From Druceiella hillmani (taxonomy: Eukaryota > Arthropoda > Insecta > Lepidoptera > Hepialidae), in assembly GCA_039881145.1 (NCBI GenBank), contig JAYKKI010000008.1:33133501-33197500 (forward strand): a stretch of DNA of 64,000 nucleotides, in the 5' to 3' direction. The position numbers and the translations under genes were made by a program. The notes beneath the pieces were generated by a model, which worked only from the letters and a program-made list of their open reading frames with translations, made no database searches and was not told the origin of the DNA. Shown one piece after another: positions 1 to 64,000 of the stretch (within the stretch, counting starts at the first letter, position 1; each line of letters begins with the position of its first letter).

Positions 1-955
1 ACTTTTGTGATGATTCGTCGATTGTAGCCATATTTCCAAGCGTTCATCGCCTTGAATGGATATATCACCACGTTTAAATTCAATAGCTGACTCTTTACGA
101 TCGAATAATTTAATTTGGAATCTAACTCTTTTCGTGTGCCCTTCGGTATCAAACATTTTAACAAAGTAAAAGCAAGGTTTTAAAATTTATCCTTTTTTTT
201 TAGGAAACGTGAAAATTCTTTGGCTTTAATCGACAGCTGTGAACAAGCAACTTACAAAAAATTCAAGACTGTTTAACACTTCATCTAAATGATCCTACTT
301 AAAACGTAGTATGGTCAATCGTTCATTTTTGTACCATCCATATCATATATCTATATGAACTTTCCATAAAGAATAAAAACCATAATTGGGTATTTGACTA
401 AATTTTCTTTATTTCATTAATCATAATTTCAAGGTACAAGCTGATGAAGAATGAATTTTTTTTAATAATCTTAAAAATTGACTGAGTTATAAAAGTTTAA
501 ATTTAACCTTTAGAGAAGGAAGGCAATATTGTGTTGTGAGGTCATTTTTAATGTTGCACATTGTATTCTACAAGAATAAGATATACCCAACTCTATCCGT
601 ATTTTCAAGTTTAGAAGCCTAAAACTGATTTATTTTTCAATCAATTTTCGAATTTTTTTCAAGTCTGGTTTTTAACTTATATATCATAATATTGTAAGAA
701 AAATATCAAAATTTAGAATGATTCAACTACCGTATTATGCCTGTCGGGTGATAATTGCCAAAGTACTTGAATATTATCTAATTTAATATTTTAATTCTAA
801 TTTTTAATCAAGTATTTTACATATTAATTACCTGCAATAAGTAAGGGTACAAGAAAGCCTGAAATTACAAGTCGCAAGAACTGAAAGCCTGTGTTTCGAT
901 AAATTATATGAACTTAGGTAAATTTTAATACAAATGTTTATAATACTACGTTTTC
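1..955. other. AT-rich stretch without recognised feature
   Basis: No convincing open frame, RNA gene or repeat was recognised. Composition matches the rest of the AT-rich background. Confidence 0.5.
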
Positions 956-956
956 T

Positions 957-1020
957 ATATTTTAAGATGTTTTACAGTTTTTGGATTGTATTTCAAAAAC
1001 CGTAAAACATCTTAAAATAT
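957..1020. repeat. Near-perfect hairpin, 27-bp arms
   Basis: Arms 957-983 and 994-1020 are reverse complements with a single mismatch around a 10-nt loop. The short frame starting at 981 overlaps it and is not a gene. No paralogous copy was found for comparison, so whether the second arm is a recent inverted duplication cannot be decided here. Confidence 0.9.
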
Positions 1021-1080
1021 TTCATAATAGCTTCAATGGCTTGCGTTTTCGTTTACAGTTAAAATGTCTAAAGACGATGA

Positions 1081-1096
1081 ATATATGCATATATAG

Positions 1097-1139
<43 letters not shown>

Positions 1140-1166
1140 CATACATTCAAGTATATATATATATTG
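1081..1166. repeat. (AT)n microsatellite
   Basis: Interrupted AT dinucleotide run with AC and GT interruptions. It produces tyrosine-isoleucine frames on both strands that are not genes. Confidence 0.95.
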
Positions 1167-2476
1167 AAATGGAATGTAAGGTTTAGTTGTTTTATTCCAT
1201 TTAAGATCGTCATTTAAGATAAGTTGCGATTATTTTAAGTTTTAATTCATATAATAGACCACCTTAAAAGATTCAGGCTAGCATTATAAAGATTCTGTAT
1301 CAATATAAAAAATAAACGAAAATGCTTGGCAAATTTGTTATACTTAGTAGGTATTCAATTTAAATTTGTGATTTGTAACCGCCTGATGGTTTAATTTACA
1401 TTTGGTCGACTGACATAAATAACCCAGATATTTATTTAATTATTTAATCATACTTATACTTATTCAAAATATTGCACATAATCATATAACAGATATAGAA
1501 AAAAATGATTAAACTTTGTTTCAAGCAAAATGACCAGAATTGAATTGATTGCAAATATAGAGTAAACTAGCCAAAAATAAACTGTAATAATTTTATATCT
1601 CAACACAGGGTAGTGGACTTATTTCAATTTCAGTTGCAAGTGATAGAAATAAACGTAGTATGGAATTTAACACTGACATATGCATGTCTGTTCCATACTA
1701 AATTAAAAAGAAAACAGTGGAAATCTAAAGCTCGACGAAGCTCATTTTTTCTATATAGCTTATAATAAAACATATCCTTAGGACAAAACAAATTGAAAAA
1801 AAAACTTCATTCAAAACAACTTTATAAAAAAAAATTGATGTTGACGAATCGGATATTTTACTATACTTAATAAGCGTGAAGAGTTTTCCAAGTTCAAACC
1901 ACAGTACTAAATTGGAAATATATTTTATTTCGTCCCTATACATTTTTATTTAGAAGCTTTGTGCATAAAGTGAATTTTTTAAGTTTTAGATTTCGATACT
2001 TGTTATAGTTGACTGGTTAGTCCGACGTGAACTTGCTACATATTTTTACATGAGTGGTTCTGGTTTGATTAACTATGTTTAAAATGATTCTCTGTCACCG
2101 TTGCTTACGGTCATTACAATATGGATTTAAAAATACAGGGAAAAAGTTGAAAATCGTTTACATTTATGTGGCTATACGATAAGTTGTACGTTTTTGTTCC
2201 AAGTACACCACAATTATTAAAAAATGTAGTGGATGTATAAACTTTAATCGATATTGTTATGTTAAATTCAAAGTAACACGGTACTATTATTTAGACACAC
2301 ATATGTTCAAAATATTAACGTTTGGCTAAATTAAACAAAACCAGGAACATCTTATATTGGACGGGAGTAATGAAGCTGTGTGTCTTTCTTTGGATCCGAA
2401 AAAAAACAAAATGACGAGCTATATGAACTAGAGTACATTATTTAAAATTTCACTGAATAAACAAAAAAGATTTTAT

Positions 2477-2518
2477 AATAAATTACGGTAGTAGGTTCCC
2501 CTACTACCATAATTTATT
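2477..2518. repeat. Hairpin, 19-bp arms, one arm absent in paralogue
   Basis: Arms 2,477-2,495 and 2,500-2,518 are reverse complements with one mismatch and a 4-nt loop. Paralogue B near 8,950 has only the left arm ('aaattacggtagtaagtacc') and then continues into the shared downstream sequence. The right arm therefore looks like a local inverted duplication specific to copy A. Confidence 0.85.
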
Positions 2519-2556
2519 CACGGTCACGCACACGCACACGCTCACGGACACGCTCT
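2519..2556. repeat. CAC-rich short tandem repeat
   Basis: Short run of 'cacgcacacg'-like units directly after the hairpin, absent from the paralogue at 8.97 kb. Confidence 0.7.
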
Positions 2557-2889
2557 ATATGAGCAGAATTTTCGCGGGACGAACGGAATACACACAATTT
2601 GTTAACAAGATCGGTTTTCTATGTTATATTATATTTGCAATACATTATACTTATACAGTATATGACATGTACACAATACTATAAGACACGTTGTATATTC
2701 GCTTAAATAAATATTATATATGGTACTGGTAGAATAAAATTATAAATAATTATTTTAAAGTGGAGTGAGATGGAAAATTGAAAATAACATACGTAACGTG
2801 AAACGTTATGAAAAGTCATGTTATCATGCATGTATACGAAAAAAAAATTGTCAATAACTACAAAACATAACATTCACGTCTTCAAACTT

Positions 2890-3270
2890 TGTAATGCAAT
2901 AAAACCTTATTTCCTGTTCCTTTCACATTGCGAGAATCGGAAAAAAGTATAATTTTATGCGAACGCATCCCAGATATAATAACAGCCCCCTCACGTAGCG
3001 CGTGCTGTCACAGTTTCCAAGAGTTAATGCTAAAACGAGGCAGTGCCGGCAAACCGCGCTAGTGGGCGCCGCAATAAATTCTCCAGGTCGTGCCTTTACC
3101 AATATCCGAGATTGCATGCGAGTCTATAGAGTGTGACATTGAGAATTCCCCCTGGGAGGAATACTTCAACGGAAGGGGCGGCCCTCATCTCGGCGTTCGA
3201 TCCGTGTTGCGTTCGGCCCGGATTGCGATGGGCGTCAGTAATTTTTCTGGCGCGATTTTCTCTTCTCACC
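2890..3270. repeat. GC-rich conserved core of S1, copy A
   Basis: Markedly more GC-rich than its surroundings. The subregion about 3,108-3,215 is nearly identical in copies B (9,468-9,575) and C (15,075-15,182), while flanks have diverged strongly. Landmarks are 'gcgagtctatagagtgtgac' and 'aatacttcaacgg'. The minus strand of all three copies shares one reading frame (motif MSHSIDSH), but copies A and B carry the same in-frame TAG and most A/B differences change amino acids. Active coding is therefore not supported. It could be a structured RNA, promoter, transposon end or dead exon; I cannot name it. Confidence 0.75.
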
Positions 3271-3561
3271 GGCAGGTTTAAGTAAAAGCATCCTTTCTTT
3301 TAGACAACGTTTTTGTGTAAAATGACTCTTTTTCTTGGAAATGTTTTCAAACCATTGCTTTAGGTAGAATGGTTGTTTAGCTTGATGGTTAATAAACAGA
3401 AAAATATATTTCGTGAGAAGTTTTTTACAAAGGAAATATTTATTAAAGAAAAACTTATATTTATTAAAGAAAAATAATCACGCTCGTTTAATTGTGGAGT
3501 GTTTTGGGTTTTTATTTTGCTTTTTACGCTGGGGAGATTTGTAAGTATTTGCAACCCTTTA

Positions 3562-3805
3562 TGGCTTACTGTTCCTCTGAGACGATACGATTAATAATTT
3601 TTATAAGACCATTGATTATGTGCCTTTTAGTATAACAACACTACCTCTAGTCACAATGTATCAAGAATTAATTTTGGGTGTCCTCTGTTGTGCATGTCCT
3701 TGATGAATTTTTTGTTTTTTAGAAAAGTGGCAAACGTATAAATGTTCATGAATAGCAGAAATGATGTCATTTAGCGAGAGAATAAGTTGTATTAATTGAA
3801 AAGTA
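3562..3805. other. AT-rich, nothing recognised
   Basis: Short frames here are fortuitous. No repeat match noted elsewhere in the window. Confidence 0.4.
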
Positions 3806-4028
3806 TTTTGAATATATTTGGAGTTAATTTTATAGAAATTCATTATAATTAAATTATTTCTCAACTACATGAAACTACGTGATGTAGTAATATTTCCACT
3901 TTATTTAAATGCTTTACCACGACCAAGGTTTCGTTGCATGACAACATTTTCAGGTGGGCAATTTGCTAAGCATCTTTAAAGAATTTAAATAAAGTAGAAA
4001 TAATACTACGTCATGTAGTTTCATTTAG

Positions 4029-4031
<3 letters not shown>
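3806..4031. mobile_element. Hammerhead foldback element, copy 1
   Basis: Begins with the family terminus 'tgaatatatttgg' and shows the left arm (tgaaactacgtgatgtagta, then the hammerhead-like block in minus orientation). A shortened inverted right arm ends at 'gtagtttcattta' by 4,027. The right terminus is replaced by the microsatellite at 4,030-4,094. Members of this family are inverted-repeat, non-coding and AT-rich with no transposase frame. Confidence 0.75.
3917..3957 (-). ncRNA. Degenerate hammerhead ribozyme motif
   Basis: Read on the minus strand: CCAC, core CUGAAAA, U, stem II GUUG/CAAC with loop UCAUG, GAA, stem III ACC/GGU, C, GUGG. The architecture matches the intact copy at 4,894-4,934, but the core has A where the invariant G8 of CUGANGA is expected. 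It is probably catalytically dead. Confidence 0.55.
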
Positions 4032-4093
<62 letters not shown>

Positions 4094-4107
4094 CTTTTTT
4101 TTTTTTT
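4030..4107. repeat. Compound microsatellite (AT)n(GT)n(AT)n then poly-T
   Basis: About 20 AT units, 10 GT units, further AT units and a 13-nt T run. It lies exactly at the junction of two foldback copies and replaces the right end of copy 1 and the left end of copy 2. Confidence 0.95.
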
Positions 4108-4277
4108 GTAGAAATTCATTATTCACAATTAAATGAAACTACGTGATGTAGTATTATTTCTACTTTCTTTAAGGTCTTTACCACGACCTACGTTATGTTG
4201 TATTACATCTTCAGGTGGACTATTAGCAAAGATCTTTGCTAATAGCCCACGTGGTTTCATTTAATTGTGAACCATTT
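4108..4277. mobile_element. Hammerhead foldback element, copy 2 (rearranged)
   Basis: Left arm from 'gtagaaattcattattcaca', then a damaged hammerhead-like block (4,181-4,218, minus strand), then a perfect 26-bp palindrome at 4,220-4,245 centred on AGATCT. It continues directly into 'gtttcatttaattgtga', the outer part of the right arm. The inner right arm is deleted. The hammerhead block has lost part of stem II and its GAAA. Confidence 0.75.
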
Positions 4278-4844
4278 AATTCTCTGACTATGCGTACTTT
4301 TTTCAAATTCGAGCCTGCGCACACTGTTCCGCATCTAATTGCTTTTTTCTATTTAGTCTACCCGGATTGAAATTTATTATTTACTTTACATAATAGATTT
4401 AATTAAAAAAATTAATACCTTAAATAACCTTTCCATATTCATAGATATATATTATTACTTAACACTCGCACGCACGCCATGGCCCGTGCGTCCGCCCGCC
4501 TCTCCATTTCTCTCAATGGATTTCAATTATGGCAAGGTATGTTGGTTGCAAATTAACCTTTATTTGAAATATTTATTTAAGTAAACAAATTTTACATATA
4601 AAGATTAAATACAAACAAATGAATAGTAAAGGACGTACTCGTTAGTAACATTTCCACGAGGGCGAATACTTGAAAATCTGTATAATTTGAGTGACCTATG
4701 TCCCCAAATAACTCGAGATTTATATCTTATAATTACCAGACGTTGCTGGATTTACCAATTATTCTAAATAATTTACTTTAAATATCACTTGCCTTTGATT
4801 AAAGTAAATAGAAAATAAATTTTATATACTAAAAACTAAATATA

Positions 4845-5056
4845 AATGCAACTACATGATGTAGTATTATTTCTACTTTCTTTAAGTTCTTTACCACGAC
4901 CTAGGTTTCGTCGTATTACAACATCTTCAGGTGGACTACCTAGGTCGTGATAAAGAACTTAAAGAAAGTAAAAATAATACTGCATCACGTAGTTTCATTT
5001 AATTGTGAATAATGAATTTCTACATAATTAATGCCAAATATATTCAATAAATATAA
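4845..5056. mobile_element. Hammerhead foldback element, copy 3
   Basis: Inverted-repeat element. The left arm carries the complete hammerhead motif. The right arm reads 'cctaggtcgtgataaagaac' then 'gtttcatttaattgtgaata' and ends in 'gccaaatatattcaata', the family right terminus. The paralogues at 10,800 and 50,900 lack it, so it inserted after the S3 duplication. Confidence 0.85.
4894..4934 (-). ncRNA. Intact minimal type I hammerhead ribozyme
   Basis: Self-cleaving RNA motif of 41 nt, read on the minus strand. In order: helix I 5' strand CCAC; core CUGAAGA; one unpaired U; stem II GUUG/CGAC (one G-U pair) closing loop UAAUA; GAA; stem III ACC/GGU with a 2-nt UA loop; cleavage-site C17, giving the triplet GUC; helix I 3' strand GUGG. 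Every invariant core nucleotide (C3, U4, G5, A6, G8, A9, G12, A13, A14) is present, with A15.1 pairing U16.1. Stem III is the palindrome ACCUAGGU, which as a monomer would be strained but could pair between two molecules. Dimeric hammerheads of this kind are known from Penelope-like elements and animal satellites. The extra U after A9 occurs in all copies here. Activity is inferred, not shown. Confidence 0.8.
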
Positions 5057-5520
5057 ATGATTTATAGTGAAGATCGGATTCGACAGTAACATTTATATGG
5101 GTAATATAAGTTTTGAGAACAGTCTATCATCATGAATTAGCGTAAACAGTTTTAAAAATTTACTGCGCAAGTCTTCTCAAAAATACGACGTCAGTGGAAT
5201 CGATAGTTTAAATAAGGAGTTTTTATCCTTTATTAGGAGGTGATGAATAAATCAGCCCTAAATAATTTAGTATTTGGTTTAATAAAAATCTCAGTCGTTA
5301 TTTTTTTTAATTAACTAAAATAATAAGGCAGTGAGTCATTGACTGCATTTTGTTTTTGAAATTGATTGACCGGGACTAATTTACGTTTATGAAATTTAAA
5401 TTCTGACGTATACTTGGGAACAATTGACCGGAATGGATTTGAATAGTAAAAAATTTGACTATATGTATCATTTAATAGTCAATTACATTGTCGTACTATT
5501 ATATGTGTATATATATTCAT

Positions 5521-5645
<125 letters not shown>

Positions 5646-5760
5646 CTATCTACTATTTAACTATATTAGAATCACATATTGATGGCTGTCGCCAAACAAG
5701 TCGAAATCTATCCTTTGACGTCATTAGTTATTGCTAACTGTATTAGATTTACCAATTTAT

Positions 5761-7600
5761 CCCAAATTGTTTTGTATTATTATTAATTATTCTGCTTCTT
5801 ATGTATGTATGTTTCATAATTTTTATACTAGTGAAAAACCATAATAAATAAGGAAAAGTTGAAGAGTTAAAGATGTGTTACAGATCCAAGAATTAAATTT
5901 AATTTTAAAGATTTATTTCTATAAAATTCCCTATTTTTAATTTTATTCTGTAATTACATAATTTACTGGTTATAAACTAATATTATATACTTTGTAATCG
6001 GGCACATATTTTGCAGCGAATGTTGAACTTTGAACTATATAACTTGAGCTTTGTGCCAACCTTGTACAACCTTGTAAATCCTCAAATGAATTAATTCTTG
6101 TGATTTTGTGGCATTTCGCTATGACTTGTAAAATTACATATTAAAAAAAAACATTCACTTTGTAACGCCATGTTTGCTTATGAAATCGGAAAATTATGTA
6201 ATTTTGTTACGGAAGAATGAAGGAAAATTTTTAAGGAATTTATAAAAAAAGACAATTTTAAATAAATTCAAATGGATATGTACGTACTGTCTAACTTCCC
6301 TTCTATTTTATATAAAAAACACACTTTATAAATTGAGCTGTCTGACCACCAAGTTTAATCTAATGGTAATCTTTTCCACAATAACGCGCGTTTAAAGTAT
6401 TGATTGAAATTTGATTAGCACAGTTTAAAATAAAAGAAAGTCGGATCGCAAGGCTTACAAACCGTGAAGGTTTGTATGCCCCACAACACGATGAAAGCTG
6501 TATTTTCAATTTACAATTTATAAGGTGAAAAATAAATACCCGGTAAATGACATGTCAACGTGCAAGTCAATTATTTTATTTTTACAGATTTTCTGATGGA
6601 AAAAGTAGTACAATGTTCGAACACACATTTTTTTTTTAAATAAAAGGCAGTAGTTTTATTTTTGTACTATAATTGCAAAGCTTGTTAAACCGAGTATCTG
6701 CCGGAATAGTAAATTAGTATGACATTGAAAATCTGTTGATGTACATACAGAAAATGAATGCAACCATACGGAAGGTTTGAATAAATTTTAGAAGAGAAAT
6801 AACGTCAAACACCTATTTAGATAAATTGTTTGATGATTATTCCTCAAGGGTCACTTTTAACTCAGGCACTCATCAGTTGATGCGAAATACATGCAATTGC
6901 TTAGTGTTTTTGTACTGTGACAAAAATTCCAGATTTTCTTTACACCTCATTTCGAATACTACAATAATCGCTGAAAATCACTTAACACATTTTCAGACTC
7001 TTGTTTTATATAATAACAGGTTTCAAAAAATATATATCTTAACCTGGATTACCAAATTTGCCTATTTTAAATGATTAATTTAATGAAAAGAGATGCGAAA
7101 GAAGTATGATTTCGATATATAATATTGCAAAAAGGAAAGCCTTAAGTTACGAGAATGTAAATACAATGTACTGTTTAACATAAAAAAGACACTTTTTCAG
7201 TCACTACTCATAGTCTTTCTTTTCGCGACAGCACTCTTCAAAGCAATTATATAAACTACTGCCATACGATCTTTACATCAAATTTATCAGTCGTAAATAA
7301 TGATGAAAATCTTTTAATCGCCAATATATGTACGAGAAATTCGGATTAGAGATTAAAAAATTCGCTTTTATATTTTCACACTGAAATAGGGAAAATAGTG
7401 TTTAAGTGAAGTTAAATTTTATTATAGGTAATTTCTATGGCTATAGATTAATATCCAATATATTACAGTGCAATAGCCGATTGTGATATTAAAGAAATAT
7501 TTCCTTTTCCTACATAGAAATAAAGTTATTGCTCTGGTTTTAAACCAATTTAAGCCTCATACTACGAACGGTAACGTGTTTGATATAAAAAAAAATAAGA
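5761..7600. repeat. Duplicon tail S3/S4, copy A
   Basis: 5,990-6,082 aligns with 11,336-11,420 (shared 'ctttgtaatc', 'gcacatattttg', 'ctttgtgccaaccttgtac'). 6,880-6,975 aligns with 11,597-11,690 ('caattgcttagtgtttt'). 7,375-7,500 aligns with 52,480-52,600 ('gtgtttaagtg', 'aaagaaatatt'). The remainder is AT-rich with no recognised gene. Confidence 0.65.
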
Positions 7601-8075
7601 GAAAAATGCTTACATTTGGCAAATTTGTTATATTTAGTACGTATTTAATTTAAATTTCAATGATGATTCATAATCTTCTCATGGTTTATCACGTTTAGTA
7701 GACTAATATAAATAAACCTACATATTTATTTAATTACGTAAACATCCTTATACTTGTCAAAAATATTGAGCAATCACATAAAAAATATAGGACAAAATTT
7801 ATTACAAGTAGAGAGTGCCAAAAAACCTTCAATAGTTTTATATCACAAAATAGGGGGCTTATTCCAAACCCAGTTGTAAGTAGTACAAATAAGCGTAGAT
7901 GGAATTTGACACTGATATATGTATGTTTGTTCCATAATAACTTTACAAAACCGCTGAAATATAAAGCGTTAAGCTCATTTTCTCTATAAAGCTTGTAATT
8001 AAATATTTCATGAGGACAAATTAAAATTTATGTTCACTCTAATGCCAAGGTTTGCTTTTGGTAAGTTTTTTATAC

Positions 8076-8192
8076 ACAATTAAATGAAACTACGTGATGT
8101 AGTATTAAAGTAGAAATAATACTACATCACGTAGTTTCATTTAATTGTGAATAATGAATTTCTACAAAATGAACGCCAAATATATTCAATAC
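8076..8192. mobile_element. Hammerhead-family foldback element, short copy
   Basis: Only the outer arms remain: 'acaattaaatgaaactacgt' facing 'acgtagtttcatttaattgt', with the central hammerhead-bearing part deleted. The right end is the family terminus 'gccaaatatattcaata'. It is flanked by a direct repeat, 'aagttttttatac' at 8,063-8,075 and 'aagtttttatac' at 8,193-8,204. It is absent from paralogue A near 1,810, so it is an insertion specific to copy B. Confidence 0.8.
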
Positions 8193-9254
8193 AAGTTTTT
8201 ATACTTATTTCATTTAAAACAACTTTATTCATTATAAATTTATTTAAAAAAAAAAATATTTTAACGAATCTGAATTTTGGAATACCTACTAAGCGCAAAA
8301 ATTCCACAACTCAGTATTAAATTGAAAATACATTTTACTGTCTTTGTAAATGGTTAATTACAAGCTTTAGGCAGAAAATAGGGTTTCTTGCAGCTTTCGA
8401 TTTCAATTGACTTAAATTATCTTTAAAGTACAGTTGAGTAAAATATCTTTGAATTACTGTTGTGGACTTCGACACTTGTTATCGTTGACTGATTTGTCCA
8501 ATGAGAACTTGCTACAAATTTTACATGACTGTTTCTAGTTTGCTAAACTATATTTAAAATGATTATCTGTCACGGTTACCTATGGTCATTACATTAAGGT
8601 TTTGAAAATACAGGGTACAAAATTTTATATCGTTTACATTTATGTGGCTCTACTGGGTTTTTATTCCAAGTATTATACAATTATTAAAAAATGTATCGAT
8701 TATAATACACTATAGCAGATGCTGTTATGTAGATAAAGTTAAAAATAACATAATGCTGTTATGTAGACAAAGTTATGTTGAAAATATTAATGTTTGGCTA
8801 CATTGAACAAAACCAAAAACGTCTTTTATTTTGAATGTGAATAATGAAACTGCGTGTCTTTCATTGGAATCGAAAAGGAAAACAAAACGACGAGGCATAT
8901 GAACCAGAATTCTTCATTTAAAATTTATTCAGGAAATAAAAAGATTTTATTATAAATTACGGTAGTAAGTACCAAGATTTATATAAGTAGAATTTTCGCG
9001 GGGTGTGCGGAACGGAACAATAACGATTTGCTAACAAGATCGGTTTTCAGTGCCATGTTATTTCATATTTACAACAAATTATACTTTTGCAATATATAAG
9101 AAATTCAAAACATACTGTATATTTATAACATAAATAAATATTGTATATTACATAAAATTGAAAATTACAGACATAAGCTGAAGCGTTATGAAAAGTTATG
9201 TTGTAGAAAAAAAATGTCAATTACTAAACATCATAACATTCACGCATTAAAATT

Positions 9255-9610
9255 ATATAATGCAATAAAACCTTATTTTTACATTGCAAGAATCGGAAAT
9301 AAGTATAATTTTATGAGAACGTAATCCAGATGTAACAGCCCATCCCGTAACACCTGTTGTCACAGTTTCCAAGAGTTAATGCTAAAACGAGGCAGTGCCG
9401 ACAAACCGCGCTAGTGGGCAACGCAAAAAATTCTCCAGGTTCTGCCTTTACCAATATCCGAGATTACATGCGAGTCTATAGAGTGTGACATTAAGAATTC
9501 CCCCTGGGAGAAATACTTCAACGGAAGGGGCGGCCCTCATCTTAGCGTTCGATCCGAGTTGCATTCGGGCCGGATTGCGATGGGCGTCGATAATTTTTCC
9601 TACACGATTT
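9255..9610. repeat. GC-rich conserved core of S1, copy B
   Basis: Nearly identical to copy A across 'gcgagtctatagagtgtgac' to about 9,575. The frame opening at 9,485 on the plus strand is not the frame open in copy A or C, so coding is not conserved. Confidence 0.75.
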
Positions 9611-9659
9611 TCTCTTCACACTAGCAGTTTGAATGTATCATATTTAGGAAGCCGTCGTC

Positions 9660-11690
9660 TAAAATAAAAACGTAGTTCTAAGCCAACAGAATTAGGGAAA
9701 CTTAAATTTATCGTTACGATTTGACGGCTTATAGATTGACAGTTGTTATCATAAGACAAAGATTGCATCCAGGATCAAGTATTAAACAACTTTATCCTTG
9801 GATTGCATCAATATCACTAAAAACAGAGAGATCGTCGAATAATTGGCTTATGGTGAAATTCAAATCCATTTTCAAAACCTAATGTAATTATTTATTATTC
9901 TAAAAATAAAATTAAAATATGGAATATATTTCTTTTACTATTGTATATATTTAAAACGAATTCCTTACAAAATGTTTCACTCACTATTATCAATGAAAAT
10001 AATTTGAGCAAAATATGTTTGGATTAATTATTTTGAGAAGTCCGTTCATACGACAAGATTCAAATTAAAATAGCCGACTTGTCTCTTTTATTGGATATAC
10101 AAGTGGCGAGTGGCGCATTTCATAGAAAAGACTGCCTTTAGAATATACGTTTCTCAAGGATAACCTTTTGCTTTAATACACAATTATAAAGACAATTATT
10201 TTGAGTTTACTAGGCACCAAGTCCTTAAACTGTGCGTTCTTTTTAAAACACGATTTTAAAACTTGCGCACGCCGTTCTCCATCCAATTGTTTTAATCTAC
10301 TTAGACTACCCAGATTGAAATTTCTTATTTACTGTGTATTATAGATTTAATTTAAAAAATTGGATACCTTAAATAAATTTTCCTTATTCATAGATATCTA
10401 TTATTAGTTAACACACGCATCCTTCCCGATTTCTCTCAGTGCGTTTCGATTACAATATAATATGTGGGTTGCCAAAGTAACCTTTTATTTAATTAACGTG
10501 TATTTTTAATTATTAAATAGAAAACAAATTTTACGTAAAATATTAAATTCAAAGACTTAAACAGTAAAAGGTGTTGGTAGTATTTCCATGGGAGCGAACA
10601 CTTGATAATCTGTATGATTTGAGTGACCTATGTTACCAAATAAGCCGAAATTTATCTCTTGTAACTTCGAGGTATTACTAAATTTACAAATTATCCTAAA
10701 TAATTTATTTTAAATATCGCTTGCTTTTTATTAAAGTAAATAAGAAAAAAAAATTACATAGTAAACATTAAATGTGAATAGCGAAGTACGGGGTCGCTAG
10801 TGTAGGTGCATGCGATTGATAAAAAGCTTGCAAGTTGTGTAAAGTGATAAATTAGTGTAGCATGAAAAAGCATTTAGCTAGTATATTGATTTGGATGTTA
10901 CTGTGAAGAACTTGAGCAGCACTGCCAGGAAGCAAAGCGAGACAATAAAAATATTCGCTAGAATATAAGTAAAAATCGGTGTCAAATGAAAAATTACAAA
11001 AAATAGAAGATATCGTCTCACATACATCGTAAATATGCTTGGAATTAAAAAAATAAGAGAAAAACTTGAGTTATAAGAAATCCAAGAAACTTAAAAAGTC
11101 CAAGGCCGAGCAAATATGAGAAAAAGATTCTAGAAAAGAAAAGATCCAAAGTGATTACGTAACTGGCCCATTGGCTTATATGAATCGTAAATATGATCGG
11201 AATTAAAGAAAATGCAATTAAAGGGGACCCTCGGGTCAAAAGGGATCCAAGAAACCCAAAAAGTCCAGGACCAAGCAAATACGAGAGCTATGACAATGTT
11301 GAAAATAAAATGAAAGAACGATGAACTAATATTGTCTACTTTGTAATCAGGCACATATTTTGTAGCGACTGTTGAAGTTTGAACTTTACAACTTGAACTT
11401 TGTGCCAACCTTGTACCAACGAAAAGTAAAAGTTCTGGTTGGTTTCCCACAGGATCAGACAAACTGAGAAATATTGTAGTTAGTTGTTAATACTACGCTG
11501 AATTCATCTTCTTTATTTTAACTATTACTAAAACTACTGCGATAAAATTTTATCGCTGTGAAAATGGAAAGACGATGACAAGACGGTAAACGCGCATTAT
11601 TACAATTGCTTAGTGTTTTTTGAACTGTGAGAGAAATGCTGGATTTTCGCCACTCCTTATTTGCGTATTGTTTTGTATCTATTATGCATA
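9660..11690. repeat. Segmental duplicon S2-S3-S4, copy B
   Basis: 9,660-10,260 belongs to the S2 family with members at 13,370-13,960, 15,600-16,261 and 50,100-50,660 (landmarks 'aattggctta', 'ttggatata' and a shared ending 'acaattataa'). 10,260-10,800 matches S3 at 4,280-4,845. 11,336-11,690 matches 5,990-6,975 in pieces. 11,380-11,460 also aligns with 51,480-51,540. No gene is seen; the minus-strand frame at 11,130-11,462 is opened by a repeat and has no family resemblance. Confidence 0.65.
11022..11285. repeat. Two-copy tandem repeat, about 160-bp period
   Basis: 11,022-11,119 and 11,182-11,285 share 'tcgtaaatatg', 'ggaattaaa', 'gatccaagaaacccaaaaag' or its variant, and 'gcaaatatgaga' or 'gcaaatacgaga'. 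This explains the two overlapping minus-strand frames here. Confidence 0.8.
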
Positions 11691-13369
11691 TGTACTAAAA
11701 CATTCTAATACTAAATAAAATATGATAGTGGAGAGAAAAATTGTATTAAATATCTAATTTCTATTCGAATTATTGAAGTAAATCTACTTGTAAAATATAC
11801 AAATGTATTTCTACATTAAAATATTAAGTAATGAACAGCGCATTAAAACAATAATTTGTTTAGTTCATTCTTAATTTTTCCATGAGTAAATTATGTATTT
11901 AAACTTGAATTACTCAATAAAATATTATTACACTCTAAACACTCACCGTAATTAAACAGCATGTCTTTTATCTTGATTACATAACCTAAGAATTCAATAA
12001 CAAGATTGTTACTTAGTTAATTGAAAGAGTATAGCTTTACAAAGCGGACGGTAGCCTGTGTTTTTAGAACGGTGTTTTGGAGATGAAAACAATTTTCCCA
12101 AATGTTAAGACTTAGTCATTAGCAGACAAACAGACCGCATAAGGGGCTGAATATGTTATTCTATTACGTCAGTTAAACATTTCACCAATTTATTGTCGTG
12201 AATGGAGAGTCAAAAAGTGAACAGGATATTGATTTCTTCATCTATTTCGATGCTAAATTAAGTCTGTCTTTGAAACGATTGCAAATATAGGATCCTTAAT
12301 TTAAATTGATATAGACCGGATGTTTATTAAACTTGTGAATAATATTTGTAAATTATTATTAAATAATTTAATAAATGAAATAATCGAAACTGCTCTGCAG
12401 CCTCGTTTTTTTGTGAACCGTGGGCCTGTTCATATGCATTTTATTGTGATATAATAAAACTTATTTTTGTTATTTCTTAATGAGAATCCTTTGTAAATTT
12501 TTTTGGCTTGGGTTTAAAAAGTTCTTGTATTGTTCGGTCAATAGAACACGGATCATAGCAGAACGGCGCGATTCTTGCATGGAATTGCAATATGAATGGC
12601 CATTATTTGCTTCACTTTATATGAAAGTTATTCAATCAGTTTTTTTTCTGAAGAATAAGTCATGGCAAGTTATTTGGCTTATAAAGTACTAATAACATGA
12701 AAAGTTTGAAGACAACGGATTTTCTTAGTAAAGTGAAAACTGCACAGTTGTGTTTACGAATTGTACAACTATGGTTCATATAGTGAGATAATAAGTTGAA
12801 TAAGCACTTGTGGGTATTTTTTTCCTTGTATTGTATTAATTTAATAGTATTTTGTTAATCTCAAGATAAATTACTAAGACATGTAAAGATATTGAGATTT
12901 CCACTATTATATTATTTAACTTAAGGATTTTAAATGATTTTGTCCAAAAGTAACAAGATAACATTTTCATTTCAACGTTTTCATGGTATTGCATTGCATT
13001 TATGTATACTTTAAGAATAGTGTAATTACATAATACAGATAGGGTCATTAATTGAATTAACACATGTCCTTTGACTGTAAATTAAGTCACAGTTTTTTCA
13101 CTAATATATTTAACAGCAGATATAATTCCATTGTATTGTATTATTCAATACAAATTGCTGACGTTCTGCAATTGAAAAAGTAATGATTGAGCACCCACAA
13201 TAGTTCACTTGAAGACGAAATGTAAAACGCATTTAAAATTGTGGTTTTCTGATGAAAATACAGTCACTTATGAATCATCATAATATCGAGGACAAAAAAA
13301 GGCGAGTACTCAAACCGTAAAGCATTTCAATGTCTTTTAGTAAATTAAAAAGTATAAAGTTAATAAATT
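11691..13369. other. AT-rich stretch, no gene recognised
   Basis: Frames at 12,480-12,692 and 12,836-13,063 are short, use non-ATG or AT-rich codons and resemble no known family. No duplicate elsewhere in the window was identified with confidence. Confidence 0.45.
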
Positions 13370-13960
13370 TATCATTAAAATTTGATATACATTGACAACT
13401 GAGATGCCCATATAAGGATGGCATCAGATGAACTCAATCAGGGAGGTCAGAGAACAATTGGCTTACGGCGAAATTAAATTCGATTTTAAAAACTAACGTA
13501 ACTATTTATTGTTCTAATCATAGTATTATAACGTGGCACTTATTTTTTTATGGAATTAATGCAAAACTTTTTTAAAATATAAGGGCGAAAATGAGTTTTA
13601 GTCTCCATATGATACTTCGCATTTGGTAAACAATGATATTATCACACGTCGCGAGCAATATTTTTAGTGGAATTTCATTTTTTTAAAATAACTTGAGTTG
13701 AAATATGTTTGAAGTATAATTTCAGGAAATCCAAAATTCATTATTATATATAATAAGATAATATGAACAACCAACTTGCCTCATTTGATATGGAGTTGCT
13801 TATTCTGCAAAAAACGTCTTTTGTTTTTAACACGTCTTTAACAAGACACAATTATAATGATTTGAATTTAATTAGCATTAAATCTTCTTACGTTATTTTT
13901 GTATTTATTAAATGTACAAGCGTAAAAGTTCCATAAGAATTTAAAACAGTTCGTCTTTAT
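13370..13960. repeat. Segmental duplicon S2, additional copy
   Basis: Aligns with 15,600-16,261 ('tttgatatacattg', 'aattggctta', 'aaaatataagggc') and with 9,720-10,200. It ends in 'gtaaaagttccataagaatttaaaac', which is the empty counterpart of the hAT insertion site at 16,262-16,269. Confidence 0.75.
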
Positions 13961-14039
13961 GTTGATAAAATACAAAGGAAACAAATGAATGACGTTGTTA
14001 GAATTTATAATAAATATATCATAATCTTGTTGTTCTTAT

Positions 14040-14600
14040 GTTTTTATTGGTTTTAGAGATTCATAATTAATTTGTTTCAAAAAGTATTTGGTCAAAAAAA
14101 ATGTTAAACAGGGTCAGTCATTTGGCATAATATTTTATAATTTCAATAAAGAGTGATGTGGGAGTGACTGCAGGACTTGTTTATTTTATTCCATCTTAGT
14201 GTAATCAGATATAAGCAAAATCGTTCGGACCCAAATTACGAATTGTGATTATAACATTGTGTAATTTGACTATGACGAAGTCTGTATTTATAAAATGGGG
14301 ACAGACAAAATGTTTTTATCTTCATAAGCTGGTGAAATATTCTTAAAAAGCCATTGTGTGGAATACAAGAGACATTTTTAAATTTTTATTTTTAAAAGTA
14401 ATTCAAAAAAGCAAGTCTCAAAATTGGAATATTGTTATTATCAGGCTATTTATGAGAAACACCTAATATTTAAATATTCTGTAGATAAATTAAAAATAGT
14501 TAGATTTTTAAAGTAAACACACAAAGATACCCATTTTATTGATTGTTACAGTATATCTAATTTGTCTAAAAATTTTATGTAATCACAAAATATTACCTGT
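14040..14600. repeat. Segmental duplicon S5, copy A
   Basis: Matches 18,010-18,600: 'tttattggtttt', 'tttataaaatggg', 'ctggtgaaatattctt' against 'ctggtgaaatattttt', and 'gtctaaaaattttatgtaat' in both. Confidence 0.75.
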
Positions 14601-14639
14601 ATTTAAATACTTAGATATCAAAGTCTTTGCTTAATGAAA

Positions 14640-15480
14640 TGAAAATATAACGCAACAAGCAGGATGGTATGGGAGCACTTTGTATATGAACAAAATTTAT
14701 GCGGTACAGGACACGAGATTCAATGTTATATTAGATTAAAATTTTAAATTTGTGAAATATTGTTATTAGTAGATTTAAAATAGGAAATGACAAGCGAAAG
14801 TTGAAATGTTTCGAGAAGTCACGTTTCCATTTGGAAAATTATGAATAAGTAAGGAACATATAACGCAATAAAGTATTATTTTCTGTCCTGTTCACATTCG
14901 AATCGAAAAAAAGTATAATTCTATGCGAAAGCATCCCAGATATAATAACAGCCCTCTCGCGTAGCGCGTGGTGTCACAGTTTCCAAGGGGTTATGTTAAA
15001 ACGAGGCAGGATCGGCAAACCGCTCGTATAGGCGTCGCAATAAATTTGCCGGGTCTCGCCTTTAACAATATGCGAGATTGCATGCGAGTCTATAGAGTGT
15101 GACATTGAGAATTCCTCCTGGGAGGAATACTTCAACGGAAGAGGCAGTCCACAACTTAGCATTCGATCCGAGTTGCCTTCAGCCCGGATTGCGAGGGTAG
15201 CTGATATTTTTCTGTCGCGGTTTTCTTTTCGCATAGACATGTTTAAATACGATCAGCTTTTTTAGACAAAGATTTTATCTAAAATGACTTTTATACAAGT
15301 AATTTTAGTTGAAATCTGGTGCCGTTTTCAATATATTAGTTAAAATGGAATAGCGGTTAGCTAGATGGTGAATAATCAGAAAAATACATTATACGAGAAG
15401 ACTTTTACAATCATAGACACTTTTATTTATTAAGAAAATATAATCACACACTGTTTTATACTGTTTTAATTAGGGGATAT
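14640..15480. repeat. Segmental duplicon S1, copy C (3' part)
   Basis: Matches copy A from about 2,550 to 3,475: 'gcatcccagatataataaca', the GC-rich core, then 'taaaatgactttt' and 'gaataatcagaaaaata'. It keeps the downstream arm that copy B lacks. Confidence 0.8.
14920..15240. repeat. GC-rich conserved core of S1, copy C
   Basis: Third copy of the core. The minus-strand frame (88 codons, ending in WKL then TGA) is open here, while the homologous frames of copies A and B have a shared TAG after CGAH/CVAH. The open frame is thus probably a chance loss of the stop, though decay of a once-coding exon cannot be excluded. Confidence 0.7.
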
Positions 15481-15599
15481 CTTCTATTCAAATGTTTGTG
15501 TTTTTATTTTGAAAGATGTCTTGCGAAGAATTGTAATTACTTTCAATCCTTTACAATGAATTGTTTTCCTTACACCAAACAACTAATTAATTTTTAAAA

Positions 15600-16261
15600 A
15601 CAAATATTATTTTTGATATACATTGGTAGTTGAAATGTTCATAGAGGGTTTACATTAAGATGACTCCATCAAAAACATCATCGTATAATTTGGCTTGTAA
15701 TAAAATTCAACTCGATTTCAAAGCCTATAAAAGTATTTGAATAAAGAATTGAAAAAGGAAGTATTGAAAAAAGGTTTGATATTTTAAAAATAGTATGAGA
15801 AGTAATCCATTTTTTATGACAATATATATTTAGTATGAATGTTTTATAAAATATAAGGGCAAAATTAAGTTATGATTTCCCTCTGGTGTCTCACATCCCG
15901 CAAACTGTATTTTTAACTCCGCGAGCGCAGTTGTAACCGACAGTTTTTACTGGCATATTAATTTTTGAAAACGATTTGACTAAAGCAGATTTATAGTAAT
16001 TATTTCGAGAAACCGCAAAATTCTTGATTGTATGATAAGATTACACCAATAATCGACGTGTCTACGTTTTAGGATATACAAAATTCACATATTTTATAGA
16101 AAGTTTGTCTATAAAGTGGACGAAATTTAAGATAAAACTTTTTGCTTTAAGATACAATTATAAGGAAATTTACTTTTTGACCTTAATAAGCACTAATTCC
16201 ACGAACTTGCCCTCTTTTTGAATTTGTTACCCTTATAAGTATAAAAGTTTCATATGTATGG
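15600..16261. repeat. Segmental duplicon S2, copy C
   Basis: Colinear with 13,370-13,950 up to 'ataaaagttccatatgtatgg', then interrupted by the hAT insertion. Homology resumes at 17,906. Confidence 0.75.
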
Positions 16262-16269
16262 ATCTAAAG

Positions 16270-17905
16270 CAGTGATTCTCAAAGTGGTCCAGGTGGACCT
16301 TCAGGGGTTCGCGGGGGACTCGACGGAAGTCTACGTTATCGTGAAAAAAATGGGGGTTCAAAAGTTGTAAGTCCGGGGTCCACGAAAATTTATCTGGTTT
16401 CGATAGCAAAGAACAAAAATATTGGCTTGGCTTTACTTAACAATATAGGTAGATAATATTTTAAGAAAGTCAGCGACTGTTACTTGTAAACACTTGCATA
16501 TTCGATATTCAACGCGTATCGAGACTTACAAAGCGCCACCCGCCCGACCACAACGCTTGTTTAGACGTGCAAAGGGACGAAATATGACTTGTGCTGTGCT
16601 TGCAATCTTACATGAACTTGTTTGATTCTTCACCAATATATATACGAATGCCAAGGATAAACGTTACTCATTTGTTTCCGGAATTTTGAAAAGAAAAGTG
16701 TGAGTGAATCGATGTCAGTGTTTGCCGGAAAAAGTAAATACCTGCCTATTTGATATACATACTTTTATTTTATATTGTAATAATATTGACTTTTAAGTTT
16801 GCGTGTAGTAAGTACTTAATACAAATTAAATACTGAACAGGGCCATTATTCGATACTTCTATAAAAAAAAACAGAAAGCCGAGAAAGATTGAACTTTTAG
16901 TACTCTTATTATAAAATTATTTATTTACCCGACTGTGGCGTTTCACTAAAGGAGATATATATGTGATTGACCTGTTTGTACGTATTTCAGTGCCCTCGTA
17001 GTTGCTAATGCTAAATGACTAAAAGTATTTTCATAAATTGTATGTCTTTATGTACCACTCGTCACGTACATCAAAGTAACAAATAAATCATTAAAATCGC
17101 GGAGTTTTTATGTCAAAATATTATTTAAAAGTATTTTCTCTCGAATTGACAGAAATGTATCAAAATATAATTAAACAAAAAATGTTTTATATTACATTAA
17201 AATAGGTTCAGTCGTTTTGTGAAAACCTCTATATGGGTCTTAACGGTTTATTGCTTTTAATAATTAAAATTAGGTTTGTTGCCGGCATTTTGTTTTTTTC
17301 ATTGCAATAATTAATTAATCCTATTCTATTCTGTTGAAATAGCCATTAACATATAAACTATTCGAAAAATGTCCTAGGCTGTGGGAAATTTTTGATAGCG
17401 TTTCTCTCGTCATGTCTTGTCGAAAAAAGTTTTAGTGTCGTTACAAACATATTAAAAAAAAAGAGTAGATTGAACATCACAAAACGGGGATATTTGTGGT
17501 TATTCTTTACAAAACTGAAGCCAAATATTGATAATTTACTCTCAATCCATCAAGTACATCCCTCCCATTAAAATTATGACTATTTTTTTTAATTGTCGAT
17601 TTGCATTGTTGAAGTTGTTTGATTTACATTGTGACGTTACATTATTAATGTTTAATTTTAATTCTATTAAATCTGTAATCATATTATTTTATAAATAGAA
17701 CACAAGAAAACTACTATTTTTTTTTTATTTCTACGACTCCGAATTTAGGATTGGAACTCAGCCGCGATGCAAATTTCCATCGTTAGATCTAATCTTCACA
17801 TTTTTTGAGAGTCTTGGGAATATGTTAGAAATGTAGCAGCAGAGGATCCACGGAAATCAGTAAAATTTTGAAAGCGGTCTACGAAAAAAAAATTGGGAAC
17901 AGCTG
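16270..17905 (+). mobile_element. Decayed hAT-superfamily DNA transposon
   Basis: The left end, CAGTGATTCTCAAAGTGG, is typical of hAT terminal inverted repeats. The right end reads, as reverse complement, CAGCTGTTCCCAATTT. The flanking octamers 'atctaaag' (16,262-16,269) and 'atttaaac' (17,906-17,913) match at 6 of 8 positions, as expected of an aged hAT target duplication. The paralogue at about 13,943 has a single uninterrupted 'atttaaaa'. At 1,636 bp the element is shorter than an autonomous hAT, and only the C-terminal end of the transposase is recognisable. It is GC-richer near its left end. Non-functional. Confidence 0.85.
17350..17571 (+). pseudogene. hAT transposase C-terminal fragment
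   Basis: A 73-codon open frame without ATG, following a TAA at 17,347 and ending in TAA at 17,569-17,571. Its translation contains FLIAFLSSCLVEKSFS, then SRLNIT, then TKLKPNIDNLL, and ends HQVHPSH. This is the C-terminal dimerisation region of hAT transposases of the SCAND3/ZBED5-like group, whose members usually read like 'FPSSYLVE.GFSAVT' and end near 'HPSH'. The N-terminal zinc finger and catalytic DDE region were not found in the 16.27-17.35 kb interval. The element is therefore an internally deleted relic whose reading frame happens to survive at the 3' end. Confidence 0.85.
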
Positions 17906-17913
17906 ATTTAAAC

Positions 17914-18764
17914 CGTCATTATAATAATAAAATATAATAAAGAAAAAAAATGTAAATAATATAATTTATACTAAATATATCACGTTATTGTTTTCTATAA
18001 TGTTTATATCTGTAAGATTTTTTATTGGTTTTTGAGTTCACAATTTTTCTCTTTCATAACGTTTTCAGTAGAAGTTAAAAGATAAAAACAGTATTCTTCT
18101 GACTGTGTCTATATTAGAGTCTTGTAATTTATTAACCATTTGACACATCGATTGAAAATTACGATGTCGCATGTTTTTCAGAGTCAAGAATCGGAAGATT
18201 TTTTCTTTTTATTTCATTGTAATATAATATGACATCCTCAAAATAATTTTGAATCAAATTAAACATTTTAATTCAAATATGGTGTAGTTTAATTCTAAGA
18301 AAGTTCCTTTATTTATAAAATGGGAGTGGAATAAATAATTTAATACACATAAACTGGTGAAATATTTTTGGAAAGCAAGTGTTTTTAAAATTTTTACTTT
18401 CAAAAATCATATTGTGGGAAGTATATAGAACTACCAGCTTTTATAATAACTCACGATACCTAAGTAACCTGTAGTCAAATAAAAATACTTGCGTTTACAA
18501 AGTAAACACTGTACAAAGATGAAATTTTTATTAAATGTTAACGTGTATGTAATTAGTCTAAAAATTTTATGTAATTACACTTAGGTATTTTTTAATTTTA
18601 TCGAGATATTGTTTATAGGTCATTTTGTTTATGTAAAAAATGGCGTTAAAACGTTCATTTGCCTTTAACTATTTAAATCGTCTAGTCTTTGTGTATATGT
18701 TTCGCAGTACTTTATAAAGATTTCAATGTACCACCATTTTACATTTTAAAGGCTGTATATCTTG
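17914..18764. repeat. Segmental duplicon S5, copy B
   Basis: 18,010-18,600 matches 14,040-14,600. 17,906-17,950 is the right half of the S2 copy split by the hAT. The rest is AT-rich without a recognised feature. Confidence 0.7.
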
Positions 18765-19350
18765 TTTCATTATAGAGATCTTGTTTTATTATGGTGAGAA
18801 AAATAAGTTTTTTTTCTAACTATACATCTCCTTGCAAATTATCATAAACTATGCACATTAGCAAAAACCTTGACTACGAATGGATGGACGGATTTAATAC
18901 AACTATGTGGGTTCCTTGTTTCATTATGGGGTGAAAAATTAATTTGACACATCTGCTTGCAAAATGTTACGCACATTGGCCTAGACCTTGATTACGGATG
19001 GACAGATGGATTTCATACAATTATGAGAGTTCCTTGTTTCATTATAGAAACCTAATTTCATTATGGGGTGAAAAATTAATTTTTTTTCAACGATATATCT
19101 AATTGAAAAATATCATGCACGTTAGCATGAACCTTGATTACAAATGGACGGACGGATTTAATGAAATTATGAGAGTTCCTTGTTTTATTATGGAAACCTT
19201 ATTTCATTATGGGGAGAAAAATAAGTTTTTTTTCAACGATAAATTTACTTCCAAAATATCATGCACATTAGCATAAGCCTTGACTACGGATGGACGGACG
19301 GATTTAATGCAATTATGACGGTTACTTGTTTCATTATGATAACCTACAAA
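18765..19350. repeat. Minisatellite, about four units of 118-150 bp
   Basis: Units start near 18,765, 18,919, 19,037 and 19,183. Each contains 'ttcattatgg', 'gcacattagc' variants, 'ccttgattacgg' and 'ggacggatttaat', then 'gagagttccttg'. A single diverged unit occurs in the paralogue at about 54,215-54,370. Units of this style, with 'gacggacgga' and '...gttcc', are frequent in Lepidoptera. Confidence 0.85.
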
Positions 19351-19859
19351 TAAAATCTACAAAGAAATAGCTATACATGTTGCTTTCAGAAGGGTACGAG
19401 TGTCATAAAAAAATATAAGGTACATTTGTTTGACTACAAGGATTTTTTATGAGAAATAAATTGATTTTGCTTAGAAGCCAAAGCGATAATTTTATTTTTA
19501 TGTAACTGAAAAGGAAATATTTCTCTAAGAGCAGAATCGGGTCTTTTACTTTAAATTGGATAAGGTAGATCTCCATAAAACCAATCCGTAATAAAATTTA
19601 ACTTTACTTAAATACAATTTCTCCGTTTCAGTAAGACAATATAACGAGCGACAGACGAGATGGTAACTTAAAGTTAACTGAGGCTGCTTGAGACTCCAAC
19701 GGTGGCTCTGAGTTGCCCGTGCATATAATGGGAATCAAAAAATTTGAAACAATAATTAAGGTTGATAAAATTTATATAGACGTAGCATCGCAGAAAATTG
19801 TACGGTTGCTTTGGCTTATGCAACCTCGCGAAAGATTTGAAATTAAAAATTTCTTCTTT

Positions 19860-19985
19860 GAAAATTTTTTTTTCTTTTTTCTGAAAAAAAGGGGTCTTGA
19901 TAGACAGATGGACAGTAAAGTGATCCTATAAGGGTTCCTTTTTTTTCTTTCAAGATACGGAACTCTAAAAATCGAGAAAATTTTA
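19860..19985 (+). repeat. Lepidopteran-style dispersed repeat end
   Basis: Contains 'agacagatggacag', then 'cctataagggttcctttttt', then 'atacggaactctaaaaa'. In many moths and butterflies a near-identical ending ('ataagggttccgtttt...acggaaccctaaaaa') is abundant. I use this as the strongest taxonomic hint in the window; it comes from memory of the pattern, not from a search. Confidence 0.55.
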
Positions 19986-20535
19986 TGTTTTTGAACAGGT
20001 GCCGAATATAAAGACGCTAAAGCATTTACATATGATGTGAAATCAGGTGGAAATCATCTCTCACTATATTTTCTGTTAGAAAAAAGGTAAACTCATGAAT
20101 AAGTTGCGTACTTTAAAAAATGTCATGTGAAAAACCTTTTCTTTTACTTCTAGCAAAAATATGAAGCAATATAAGCAGTATATTAACATACGATAGGAGG
20201 TCCATGAAAATCGGGAAAGGAAATACGGAAAAATACGGAGTCTATGAGTATGTAAGTCTACATGTTCGTATGTTGCATTCAACGTAGGTTTTCAATGGTT
20301 TGTCAAAACTGTGCTGAAAATCTGATTGCTTGTGAATTTTTGGGTTTCCTTGTGTTAACAGCACATAATGATAGATTAAAGAAAAACCGTACAGTTCTCG
20401 AGACATAATCCTTTAAATGGAAACCTATCTTCTACAACAGTATAAGATAATATTTTTAGATTCAAACCTAATAAATTTTAGGCTTTTAGTTTTTATATAT
20501 GGATGGTACCTGTTGCTTTGGCTAAAATTGAAAAA

Positions 20536-20613
20536 CCAATTTGGCAAAACTGGCCAAATTGGGGAATTCTTTTTCATATTTTCAAATGTCACTGGCAATC
20601 GGCCAGTGACATT
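20536..20613. repeat. Two adjacent short hairpins
   Basis: First: 20,536-20,545 pairs with 20,553-20,562 (10 bp, 7-nt loop). Second: 20,585-20,596 pairs perfectly with 20,602-20,613 (12 bp, 5-nt loop), with weaker pairing extending outward. They lie inside two overlapping chance frames. Confidence 0.8.
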
Positions 20614-20660
20614 CGAATATATGTATTGGAACAGAGAAGCGATACACGTATAGTGAAAAA

Positions 20661-20951
20661 AACTTTATTTATTTACTTATTTATTTTTTTAACCTTCTTC
20701 ACGTAAGTGTCGATTGTTATTGTGAGTATTATGTAAGTGTCGATCACGTAAGTGTCGATTCCATGGACCGTTCGTTATTTAATGTAATGTTTGAAGGTGA
20801 AACATTTTTGATCAAATAACCATATAATTTTTTCTGCCATAATGAATAATAAACATTAATATTTCGCTTTACTTATTAACTTATTTATTTTTTTAACTGT
20901 CTTCACGTAAGTGTCGATTGTTATTGTGACTATTATGTAAGTGCATTATAA
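20661..20951. repeat. Local direct duplication, 210-bp offset
   Basis: 'ttattttttttaac', then 'cttcacgtaagtgtcgattg' and 'ttattgtga' occur at 20,661-20,741 and again at 20,871-20,951. The short motif 'cacgtaagtgtcgat' appears two further times near 20,700-20,760. Confidence 0.8.
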
Positions 20952-21024
20952 CCTTTTATTGACATAATTTGAAACTAAACATGGTATAAGGACAAATGAA
21001 TTAAGAATAGAATATAATCAATTT

Positions 21025-21172
21025 TCGTTGTATTATAACATCTTCAGGTGGGCTATAAGCAAAGATATTTGCTAATATTGTAATACAACGAAACCTAGGT
21101 CGTGGTAAAGAACTTAAAGGAAGTAGAAATAATACTACATCACGTAGTTTCATTTTATTGTGAACATATTAC
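21025..21172. mobile_element. Hammerhead foldback element, truncated copy
   Basis: The left half is cut inside the hammerhead block after 'tttcgttgtattataacatc'. The right arm, from 'ttgtaatacaacgaaaccta' to 'gtttcattttattgtgaa', lacks the CUGAAGA half. Neither arm can form a complete ribozyme. Confidence 0.75.
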
Positions 21173-21684
21173 GTATTTGTAAAGCATTGTCGTGGTGTGT
21201 GTTATTATTGTATAAACCGTTTAATTTACATTTTTCCTTAACATTAGTTGACACGAGAATTATATGACATGCGTTTTTGTATGTATTTGAATGAAAACAT
21301 ATTCATGTGTATTATATTCATTTTCACTATGATATAAAATCAAGGTTAACAAACTTTGCTATCAAAATTTTACCATTATTTTTGCTCACACGGGTAATTG
21401 TGTGAACAAATAATTAATTGTGTGAAGAAAATATTCTAAATACCTTTTTTTACCCGATTATGTTTGGTAACAATGTTTTGGTATGAAAGATAATCTAGAT
21501 CGAAATGACAATAACGATAAACACTTAGAAACGTGTTACCCGAGTGCAGTAGGTGAATAGGGCAGGGTAAAATTAGGAGAGGGGATTTTTACATTGTTCC
21601 GTTCTCTTGAAGACATTTTTGCATTGTGATCGATAAAAATACTTTCCTCGATAACAAAAGTAGGCTCAACAAAAATGTAAACCT

Positions 21685-22110
21685 AACTTAATACAACGTA
21701 ATCTAATCCAATCAAGTATAACTAAACACCGTCCAATCGAACCTATCCTAACAAAATATAACCTAATCAAACCTAACCTAACCTAACATCCTAACTTTAC
21801 CCACTATAACGCGACCTAATCCATCCTAACCTAACCTAACTCAGCCTAACCAGCACAACCCAACATAATCCCGCCTAACCCAACGTAACATAATTCAACC
21901 CATACTAACCCAAACTAATGCAACCCAACCTAACCCAACCATAATTCAGCCTAACCAGGACAACCCAATGAAGCCATCCCTAACCCAATCTAACACGATT
22001 TAACCCATCCTAACCCAACATAACGCATCTTAAACTAACCCAAGCTAATCCAACACAACACATCCTAATTCACTCTAATCCAACCTAATATAACCTAATC
22101 TAATCTAAAA
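21685..22110. repeat. Degenerate CCTAA (TTAGG-like) repeat block 1
   Basis: About 425 bp of 'aacctaaccta'-like units heavily interspersed with variants ('taacccaac', 'taatccaac'). TTAGG is the ancestral insect telomere repeat, so this is either an interstitial degenerate telomere-like tract or a pentamer satellite. It has a paralogous block at 55,075-55,690. Confidence 0.85.
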
Positions 22111-22155
22111 AAAATTATTTAAAAAAATTACATTATTAAAAAAAAAACAATTTTT

Positions 22156-22210
22156 TAACGTAATGGATGAAAAGGACCTCCATGAAAGGTCCTTTTCATC
22201 CATTACGTTA
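22156..22210. repeat. Perfect hairpin, 24-bp arms
   Basis: Arms 22,156-22,179 and 22,187-22,210 are exact reverse complements around the loop 'ccatgaa'. The outer flanks 'caatttttt' and 'aaaattg' prolong it imperfectly. The paralogue near 55,728 has a single 'aaggatggaaagggcctttc'-like tract leading directly to 'agccctc', without the long inverted arms. The palindrome is thus specific to this copy. Confidence 0.9.
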
Positions 22211-23214
22211 GAAAATTGTTTGGAAAGGTACATGAAAAGACCTCTCAACCCTCCCGATCCCATTACTTTCACTTTCTGTCTTGCCTTAAAAGTGTTTTGA
22301 GCATTTATTAACGAGTACAATGAGGCTAAATTTTAATATGAATCCGAAGAAATATTTCAGTAAAATTCTATTCAAATCGGTCTAGTAGTTTTTGTATGAA
22401 CCTTGTACAAACAGAGAGACAGACAAAATTTCTGAAAGAATGTGTTTTGGATTCAAAGAAGCTTGTTTGGGCATTACATTATTTTTTAAAAATATCTTTG
22501 ATGTGTAAAAACACCTTTGCCTAGATTATTTCCAGTGAAATATGCAAGAATTAATGCTTACGAAGAGTTTCAAGAAATTTTCTAAACATGACAGAGATAT
22601 TATATCATTATAATGTAAAAAATGCTATTTTGTGTAAAAAAATCACAATTTCCTAACACATTTTCAAAAAAAAAATTGTTTTCTAATGAAACTCTTTAAG
22701 TGTTTCATGCTTTGTCGACAAACGACATTTCAGTTGCAAAATTCTAACATTTAGTCTTTGTTGTCATTCTCAGCTTTTGAATTTACGAGGTCACGCTTCA
22801 CAAAAAGTAGTAAAAAGAATGTGGGTATATTACATGAAAGTGGGTATATTATATGTTTTATAAGTATACATTTTGACCTTGCAATTCGCTTGTAACTCAT
22901 TAGTCATGTATTATGTTAAAAGGCAATGTTATAACGTAATTTATAGTCATAAATAGACCTAGATTTATTTATTGCATGGGGTTTGTTGCTTTTATTTTTG
23001 TAACAATTTTATAAAGTATTTTCTTTTATAACTTTGTTTCACGCCTCAACGTTCTTTAAACTCAGCCACCGCAGAATTTCATTCATATTTTCATAGTACT
23101 GAGAATACTGATAGACAAAGTCGCGTGGAAGAGGAAGCAAAAACATAAGAGTACGATGTTCAAAGTTCAGATGTTAAAATTTCACTTAAAGGAAAAAGAT
23201 TACAGCACTCGTCA

Positions 23215-23345
23215 GTACTATTTCAGTGGAGGCGAGCGGGCCTCGTTAGATAGGCGAGCGGCCCATCGTTTCGAATTAGTCTAAACAATTTATAGCGCGA
23301 GCTCGCTCGATCGGGCCGGCTTCAATAGAGTCGTCGGCTTAAAGT
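23215..23345. repeat. GC-rich patch within S6
   Basis: Contains 'ggcgagcgggcc' and 'ggcgagcggccc' as a direct repeat, then 'gcgcgagctcgctcgatcgg'. The latter is conserved at 57,276-57,293, while the 'gcgagcgg' repeats are not. Function unknown. Confidence 0.5.
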
Positions 23346-24148
23346 GTCAGGTGTGTTTTATTACAAATTGATGAATTAATCAGCCTTAAATAATTTAGTA
23401 CGCAGTTTAATAAAATTGTCTGTCCCTTGGTTTTTGAATTAATGTCGCTTTGAGTTACGGTTATTTGTGTGGCAAACGCTTGAGCCAGATTTGTTATTGA
23501 ATTTGATTGGTTGTGACCGATTTATGTTTGTGAACTGAATCTATAAATACTAATGGCATAAGCCATTAGTTGGTGGAAGATTGATATTATGGAAAATTGG
23601 GTGATTGGTATTATTTAAATAATAGATAGATCGTTATGTTAGTTTAAATCTAGTCTTGACGGTTGCAGTAAATAAATTTGTAATGGAAAGTTTTCGCTAA
23701 ATTTGCTATTAAATCTATTGAACAATTTTGACATTGCGTGTAAGTTAAAATTCAGAATAATTATATTGTTAAAAAAGCTAATTGATGTTTGCAATGAAAA
23801 CGTATATTTTATCAAACCAGCGTAATTTTTTTTAGTTTCATTTTTTTTAATTACTATAAACTATTTAAATATAGTCATTATTATTGATTTGTGTGTAATA
23901 CTGGCTATGTTAACTGGGGTCTTCATAAAAAATTAATTATTAGGTTTTAATAAATTATCAATAATTATTATTATTGTAGATGAAATTGTCATAGTAATAC
24001 GTTACGCTTTTTTTCTTGAATAATCTAAAAACATAGATTATGTTAAAGTGAATTATTGTTATTACAAGATTAGAAAATTTTTTTAAAATTTTTTTAAATA
24101 ACCGATATAAATTATTCGCTGGTACCGTTTAAAAATTACTAAGTTGTA

Positions 24149-24312
24149 TTTGAATATATTTGGCGTTAATTTTGTAGAAATTCATTATTCACAATTAATC
24201 GAAACTATTTATTATATATATAATTATTTATATTATTTCTACTTTCTTTAATTTCTTTACCACGACCTAGGTTTCGTTGTATTACAACATCTTCAGTTGG
24301 GATATTAGTAAA
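24149..24312. mobile_element. Hammerhead foldback element, left half
   Basis: Full left terminus 'tgaatatatttggcgttaat', then the arm with an AT expansion in place of 'acgtgatgtag', the hammerhead block, and a cut after 'gggatattagtaaag'. No right arm follows. Confidence 0.8.
24260..24300 (-). ncRNA. Near-intact hammerhead ribozyme motif
   Basis: Minus strand: CCAA, CUGAAGA, U, stem II GUUG/CAAC (perfect) with loop UAAUA, GAA, stem III ACC/GGU, cleavage-site C, GUGG. The catalytic core is complete. The change of C to A at position 2.1 breaks the helix I pair next to the cleavage site, so activity is probably reduced or lost. Confidence 0.65.
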
Positions 24313-24852
24313 GTAGTATTTGATAAAACTTCTGTGTTAAATAATATATTTGTCGTAAAAAATAATTGCGATGTAACAATGATATTGATAAAAAATTATC
24401 AAACAGCTAAATGATCGGAAAATACTCTGATGATTTATGGGAAAAGACTGGAATGCGTGCTGTTTGACATGAAAAAGTTGGAGATTATTTTAGAAAAGCA
24501 GTAAATTTTTTCAGACAATACGCGAAAATGGAGAAAAAGCTATGTCGATGTTGCAATTTTTTTTTGTCAAGCAATTTCTTATACTGAGAAGGACTTCACT
24601 GGATTGCGAAGCCTTAATAATAAGTACTGTACTAGTAATGACAAGTACTTTGAAAAGAAAACGCAGACCAACACCAGTTGTAATTATTTCAGTTGTAATT
24701 TATTCATAGTATTTGGGTGAAGTGTCAACGATGTTATTTTCTGATTATTTGGAAATTCTAAAACTAAGAAAAATCATGGTTGCACGTAAGTGATAGTGAC
24801 TTCACTAGTCATCCAGCCAGTTCAATTTAAAAGCCCCAAGCTACGAGGTGCG
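24313..24852. other. Spacer before the satellite, no gene
   Basis: No coding frame recognised. A weak possible match to about 59,230-59,420 ('cttcattttagaaaa...cgc' and 'attgcaat...cactg' landmarks) suggests that the duplicon continues close to the array edge. Confidence 0.35.
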
Positions 24853-25670
24853 TCTATTCACGAATGAACATATATGAAAAGAGACTTCCTGTTGAGGCAG
24901 GACAGTGAATATAATAATAAAACGCGTATATAATACTACTAGCTAGATAGTATGTATTAATGAAGAAGAATTACTACGTATGATACACTGCTTTGAAAAA
25001 TCACACTATTCTATTAGAATATGTTCATTCATGAATTAACATATATGAAAAGAGACTTCATGTTGAGGCATGAAAGTGAACATAGTAATAAACCGGATTT
25101 ATAATGTTACTAGCTAGATAATTTATATTAATACAGCAGAATTAGTACATTTGGCACATCGCTTTGAAAAATCACATAATTATATTAGAATATGCTCATT
25201 CATGACTTAACATAAATGAAAAGAGATTTCATGTTGAGGCATGAAAGTGAACATAGTAATAAAACGCATTTACAATGTTACTAGCTAGATAGATTATATT
25301 AATACAATAGAATTACTACGTGTCACACAACGCTTTGAAAAATCACACTATTCTGTAAGAAAATTCCTATTCACGAATTAACAAATATGAAAAGAGACTT
25401 CATGTTGAGACGGGAAAATTATTATAATAATAAAACGCATTTATAATGTTACTAGCTAGATACATGATATTAATAAAATAGAATTACTACGTGTCACACA
25501 ACGCTTTGAAAAATCACACTATTCTGTTAGAAAATGCCTATCCACGAATTAACAAATATGAAAAGAGCCTTCATGTTGAGCTAGGAGAATGATTATAATA
25601 ATAAAAGGCATTTGTAATGTTACTAGCTAGATAGATTATATTAATACAATAGAATTACTACGTGTTACAC

Positions 25671-28600
25671 ACCGATTAGAAAAATCACACTATGCTGTTA
25701 GAAAATGCCTATCCACAAATTAACGAATATGTAAAGAGATTTCATGTTAAGGCTTGAAAATGATTATAATATTAAAACGCATTTATAATGTTACTAGCTA
25801 GATAGATTATATTGAAACAATAGAATTACTAGGTGTCACTCAACGCTTTGAATAATCACACTATTCTGTTAGAAAATGCTTATTCACGAATTAACAAATA
25901 TGAAAAGAGACTTCATGTTGAGGCGGGAAAATGATAACAATAATAAAACGCATATATAATGTTACTAGCTAGTTAGATTATATTAATACAATAGAATTAT
26001 TATGTGTCACATACCGCCTTGAAAAAAAACTATTGTGTTAGAAGATGCTTATACACAAATTAACAAATATGAAAAGAGACTTCATGTTAAGGCGGGAAAA
26101 TGATTATAATAATAAAACGCATTTATAATGTTACTAGCAAGATATTTTATATTAATACAATAGAATTACTACGTGTTACACACCGCTTTGAAAAACCACA
26201 CTATTCTGTTAGAAAATGCCTATTCACAAATTAACAAATATGAAAAGAGATTTCATGTTGAGGCGGGAAAATGATTATAATATTAAAACGCATTTATAAT
26301 GTAACTAGCTAGATAGATTATATTAATACAATAGAATTACTACGTCTTACACACCGCTTTGAAAAACCACACTATTCTGTTAGAAAATGGCTATTCACAA
26401 ATTAACAAATATGAAAAGAGATTTCATGTTGAGGCGGGAAAATGATTATAATAATAAAACCCATTTATAATGTTACTAGCTAGATAGATTATATTAATAC
26501 AATAGAATTACTACGTGTTACATACCGCTTTGAAAAATAACACTATTCTGTTAAAAAATGCCTATTCACAAATTAACAAATATGAAAAGATATTTCATGT
26601 TGAGGCGGGAAAATGATAATAATAATCAAACGCATTTATAATGATACTAGCTAGAAAGATTATATTAATACAATAGAATTACTACGTGTTACACACCGCT
26701 TTGAAAAATAACACTATTCTGTTAGAAAATGCATATTCACGAATTAGCAAATATGAAAAAAGTCTTCATGTTGAGGCGGGAAAATGATTACAATAATGAA
26801 ACGCATTTATAATGTTACTAGCTAGATAGACTATATTAATACAATAGAATTACTACGAGATACACACCGATTAGAAAAATCACACTATGCTGTTAGAAAA
26901 TGCCTATCCACAAATTAACGAATATGTAAAAAGATTTCATGTTAAGGCTTGAAAATGATTATAATATTAAAACGCATTTATAATGTTACTAGCTAGATAG
27001 ATTATATTGAAACAATAGAATTACTAGGTGTCACTCAACGCTTTGAATAATCACATTATTCTGTTAGAAAATGCTTATTCACGAATTAACAAATATGAAA
27101 AGAGACTTCATGTTGAGGCGGGAAAATGATAACAATAATAAAACGCATATATAATGTTACTAGCTAGTTAGATTATATTAATACAATAGAATTATTATGT
27201 GTCACATACCGCCTTGAAAAAAACACTATTGTGTTAGAAGATGCTTATACACAAATTAACAAATATGAAAAGAGATTTCATGTTGAGATGGGAAAATGAT
27301 TATAATAATAAAACGCATTTATAATGTTACTAGCTAGATAGATTATATTAATACAATAGAATTACTACGTGTCACACACCGATTAGAAAAATCACACTAT
27401 TCTGTTAGAAAATGCCTATTCGCGAATTAACAAATATGAAAAGAGACTTCATCTTGAGGTGGGAAAATGATTATAATAATAAAACGCATTTATACTGTTA
27501 CTAGCTAGATAGATTACATTAATACAATAGAATTATTACGTGTTACACACCGCTTTGAAAAATAACACTATTCTGTTAGAAAATGCCTATTCACGAATTA
27601 ACAAATATAAAAAAAGTCTTCATGTTAAGACGGGATAATGATTACAATTATAAAACGCATGTATAATGTTACTAGCTAGATAGATTATGTTAGTAAAATA
27701 GAATTACTAAGTGTTACACACCGCTGTGAAAAATAACATTATTCTGTTAGAAAATGCCTATTCACAAATTAACAAATATGTAAAGAGATTTCATGTTGAG
27801 GCGGGAAAATGATTATAATAATAAAACGCATTTATAATGTTACTAGCTAGATAGACTATATTAATACAATAGAATTACTACGTGTCACACATAGATTAGA
27901 ATAATCACATTATTCTGTTAGAAAATGCCTTTCCCGAATTAACAAATATGAAGAGAGACTTCAGGTTGAGGCGGGAAAATGATTATAATAATAAAACGCA
28001 TTTATGATGTAACTAGCTAGATATATTATATTAATACAATAGAATTACTAAGTGTTACACACAGCTTTGAAAAATAACACCATTCTGTTAGAAAATGCCT
28101 ATTCACAAATTAACAAATATGAAAGGAGATTTCATGTTGAGACGGGAAAATAATTACAATAATAAAACGCATTTATAATGTTACTAGCTAGATAGATTAT
28201 ATTAATACAATAGAATTACTACGTGTCACATACCGCTTTGAAAAATCCCATTATTCTCTTAGAAAATGCCTATTCACGAATTAAAAAATATGAAAAAAGA
28301 TTTCGTGTTGAGGCGGGAAAATGATTATAATAATAAAAAACATTTATGAGGTTACTAGCTAGAAAGATTATATTAATACAAGAGATTTACTACGTGTTAC
28401 ACACAGCTTTGAAAAATAACACCATTCTGTTAGAAAATATATATTCACAAATTAACAAATATGAAAGGAGATTTCATGTTGAGACGGGAAAATGATTACA
28501 ATAATAAAACGCATTTATAATGTTACTAGCTAGATAAATTATATTAATACAATAGAATTACTGCGTGTCACACACCAATTAGAAAAATCACACTGTTCTG

Positions 28601-29470
28601 TTAGAAAACGCCTATCCGCGAATTAACAAATATGAAGAGAGACTTCATGTTGAGGCGGGAAAATGATTATAATAATAAAACGCATTTATAATGTTACTAG
28701 CTAGATATTTTATATTAATACAATAGAATTACTACGTGTTACACACCGCTTTGAAAAACCACACTATTCTGTTAGAAACTGCCTATTCACAAATTAACAA
28801 ATATGAAAAGAGATTTCATGTTGAGGCGGGAAAATGATTATAATAATAAAACTCATTTATAATTTACTACCTAGATAGATTATATTAATACAATAGAATT
28901 ACTACGTGTTACACACCGATTAGAAAAATCACACTATGCTGTTAGAAAATGCCTACTCGCGAATTAACAAATATAAAAAAAGTCTTCAAGTCGAGACGGG
29001 AAAATGATTACAATAATGAAACGCATTTATAATGTTACTAGCTAGATAGACTATATTAATACAATAGAATTACTACGAGTTACACACCGATTAGAAAAAT
29101 CACACTATGCTGTTAGAAAATGCCTATCCACAAATTAACGAATATGTAAAGAGATTTCATGTTAAGGCTTGAAAATGATTATAATATTAAAACGCATTTA
29201 TAATGTTACTAGCTAGATAGATTATATTGAAACAATAGAATTACTAGGTGTCACTCAACGCTTTGAATAATCACACTATTCTGTTAGAAAATGCTTATTC
29301 ACGAATTAACAAATATGAAAAGAGACTTCATGTTGAGGCGGGAAAATGATAACAATAATAAAACGCATATATAATGTTACTAGCTAGTTAGATTATATTA
29401 ATACAATAGAATTATTATGTGTCACATACCGCCTTGAAAAAAACACTATTGTGTTAGAAGATGCTTATAC
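25671..29470. repeat. Higher-order repeat block within the satellite
   Basis: A diagnostic run of about four monomers (with 'aaggcttgaaaatg', 'attgaaacaatagaattact', 'aggtgtcactcaacg', 'tgtcacataccgcc') begins at 25,671, 26,866 and 29,086. The spacings of 1,195 and 2,220 bp are about 7 and 13 monomers. Confidence 0.85.
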
Positions 29471-29859
29471 ACAAATTAACAAATATGAAAAGAGATTTCA
29501 TGTTGAGATGGGAAAATGATTATAATAATAAAACGCATTTATAATGTTACTAGCTAGATAGATTATATTAATACAATAGAATTACTACGTGTCACACACC
29601 GATTAGAATAATCACATTATTCTGTTAGAAAATCCCTTTCCCGAATTAACAAATATGAAGAGAGACTTCATGTTGAGGCGGGAAAATGATTATAATAATA
29701 AAAGGCATTTGTAATGTTACTAGCTAGATGGATTATATTAATACAATAGAATTACTACGTGTCACATACCGCTTTGAAAAATCTCACTATTCTGTTAGAA
29801 AATGCCTATTCACGAATTAACAAATATGGGAAAAGTTTTCGTGTTGAGGCGGGGAAATG

Positions 29860-32800
29860 ATTACAATTATAAAACGCATTTATAATGTTACTAGCTAGAT
29901 ACATTATATTAATACAATAGAATTACTAAGTGTTACACACCGCTGTGAAAAATAACACTATTCTGTTAGAAAATGCCTATTCACAAATTAACAAATATGT
30001 AAAGAGATTTCATGTTGAGGCGGGAAAATTATTATAATAATAAAACGCATTTATAATGTTACTAGCTAGATAGACTAAATTATTACAATAGAATTACTAC
30101 GTGTCACACATAGATTAGAATAATCACATTATTCTGTTAGAAAATGCCTTTACCGAATTAACAAATATGAAGAGAGACTTCAGGTTGAGGCGGGAAAATT
30201 ATTATAATAATAAAACGCATTTATAATGTTACTAGCTAGATAGATTATATTAATACAATAAAATTACTACGTGTTACACACCGATTAGAAAAATCACACT
30301 AATCTGTTAGAAAATGCCTATTCGCGAATTAACAAATATGAAAAGAGACTTCATGTTAAGACGGGATAATGATTACAATTATAAAACGCATTTATAATGT
30401 TACTAGCTAGATAGATTATATTAATACAATAGAATTACTGCGTGTCACACACCAATTAGAAAAATTACACTGTTCTGTTAGAAAACGCCTATTCGCAAAT
30501 TAACAAATATGAAGAAAGACTTCATGTTGAGGCGGGAAAATGATTATAATAATAAAACGCATTTATAGTGTTACTAGCTAGATATTTTATATTAATACAA
30601 TAGAATTACTATGTATTACACACCGCTTTGAAAAACCACACTATTATGTTAGAAAATGCCTATTCACAAATTAACAAATATGAAAAGAGATTTCATGTTG
30701 AGGCGGGAAAATGATTATAATTATAAAACGCATTTATAATGTTACTAGCTACATAGATTATATTAATACAATAGAATTACTACGTGTCACACACCAATTA
30801 GAAAAATCACACTGTTCTGTTAGAAAATGCCTATTCTCGAATTAACAAATATGAAAAGAGACTTCATGTTTAGGTGGGAAAATTATTATAATAATAAAAA
30901 GCATTTATAATGTTACTAGCTAGATAAATTATATTAATACAATAGAATTACTACGTGTTACACACCGCTTTGAAAAATAACACCATTCTGTTAGAAAATG
31001 CCTATTCACGAATTAACAAATATGAGAAAAGTTTTCGTGTTGAGGCGGGAAAATGATTATAATAATAAAACGCATTTATGATGATACTAGCTAGATAGAT
31101 TATATTAATACAATAGAATTACTGTGTGGAACACACCAATTAGAAAAATCACACTATTCTGTTAGATAATGCCTATTCGCGAATTAACAAATATGAAATA
31201 AGTCTTCATGTTGAGGCGGGAAAATGATTACAATAATAAAAAGCATTTATAATGTTACTAGCTAGATAGATTATATTAATAAAATAGAATTACTACGTGT
31301 TACACACCGATTAGAAAAATCACACTAATCTGTTAGAAAATGCCTATTCGCGAATTAACAAATATGAAAAGAGACTTCATGTTGAGGTTGGAAAATGATT
31401 ATAATAATAAAACGCATTTATAATGTTATTAGATAGATAGATTATATTAATACAATAGAATTACTAAGTGTCACACACCGATTAGAATAATCACACTATT
31501 CTGTTAGAAAATGCCTATTCGCGAATTAACAAATATGAAAAGAGTCTTCATGTTGAGGTGGGAAAATGATTATAATCATAAAACGCATTTATACTGTTAC
31601 TAGATAGATAGAATATATTAATACAATAGAATTACTACGTGTTACACACCGCTTTGAAAAATAACACTATTCTGTTAGAAAATGCCTATTCACGAATTAA
31701 CAAATATAAAAAAAGTCTTCATGTTAAGACGGGATAATGATTACAATTATAAAACGCATTTATAATGTTACTAGCTAGATACATTATATTAATACAATAG
31801 AATTACTAAGTGTTACACACCGCTGTGAAAAATAACACTATTCTGTTAGAAAATGCCTATTCACAAATTAACAAATATGTAAAGAGATTTCATGTTGAGG
31901 CGGGAAAATTATTATAATAATAAAACGCATTTATAATGTTACTAGCTAGATAGACTAAATTATTACAATAGAATTACTACGTGTCACACATAGACTAGAA
32001 TAATCACATTATTCTGTTAGAAAATGCCTTTACCGAATTAACAAATATGAAGAGAGACTTCAGGTTGAGGCGGGAAAATTATTATAATAATAAAACGCAT
32101 TTATAATGTTACTAGCTAGATAGATTATATTAATACAATAAAATTACTACGTGTTACACACCGATTAGAAAAATCACACTAATCTGTTAGAAAATGCTTA
32201 TTCGCGAATTAACAAATATGAAAAGAGACTTCATGTTAAGACGGGATAATGATTACAATTATAAAACGCATTTATAATGTTACTAGCTAGATAGATTATA
32301 TTAATACAATAGAATTACTGCGTGTCACACACCAATTAGAAAAATTACACTGTTCTGTTAGAAAACGCCTATTCGCAAATTAACAAATATGAAGAGAGAC
32401 TTCATGTTGAGGCGGGAAAATGATTATAATAATAAAACGCATTTATAGTGTTACTAGCAAGATATTTTATATTAATACAATAGAATTACTATGTATTACA
32501 CACCGCTTTGAAAAACCACACTATTATGTTAGAAAATGCCTATTCACAAATTAACAAATATGAAAAGAGATTTCATGTTGAGGCGGGAAAATGATTATAA
32601 TTATAAAACGCATTTATAATGTTACTAGCTACATAGATTATATTAATACAATAGAATTACTACGTGTCACACACCAATTAGAAAAATCACACTGTTCTGT
32701 TAGAAAATGCCTATACTCGAATTAACAAATATGAAAAGAGACTTCATGTTTAGGTGGGAAAATTATTATAATAATAAAAAGCATTTATAATGTTACTAGC

Positions 32801-32950
32801 TAGATAAATTATATTAATACAATAGAATTACTACGTGTTACACACCGCTTTGAAAAATAACACCATTCTGTTAGAAAATGCCTATTCACGAATTAACAAA
32901 TATGAGAAAAGTTTTCGTGTTGAGGCGGGAAAATGATTATATTAATAAAA
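29860..32950. repeat. 11-monomer higher-order duplication
   Basis: Variant landmarks repeat with an offset of 1,880 bp (11 x 171 minus 1): 'gctagatacattatatt' near 29,893 and 31,773, and 'actatgtattacacac' near 30,608 and 32,488. The two copies differ at only scattered positions, so this duplication is recent relative to monomer divergence. Confidence 0.85.
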
Positions 32951-32999
32951 CACATTTATGATGATACTAGCTAGATAGATTATATTAATACAATAGAAT

Positions 33000-35660
33000 T
33001 ACTACGTGTTTCACACCGCTTTGAAAAATAACACTATTCTGTTAGAAAATGCCTATCCACGAATTCACAAATATGAAATAAGTCTTCATGTTGAGGCGGG
33101 AAAATGATTACAATAATAAAAAGCATTTATAATGTTACTAGTTAGATAGATTATATTAATACAATAGAATTACTACGTGTCACACACCGATTAGAATAAT
33201 CCCACTATTCTGTTAGAAAATGCCTATTCACGAATTAAAAATATGAAAAAGGATTTCGTGTTGAGGCGGGAAAATTACTGTAATAATAAAACACATTTAT
33301 GAGGTTACTAGCTAGATAGATTACATTAATACAATAAAATTACTACATGTTACACACCGCTTTGAAAAATAACACTATTCTGTTAGAAAATGCCTATTCA
33401 AGAATTAACAAATATGAAAAAAGCCTTCATGTTGAGGCGGGAAAATGATTACAATAATAAAACGCATTTATAATGTTACTAGCTAGATAGATTATATTAA
33501 TACAATAGAATTACTGCGTGGAACACACCAATTAGAAAAATCACACTATTCTGTTAGAAAATGCCTTTCCCGAATTAACAAATATGAAGAGAGACTTCAG
33601 GTTGAGGCGGGAAAATGATTATAATATTAAAACGCATTTATAATGTTACTAGCTAGATAGATTATATTAATAAAATAGAATTACTACGTGTCACATACCG
33701 CTTTGAAAAATCCCATTATTCTGTTAGAAAATGCCTATTCACGAATTAACAAATATGAAAAAAGATTTCGTGTTGAGGCGGGAAAATGATTATAATAATA
33801 AAACACATTTATAATGTTACTAGCTAGATAAATTATATTAATACAATAGAATTACTACGTGTTACACACCGCTTTGAAAAATAACACCATTCTGTTAAAA
33901 AATGCCTATTCACGAATTAACAAATATGAGAAAAGTTTTCGTGTTGAGGCGGGAAAATGATTATAATAATAAAACACATTTATGATGATACTAGCTAGAT
34001 AGATTATATTAATACAATAGAATTACTACGTGTTTCACACCGCTTTGAAAAATAACACTATTCTGTTAGAAAATGCCTATCCACGAATTCACAAATATGA
34101 AATAAGTCTTCATGTTGAGGCGGGAAAATGATTACAATAATAAAAAGCATTGATAATGTTACTAGGTAGATAGATTATATTAATACAATAGAATTACTAC
34201 GTGTCACACACCGATTAGAATAATCCCACTATTCTGTTAGAAAATGCCTAATCACGAATTAAAAATATGAAAAAGGATTTCGTGTTGAGGCGGGAAAATT
34301 ACTGTAATAATAAAACACATTTATGAGGTTACTAGCTAGATAGATTACATTAATACAATAAAATTACTACATGTTACACACCGCTTTGAAAAATAACACT
34401 ATTCTGTTAGAAAATGCCTATTCAAGAATTAACAAATATGAAAAAAGCCTTCATGTTGAGGCGGGAAAATGATTACAATAATAAAACGCATTTATAATGT
34501 TACTAGCTAGATAGATTATATTAATACAATAGAATTACTGCGTGGCACACACCAATTAGAAAAATCACACTATTCTGTTAGAGAATGCCTATTCGCGAAT
34601 TAACAAATATGAAAAGAGACTTCATGTTGAGGTGGGAAAATGATTATAATAATAAAACGCATTTATAATGTTACTAGCTAGATAGATTATATTAATACAA
34701 TAGAATTGCTACGTGTTACACACCGATTAGAAAAATCACACTAATCTGTTAGAAAATGCATATTCGCGAATTAACAAATATGAAAAGAGTCTTCATGTTG
34801 AGGTGGGAAAATGATTATAATCATAAAACGCATTTATACTGTTACTAGATAGATAGAATATATTAATACAATAGAATTACTACGTGTTACACACCGCTTT
34901 GAAAAATAACACTATTCTGTTAGAAAATGCCTATTCACGAATTAACAAATATAAAAAAAAGTCTTCATGTTAAGACGGGATAATGAATACAATTATAAAA
35001 CGCATTTATAATGTTACTAGCTAGATAGATTATATTAATACAATAGAATTACTAAGTGTTACACACCGCTGTGAAAAATAACACTATTCTCTTAGAAAAT
35101 GCCTATTCACAAATTAACAAATATGTAAAGAGATTTCATGTTGAGGCGGGAAAATAATAATAATAATAAAACGCATTTATAATGTTACTAGCTAGATAGA
35201 CTATATTAATACAATAGAATTACTACGTGTCACACATGGATTAGAATAATCACATTATTCTGTTAGAAAATGCCTTTCCCGAATTAACAAATATGAAGAG
35301 AGACTTCAGGTTGAGGCGGGAAAATGATTATAATATTAAAACGCATTTATAATGTTACTAGCTAGATAGATTATATTAATAAAATAGAATTACTACGTGT
35401 CACATACCGCTTTGAAAAATCCCATTATTCTGTTAGAAAATGCCTATTCACGAATTAACAAATATGAAAAAAGATTTCGTGTTGAGGCGGGAAAATGATT
35501 ATAATAATAAAACACATTTATGAGGTTACTGGTTAGATAAATTACATTAATACAATAAAATTACTACGTGTTACACACCGCTTTGAAAAATGACACTATT
35601 CTGTTAGAAAATTCCTATTCAAGAATTAACGAATATGAAAAAAGCCTTCATGTTGAGGCG
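33000..35660. repeat. 6-monomer higher-order duplication
   Basis: 'actacgtgtttcacacc' at 33,001 and 34,025, and the unusual 'attaaaaatatgaaaaagga' about 33,235 and 34,259, both show a 1,024-bp offset (6 monomers minus 2 bp). Confidence 0.8.
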
Positions 35661-37620
35661 GGAAAATGATTACAATAATAAAACGCATTTATAATGTTAC
35701 TAGCTAGAAAGATTATATTAATACAAGAGATTTACTACGTGTTACACACAGCTTTGAAAAATAACACTATTCTGTTAGAAAATGCCTATTCACAAATTAA
35801 CAAATATGAAAGGAGATTTCATGTTGAGGCGAGAAAATGATTACAATAATAAAACGCATTTATAATGTTACTAGCTACATAGATTATATTAATACAATAG
35901 AATTACTGCGTGTCACACACCGATTAGAAAAATCACACTAATCTGTTAGAAAATGCCTATCCACGAATTCACAAATATGAAAAAAGTCTTCATGTGGAGG
36001 CGGGAAAGTGATTACAATAATAAAAACATTTATAATGTTACTAGCTAGATAGATTATATTAATACAATAGAATTACTACGTGTCACACACCGATTAGAAT
36101 AATCACACTAATCTGTTAGAAAATGCCTATCCACGAATTCACAAATATGAAAAAAGTCTTCATGTTGAGGCGGGAAAATGATTACAATAATAAAAAGCAT
36201 TTATAATGTTACTAGCTAGATAGAATATATTAATACAATAGAATTACTACGTGTTACACACCGCTGTGAAAAATAACACTATTCTCTTAGAAAATGCCTA
36301 TTCACAAATTAACAAATATGTAAAGAGATTTCATGTTGAGGCGGGAAAATAATAATAATAATAAAACGCATTTATAATGTTACTAGCTAGATAGACTATA
36401 TTAATACAATAGAATTACTACGTGTCACACATAGATTAGAATAATCACATTATTCTGTTAGAAAATGCCTTTCCCGAATTAACAAATATGAAGAGAAACT
36501 TCAGGTTGAGGCGGGAAAATGATTATAATATTAAAACGCATTTATAATGTTACTAGCTAGATAGAATATATTAATAAAATAGAATTACTACGTGTCACAT
36601 ACCGCTTTGAAAAATCCCATTATTCTGTTAGAAAATGCCTATTCAAGAATTAACGAATATGAAAAAAGCCTTCATGTTGAGGCGGGAAAATGATTACAAT
36701 AATAAAACGCATTTATAATGTTACTAGCTAGAAAGATTATATTAATACAAGAGATTTACTACGTGTTACACACAGCTTTGAAAAATAACACTATTCTGTT
36801 AGAAAATGCCTATTCACAAATTAACAAATATGAAAGGAGATTTCATGTTGAGGCGGGAAAATGATTACAATAATAAAACGCATTTGTAATGTTACTAGCT
36901 AGATAAATTATATTAATACAATAGAATTACTGCGTGTCACACCAATTAGAAAAATCACACCATTCTGTTAGAAAATGCCTATTCGCGAATTAACAAATAT
37001 GAAAAGAGACTTCATGTTGAGGTGGGAAAATTATTATAATAATAAAACGCATTTATAATGTTACTAGCTAGATAGATTATAATAATACAATAGAATTACC
37101 ACGTGTCACACACCGATTAGAAAAATCACACTAATCTGTTAGAAAATGCCTATTCACGAATTAACAAATATGAAAAAACATTTCGTGTTGAGGCGGGAAA
37201 ATGATTACAATAATAAAACGCATTTATAATGTTACTAGCTAGAAAGATTATATTAATACAAGAGATTTACTACGTGTTACACACAGCTTTGAAAAATAAC
37301 ACTATTCTGTTAGAAAATGCCTATTCACAAATTAACAAATATGAAAGGAGATTTCATGTTGAGGCGGGAAAATGATTACAATAATAAAACGCATTTATAA
37401 TGTTACTAGCTAGATAAATTATATTAATACAATAGAATTACTGCGTGTCACACCAATTAGAAAAATCACACTATTCTGTTAGAAAATGCCTATTCGCGAA
37501 TTAACAAATATGAAAAGAGACTTCATGTTGAGGTGGGAAAATGATTATAATAATAAAACGCATTTATAATGTTACTAGCTAGATAGATTATAATAATACA
37601 ATAGAATTAATACGTGTCAC
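35050..37620. repeat. 7-, 6- and 3-monomer duplications
   Basis: 'actattctcttagaaaatgc' recurs about 1,197 bp apart (near 35,080 and 36,277). The variant 'agctagaaagattatatt' occurs at 35,702, 36,726 and 37,237, that is 1,024 and 511 bp apart (6 and 3 monomers). Confidence 0.75.
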
Positions 37621-40138
37621 ACACCGATTAGAAAAATCACACTAATCTGTTAGAAAATGCCTATTCGCGAATTAACAAATATGAAAAGAGACTTCATGTT
37701 GAGGTGGGAAAATGATTATAATAATAAAACGCATTTATAATGTTACTAGCTAGATAGATTATATTAATACAATAGAATTACTAAGTGTTACACACCGCTG
37801 TGAAAAATAACACTATTCTGTTAGAAAATGCCTGTTCACTAATTAACAAATATGTAAAGAGGTTTCATGTTGAGGCGGGAAAATGATTGTAATAATAAAA
37901 CGCATTTATAATGTTACTAGTTAAATAGTTTATCTTAATACAATAGAATTACTACGTGTTACACGCCGCTTTGAAAAATAACATTATTCTGTTAGAAAAT
38001 ACCTATTCACGAATTAACAAGTATGAGAAAAGATTTCGTGTTGAGGCGGGAAAATGATTATATTAATAAAACACATTTATGATGATACTAGCTAGATAGA
38101 TCACATTAATACAATAGAATTACTACGTGTCACACACCGATTAGAAAAATCACACTATTCTGTTAGAAAATGCCTATTCGCGAATTAACAAATATGAAAA
38201 GAGACTTCATGTTGAGGTGGAAAAATGATTGTAATAATAAAACGCATTTATAATGTTACTAGCTAGATAGATTATCTTAATACAATAGAATTACTACGTG
38301 TTACACACCGCTTTGACAAATAACATTATTCTGTTAGAAAATGCCTATACACGAATTAACAAGTATGAGAAAAGATTTCGTGTTGAGGCGGGAAAATGAT
38401 TATAGAAATAAAATGCATTTATAATGTTACTAGCTAGATAGATTTAATTCATACAATAAAATTATTACGTGTTACACACAATTTTGAAAAATAACACTAT
38501 TCTGTTAGAAAATGTCTATTCACTAATTATCAAATATGAAAAAGTCTTCATGTTGAGGCGGGAAAATGATTATAATAATAAAACGCATTTATAATGTTAC
38601 TAGCTAGATAGTTTATATTAATACAATAGAATTTCTACGTGTCACACACCGATTAGAAAAATCACACTGTTCTGTTAGTAAACCCCAATTCGCGAAATAA
38701 CAAATATGAAGAGAGACTTCATGTTGAGGCGGGAAAATGATTACAATAATAAAACGCATTTATAATGTTACTAGTTAGATAGATTATATTAATACAATAG
38801 AATTACTACGTGTCACACACCGATTAGAAAAATCACACTATTCTGTTAGAAAATGCCTATTCGCGAATTAACAAATATAAAAAGAGACTTCATGTTGAGG
38901 TAGGAAAATGATTGTAATAATAAAACGCATTTATAATGTTACTAGCTAGATAGATTATCTTAATACAATAGAATTACTACGTGTTACATACCGCTTTGAA
39001 AAATAACACTATTCTGTTAAAAAATGCCTATTCACAAATTAACAAATATGAAAAGATATTTCATGTTGAGGCGGGAAAATGATAATAATAATAAAATGCA
39101 TTTACAATGTTACTAGCCTGAAAGATTATATTAATACAATAGAATTACTACGTGTTACACACCGCTTTGAAAAATAAAACTATTCTGTTAGAAAGTGACT
39201 ATTAACGAATTAACAAATATGAAAAAAGTCTTCATGTTGAGGCGGGAAAATGATTACAGTAATAAAAAGCATTTATAATGTTACTAGCTAGATAGATTAT
39301 ATTAATACAATAGAATTTCTACGTGTCACACACCGATTAGAAAAATCACACTATTCTGTTAGAAATTGCCTATTCGCGAATTAACAAATATGAAAAGAGA
39401 TTTCATGTTGAGACGGGAAAATGATTATAATAATAAAACGCATTTATAATGTTACTAGCTAGATAGATTATATTAATACAATAGAATTACTATGTGTCAC
39501 ACACCGATTAGGAAAATCACACTATTCTGTTAGAAAATGCCTATTCGCGAATTAACAAATATGAAGAGAGACTTCATGTTGAGGCGGAAAAATGATTATA
39601 ATAATAAAACGCATTTATAATGTTACTAGTTGGATAGGTTATAATAATACAATAGAATTACTACGTGTTACACACCGCTTTGAAAAATAACACTATTCTG
39701 TTAGAAAATGCCTATTCACAAATTAACAAATATGAAAAGAGATTTCATGTTGAGGCGGGAAAATGATTATAATAATAAAACGCATTTATAATGTTACTAG
39801 CTAGAAAGATTATATTAATACAATAGAATTACTACGTGTTACACACCGCTTTGAAAAATAAAACTATTCTGTTAGAAAATGCCTATTCACGAATTAACAA
39901 ATATGAAAAGAGACTTCATGTTGAGATGGGAAAATGATTATGATAATAAAACGCATATATAATGTTACTAGCTAGATAGATTATCTTAATATAATAGAAT
40001 TACTACGTGTTACACATAGCTTTGAAAAATGACATTATTCTGTTAGAAAATGCCTATTAACGAATTAACAAATATAAAAAAGTCTTCATGTCGAGACGGG
40101 AAAATGATTACAATAATAAAAAGCATTTATAATGTTAC

Positions 40139-40830
40139 TAGCTAGATATATTATATTAATACAATAGAATTACTACGTGTTACATACCGCTTTGAAAAAT
40201 AATACTATTCTGTTAAAAAAATGCCTATTCACAAAATAACAAATATGTAAAGAGATTTCATGTTGAGGGGGAAAATGATTATAATAATAAAACGCATTTA
40301 TAATGTTACTAGCTAGATAGATTATATTAATACAATAGAATTACTACGTGTCACATACCGCTTTGAAAAATCCCACTATTCTGTTAGAAAATGCCTATTC
40401 ACGAATTAACAAATATGAGAAAAGATTTCGTGTTGAGGCGGGAAAATGATTGTAATAATAAAACACATTTATGGTGATACTAGCTATATAGATTACATTA
40501 ATACAATAGAATTACTACGTGTTACACACCACTTTGAAAAATTACACTATTCTGTTAGAAAATGCCTATTCACGAATTAACAAATATGAAAAAAGTCTTC
40601 ATGTTGAGGCGGGAAAATGATTACAATAATAAAAAGCATTTATAATGTTACTAGCTAGATATATTATATTAATACAATAGAATTACTACGTGTTACATAC
40701 CGCTTTGAAAAATAATACTATTCTGTTAAAAAATGCCTATTCACAAAATAACAAATATGTAAAGAGATTTCATGTTGAGGGGGAAAATGATTATAATAAT
40801 AAAACGCATTTATAATGTTACTAGCTAGAT
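40139..40830. repeat. 3-monomer duplication near the right array edge
   Basis: The variant 'gctagatatattatatt' followed by 'ataatactattctgtta' and 'gttgagggggaaaatg' occurs twice, about 510 bp apart. Confidence 0.75.
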
Positions 40831-41032
40831 AGATTGTATTAATACAATATAATTACTACGTGTCACACACCGATTAGAATAATCACACTATTCTGTTAGA
40901 AAATGCCTATTCGCGAATTAACAAATATGAAGAGAGACTTAATGTTGAGGCGGGAAAATGATTATAATTTCTGTGAGCAAATATTGTACATGTCATTTGC
41001 GAGGGTCTAAATTATAAAATGTTTAATACCTT

Positions 41033-41071
41033 AAACATAGAAATGCCCCCATAGGGGGCATTTCTATGTTT
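41033..41071. repeat. Perfect GC-centred hairpin beside the satellite edge
   Basis: Arms 41,033-41,050 and 41,054-41,071 pair perfectly (18 bp, 3-nt loop 'ata'), with CCCCC/GGGGG at the top. Outer flanks 'tttaatacctt' and 'gaggtattaaa' pair again beyond an asymmetric bulge. It lies 65 bp from the end of the array. Confidence 0.9.
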
Positions 41072-41114
41072 GAGAAATTAAAAATTTGAGGTATTAAATT
41101 GCATTAGTTTTTGA

Positions 41115-41831
41115 AGGGGATTTTCTTAGCTACGTATACATAAAATTAATATAATTTCATCAATGAATGCGTAAAAATACAGAAATCTTAAAAGAACTTC
41201 GTTAAAGAAAAACAAAGAGCAAAGAGAAAATATTATTAATTATAGAGTTTATTGAATCTTAAGAAACAGTTAATTAGGCATATAATACGCATGTTTCTCT
41301 TTATTTTTTAAAATATGCGACAAAAAAAGTGGAAATAAATTTTGCAATTAAGATTAGTGGAGACCTACAAACTTATTTCGTTATTTTCAGTGTGTGGGCG
41401 ACACGATTTTTCTCGTTGTAATAAATCGAATATTTTCTTTGATTACGAGACTTCTTCTAGGAGATTCTTCCGATGAAAAAATTAATTTTTGATTCGTATA
41501 CGTCTACGTATTAAACTCTCATTTGAATTATATAATAACGAAGGCAATTCAAATTACTTGGCATAAAATTAATTAAAGTGTAAGATTCCATGTAGCGCAC
41601 CGTTGCACGTTTATTAGGGCAGTGTTTTCGTTCCATCGCCCGTCAGAGACGGGCTCATAAACGCAAACAAAATTACTTTTCTTTGCGATCTAAAATCACT
41701 TTAGAGGGTAACTAAACTCATTCCACTTATGTGGATGTGGCAGCTCTTGATAAGGTATAAAACACAACTAATTCGGACTTTCCCTAACTTTCATGAATTT
41801 TTTCAGAATTTAACACGGGGACTTCGAAATT

Positions 41832-41895
<64 letters not shown>

Positions 41896-42300
41896 CATAT
41901 AATTTTTACAAATCCGTCACATTTTTTTAATTGAAAACAACGATGCTTTGTTGGCTTACGGCATTATTTCCATTCGATGAAATTAATTAATTTATTATAA
42001 TAATGTATTTCAGATAGATATTTGTGTCGAGGTTTAAACTATCGATTTTTTGCAACGATTTCGATATTTTGTTGCGGCGAATTTAATCAATATATGTGCT
42101 ATATTTTTGTATGTAAGTCCAATATTTACTTGATGGACTTAAGAGTATAAGTTTGATAGTTAAAACTAACTCGAAAACAACAGAATTGCAATAATCTGTA
42201 TAATTGGTTTAGTTTTGTTACTCGTGCAAAAATCACCGCACTACGGTAATTTAATCTATTGCTATAAACATCTCAATTTAATATTGCACAATTATTTTCT
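41115..42300. repeat. Large duplicon S7, copy 1
   Basis: Matches 60,133-60,960. Landmarks: 'ttttgcaattaagattagtg' against 'ttttgcaataaagattagtg'; 'cagtgttttcgttccatcg' against 'cagtgttttcgtcccatcg'; 'cagagacgggctcataaacg' against 'cagagacgggtttataaatg'; and 'tttagttttgttactc' in both. Non-coding in both copies. Confidence 0.85.
41831..41900. repeat. (AT)n microsatellite
   Basis: About 70 bp of AT repeat with a G and two AC interruptions. Absent from the paralogue at about 60,600. Confidence 0.95.
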
Positions 42301-42489
42301 GTAATTAAAGTGAGAAAATATACCTTTTTGGTTTATTAGGAAAATAATATTTTGCAACTTCCATTAAGAATTTCTCGTTATTTTAAAGTTAATAATTTTT
42401 GGTATTCCGTACCGTAAAACGAAATTCTTTTAAGGTCACTTGCGTGTTTTCTGTAAGTCAGTCACGGCTATTTTCTCAGTAATCTTTTG

Positions 42490-42800
42490 GCGTAGAAACT
42501 TGCAATTTGGTATAGTAATAAAATATATTAATCCGCACATATCTCAACAGTTAATACTCAGAAATATTTATAATGAACTTTTAGGGCGGGAAATTAAATA
42601 CTTGCATATATTTGGCATAGTTATAAAATATAATAATCCGCACATATCTCAACAGTTAATACTCAGAAATATTTATAATGAAATTTTATGGCGGCAAATG
42701 AAATACTTGCTTACATTTGGCATAGTAATAAAATATATTAAGCCGTCCATATCTCAATAGTTAATAATCAGAAATATTCAAAATGACCTTTTAGGGCGGG
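42490..42800. repeat. Minisatellite, three units of 96-105 bp
   Basis: Unit starts 'gcgtag', 'gcggg', 'gcggc' and 'gcggg' lie at 42,490, 42,586, 42,691 and 42,796. Each unit contains 'tttggcatag', 'taataaaatata', 'ccgcacatatctcaacag' and 'cagaaatatttataatga'. The period is a multiple of three in the last units, which opens the 106-codon plus-strand frame from 42,440; this is repeat-derived and not a gene. Confidence 0.9.
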
Positions 42801-43434
42801 GAACTAATATGCCATATATAGTTTGAGATTTCCTTTAAAAACACTAATAATAAGGTCTCAAAAGTACCTTTTTTCATAATTTCCGATAGTACATCTTTAG
42901 AAACATACTGAAAATTAAGCAAATAAAATTAAGCCTCTCTCTTTTTCCAAAACTATTCAACCCCCAATTATGACAAAAAATGAATTTTTAGAAACCTATG
43001 CAGGGTTTGTAAGGTTCTATTTTGTAATTTTTCAATAATGCACTACATTTTAACGTCTGCAAAATACATAGCAGGCAATTAGTTTAATTTGGGAAAGATT
43101 AATTTGTAAATAGTTTAATAAAGCTACTAAGTAACATTAAATATTTTTAAGCGTCTAAATGCATACCAAACTCTTGTAGTTGTAGTTCTACTCGTGCTTG
43201 ACAGGTCTTTTATAAACATATTAATATGCTCTAATAGGTTTAATAGGAAATGCATTATAAATCTGTTTTTAAAGTGAACTGTTGTGGCCGCTCAAAAACG
43301 TTAAAATATAATTGTTCGCAAACATGTCATTCAATTGGGGATAATTAATGGAAATAGTAACGCACTTTATAACACAAAAGAATACAGGAAGAACAATTTT
43401 ATTTTCTCCATATTAAATTTGCGTGTCTTTATCC
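42801..43434. other. AT-rich, no feature recognised
   Basis: No paralogous counterpart was found in the 60.9-61.5 kb interval, so this begins a region of about 4 kb (to about 46.8 kb) present in only one duplicon copy. Confidence 0.4.
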
Positions 43435-43509
43435 ACTGTATGTAATGTACACTTGTGTCGTATAGACACTTCCGTGGTCTATACGACACAAGTGTACATT
43501 ACATACAGT
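43435..43509. repeat. Perfect long hairpin, 33-bp arms
   Basis: 43,435-43,467 and 43,477-43,509 are exact reverse complements around the 9-nt loop 'acttccgtg'. This is the longest perfect palindrome in the window outside microsatellites. Perfection implies recent origin or gene conversion between arms. Confidence 0.97.
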
Positions 43510-43514
43510 TAAGT

Positions 43515-43715
43515 GTGTGGGCATAGCGTCGAGGCGAAATAAATAATCCGGAATCGATGTCCGGAGGGGCCAACATCATAATGAGCTCATGATGGGGCCC
43601 GATGAGACATAATTTGTCGAGAAGGGTCAGTCCATCACGGCGTCTCCAGTAATATCCCGCTACTTATCGCGTGGTGTTGCGGGACATTCGCTTAGAAAGA
43701 TAGGTTACCACTCGA
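43515..43715. other. Isolated GC-rich island, unidentified
   Basis: Strongly GC-rich for this window, with 'aatgagctcatgatggggcc' and 'gcgtctccagtaatatcccg'. Frames in both directions are short and match no family I recognise. A decayed retroelement 3' end is possible. Confidence 0.4.
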
Positions 43716-43826
43716 TTACGTTTAATTGCAATTGAATTAAGAAGTGTTACGGCAGATTTTGAAAATTATTCGACGTAATAATTTATGTTTCAAATATTTG
43801 TCGTTTATCTATAAATTTATGATACC

Positions 43827-43870
43827 TTTCACATAGTCGTTATCCTACCAATGGTAACAACTATGTGAAA
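43827..43870. repeat. Hairpin, 16-bp arms
   Basis: 43,827-43,842 pairs with 43,855-43,870 with one mismatch around a 12-nt loop. Confidence 0.85.
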
Positions 43871-46849
43871 TATTATATTCCTCTATTCCCACACTTGCGT
43901 GTTTGCTTCACTCATTCTCATACATTTTTCATAGATAGAGGCTCTTCTCTTTTCATTGTTCGGGACATTAACACTTTTAGAAATTATTCAACGTCTATTC
44001 ATGTCTTTCTTGGTTATTTGGGTTGTGTTTTTTTAACCTCTCTCTGTTTATTTTTGATGGATTTCTCTATCCAAGATCAATAAAAATAAGTAAAGTAAAT
44101 AAAGTTAGCAAATGGTATAACTTCTAATACGAACAAAGTCACAAATTTCGAGGGTTTTTTATATGTGATTTTTTTAACATTTTAAATTTTTGAACATTAG
44201 ACCGCAGTAGTATCATAATTATATACATTTGCTCAGTTAAAGGGAACAAGTTAATTTTAAAAATTAATTATATTGTAAATCTTAAAATATAAGGACAATA
44301 AATGTAATAAGTAAAAAAAAATAGTAGAAGGTTTCGAAGATGTATTTTGGGACGATTTTTAATTTTCACAGAAATCCATACGTCCCTCGTGTAAATAATG
44401 AATTAACATTTATGACAAATTAAGTAATAAGTGTCATGATGTGTTACGTGACTTGTAATTTCTGAAATATATCATGGGCGATATTAAGAAACACACGAAA
44501 ATTAAGTGGTATTTTTAATAAACTTAATATCTTTCGCTGATACGAAACAGAGCTCGATCATGAAATGCATATGATAAATATACACACATATTTGTCAATA
44601 TAGATCAATATAACTAGATCTTTATCGATTTACCAAAGATTTAAAATGAAATGTGTGATTAGAAACTTTACGAATATATTTCTCAACCTCAAAGCCGATA
44701 CATCTTCTTGTGAAACCAGTCAAGAGGGGTAGATGGTACTTTGCCGTTCTTTTAATCTTGCTTAGCCTAAAGTTTGTAAAAATAAGTTATAACGTTTGTT
44801 TCTTAAAATAAATAAAATGAGCTTTTAGATATAAGGTATATTCATTTTTTCATTAAATTATTGTGTAAATTTTAAACACTCATGTAGAAAAAATTTAATA
44901 CATAAAGATAATAGACACTGACTATAATTTTTTATAATTTTTTTATTACAAAATATAATAAAAAAATCAAAAACTTTTATTATCAAAAAAAATAAACTAG
45001 CACTAAACAATCATATGGAATTGTAGTTGCTAATGGCTTTCTTGAATTGATGTAGAACCACCAGGTGTAGGCTCATGAAATCATTAAATTTAATATCGCA
45101 AGGGAGTGTCAGCATCTCATATATGGATTTTGAATTTATATCTAGTGATGTGTTACTCCATGTAAATACTGTATCTAACGACTTTTATATCTATCGTCAA
45201 GTTTTACGCCACACAAATTTAAAACTATATTATGTTGGGTGCATCTCCTATTATGCCTCGATATACTAGGTATTATACGAAACGTTACTAAGAATATATT
45301 TAAGCATTTCGTAGTTTTATCTTTACCTATGTAACTTACCGCCCCGTCCTGATGCGGGGCGGTTAGTTCTGTTTCGCTTTCACTGGATTTCTGCCACTTT
45401 CGACATCACTTAAGAAGTCAATAACAGTCTTCTGTATTTTAAAAACGTCACATTTAGCCTATGACAAGGCATATTGAAAGTTATTTGAGGCAATATTTTT
45501 TTGTCGATGTAGCATAAAATGACAATTTTACTCATTACAATCAAACCCATTAATCACTTTGTAATCATAATATAATAATTCGTTTTTGAAAATAACCATG
45601 TAACTATTGGTATAATTATCTAAAAAGGACGTACTTAAATGAGCGTACGGCAAGAACCTCCTCTAACTACTGAGAGCTACTGATTTTAAATAAGTTTTGA
45701 GTGTCACTTTTACAGTGAATGGGCAGAAGGTACTTGATTTTATATAAGTTTGGAAACGTAATATATACTCGTAAATAGGTAATACAATCAACTATTTCGA
45801 TGTTTATGGCATGATGCTTTTAAATGGTATCTGCTGCATATGATTATTTAGTTGTCATGCCATGTTTCAGCTGTTGATAGCTGGGAGATGGTGGAATCAT
45901 CAATCTAAGAAGATAGTGGAATCTAATAGAAAGGCACACTTTTGTCAACAACAAAAAGTGTGCTTCAGCGCGTGTGATTTTGTCAACACTAATGACGCAG
46001 CATCTCGACCACTTTGCTGTTTAATAGCTATGAACTCTCAAAACGGTTTATCGTTTAGTACTACATTGCAGAAAAAACAGTGATCGATATAATGAAAAAA
46101 GGCATGGGAGCACATTCTATGTATAAGTATACTAATACATTATTTTAATTTCATATTCAGATTGTATTAAAACGCCATTTTGTTTCTGCTTCGCCGAGAG
46201 ATACCGATGCGACAAGTTAGTGACACAGTACACGTTTAAATTAGTCGCAGTAGACAAAATAAAAAGTATGCATTTAGAATTATTTTGTGTGATTTTTTCG
46301 TCTTATGATTATATGTTAGAGTAAACTGTGAATTAATAGCAATTTGGTAATATTTCCCTTTACTATTTTTTTAAGAAACTCAACTATAACCTTCCTTTTA
46401 AAAACGTTTTCAGTATTTTTAAACATTTTAATATCTTTCCTTAAAAATTAATTTAAATTTCAAAACTCGTATTGAATGGTTTAGTGCTTTCTATTGGATA
46501 TACTTACAGGTACTTGGCTGTAATTAATATATGCTGATACCTATTATTACAAAGTTATCAAGTGAAATTTAAGTTTTATTGGATTAGTTATATAAATTTC
46601 TGCAAAGTTCAATTAAATTGAATCCAGGAATATTCAATTATACTAGTTTATTTACAAATTATACATTACAAAATAGTTACAAAGTACACAATTATGACAA
46701 AGGTAAAATCAAATTTGTGTATGCATGGAATTCTGAGAATAAACTAGTAAAAGTGTTGAAGCCCAATTGCAGCCCGTGGTGATAATTGTTAATTGTATTT
46801 TATTGATAAAAACATGGCAAACTTCTTAATTTCGGAGATATCTGCAGGT
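43871..46849. other. AT-rich region without recognised genes
   Basis: Contains chance frames at 43,865-44,083, 45,075-45,269 and 45,862-46,083 with no recognisable domain. A 13-bp GC-rich hairpin is listed separately. Little or no counterpart in the 61 kb duplicon copy. Confidence 0.45.
45334..45367. repeat. GC-rich hairpin, 13-bp arms
   Basis: 45,334-45,346 pairs with 45,355-45,367 (one mismatch, 8-nt loop) with CCGCCCCG/CGGGGCGG at its top. It resembles a bacterial terminator only by shape; here it is an isolated hairpin in eukaryotic DNA. Confidence 0.8.
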
Positions 46850-47600
46850 GAAAGGGTTTCAAATGAAGGATCTTAAAGAGTTTTTTATATAAATTCAGAA
46901 CTCAATTTACAGTATTATTAAGCAGAGTTTTTCTATAAACCTGTTGACTCATCATTTGATATTATTAAGTTATAGCCTAACTGTATCTTAATAATTCGTC
47001 TCTTGAAATATTAAACATAAAACTTATGCTCAGTTCTTTTAAGTATATCGAAGTCATCAATAGTATAATGTAAAAATTAAGTCTAACGCTTTGATGTCAG
47101 TGGCTGTAAGTGGTCGCGTATTCCAGTCGTAGACCGGTGCTAGGTTGGCTGGTCATTTCGGCTCCTTAGTATTATTGTATATTATGAAATATTTTATTTG
47201 CTTTCAATGATTAAATATTTGATAATATTTGTAATAAGGTAGCATTCAAGTTTCATAGTGTCATTAAATATCATATATCATAATCATTAAATGTCACATA
47301 TTTTTAATGTAGTCTTCTCTACTACCTAGTTACATTCTATGATACTAATGACGATAAAAGGTGTTTGCTTCCTTTATTATGTATTTCTTAATAATTTTTC
47401 ATTCTAGCATTATTTTCAGTAAGATAGAAGATGTTTCATTCCTTTCTTTCTTATATAAATTTCTATAAAAGTAACTAGAAATTTTCAGCAATAGCTGCAG
47501 AAGTAAGTAAAAAATAGTTTGAATTAAAGCAAATGAATAAACAATTACAGTTTGAATATATTTATATATTTTTTGGTTTTGGTGGTATAATATTCAAAAT
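46850..47600. repeat. Large duplicon S8, copy 1
   Basis: 46,880-47,070 matches 61,545-61,665 ('ttgactcatcatttga', 'atatcgaagtcatcaatagt' against 'atatcgaagatgtctatagt'). 47,170-47,600 matches 63,345-64,000 ('agtcttctctactacc' against 'agtcttccctactacc'; 'gcagaagtaagtaaaa' against 'gcagaaataagtaagtaaaa'). Copy 1 lacks the pseudogene-bearing insert and the foldback element of copy 2. Confidence 0.8.
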
Positions 47601-48689
47601 AATTTGTACTTTTCAAAAATGGTTTGTAATAATTAATTAAAAATAATACCTAACAATAATAACGTTCCATTGGTAATATTTAAAATTCGGTTTTAATGAA
47701 ATTAACTGACTGGCTTCAAAAAGAAATAACAATTATAGAAACTAATTTTACACAACATATTGATTTCAGTCTGGGGAGCATGAGTTTAGTTAATTTTTTT
47801 CTTTCTAACTAATAGAGTTAAATTGTATAATAACTTTCTGTTCTCATTCACGAGAAGTGATTCTAACAAATCAGAGAATCTATAGTAATTGCATATTATA
47901 GCATTTTATTAAATATTTAAATACATAAAGAAGCCATCAATTTGTGGCTACGGTTTAGGCTTAAGTTTGTTTTAATCTTAATGCGACTGAATATTTTCTT
48001 TAGGATGGGATATTTATTGTCCGATATTAACATTTTACATAATACTGTTATTATTACAGACTTTGTATAATATAAATACGCCCATTAGATTGGGTAATAT
48101 CCATCTTATAAATAATGAGTAATATTTACAAACTTATTAATATATTTAAAACTTTAAAGAGAAAATTATCAAACGTTAAAGCGTAATATTTTCTTTAGTT
48201 TAATTATTAATGACGGCGTTCAAATGAAAATGAATCCATTTCAGCAATACGTCATAAATTTTTTTTTATCTTTTAAAAATTTACGAAACTAAATGACTTA
48301 TCTATACTTGAAGATATTTCGATTTATAAAAAAAATATGGAGAAACTCCCTTGTCTTTTATTTTCTTACGTACACATAATCGTATATTGTCGGTTGGTGT
48401 AGAGAATGAAGATTTATACAGGAAAAAGTTTAATTTAATTTCTTAGCCATGTTTAACATCAGATTAATACTAAATTTATGTTCAACATCATAATTATAAA
48501 TAATCTTATCTACGTTAATCCTACTGAAGTTTTCCGAAATTAATTCTGAGGAAGATTGATTCCACAGTAAAATAGCTTATAGTGAATATTTTTGTATTAA
48601 AATGAAGAGAACCTGTTCAGATAAATGAAATATATTAAATATATCGACATGGTAATATGGAAATTACGATGAAGGTTCAACAGCTAGCT

Positions 48690-48830
48690 GACTATGAGCG
48701 GGCGCATTATCGGACCGGTGCCAGGTCAGCGCGTGTACTTGTCGCCGATTTAACCGATTTAATTTTTAATAGGAAACCAGGCAACCGATTTCTTCCCGCG
48801 CGGAGATTGAAATTTAATAATAAAAAAACG
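48690..48830 (+). other. GC-rich patch ending in a microsatellite
   Basis: 'gagcgggcgcattatcggac' to 'cttcccgcgcggagattg', then an A-rich stretch and (AT)n. This could be the 3' end of a short retroelement with a microsatellite tail. A weakly similar 'gaccggtgctaggt' occurs at 47,131. The open frame from 48,657 runs into Tyr-Ile repeats and is not a gene. Confidence 0.35.
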
Positions 48831-48832
48831 GA

Positions 48833-48837
<5 letters not shown>

Positions 48838-48897
<60 letters not shown>
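48838..48897. repeat. (AT)n microsatellite
   Basis: About 60 bp of uninterrupted TA repeats. Confidence 0.97.
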
Positions 48898-48900
<3 letters not shown>

Positions 48901-50099
48901 AATATCCATTAGTTGGTAGTATGCGATGTAGAAATTAGTTCGATTAATATAATTGAATAACAAAGTGTTTATCAAAGCTTCATTCTTATTTAATTTAAGC
49001 CAACTCACCTTTTAGCTCCTAATATATAATTATTACCAAATGATAATGTTAAAAAATTAATTCGTTAATTTTGCACCTTAACTGACCTTTTGCATGTTTC
49101 CTTCTAGAGCCAATTACGATTGCCTGAATGAGCACCAGTTGCAGGCGTGGGCAATGTTATGAACATCTCGAGTGAAAATTATAGGATCTTTTAATCTTTA
49201 TTCGCTCGAGTAAACGGTTATAAAAACGTAAAAAATATTTAAAACAATGGTTTATAAGTTACGAAAGTAATTGCATTGTGTATAATACAAATATTTTTCT
49301 CCAACAAATATGAAAACGCTTTGATAACATGATATTGTCGAGAGCTTAAAAAGTGAATACACAAACTCGTAAAAAAGTTCATTGATCTAACATTTAAATT
49401 ATAATGAATGAAATTTAAAAAATTGGTTCACCTGCAGAATAAAGAAATTAGTGAGACGTTTACACGCCAATCGCCATGACGTGTAATAATAAAATTATGT
49501 AGCAACAAGAAGGAAATGGAAATTGAAAATTTCTAAAATAAAAATTTTCCAGTTTCAAAAAATAAAAATATTTGATTTTGATCTGAAAAAGCCTAAAATA
49601 AAGTAATAAATAAAGTTTATTATTATTTTTCATTTATTTCATTCTGGGAAAAATAATTGTTAAAAATATCCTTTAATTGTAATTAATTTGCTATAATATA
49701 AGTAATAAATAAAACAGATTTCCTGACTTATTGCCGTCTTCTTAAAATTTTTGCAACCATTTTTTTTAAATTCAATTCTCACCAAATTAATAGTATTTCG
49801 GTTTGTACAGTGTTTTGTAATTAAACCGTACGTTTATCGGATAGATGTGTTAGTTTACAATGATATCTCACAGGTGGTGTTAGTTTCTTACTATTTATTT
49901 TGTTTTTTTTTTAGAACGTGGTAAAGAAAATCGTAAGAAATATAACCAAATTTTTGATGCTTCTCTTTTCAGAATCAAAAAGTAAAGGGTTCAAACTTTT
50001 ATTTTAAGTTGAAACATTTTTGCGTCTAAAATTTTAGTTTCCGATAAACTCAAATAATATTTCGTTTTATTGTACTTTGGAATTAAATCCTCAAATGCA

Positions 50100-51660
50100 A
50101 AACGAGTCGTAGTTCTACACCAAAAGTGTTAGGAATCATTAAATTCATCGTTAGAATTTGACGCTCTATAGACTTAATCAGAGAGGTCAAATAATATTGT
50201 CACATGGAATATATTATTAAGATAATACATATTTAATATGAATTACTTATAAATATCTCGTTTCTTGACTGTGGCTGCGAGCAACAATTTTTATGTTAAA
50301 TTTCAAATTTTTGAAAATAATTTAAGTAAAAATATGTAGTAATTAATTTCAAAATCCCCATAATTAACAATCATACAATAGATTTGTTCAAATAGCTGTT
50401 CTTTGTTGGATATACCAGAGTATCATATTCCATAGTAACGCCCCTCTTTGGACGTATCTTAAATATAAATTTTCAGCCCAAGATATAATTATAATGAAAA
50501 TTATGTTAAGTTTAAAAAGAAGCAAATCCTCAAACTCTCCTTCTTTTTTTAAGCACGAGTCTGATCCACGCAACAACTATTTGGCTTCTAATTGCTTTTA
50601 TCTTTCCAATTTACTTAGATAAAAATTGGTAATTATTGTTCATAATAAATGGAATGTAAAAAATTTAATATAAGACGATAATTTCTATATTTCTAAATAT
50701 ACGCACATACGCAGGAGTGCACCCACGTACATACGTACGCCCAAGCCCATCCACCCGCCCGCTTCACGATCTCCCTTGTTAGATTTAAATTATGGAAATG
50801 TATGTTTTAAGAGCATTATTTATTTCAAATATTGTGTGATTACTTAAGTAAATAGAAACTAAAATTTTATATAAAAAAGATTGAAACAAAAACACGTCAA
50901 TAGTAAAAATCGCTCTCATCAACAGCATTTCTATATGCTTAAATCGGAATGTTGGTTCTGGGAACAGACCATCGTTTTGAATTAGCATTAACAATTTTAA
51001 CAATTTACAGGCCTTAAATAATTTATTATTTAAGGCCGATTTATTCATCAACTCCTATTAATATTGGTTTAATTAAATTGCTATAGGTATTTGGTTTAAT
51101 TAAATTGTCTTTCGTTTATTTTTTTAATTAATTACGATAATAATGCTGTGTCACTAATATTTAAGGGAGAAGCATTCGACGGCGATTCATTTAGATTTGC
51201 GAAATCAATGTTCCGATGCATGCTCAGCAAGAGTTGGTTGGAATTGATTTGAATAGTCGGAGAATTGATTATTTTTATCATCTTAGGGTCATATATTGAT
51301 GGTTGTTTTAAATCAAGTTAAAATCTGTACTTTGAAATAATTGATTATTGTTAATCGGGTTGGATTAACATTTTACTCCATATCAGTATGTGAGAATTAT
51401 TTAGGAAGATTAAAAAAAAATATATCATTCCTGCTTGTACAATTTTTTGTTATTTTCCTGTTAGCCCGTATAGAGCGTAAACGTCATACCGACCAAAAGT
51501 ACAAGTATTGGTTTGTTGCCCCAAGGATCACATCAGTTGGTGTGAGATGTAATGGTGTTAAATGTAATGTATGGGTTAAAATCATATTCCTATATTTTCA
51601 ATGCTGAATTCATATTCTTCGACTTCACTGCTATAAAAATAATACTATAAAATTTTCGAG
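50100..51660. repeat. Segmental duplicon S2-S3, copy D
   Basis: 50,100-50,660 belongs to S2 (compare 9,670-10,300: 'cgtagttcta', 'atcgttagaatttgacg', 'gttggatatac'). 50,700-51,400 belongs to S3 (compare 4,440-5,740). 51,600-51,660 continues as 11,495-11,560. Copy D carries a local inversion with a hairpin at 51,010-51,070. Confidence 0.75.
51010..51037. repeat. Perfect 12-bp hairpin at an inversion junction
   Basis: 51,010-51,021 pairs perfectly with 51,026-51,037 (4-nt loop). The following 'gatttattcatcaactcct' (51,038-51,056) is the reverse complement of the sequence found in direct orientation in copy A at about 5,234-5,256. Copy D is therefore locally inverted here relative to copies at 5.2 and 23.4 kb. 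Confidence 0.85.
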
Positions 51661-51876
51661 CGGCTTAAAGAAAAACAATGAAAATATATTATTTCGCCTG
51701 GAGTGTCTGCCTAAAAAGTGTTTGCCTCACACACCGCGCGGGTGTTTATATTCCACGATACGATAAACGTGGAATTTTAAACTTCAAACTCTAATTTTCA
51801 TTAAATTTTATAAATTAAATAATAAATCTGTAAGCAACATTCAAGTAACTGCGTAAGTAATTTTTTTTTGTTTTCA

Positions 51877-51945
51877 AATTTTTCTAATAGAGCAAGTACA
51901 TAACACAATTAAATTTTTTCTAATAGAGCAAGTACATAACAACAA
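51877..51945. repeat. Two-copy tandem repeat, about 34 bp
   Basis: 'ttctaatagagcaagtacat' plus 'aacac' or 'aacaa' occurs twice in a row. Confidence 0.85.
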
Positions 51946-52139
51946 GTTCATAACACAATGTTTAAATTCATTATTTGGTAACCCTTTTTTTATTGCTGCA
52001 GGACCACCATTAACTCGAATACTCAACGGTTGAGCCGCATGTATATAAAAGCTTATCAATACAAAGTCTTGTGACAGAAACATTAGCTACTCTATTTGGG
52101 ATGGAAATCGTCTTACGCAGAAAGAAAATATTCAAGGAA

Positions 52140-52626
52140 TTCGCCTTACGCATTTCCAAACTCTTGCTTTATAACTAATTCCGAAATTATTTAAACAAAA
52201 TTTAAATTTGTATATAGGTTAACTAATGTGCATCACTGGAAATTACATCAGTGCGAATGAAAAGAGATCCGAGACTACGAGGCTTTGGTTCTGTATATAA
52301 AATTACTACTTGGTAGTTTTCTTTTTCGAGGTTGCAAGATCCAAAGCAACGGCAGTAAAGTTAATCAGTCTTAATTTTTGTTCAAAATACATATAATTCA
52401 AGGTCATTGTATGAGACTCAACTCCCTCAATTAACTTTAAATGACCATTTTGTCCGTCGCTCGTTACATTGTCATACTGAAAGAGGGAAGATTGTGTTTA
52501 AGTGTAGTTAAACTTTATTTTTGATTGGTATAGCGAATTAATTTTATATCCAATTGAATACGTAATAGCCAATTGTGCTTTTAAAGAAATATTATATTAG
52601 AGATTGATAATATTATATTTCTTTAA
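52140..52626. repeat. Segmental duplicon S4, copy D
   Basis: 52,480-52,600 matches 7,375-7,500. The right end is altered by a hairpin: 52,581-52,599 pairs with 52,608-52,626 (one mismatch, 8-nt loop). Copy A has only the left arm ('ttaaagaaatattt'). Confidence 0.7.
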
Positions 52627-53097
52627 GGTAAGATGTGACTAATATTGATGTAAAGTTTTAAAAATTCCAGTTCACGTATTACTTTTTTATTTCCTGCTTT
52701 TTTCGCATTGAAATTGTTTTTATTTCTTCACTTTAAAAACGAACATTAATTTAAAAATATAGTAATGTTTCAACACCAGTTCTTAATTTCGGATTTTATG
52801 AAATATATTGCGATACCTTTTTTCTCGAATTTCGAACAATATAAGAAATTATTGCATTTGCCCAAAAGAGTTGAGTTGAGACTTTGATGGGAATTACCTC
52901 TAGAGCAGGAATAGTTCATGAAAAATATGAAATTAAAAAAAAAAGCATTTTGGTTTCTTTATAATATTTTATAATGATGTTATTCAAACTTGTGTATTAA
53001 ATAAATCAAATGCATTATTCAACCCAACTTTTTTACCGAAAATTTTCATTGGAGTATGTTACATACAAAGTTAGTACAGCGAAGGTGAGATGTGACG
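52627..53097. other. AT-rich, nothing recognised
   Basis: No gene, repeat or RNA recognised. Confidence 0.4.
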
Positions 53098-53895
53098 TTG
53101 CAACTTTATGAGCCCAACGAAACGAAAATTTTATAAGTTCAAAAATTAAGTAAAACGTATTACAGCGACATCACAAAAGCACGTGGCATTTATTTCAATT
53201 TTAAAATTTAAATTTTACAATACACATTTATTTCAACTAATACACTAATTTAAATTTTTAATTTTAATATTATAAATATGTGATAATAAAGGACAAGTAA
53301 TAACTGAACAGTGAAACTTTAATGAAATAAACACAAATTAATATGTGGTGCATTTAGTCAAAATAATATAATGCGACTTGGCTACATTTATTTTATTATA
53401 CAAAGCTATACGTTATATACCTTTGAAATTCGGAGACATGGAAGGTCATCGTAACGTCTTTTATGTGAGTTTCCCAAAAAAGTTTTTTGACTTTTCTTAT
53501 CGCAATTTAATGAGCCCTACGAAACGAATATTTTATAAGTTCAACAATCAATTAAAACAATAACCTAATAGCAATATCACAAAAGCACATTTATTTTAAT
53601 TTTACAATATATAAATATGTGACACTCTGTATTTTTTATATGTCATTTATATTAATGTTTTATTTCAATATTACATATGTGTGGCAATAAAATGACAGGT
53701 AATAACTGAACAATGAAATATACAAGAAATAAGAAATATGTGACGCATTTAGTGAATATAATACAATGCAATCTGGCCATATCTCATTTAGTGCATGGAT
53801 ATAGGTTATATACCTATGAAATTGTGAGATATAGAAGGTCATCGAAACGTCTTTTATGTAAGTTAATTAAAAAAGTTTTTTGGCTTCTGTCAAGC
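53098..53895. repeat. Tandem duplication of an about 400-bp unit
   Basis: Landmarks repeat 395-402 bp apart: 'tgagcccaacgaaacga' (53,109) and 'tgagccctacgaaacga' (53,511); 'ggtaataactgaaca' type motif at 53,293 and 53,694; 'gaaggtcatcgtaacgtctt' (53,440) and 'gaaggtcatcgaaacgtctt' (53,835). Short frames on both strands within it are repeat-derived. Confidence 0.85.
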
Positions 53896-55074
53896 ATAAA
53901 GCAATTTCTCGAATACTAGTAGTTGTTGTTTTAACTAGACGTGAAGTGGAGAGTTTCTCGTCGTTTCCTATATTTCTCAGAATTATAGATGTGAGATAAA
54001 CAAAGTAATGTTACCTCAAAGTTCCTAACTAAATCTAGAAATTTTTCATATTACTCATGTCCATAGGAAAAAATAGTTCGTGCTACTTTAAACTTTAATA
54101 TTTCGCAAGCGGGACTTAAAAATAAGAACTCATAAATGAAACCTAACAGTAAATAAATATTATTTTAAGACATGGATTGATATTCAAATAGAACGCCGGG
54201 GCGAAAAAAAATGTTTGCACCCGCTTTGCATGTATGGGAATATCATTTTAACCATGCATCTATCTGCGAAATGTCACGCACATTGGTCTTAATCTTTGCA
54301 ATAGATGAAGGGATGGATTTAACGAAATTATAAGGGTTCATTTTGGAGTCTCCAAAATAAAGACTACAAAAATACCGTACATTTTGCTTTCAGAAGGACA
54401 TGTGAGATTTTTAAAATCATTTTATTTTTGTGTAAATTGAAAGGAGATGTCTTTTTAAGATTACAATCGGATATTTTACTTTAAATTGAATAAGTTTGAT
54501 CTACACAAAATCAATCCGTAATAAAATTAACTGTACTTAAACACAAATTTACCCTTAGTGAGACTACGTAACGAGCAACAGTCGAGATGGTTGTCTAAAG
54601 TTAAGTTTGAGATAGTTTAAGACTTCCACGGGGACTCCGAATTGCTTGTTGAAGTATTGGAGATTAAAAGTCTTTGAACAATAAATAAAGGACTGGTAAT
54701 ATTTACGTAGACACTGCATGGCAGTAGTATATTTACGTTGCTGCTTTGGCTCATGTCACCTTGGAAAATGTTTCAAATAGAAAGCTTTTAGCTTTCCATT
54801 TTTTAATTAACCCCTAAAATTAATTTATTTTTTCGCGATATGAAACTATCGTTTTGCAATATTATATAAGGGATGCGTGCTTCTCTCGTATCTCTTTTGA
54901 TCTTGTGCTAGTAGAATTCCTGGTAATGCACATTAGATAAACTAAGTTCAAATATTTTCTGAAAACTTGTTACAAAACAGATTTTCAAAATATGTTAGAT
55001 GATTTTCAGTGACTTCATAATTTTGTTTTACGCGAATAGAAGAGTCGAGAAATCTACTTTTCTGGTTGATAAAA

Positions 55075-55690
55075 TATGCTCTATAATAATTTAAATCAAA
55101 CCTAACCTAACTTAACCTTACCTAAAATAATTTGACCAAACCTAACCTAATAAGACAAATAAGTTTAGTCTCCTCTTAAGACTAAATAAGTTTAGTCAAA
55201 CATAATTCGGTTTAACCTAACTTAACGTAACCTGACCTAACTTAACTTAACCTAACCTAATTTAACCCAACATGATGCAATCAAAATAAAATCTTAGACC
55301 CAGCCTAATATAATATTATTTAAACCAGTTTAATTCGACTTAAACCAACCTAAATTAACCTAATCTAGCATAACCTAACACAACCAAATACAACCTGAGT
55401 TAACTTAATATACCCATATTTAAAAAATCCTAACATAATCTGACATTACCCGACTAAACTTAACCAAACCTATCCTAACTTAACTCATCTAACCCTACCT
55501 AGTACAATCTAACCTAATTTAACCCCATACAACCCAACATTTATCGTTATCAGCAATGTCTAGCTCAATCACACTTAACACAATTTAACCTATCCTCACC
55601 CAACCTAAGCCTACATCACTCAAGTTAATTCAACTTAACCTTACCCGACTTAATGACATAATGACATAATAAACCATATCGTTTCATCTA
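55075..55690. repeat. Degenerate CCTAA (TTAGG-like) repeat block 2
   Basis: About 600 bp of 'aacctaacctaa', 'aacttaacc' and related variants, in the same orientation and duplicon position as block 1. Interrupted by non-repeat inserts. Confidence 0.85.
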
Positions 55691-56196
55691 ACCTAATGGT
55701 CATTTCATTAAAAAAGTTTATTTGAGGCGAAGGATGGAAAGGGCCTTTCAGCCCTCTTCACCCTATTACTTTTACTTGTTATCTAGTAGCCAAAAGTATA
55801 TTAAGAATTATTAGCAAGCATGGTGGGGAACAAATTGTATTTTTTCAGAAACCATCCACCTTCCCGGAGGCAAAGTGGCACCGTTAATTTGGCTGAATGA
55901 CTCTTAACTCTCCCGTTATTACGTTTTCGAAAGCAGGTAGCATATTTCTAAATTCAACCCAAAATAATTTGTGCACCAATTTAACTAAAGTTCATGACTT
56001 TTGACTATGATAAGAATACTCTTATATGTTAACTTGAATTTTAAGATGAATCTCGACATGAAACGAAATTCATAAGTTTCCAGCTAGCGCTCCTTGTCTT
56101 ACTGCCCAATTGCTAATTAATTAAAGTTCAAGTCCCTTAGAAAATATTAGATGAAAGTGTACCTTAGACTTTAATCGGTATCTTAAAATCTGCACT

Positions 56197-56494
56197 ACAC
56201 TACTCGCGAAATTGATTAGGTGAAGAGAATAGTGTAGAGAGGCACTAGAAGATGATAGGGGAAGAGAATAGTGTAGAGAGGCACTTCGATTCATTTTGTA
56301 ACCTCACCTCGCCTCAAGCGACTTCCGAACGCTGTCGGTTTTTTGCTTCCGAGTCAAAGGACTTCGCGAGGTTAGCGTACGGCAGACTTACGGCGATTGA
56401 GCTCCTCGCTAGGTTGGACGAGTGTGTAGTCACGTACTTCAGACTGCTATTAATTTCGACGAGCATTTTGTCGAGGTAATTTCGCGAGTGATGC
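56197..56494. mobile_element. GC-rich MITE-like element with inverted ends
   Basis: A perfect 12-bp inverted repeat, 56,202-56,213 facing 56,478-56,489 (ACTCGCGAAATT). Outer CTGCA also pairs if a short gap is allowed. The interior is GC-rich compared with its surroundings. The 22.35 kb paralogue lacks it. Inside, 'gaagagaatagtgtagagag' is tandemly doubled (56,222 and 56,261, 39-bp offset). The 75-codon frame from 56,252 has no recognisable domain. No clear target duplication is visible, so the class is uncertain. Confidence 0.6.
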
Positions 56495-57052
56495 AGAGGG
56501 CGTTTAAGAATTATTTAAGTTGAACTAGTAAAGTTCCACTCAAATCGATTCAATCGTTTTGGCGAAATCGTGGAACAAATAGGCGGAGAGACGGAGAGTA
56601 ATCGTAAAGAAAACTGTGCTTTTATAGTTCATTCAAGCCTGAATGATATATTCGGTAATTAAAAAAATTATGTTTTGTTTTTTTTATGTTGCAATTCTCA
56701 GCTTTTAAACTTAGGACGTCAGGATTCTCAAAAGCTTAAGTAATAAAAAAAAAGTAAAATTGTTTAAGTCTCTTGAATTTCTGAATTTACACACAGACAT
56801 AGAAGTGGGTATTTTAAACGTTTTCTTTTAGTATAAATATTGGACATAAATTTGCTTGAAATTTTTTTTAGACAATACGCTAGCGAACCGTGTATTATAT
56901 CATAATCCTTAGTTATTAAGAAACATACATTCATTTATTACAAATAGTTTATTGTCTTCAGTTTTGAAACAATTTAAAAAAATAATATCGTTTATAATTT
57001 AGTTGTACATTAAATCTAATTATTCATCAATATTTATCATGAAATGAGCAAT

Positions 57053-57101
57053 CGTTAACATGGTAATGTAACCAAATTTTGGTCACATTGCCATGTTAAC
57101 G
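57053..57101. repeat. Hairpin, 22-24-bp arms
   Basis: 57,053-57,074 pairs with 57,080-57,101 with two mismatches. The pairing can extend inward to leave a 1-nt loop. Specific to copy 2 of S6. Confidence 0.85.
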
Positions 57102-57720
57102 AGAGTACTGAGAAGCAAAGTCACGCGGAAGAGGAAAAAAAAACAGTACAATGACCAGAGTTCAGATGTTAAAATTTCACTTTACGGAAAACATTCGTGA
57201 GTGCACAGGCGGCGGATGTTGATATATGGGCAACTCATCGATTAGACTAACTAAACAACTTCACTTACTTATAGTGCGAGCTCGCTCGATCGGACCGCTT
57301 CAATAACATCGTCAGTTTAAAGTGTCAAGTGAATTAATCAGCCTTAAGTAATTTAGTACGGAGTTTAATGAAATTGTCTGTCCTTTGGTTTTTGAATTAA
57401 TGGCACAGTGAGTTACTGATATTTGTGTGGCAAGCGATTGAACCAGATTTGTTATTTGTTATTTATAGATTGGTTGCAGCCAATTTGTGATTGTGAATTC
57501 AATCTGTTTCCATTAATTGGTCGAAGATTGATGTTATGGAAAATTAGGTCATTTATATTGTTCGAATAACAGATAGATCAGTATGCCAGTTTAAAACAAG
57601 TATTAATAGTTGCTATAAATAATTTTGTTATAAAATGTTCAGTAAAACTTGTTAGTTAATATTCACTGAATAATTTTTTCCATATAAGTTGACACTGGAA
57701 TCTGTTGAAAACTAATTGAT

Positions 57721-58329
57721 TCTTAAAATTGAATATTTAAGGGCCTGAAATATGAATTTGGAAAGTGGTTAAGAAAATGTATGACATATCACTGAACATT
57801 TTTTTATTATCTCTATTATTGGATCGCAGCCAAAATACAAATAATGGGGCTTGATATTTTAAAGTAATATTATATATAAATAAATCATATTAATTGCAAA
57901 TAAATAGGGCGTTTTTTTAAAATGAAAAAAATTCACGTTTTTTACTTTCTCACATCTTTTAAAATTTCACTTTTTACTTTACTTTTACTGAAGGATAAAA
58001 ATGATTTAAACACTTTTAAGTTTAGCTAAAATGAGCAAAGTTCAATGCCCAATTGCATTTGTTAGTAACACTTTCTATACTTTACGTCTTTTTATTAACC
58101 TGCATATAGTTACCTGCATACACACTTCGTTGTTTCTTTGCTTATGTCATGATAAATGAAATGAGTCCTAACTGAATCAGTCTACTCCTCATTAGTGAAT
58201 AATTTCTTTCACCCACTACTAGTTTCATCATAATACCGCGATTTTGATAAAAGGCTTGTTAAAATTTCAAAGACTTTTTTTATTTGATTATCTCTGAATC
58301 TATATCATATAAATTTGATCGAAGTTAAA
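57721..58329. other. AT-rich, nothing recognised
   Basis: No gene or repeat recognised. Confidence 0.4.
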
Positions 58330-58706
58330 AATAGCAGATCCTCAAGTTTCACGATTTGAGGAGGTAGTAGTTCTGCATAACCAGAAGTAAGAAGTTAGGA
58401 TCTAGAGCTAACTGACAGGGTCTTTGCTTTTTTGTTTATGCAGGCAGTATCTTTGTAGCATCAGGACTAAGAAGCCGGAACCTGGAGTTCAATCATAGAG
58501 TTTCTGTTTGAGAGCCATATTATTATTTTAAAACAGTAGATCTCCTAGTTTCATAATTTAGGCAAGCAGCATCCCTACATCATCAGATTGAGGGGTTGGT
58601 ACCCTAGGTTCAATGATAGTGTCTCTGCTTGAGACCCAGAGTGAACATTTAAAAACAGCAGATCTTCAAGTCTCACGTTTTAGAGAGGCAGTACACCTGC
58701 AGCATT
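58330..58706. repeat. Minisatellite, about 3.5 units of 95-125 bp
   Basis: Landmarks 'agcagatcctcaagtttcac', 'agtagatctcctagtttcat' and 'agcagatcttcaagtctcac' occur at about 58,332, 58,536 and 58,657. 'ggcagtatctttgtagcatc', 'gcagcatccctacatcatca' and 'ggcagtacacctgcagcat' follow in each. 'gtctctgcttgagacc' variants mark the unit ends. Confidence 0.8.
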
Positions 58707-58709
58707 TCA

Positions 58710-58736
58710 TTTGTCCGTAAATCCTTTACGGACAAA
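58710..58736. repeat. Perfect 12-bp hairpin
   Basis: 58,710-58,721 pairs with 58,725-58,736 around a 3-nt loop 'tcc'. It lies directly after the minisatellite. Confidence 0.85.
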
Positions 58737-58739
58737 AAG

Positions 58740-60132
58740 TTTAAATTAGTATAATGGTTTATTGTTATGCGTCTGAATACGTGTGCAAAGTTTCATGAGA
58801 ATCAGTTACGCATAAGTAATTAAAAAATCGATCGTAAGATTTGAATTAAAAATAATATCATACGGAAAGAGAAGTTAAATAAAACTGTTCAAAAAGTATC
58901 TTCATACCTTTGTATGTACATGCATAATACTTACCTATCTATTGAAAATTACCTACCTAGGGGAATTAAATAAAACATAGGTTTTACAGTAATTTGGTCA
59001 AAAATGGTTTTTGGACTGAACTCATTTGTTGATAAGTTTAAAATCATTATATTCTATAATAAATAATTTAATAAAAAGATAATATTCATCTCGATGTTAT
59101 TCATTATAAGAGCTAATAATTTAGTTCATTTTCGATAGAAATTGATTTGTATCAAAAAATCAACTATAGTAATTAATACAACACTCTTAGTAATTAATCA
59201 TTAAATCTTTTAGTAAGATACTGTAATGAAACATGACCGAAAAGCCGTGTAAAAATAATAAGACCGTCTGCTGTAGTTTGAACTTCATTTTAGAAAATTT
59301 TCGCAAAACGCGAAGGCTGGTTAAAGTCATATATAAACAAATCGTATCTTAAGATTGCAATATTTCATAGACTGTGACCTCACACTGACTTAGCATGGAT
59401 GATTAAAAATAATTATATGAATGCAAAGATTGAATATGAATGCCTGATTTTGTTAAACTTTATGGTAAGTTCTTTCAGTAATTGGTGAATACATAACCGA
59501 AATTATAACATATAATATAATATTAACGGAGTGGCATTTGTGTAAACTTATATATTTGTAATTTTCATAAAAGACATAAAAAATGAACATGAGGTTGAAA
59601 GTTCTTTTTGCTATATATGTTAAAGTAATTAAAATAAATTCAAAATTAAATTTAATTATTTTAAAATTAAATTTTTTTATTCTAAAATATATTCTTTATT
59701 ATTTTAATTTTTTTTATTAAATGAATCAAATTAAACTTCTAATTAATTTTAAATTAACTAAAACATTTAAATAAGGTTTAATTAATGATGAAAATAAATG
59801 AATATGCTGACAATTTATTGTATTTTCTCAATTTTAAGTATTTAATAAAAGATAAAGTATTGATTTACAATTTATAATGCAAAGAAATACATACCGAATT
59901 TGAAACGGTCTGGCAGATGATTGGTTTACGATAGAAAGCTAACATAAAAATAATTTGACATACGCTTGTAAATACATCAACGCTTATACTGTAGCAAAAG
60001 TATGAGTCGACTTTTATACTGTAGCAAATGTAGTGGTCGAAATTGTACACTTATTTCGGGCTAGCTCTCATTCTCCAAGCGTGTGACGTGGCAAAACGAA
60101 CATCGTTTCAATTACATCAACTAATTATTTGA
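58740..60132. other. AT-rich region opposite the satellite locus
   Basis: By duplicon order this interval holds the position where the other copy carries 16 kb of satellite. No satellite monomer or fragment is visible. No gene recognised. The minus-strand frame at 59,865-60,050 includes a short direct repeat 'cttatactgtagcaaa'. Confidence 0.5.
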
Positions 60133-60960
60133 TAGCGATTTTCGATGTAGACAATTAAACAAATTTTTGATATGAATAATGCTTAAAAATAGAAAAGTCC
60201 TACTAGTGTTTGTTTAGGAAGAACACTCAAATTCCAAAATAAATACGACCAATGTATATTTTATACAATGTATTAAGCCTTTAGAACAACTTAAATGAGT
60301 ATACAATATGCATTTCCCTCTTTACTTTCAAAAATGTACGATCAAAAAGCTGCAAATATATTTTGCAATAAAGATTAGTGGAGAAATACAAAGTATAACA
60401 GTTCATATAGAGCTAAGTGTGAACGTCTATTGTGACAGTGTTTTCGTCCCATCGTCCATCAGAGACGGGTTTATAAATGTAAACAAATTACTTCTCTTTA
60501 TAATTTAAAATCACTTTGCCAGAAGACTTAAAAAGCATTCCCGGATCTGTGATGTCATTTTCACAAGTCCTACATACTCTGACTTTGGCACGAACCGAAA
60601 TGAGTTTTATTTTTTTTAATTGAAATTAATAATGCTTTCTTGGCCAACGGAATTATTTCAATTCGATGAAATTAATTGTTTTTTATGATACGTCAGAAGA
60701 AATGTTTATGATGAGGTTTTTACCATCGGTTGTTTTTTTGGAATGCTTTGGATGTTTGGTGGAGGCTAATTCTAGTAATGTATGTGAAACATTTTCATTT
60801 ATCTGGGAATTTACCGATGGTTTCAACGGATAAAAATATATCTTTTAAGAATAACAATCTTCCTACCCAATTTAGTTTTGTTACTCCTGTAATAAATCAC
60901 TGCAATACTATCAATTAATATTTTATAAATATTTCAATTTAATGTCGGACAAGGAGTGTA
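60133..60960. repeat. Large duplicon S7, copy 2
   Basis: Counterpart of 41,115-42,300, lacking that copy's AT microsatellite. The frames at 60,308 and 60,730 are not open in copy 1 and are not genes. Confidence 0.8.
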
Positions 60961-61499
60961 ATGAAAATCTTTGAGGAACTCAACTCTTGTAGACTTGTGT
61001 CACTCATTTCTTAAAGACTTAAACGAAATAAGTTTGTTACAAATATCAACTACTAACTTTCTATTTATTGATACTACTAGTTTTCTATGACATTAAACAT
61101 CTGTTAGGTAAACTTACAGGTTACACTTCTTTTGGGCAGACTTGCAGTAGCGAGGTTATTAATACCTTCATTTGACAATAACCTTATCAGATGCATTACG
61201 TTTACGTTTTTTAAGTAATCCATTTAACAATTTACTTTTCAGTTATTACATTCATAATTAAAATTTTACTTGATATGTAATATAATGTAATATTTACTTG
61301 ATTTGCAATTGTGCAACATTTAATTACATTGGATTTATAAATATTCTATTATATCTGTCTATTCACAGAGTTGACATTTTACCAGTGCTTACAGTTAATA
61401 ATTAGAATTAATATTAATCATATTTTGAGACTAGAGACGAAGGAAGGGTACCTATCAAACTACCCGCGTTGGCATTTAGCCGAGAGAAAACTGTAGACT

Positions 61500-61670
61500 T
61501 TTTCGTATCGGACGGGTCTGCTTTTCGACCAAATGATTTTACACAGAATTTTCACTAAACTCAGGACTCCACTTTCAGCATTAAAAAAGAGAATTTTCTG
61601 CAAAATTATTGACTCATCATTTGAAATTTATTTTAAATATCGAAGATGTCTATAGTATACCATGAAAATT
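61500..61670. repeat. Large duplicon S8, copy 2 (left part)
   Basis: Matches 46,880-47,070. Homology then breaks and resumes near 63,340. Confidence 0.7.
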
Positions 61671-61798
61671 ATGAGGCGCATTTTATTACCAGTAGAGTTA
61701 GCCAGCGTACTTTTGCTGATGTAATTTATTATTCAAGGAAATCGGACGACCGTTTCAATTTTCTTCCAAATTTTGTGATTTAAAAAACGATACAGAAT

Positions 61799-61800
61799 CC

Positions 61801-61828
<28 letters not shown>
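61799..61828. repeat. (AT)n microsatellite
   Basis: About 15 AT units at the left of the unmatched insert. Confidence 0.95.
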
Positions 61829-61833
<5 letters not shown>

Positions 61834-62164
61834 TTGGGTGTTCCTTATATAGGCAAAACATATTTTTTGGGATATCGAAACGCATACCCCCTACTGCTTT
61901 TTTAAATACTTAGACTTGCTCAGATACAATTTTATCTCCCTACATCAATATCAACCCATGCCAATAGGCCTCTGAATTTTTCTTAAATAAACGTTTCTAT
62001 AGCTTTTTCTTATGTACCTAGATCAAAGAAAATATTTATATTTTATGAAAATATTTAATAAAAAGCAAGTGATAGATTCATATTTAAGTGGTATAGCTAG
62101 AAGTTATTCCTTCTCTCTAAATGAAATAAGATTTGTCAAACTTTCTTATTTAGAACTCTTCATG

Positions 62165-62681
62165 TCTATTCTGACATTTTGGATTTCGTTCTATCTATTC
62201 TGCTCTATGTACAAATGCGTTGAATAGAAAATTTGTTTAATGGGAAATTATCACAGCTAAGACCTAGTGCTTCTATTAAAGCCTAATGTATATAAACATA
62301 ATTCCTTATGCATAATTGATATAAATCTAAAGCTGCAACTAACTCAGGCGTGATAAAGTCTTCCCTTTCTCTTCTTGTAATAGTTCCAGAACTTACGGAT
62401 TGGGGTGTCTATGGTTCCTCCAGGCTATCGTCAGATGTGATAGGTTGATCGTGCTGTTTTTGAGGTTGTATAGAATTTTGTGTATTAAGAGATGACGATA
62501 AACTTCCGGAACATATTTGATTGAGCTTTTTTATTTCTTTCAGATATACTTTATTCGCGATGATGAACGTGAGAGTGAAATTCGTGGTTGAAAGCGGACC
62601 GAGCAGGGACACTAGCGGTGATTTAAATATAAGTGTTAGTTTACGATTTCCTTTTGGGATTACTGTATGTTCTTCCTATGC
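62165..62681 (-). pseudogene. Relic of a repeat-associated arthropod protein gene
   Basis: One reading frame on the minus strand runs from about 62,681 to 62,165 with TAG stops at 62,409-62,411, 62,283-62,285 and 62,205-62,207 but no frameshift. Segments in order: LGPLSTTNFTLTF, a polar stretch ending DDSLEEP, then TRREREDFITPELVAALD, RNYVYIH, stop, ALIEALGLSCDNFPLNKFSI, QRICT. From memory, uncharacterised, multi-copy proteins in arthropods and hydra read 'ITP.L.AALDR.K.S.R.AV.I..A..EALG...D...NKSSI.RIR'. They are probably encoded by or spread with transposons; I cannot name the family. The segment lies in an insert of about 1.6 kb absent from the 47 kb paralogue. No N-terminal start or downstream region was recognised. 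Confidence 0.65.
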
Positions 62682-62699
62682 TGGTTATTATTTTATGAA

Positions 62700-63330
62700 C
62701 GTAATTTAATGAATTTTATAATAAACTAGGATCTTCATTGATTTTATCTTAATAGCTTTAAATTAGTCAACACTTAGAATAAGATGATCAAGGTTTTGGT
62801 GTTGTTGCTTGATTTCTCTGTGGTTCTGATAACGTGGTATACTACTTATTCGGATATATCATGTTTACTTAAAGTTTTAAGGGTTTACAGATCAATAGAA
62901 TGTTTAATAATATTCGTTATGATTTACCACTTACTGCCGAGGAAGAAAATTTTTGTTAATTTCATTTTCAGAATGACAGCCATACTTATTACTAAAGTAT
63001 TTAACATCTATTATGTTCATATTCATTATAACTATTATGTTCAGTCTATTTTAGTAGTCACGATTCAGTAAATCTAACTTATATACAATTTTGTTTATAA
63101 TATTTGTTTCTGATTTAATGTAGTTCGACAAGTTTTTCAGTCATTATTTGCATTATTCGATTTGCTTCCATAGATTTTCCACTTTGGTTCATTTGAGTTT
63201 TAAATAATTCTGTTTATTTGCCTGATTCAGAGTCATCAATTTATTTACGATAAACAGATTTTTTCAAGTCGTTTGCTACAATTGCTGCATATTTTATATA
63301 TTACATAGCTTCTAAGTATTAACTTTAACC
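62700..63330. other. Remainder of the unmatched insert
   Basis: The plus-strand 95-codon frame at 62,784-63,071 is hydrophobic and AT-rich, with no recognisable family. It may be chance. Confidence 0.4.
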
Positions 63331-63536
63331 ATCTGGTTTGTATTCTTGTATTGAAAAGTTTCATTTGATTCCAATATTTAAATGTTTAATAATATTTTTC
63401 AGCCAAGGTAGTTTTCAAGTTTCATGGTACATTTATTCATTTTCACGATAATGTTTTAATCTAGTCTTCCCTACTACCAGATTATATTTTATAATACTAG
63501 TGATGATGATAAAAAGTATTTTGTATTAATTATTCA

Positions 63537-63779
63537 AATATTGAATATATTTGGCGTTAAGTTTGTAAAATTCATTCTTCACAATTAAATGAAACTACGT
63601 GATATAGTATTATTTCTACTTTCTTTAAGTTCTTTACCACGACTGGGCTATTAGCAAAGATAATCAATCTTTGCTAATAGCCCACCTTAAGATGTTGTAA
63701 TACAACGAAACCTAGGTCGTGGTAAAGAACTTAAAGAAAGTAGAAATAATACTACATCACATAGTTTCATTTAATTGTG
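63537..63779. mobile_element. Hammerhead foldback element with empty paralogous site
   Basis: Left terminus 'tattgaatatatttggcgtt', long inverted arms and a central stem of 'gggctattagcaaaga' facing 'tctttgctaatagccc'. The right arm carries the hammerhead block; the left arm has lost it ('ccacgactgggctat'). 'attaattattca' occurs directly on both sides (63,525-63,536 and 63,780-63,791) and may be a 12-bp target duplication. The 47.39 kb paralogue lacks the element. Confidence 0.85.
63682..63722 (+). ncRNA. Degenerate hammerhead ribozyme motif
   Basis: Plus strand: CCAC, CUUAAGA, U, stem II GUUG/CAAC with loop UAAUA, GAA, stem III ACC/GGU with UA, C, GUGG. Every helix is intact but the invariant G5 of the core is U, which should abolish cleavage. 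Confidence 0.6.
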
Positions 63780-64000
63780 ATTAATTATTCATTTTGGATT
63801 TAGTAAGATAAAAGCTATTTCATCCTCTACTTTATAGTACCTTAGTTTCAGTAGCGCATATACATACGGCTTCTAATTTCTACAAAATCACTAGAATTTT
63901 GTAACATGTAGTTGCAGAAATAAGTAAGTAAAACAGTTTATATTGAAGCAAGTAAAGAAACAATTATTAATTGAATCTATTTATTTGATTCTGGTAGTAT

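Follow-up and report, generated by a model that had tools for sequence, protein, structure and literature searches.

Solo-pLTR foldbacks with a minimal type I hammerhead in Druceiella hillmani and a possible genomic record of ribozyme cleavage

A stretch of 64,000 nucleotides from Druceiella hillmani, referred to here as the window, contains a candidate hammerhead ribozyme of 41 nt inside a short foldback element. The locus raises the question of which kind of element carries so small a ribozyme and whether RNA is cut by it in the animal. The explanation favored here places the hammerhead in the pLTR of a GIY-YIG Penelope element, with the short copies as solo-pLTR insertions made by two-sided priming; its probability is put at roughly 0.8.

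The hammerhead and the foldback that carries it

The minimal type I hammerhead lies on the minus strand at 4894..4934, where the sequence from 4934 to 4894 reads CCAC CUGAAGA U GUUGUAAUACGAC GAAA CCUAGGUC GUGG. The 5' strand of stem I, CCAC (4931..4934), pairs over 4 bp with GUGG (4894..4897), the start of the 3' product. The core segment CUGAAGA (C3 to A9; 4924..4930) is followed by one extra unpaired U (4923), by stem II with its loop, GUUGUAAUACGAC (4910..4922), by the core segment GAAA (G12 to A15.1; 4906..4909), and by the palindromic stem III, ACCUAGGU (4899..4906). Cleavage is predicted between C17 (4898) and G1.1 (4897). As the earlier note had read from this strand, all nucleotides of the type I core (CUGANGA / GAAA / UH) and the GUC triplet are present, with three helices open at stem I. 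That note gave helices of 4, 4, and 3 bp, which holds for stems I and II; stem III has 3 bp nominally (ACC/GGU), and because a 2-nt loop is impossible, it shrinks in the monomer to 2 bp closed by a CUAG loop. Stem II extends to 5 bp when the adjoining U-A is included, and the majority of copies show ACAAC, so that all five pairs are Watson-Crick.

The extra U 3' of A9 departs from the textbook core, as had been noticed. It is T in 110 of 112 arms of the family. A9, the extra U, and G10.1 spell AUG, and the distance from A9 to C17 is 26 nt. The extra U may be a relic of a start codon, which is a guess since the frame AUG UUG UAA closes immediately.

Folding predictions agree with action as a dimer, which the palindromic stem III had implied. 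For two 41-mers, the RNAcofold minimum is an exact double hammerhead at −23.0 kcal/mol for the family form and −22.4 for the copy at 4894-4934, and the structure string predicted for the double hammerhead is identical to this minimum. The single 41-mer prefers another fold (−7.2 versus −3.8 kcal/mol), and the stability of the monomer is ordinary (z of −0.6 and −0.4). Stem III, too short alone and self-complementary in the modeled dimer, is typical of Penelope hammerheads, and the assignment to this kind of short-stem-III type I hammerhead, expected to act as a dimer, is supported.

The element with the hammerhead occupies 4849-5047. BLAST alignment to the family unit, a 164-nt reference taken from one genomic copy (L036), resolves a no-tail arm on the minus strand (4849..4934; unit about 110 to 25), which contains the hammerhead, a 3-nt filler (4935..4937), and the pLTR part of a tail arm on the plus strand (4938..5009; unit 53 to 124), which does not contain the core. 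The tail itself (5010..5047, plus strand; unit 125 to 162) is present on the latter arm only and, by the one-tail rule described below, would represent the stretch between two reverse transcriptase (RT) start sites. Comparison of the flanks shows a 12-bp target-site duplication, TAAATATAAATG, at 4837..4848 and 5048..5059. The foldback of the earlier note is therefore real, with the refinement that it would consist of two head-to-head reverse transcripts, both from one RNA region, rather than of a DNA foldback transposon. Its no-tail arm extends to the outermost base of stem I (unit 25); because the arm passes the cut to reach this position, the template is read as uncleaved RNA. The element is probably a dead insertion.

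The other six family copies in the window, assigned by BLAST to the unit, have broken or missing parts. A foldback at 63539..63785 contains a plus-strand core (63686-63722) with G5 changed to U, a single minus-strand arm with tail at 24150..24313 contains a core with a broken stem I (24260-24300), and a foldback at 21023..21164, which also matches the core pattern, has lost stem III (21023-21066). The arms of a short foldback at 8070..8191 end short of the hammerhead, and two decayed insertions, 3808-4030 and 4104-4271, lie within 3808..4271. The copy at 24 kb adjoins a 171-bp satellite (24854-40968; 94 copies, 88% matches) with a strong A-over-T skew. Further tandem arrays have units of 146 bp (18951-19346) and 105 bp (42505-42807), and interstitial CCTAA-like repeats at 21735-22108 and 55087-55271 resemble the telomere repeats of arthropods.

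A hammerhead descriptor (4-bp stem I, stem II of at least 4 bp, optional extra base after A9, short stem III) gave 1 match in the window compared to 0.0007 expected per 64 kb, a rate set by 18 matches among 1,591 Mb of sequence generated by a Markov-1 model. By itself, the loose core pattern (CTGANGA...GAAA) is unremarkable, with 6 occurrences in the window versus 2.66 expected, a number reached by 5 of 100 shuffles. In the assembly (2.586 Gb, 181 contigs), the core pattern has 39,892 matches (20,003 and 19,889 on the two strands), compared to 0 for the backwards control. The genome search with Rfam models proposed by the note was negative: RF00163 found no match among the 73 of 260,322 genomic candidates scored, with the controls silent too, and an Rfam scan gave no match at the gathering score. 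A guess is that these models misfit a stem III of 2 to 3 bp. Rfam matches to microRNA, snoRNA, and leader families, all below cutoff, were attributed to the foldback hairpin.

Comparison of 112 arms reveals no clear difference in divergence that would indicate purifying selection on the core, with means of 4.3% for the core, 5.8% for the stems, 4.8% for unit 66-122, and 3.9% for the tail. Variation in the helices among copies, all of one family, resembles random decay. An amplified, ribozyme-dead G5U subfamily, suspected from 16 arms with G5 changed to T, was rejected: the CTTANGA pattern has 215 matches in the genome versus the 39,892 of CTGANGA, such arms number 0 of 45 in sample C (defined below), and their excess arose because the query itself carries G5U. 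A 3-nt loss in stem II (TGTTGT to TGT, unit 39-41) recurs at L068, L074, and L077; the two arms of an insertion can differ in it, as would result from slippage during reverse transcription.

Family architecture and the link to a Penelope element

In the unit, the hammerhead occupies positions 25-65 (65-25 along the window), with the extra U at 36, the palindrome ACCTAGGT at 53-60, and the cut at 61|62. Insertions were sampled in four ways. The queries used for samples A (L009-L028; 40 of 1,956 candidates scored) and B (L029-L058; 40 of 1,829) bias both for the junction, sample C (L059-L088) is biased for an intact hammerhead on one arm, and sample D (L094-L113), 20 among the matches listed with sample C places skipped, is biased for the tail. 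Fourteen loci repeating another locus were dropped before arms, pairs, and alleles were counted. L037, whose flanks equal those of L031, was retained there and dropped from the count of inner ends; these two loci (contig C98) have common flanks and a common target-site duplication and are probably a segmental duplication of one insertion. An exon similar to ecdysteroid kinases (PF02958) lies at locus L035.

The majority of sampled insertions show two unit arms joined head to head, with 77 head-to-head pairs and zero tail-to-tail pairs. Among the 83 two-armed insertions in which both outer ends could be read (L037 and L091-L093 left out), 78 contain the tail of ∼40 nt on exactly one arm, 2 on neither, and 3 on both; without 12 insertions picked by their tail, the count is 66 of 71. 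The outer ends lie at unit 162-164 for the tail arm and mostly at 119-128 for the no-tail arm. A second tail occurs in 0 of 20 insertions of sample D, which were selected only by the tail; 13 partners are no-tail arms, 3 are shortened outside, and 4 are absent within the 438 bases fetched. Exact flanking repeats of at least 9 nt accompany 47 of 83 insertions, compared to 0.6% of 2,000 mismatched flank pairs. A tail of 30-40 nt at one end, an inverted pLTR, and duplications of ∼8-12 bp are features of Penelope pLTR derivatives. A direct tandem is found only around L072, with the other sampled arms head to head or single.

The inner ends are more variable. The two arms each have sequence absent from the other in 30 of 64 one-tail pairs, where the tail arm is shorter inside. 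The two arms of an insertion nevertheless share alleles at position 73 (57/63, about 32 expected), position 81 (67/67), position 23 (14/15), and position 79 (60/65; p = 0.02), and both would mostly derive from one RNA or from one source copy, with a few pairs, such as L074, seeming to come from two different RNAs. Sharing at positions 31, 37, 42, 47, and 104 is at chance level, as expected if these changes are later decay. Junctions among the matches listed contain filler in 66 of 99 cases and 5-nt microhomology in 14 of 99. Arm ends at unit 9 or 10 account for 17 of 33 in sample D and would correspond to the RNA 5' end. In sample A, ends at unit 53 were considered as an RT stop and probably reflect bias from a query that carries that junction. 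Short GATT- or AATC-like additions, perhaps untemplated or due to slippage, occur at L036, L045, L065, and L111 where the cDNA leaves the RNA 5' end.

A GIY-YIG profile search of the genome (150 of 1,572 candidates scored) gave two matches over the cutoff. One resembles SLX1; the other, of the Penelope type (Pfam GIY-YIG, 2.5e-08), is flanked by one inverted and one direct copy of the unit. The same endonuclease (EN), together with its 3' region, lies upstream of the unit at L081 (75% identity) and L088 (71%), 2 of the 30 loci found only through the hammerhead pattern. L081 is preceded by a YVDD-containing RT piece (RVT_1, 1.1e-11), so that RT and EN both precede the hammerhead unit in the joint locus L092+L081, a large foldback with arms of ∼1 kb and a 12-bp duplication. 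All of these coding remnants, EN in L091, L081, and L088 and RT in L092+L081, are decayed. Since unit copies flank Penelope RT and EN, the unit is identified as a pLTR that belongs to a GIY-YIG Penelope element; its short solo-pLTR copies are non-autonomous derivatives of that element. The window contains no stop-to-stop frame of at least 130 amino acids and no Penelope coding match, and the frame at the hammerhead closes at once, which together mark the family as non-autonomous. The earlier note named Penelope-like elements, retrozymes, and some animal satellites as carriers of short-stem-III type I hammerheads, and the first of these is the one to which the family is tied. The template of the long copies crossed the hammerhead into the coding region, so the RNA start is not always at unit 9-10.

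Arm ends at the predicted cleavage site

Unit 62 is the first nucleotide 3' of the predicted cut. In insertions with both arms ending near the ribozyme, 47 of 94 ends at 47 places among the matches listed fall exactly there, followed by 6 at unit 63 and by 15 at unit 64, the limit of the pattern. Counted per place among these matches, both arms end at unit 62 in 18 of 47, one arm in 11, and none in 18. The set consists of 47 of 50 places used among the matches listed (476 total), after 3 nested outer matches were dropped. The picture changes when the partner arm continues beyond the cut and stops near the RNA 5' end: in this set (99 of 100 places used among the matches listed, 1 nested duplicate dropped), other-arm starts spread over units 32 to 62, the range allowed by the pattern, and only 4 of 99 lie at unit 62. 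The difference between 29 of 47 places with an end at unit 62 and 4 of 99 with an uncut partner gives a Fisher p of 3e-14 among the matches listed. A further 25 of the 99 starts, at unit 53-56 beside the stem III palindrome, are not explained by the ribozyme cut.

The absence of a pause at unit 62 when the partner passes indicates that G1.1 was probably the 5' end of the template, and one such template probably served both arms in many cases. Cleaved RNA would then probably exist in vivo as a minor template, and the ends of the genomic copies suggest that RNA is cut in the animal exactly at the predicted site; an additional transcription start on that nucleotide could also produce the peak. 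The pattern for insertions ending at the cut finds 476 places compared to 31 in the backwards control, and three pairs among the 47 places have identical inner letters, which points to some chance palindromes and possible duplicates in the set. Set against 14,729 exact tail ends in the genome, the 476 places correspond, by a rough estimate that allows for losses from exact matching, to cut templates in about one per cent of insertions. Sample D is richer, with an arm at unit 62 in 3 of 20, perhaps by luck.

A proposed insertion mechanism, rival explanations, and known systems

The proposed mechanism starts from an RNA of ∼155 nt whose 5' end, near unit 9-10, would usually lie about 16 nt upstream of the ribozyme. 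Supplied in trans, a Penelope protein would cut the two target strands at positions about 12 bp apart, and reverse transcription would begin at both DNA ends from two RNA sites about 40 nt apart. The two cDNAs would extend to the RNA 5' end, meet, and become joined through microhomology or filler; the resulting foldback would have head-to-head arms, a single tail, and a target-site duplication. The majority of templates would be uncut. In a minority, put roughly at one per cent, the hammerhead would have cut the RNA at C17|G1.1 beforehand, probably as a dimer or with help from the Penelope protein, and the cDNAs would stop exactly there, often both. A more specific version, in which a single RNA of one Penelope RNP is read twice, from either cut target strand in turn, the two start sites have fixed roles (the tail site for one side, the inner site for the other), the hammerhead sets the ends whenever it has fired, and the foldbacks form a fossil record of these events, is held tentatively, at slightly less than even odds.

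Among the rival explanations, the one given most weight, although unlikely, treats the ends at unit 62 as the mark of an RT pause or of transcription from an alternative start, and the hammerhead as a relic. It draws on the persistence of the G5U variant (215 copies) and of stem II deletions and on a core barely more conserved than its surroundings. A pause should, however, also appear when the partner passes the site, where 4 of 99 was found among the matches listed, and an alternative start would have to coincide exactly with the predicted nucleotide, a chance of roughly 1 in 100. Somewhat less probable is self-priming, in which a cDNA or antisense transcript snaps back on a palindrome and copies itself without a second priming. 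PMC3846280 argues for this route from palindromes at Penelope junctions of Adineta vaga, and here the palindrome ACCTAGGT lies beside many junctions of samples A and B and alleles are common to both arms. Arms that each contain sequence of their own, as in 30 of 64 one-tail pairs, do not come from self-copying and contradict it, and a single tail per insertion (78/83) is not predicted by it.

An animal non-LTR retrozyme spreading through circular RNA would share the small size (∼155 nt), the type I hammerhead, the low GC content, and the long duplications with the elements covered in PMC7229834. It is considered very improbable here, given that the arms are head to head or single rather than in direct tandem, that many stop near unit 9-10 rather than circling round, and that the majority of templates would be uncut. 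The inverted-repeat shape and the roughly 30 descriptor matches expected by chance genome-wide (scaled from the Markov-1 rate) would also suit an ordinary MITE or foldback DNA transposon in which a hammerhead arose by chance. Such a coincidence amounts to about 2e-6 for a 164-nt unit at the same scaled rate, and duplications of ∼12 bp, a tail on one arm, variable inner ends, and the physical link to Penelope RT and EN make it a highly unlikely account. The faintest prospect belongs to a type III hammerhead formed from the foldback arms, with a GUA cut and a 12-bp stem III, which was suggested by a weak Rfam match (Hammerhead_3; 19.2 bits versus the 48.5 of the cutoff). It was rejected: stem I of this fold would have 2 bp with a closing loop of 2 nt, and the fold needs the AGT filler of the copy at 4849-5047, in contradiction to copies with other fillers.

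The solo-pLTR reading is close to several known systems. Hammerheads in Penelope pLTRs were described by Cervera and de la Pena (2014) and by Lunse, Weinberg and Breaker (2017), both cited in PMC7761336, and the minimal type I form with a tiny helix III, the location in the pLTR, and dimeric cleavage are known from print. In contrast to these descriptions, the pLTR alone has spread here as short foldbacks, genomic arm ends point to the cut site, and the extra U after A9 may be a further difference. For the Anolis element Poseidon/PAc, Frangieh 2024 (PMC11167929) reports a protein that cuts and extends both target strands in vitro, two RT start sites with the stretch between them forming a tail of 30-40 bp, and protein-assisted hammerhead cleavage in vitro. 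Priming on both strands and a pair of start sites whose spacing of 30-40 nt defines the tail recur in the present interpretation. The Anolis ORF begins at stem II, and its start codon lies 26 nt before the cut, the same distance as from A9 to C17 here. The Anolis experiments concern a full-length element in vitro with equal start-site choice on the two strands, whereas almost all insertions here show one site on each side; reads ending at the hammerhead cut were reportedly not seen in Anolis.

Penelope of Adineta vaga, as described in PMC3846280, has an inverted pLTR pair with a 31-bp tail on one member, duplications of 8-10 bp, and a shorter inverted pLTR, all with counterparts here. That element is of low copy number and self-priming is favored by its authors, in contrast to the very many solo-pLTR foldbacks of D. 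hillmani. The retrozymes of PMC7229834 are likewise small non-autonomous retroelements of very high copy number with a type I hammerhead; they form tandem repeats with canonical hammerheads and circular RNAs, in contrast to the head-to-head or single arms found here. No paper on solo-pLTR hammerhead foldback families or on cDNA ends at the cut was found in literature that mostly excludes subscription journals, and the foldback family and its genomic cleavage footprint look new.

The foldback copies bear on Penelope insertion, which has been rebuilt partly in vitro (PMC11167929) and is otherwise inferred from genomic copies. They also suggest an identity for dispersed minimal hammerheads in animal genomes, as solo-pLTR Penelope derivatives can be such. 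The genome itself may record cleavage, since reverse transcripts stop at the predicted nucleotide mostly when the partner arm ends there or close by and hardly ever when it runs past. If this is true, tens of thousands of foldbacks would each record a single insertion, and the cleavage state of the template could be read from each of them.
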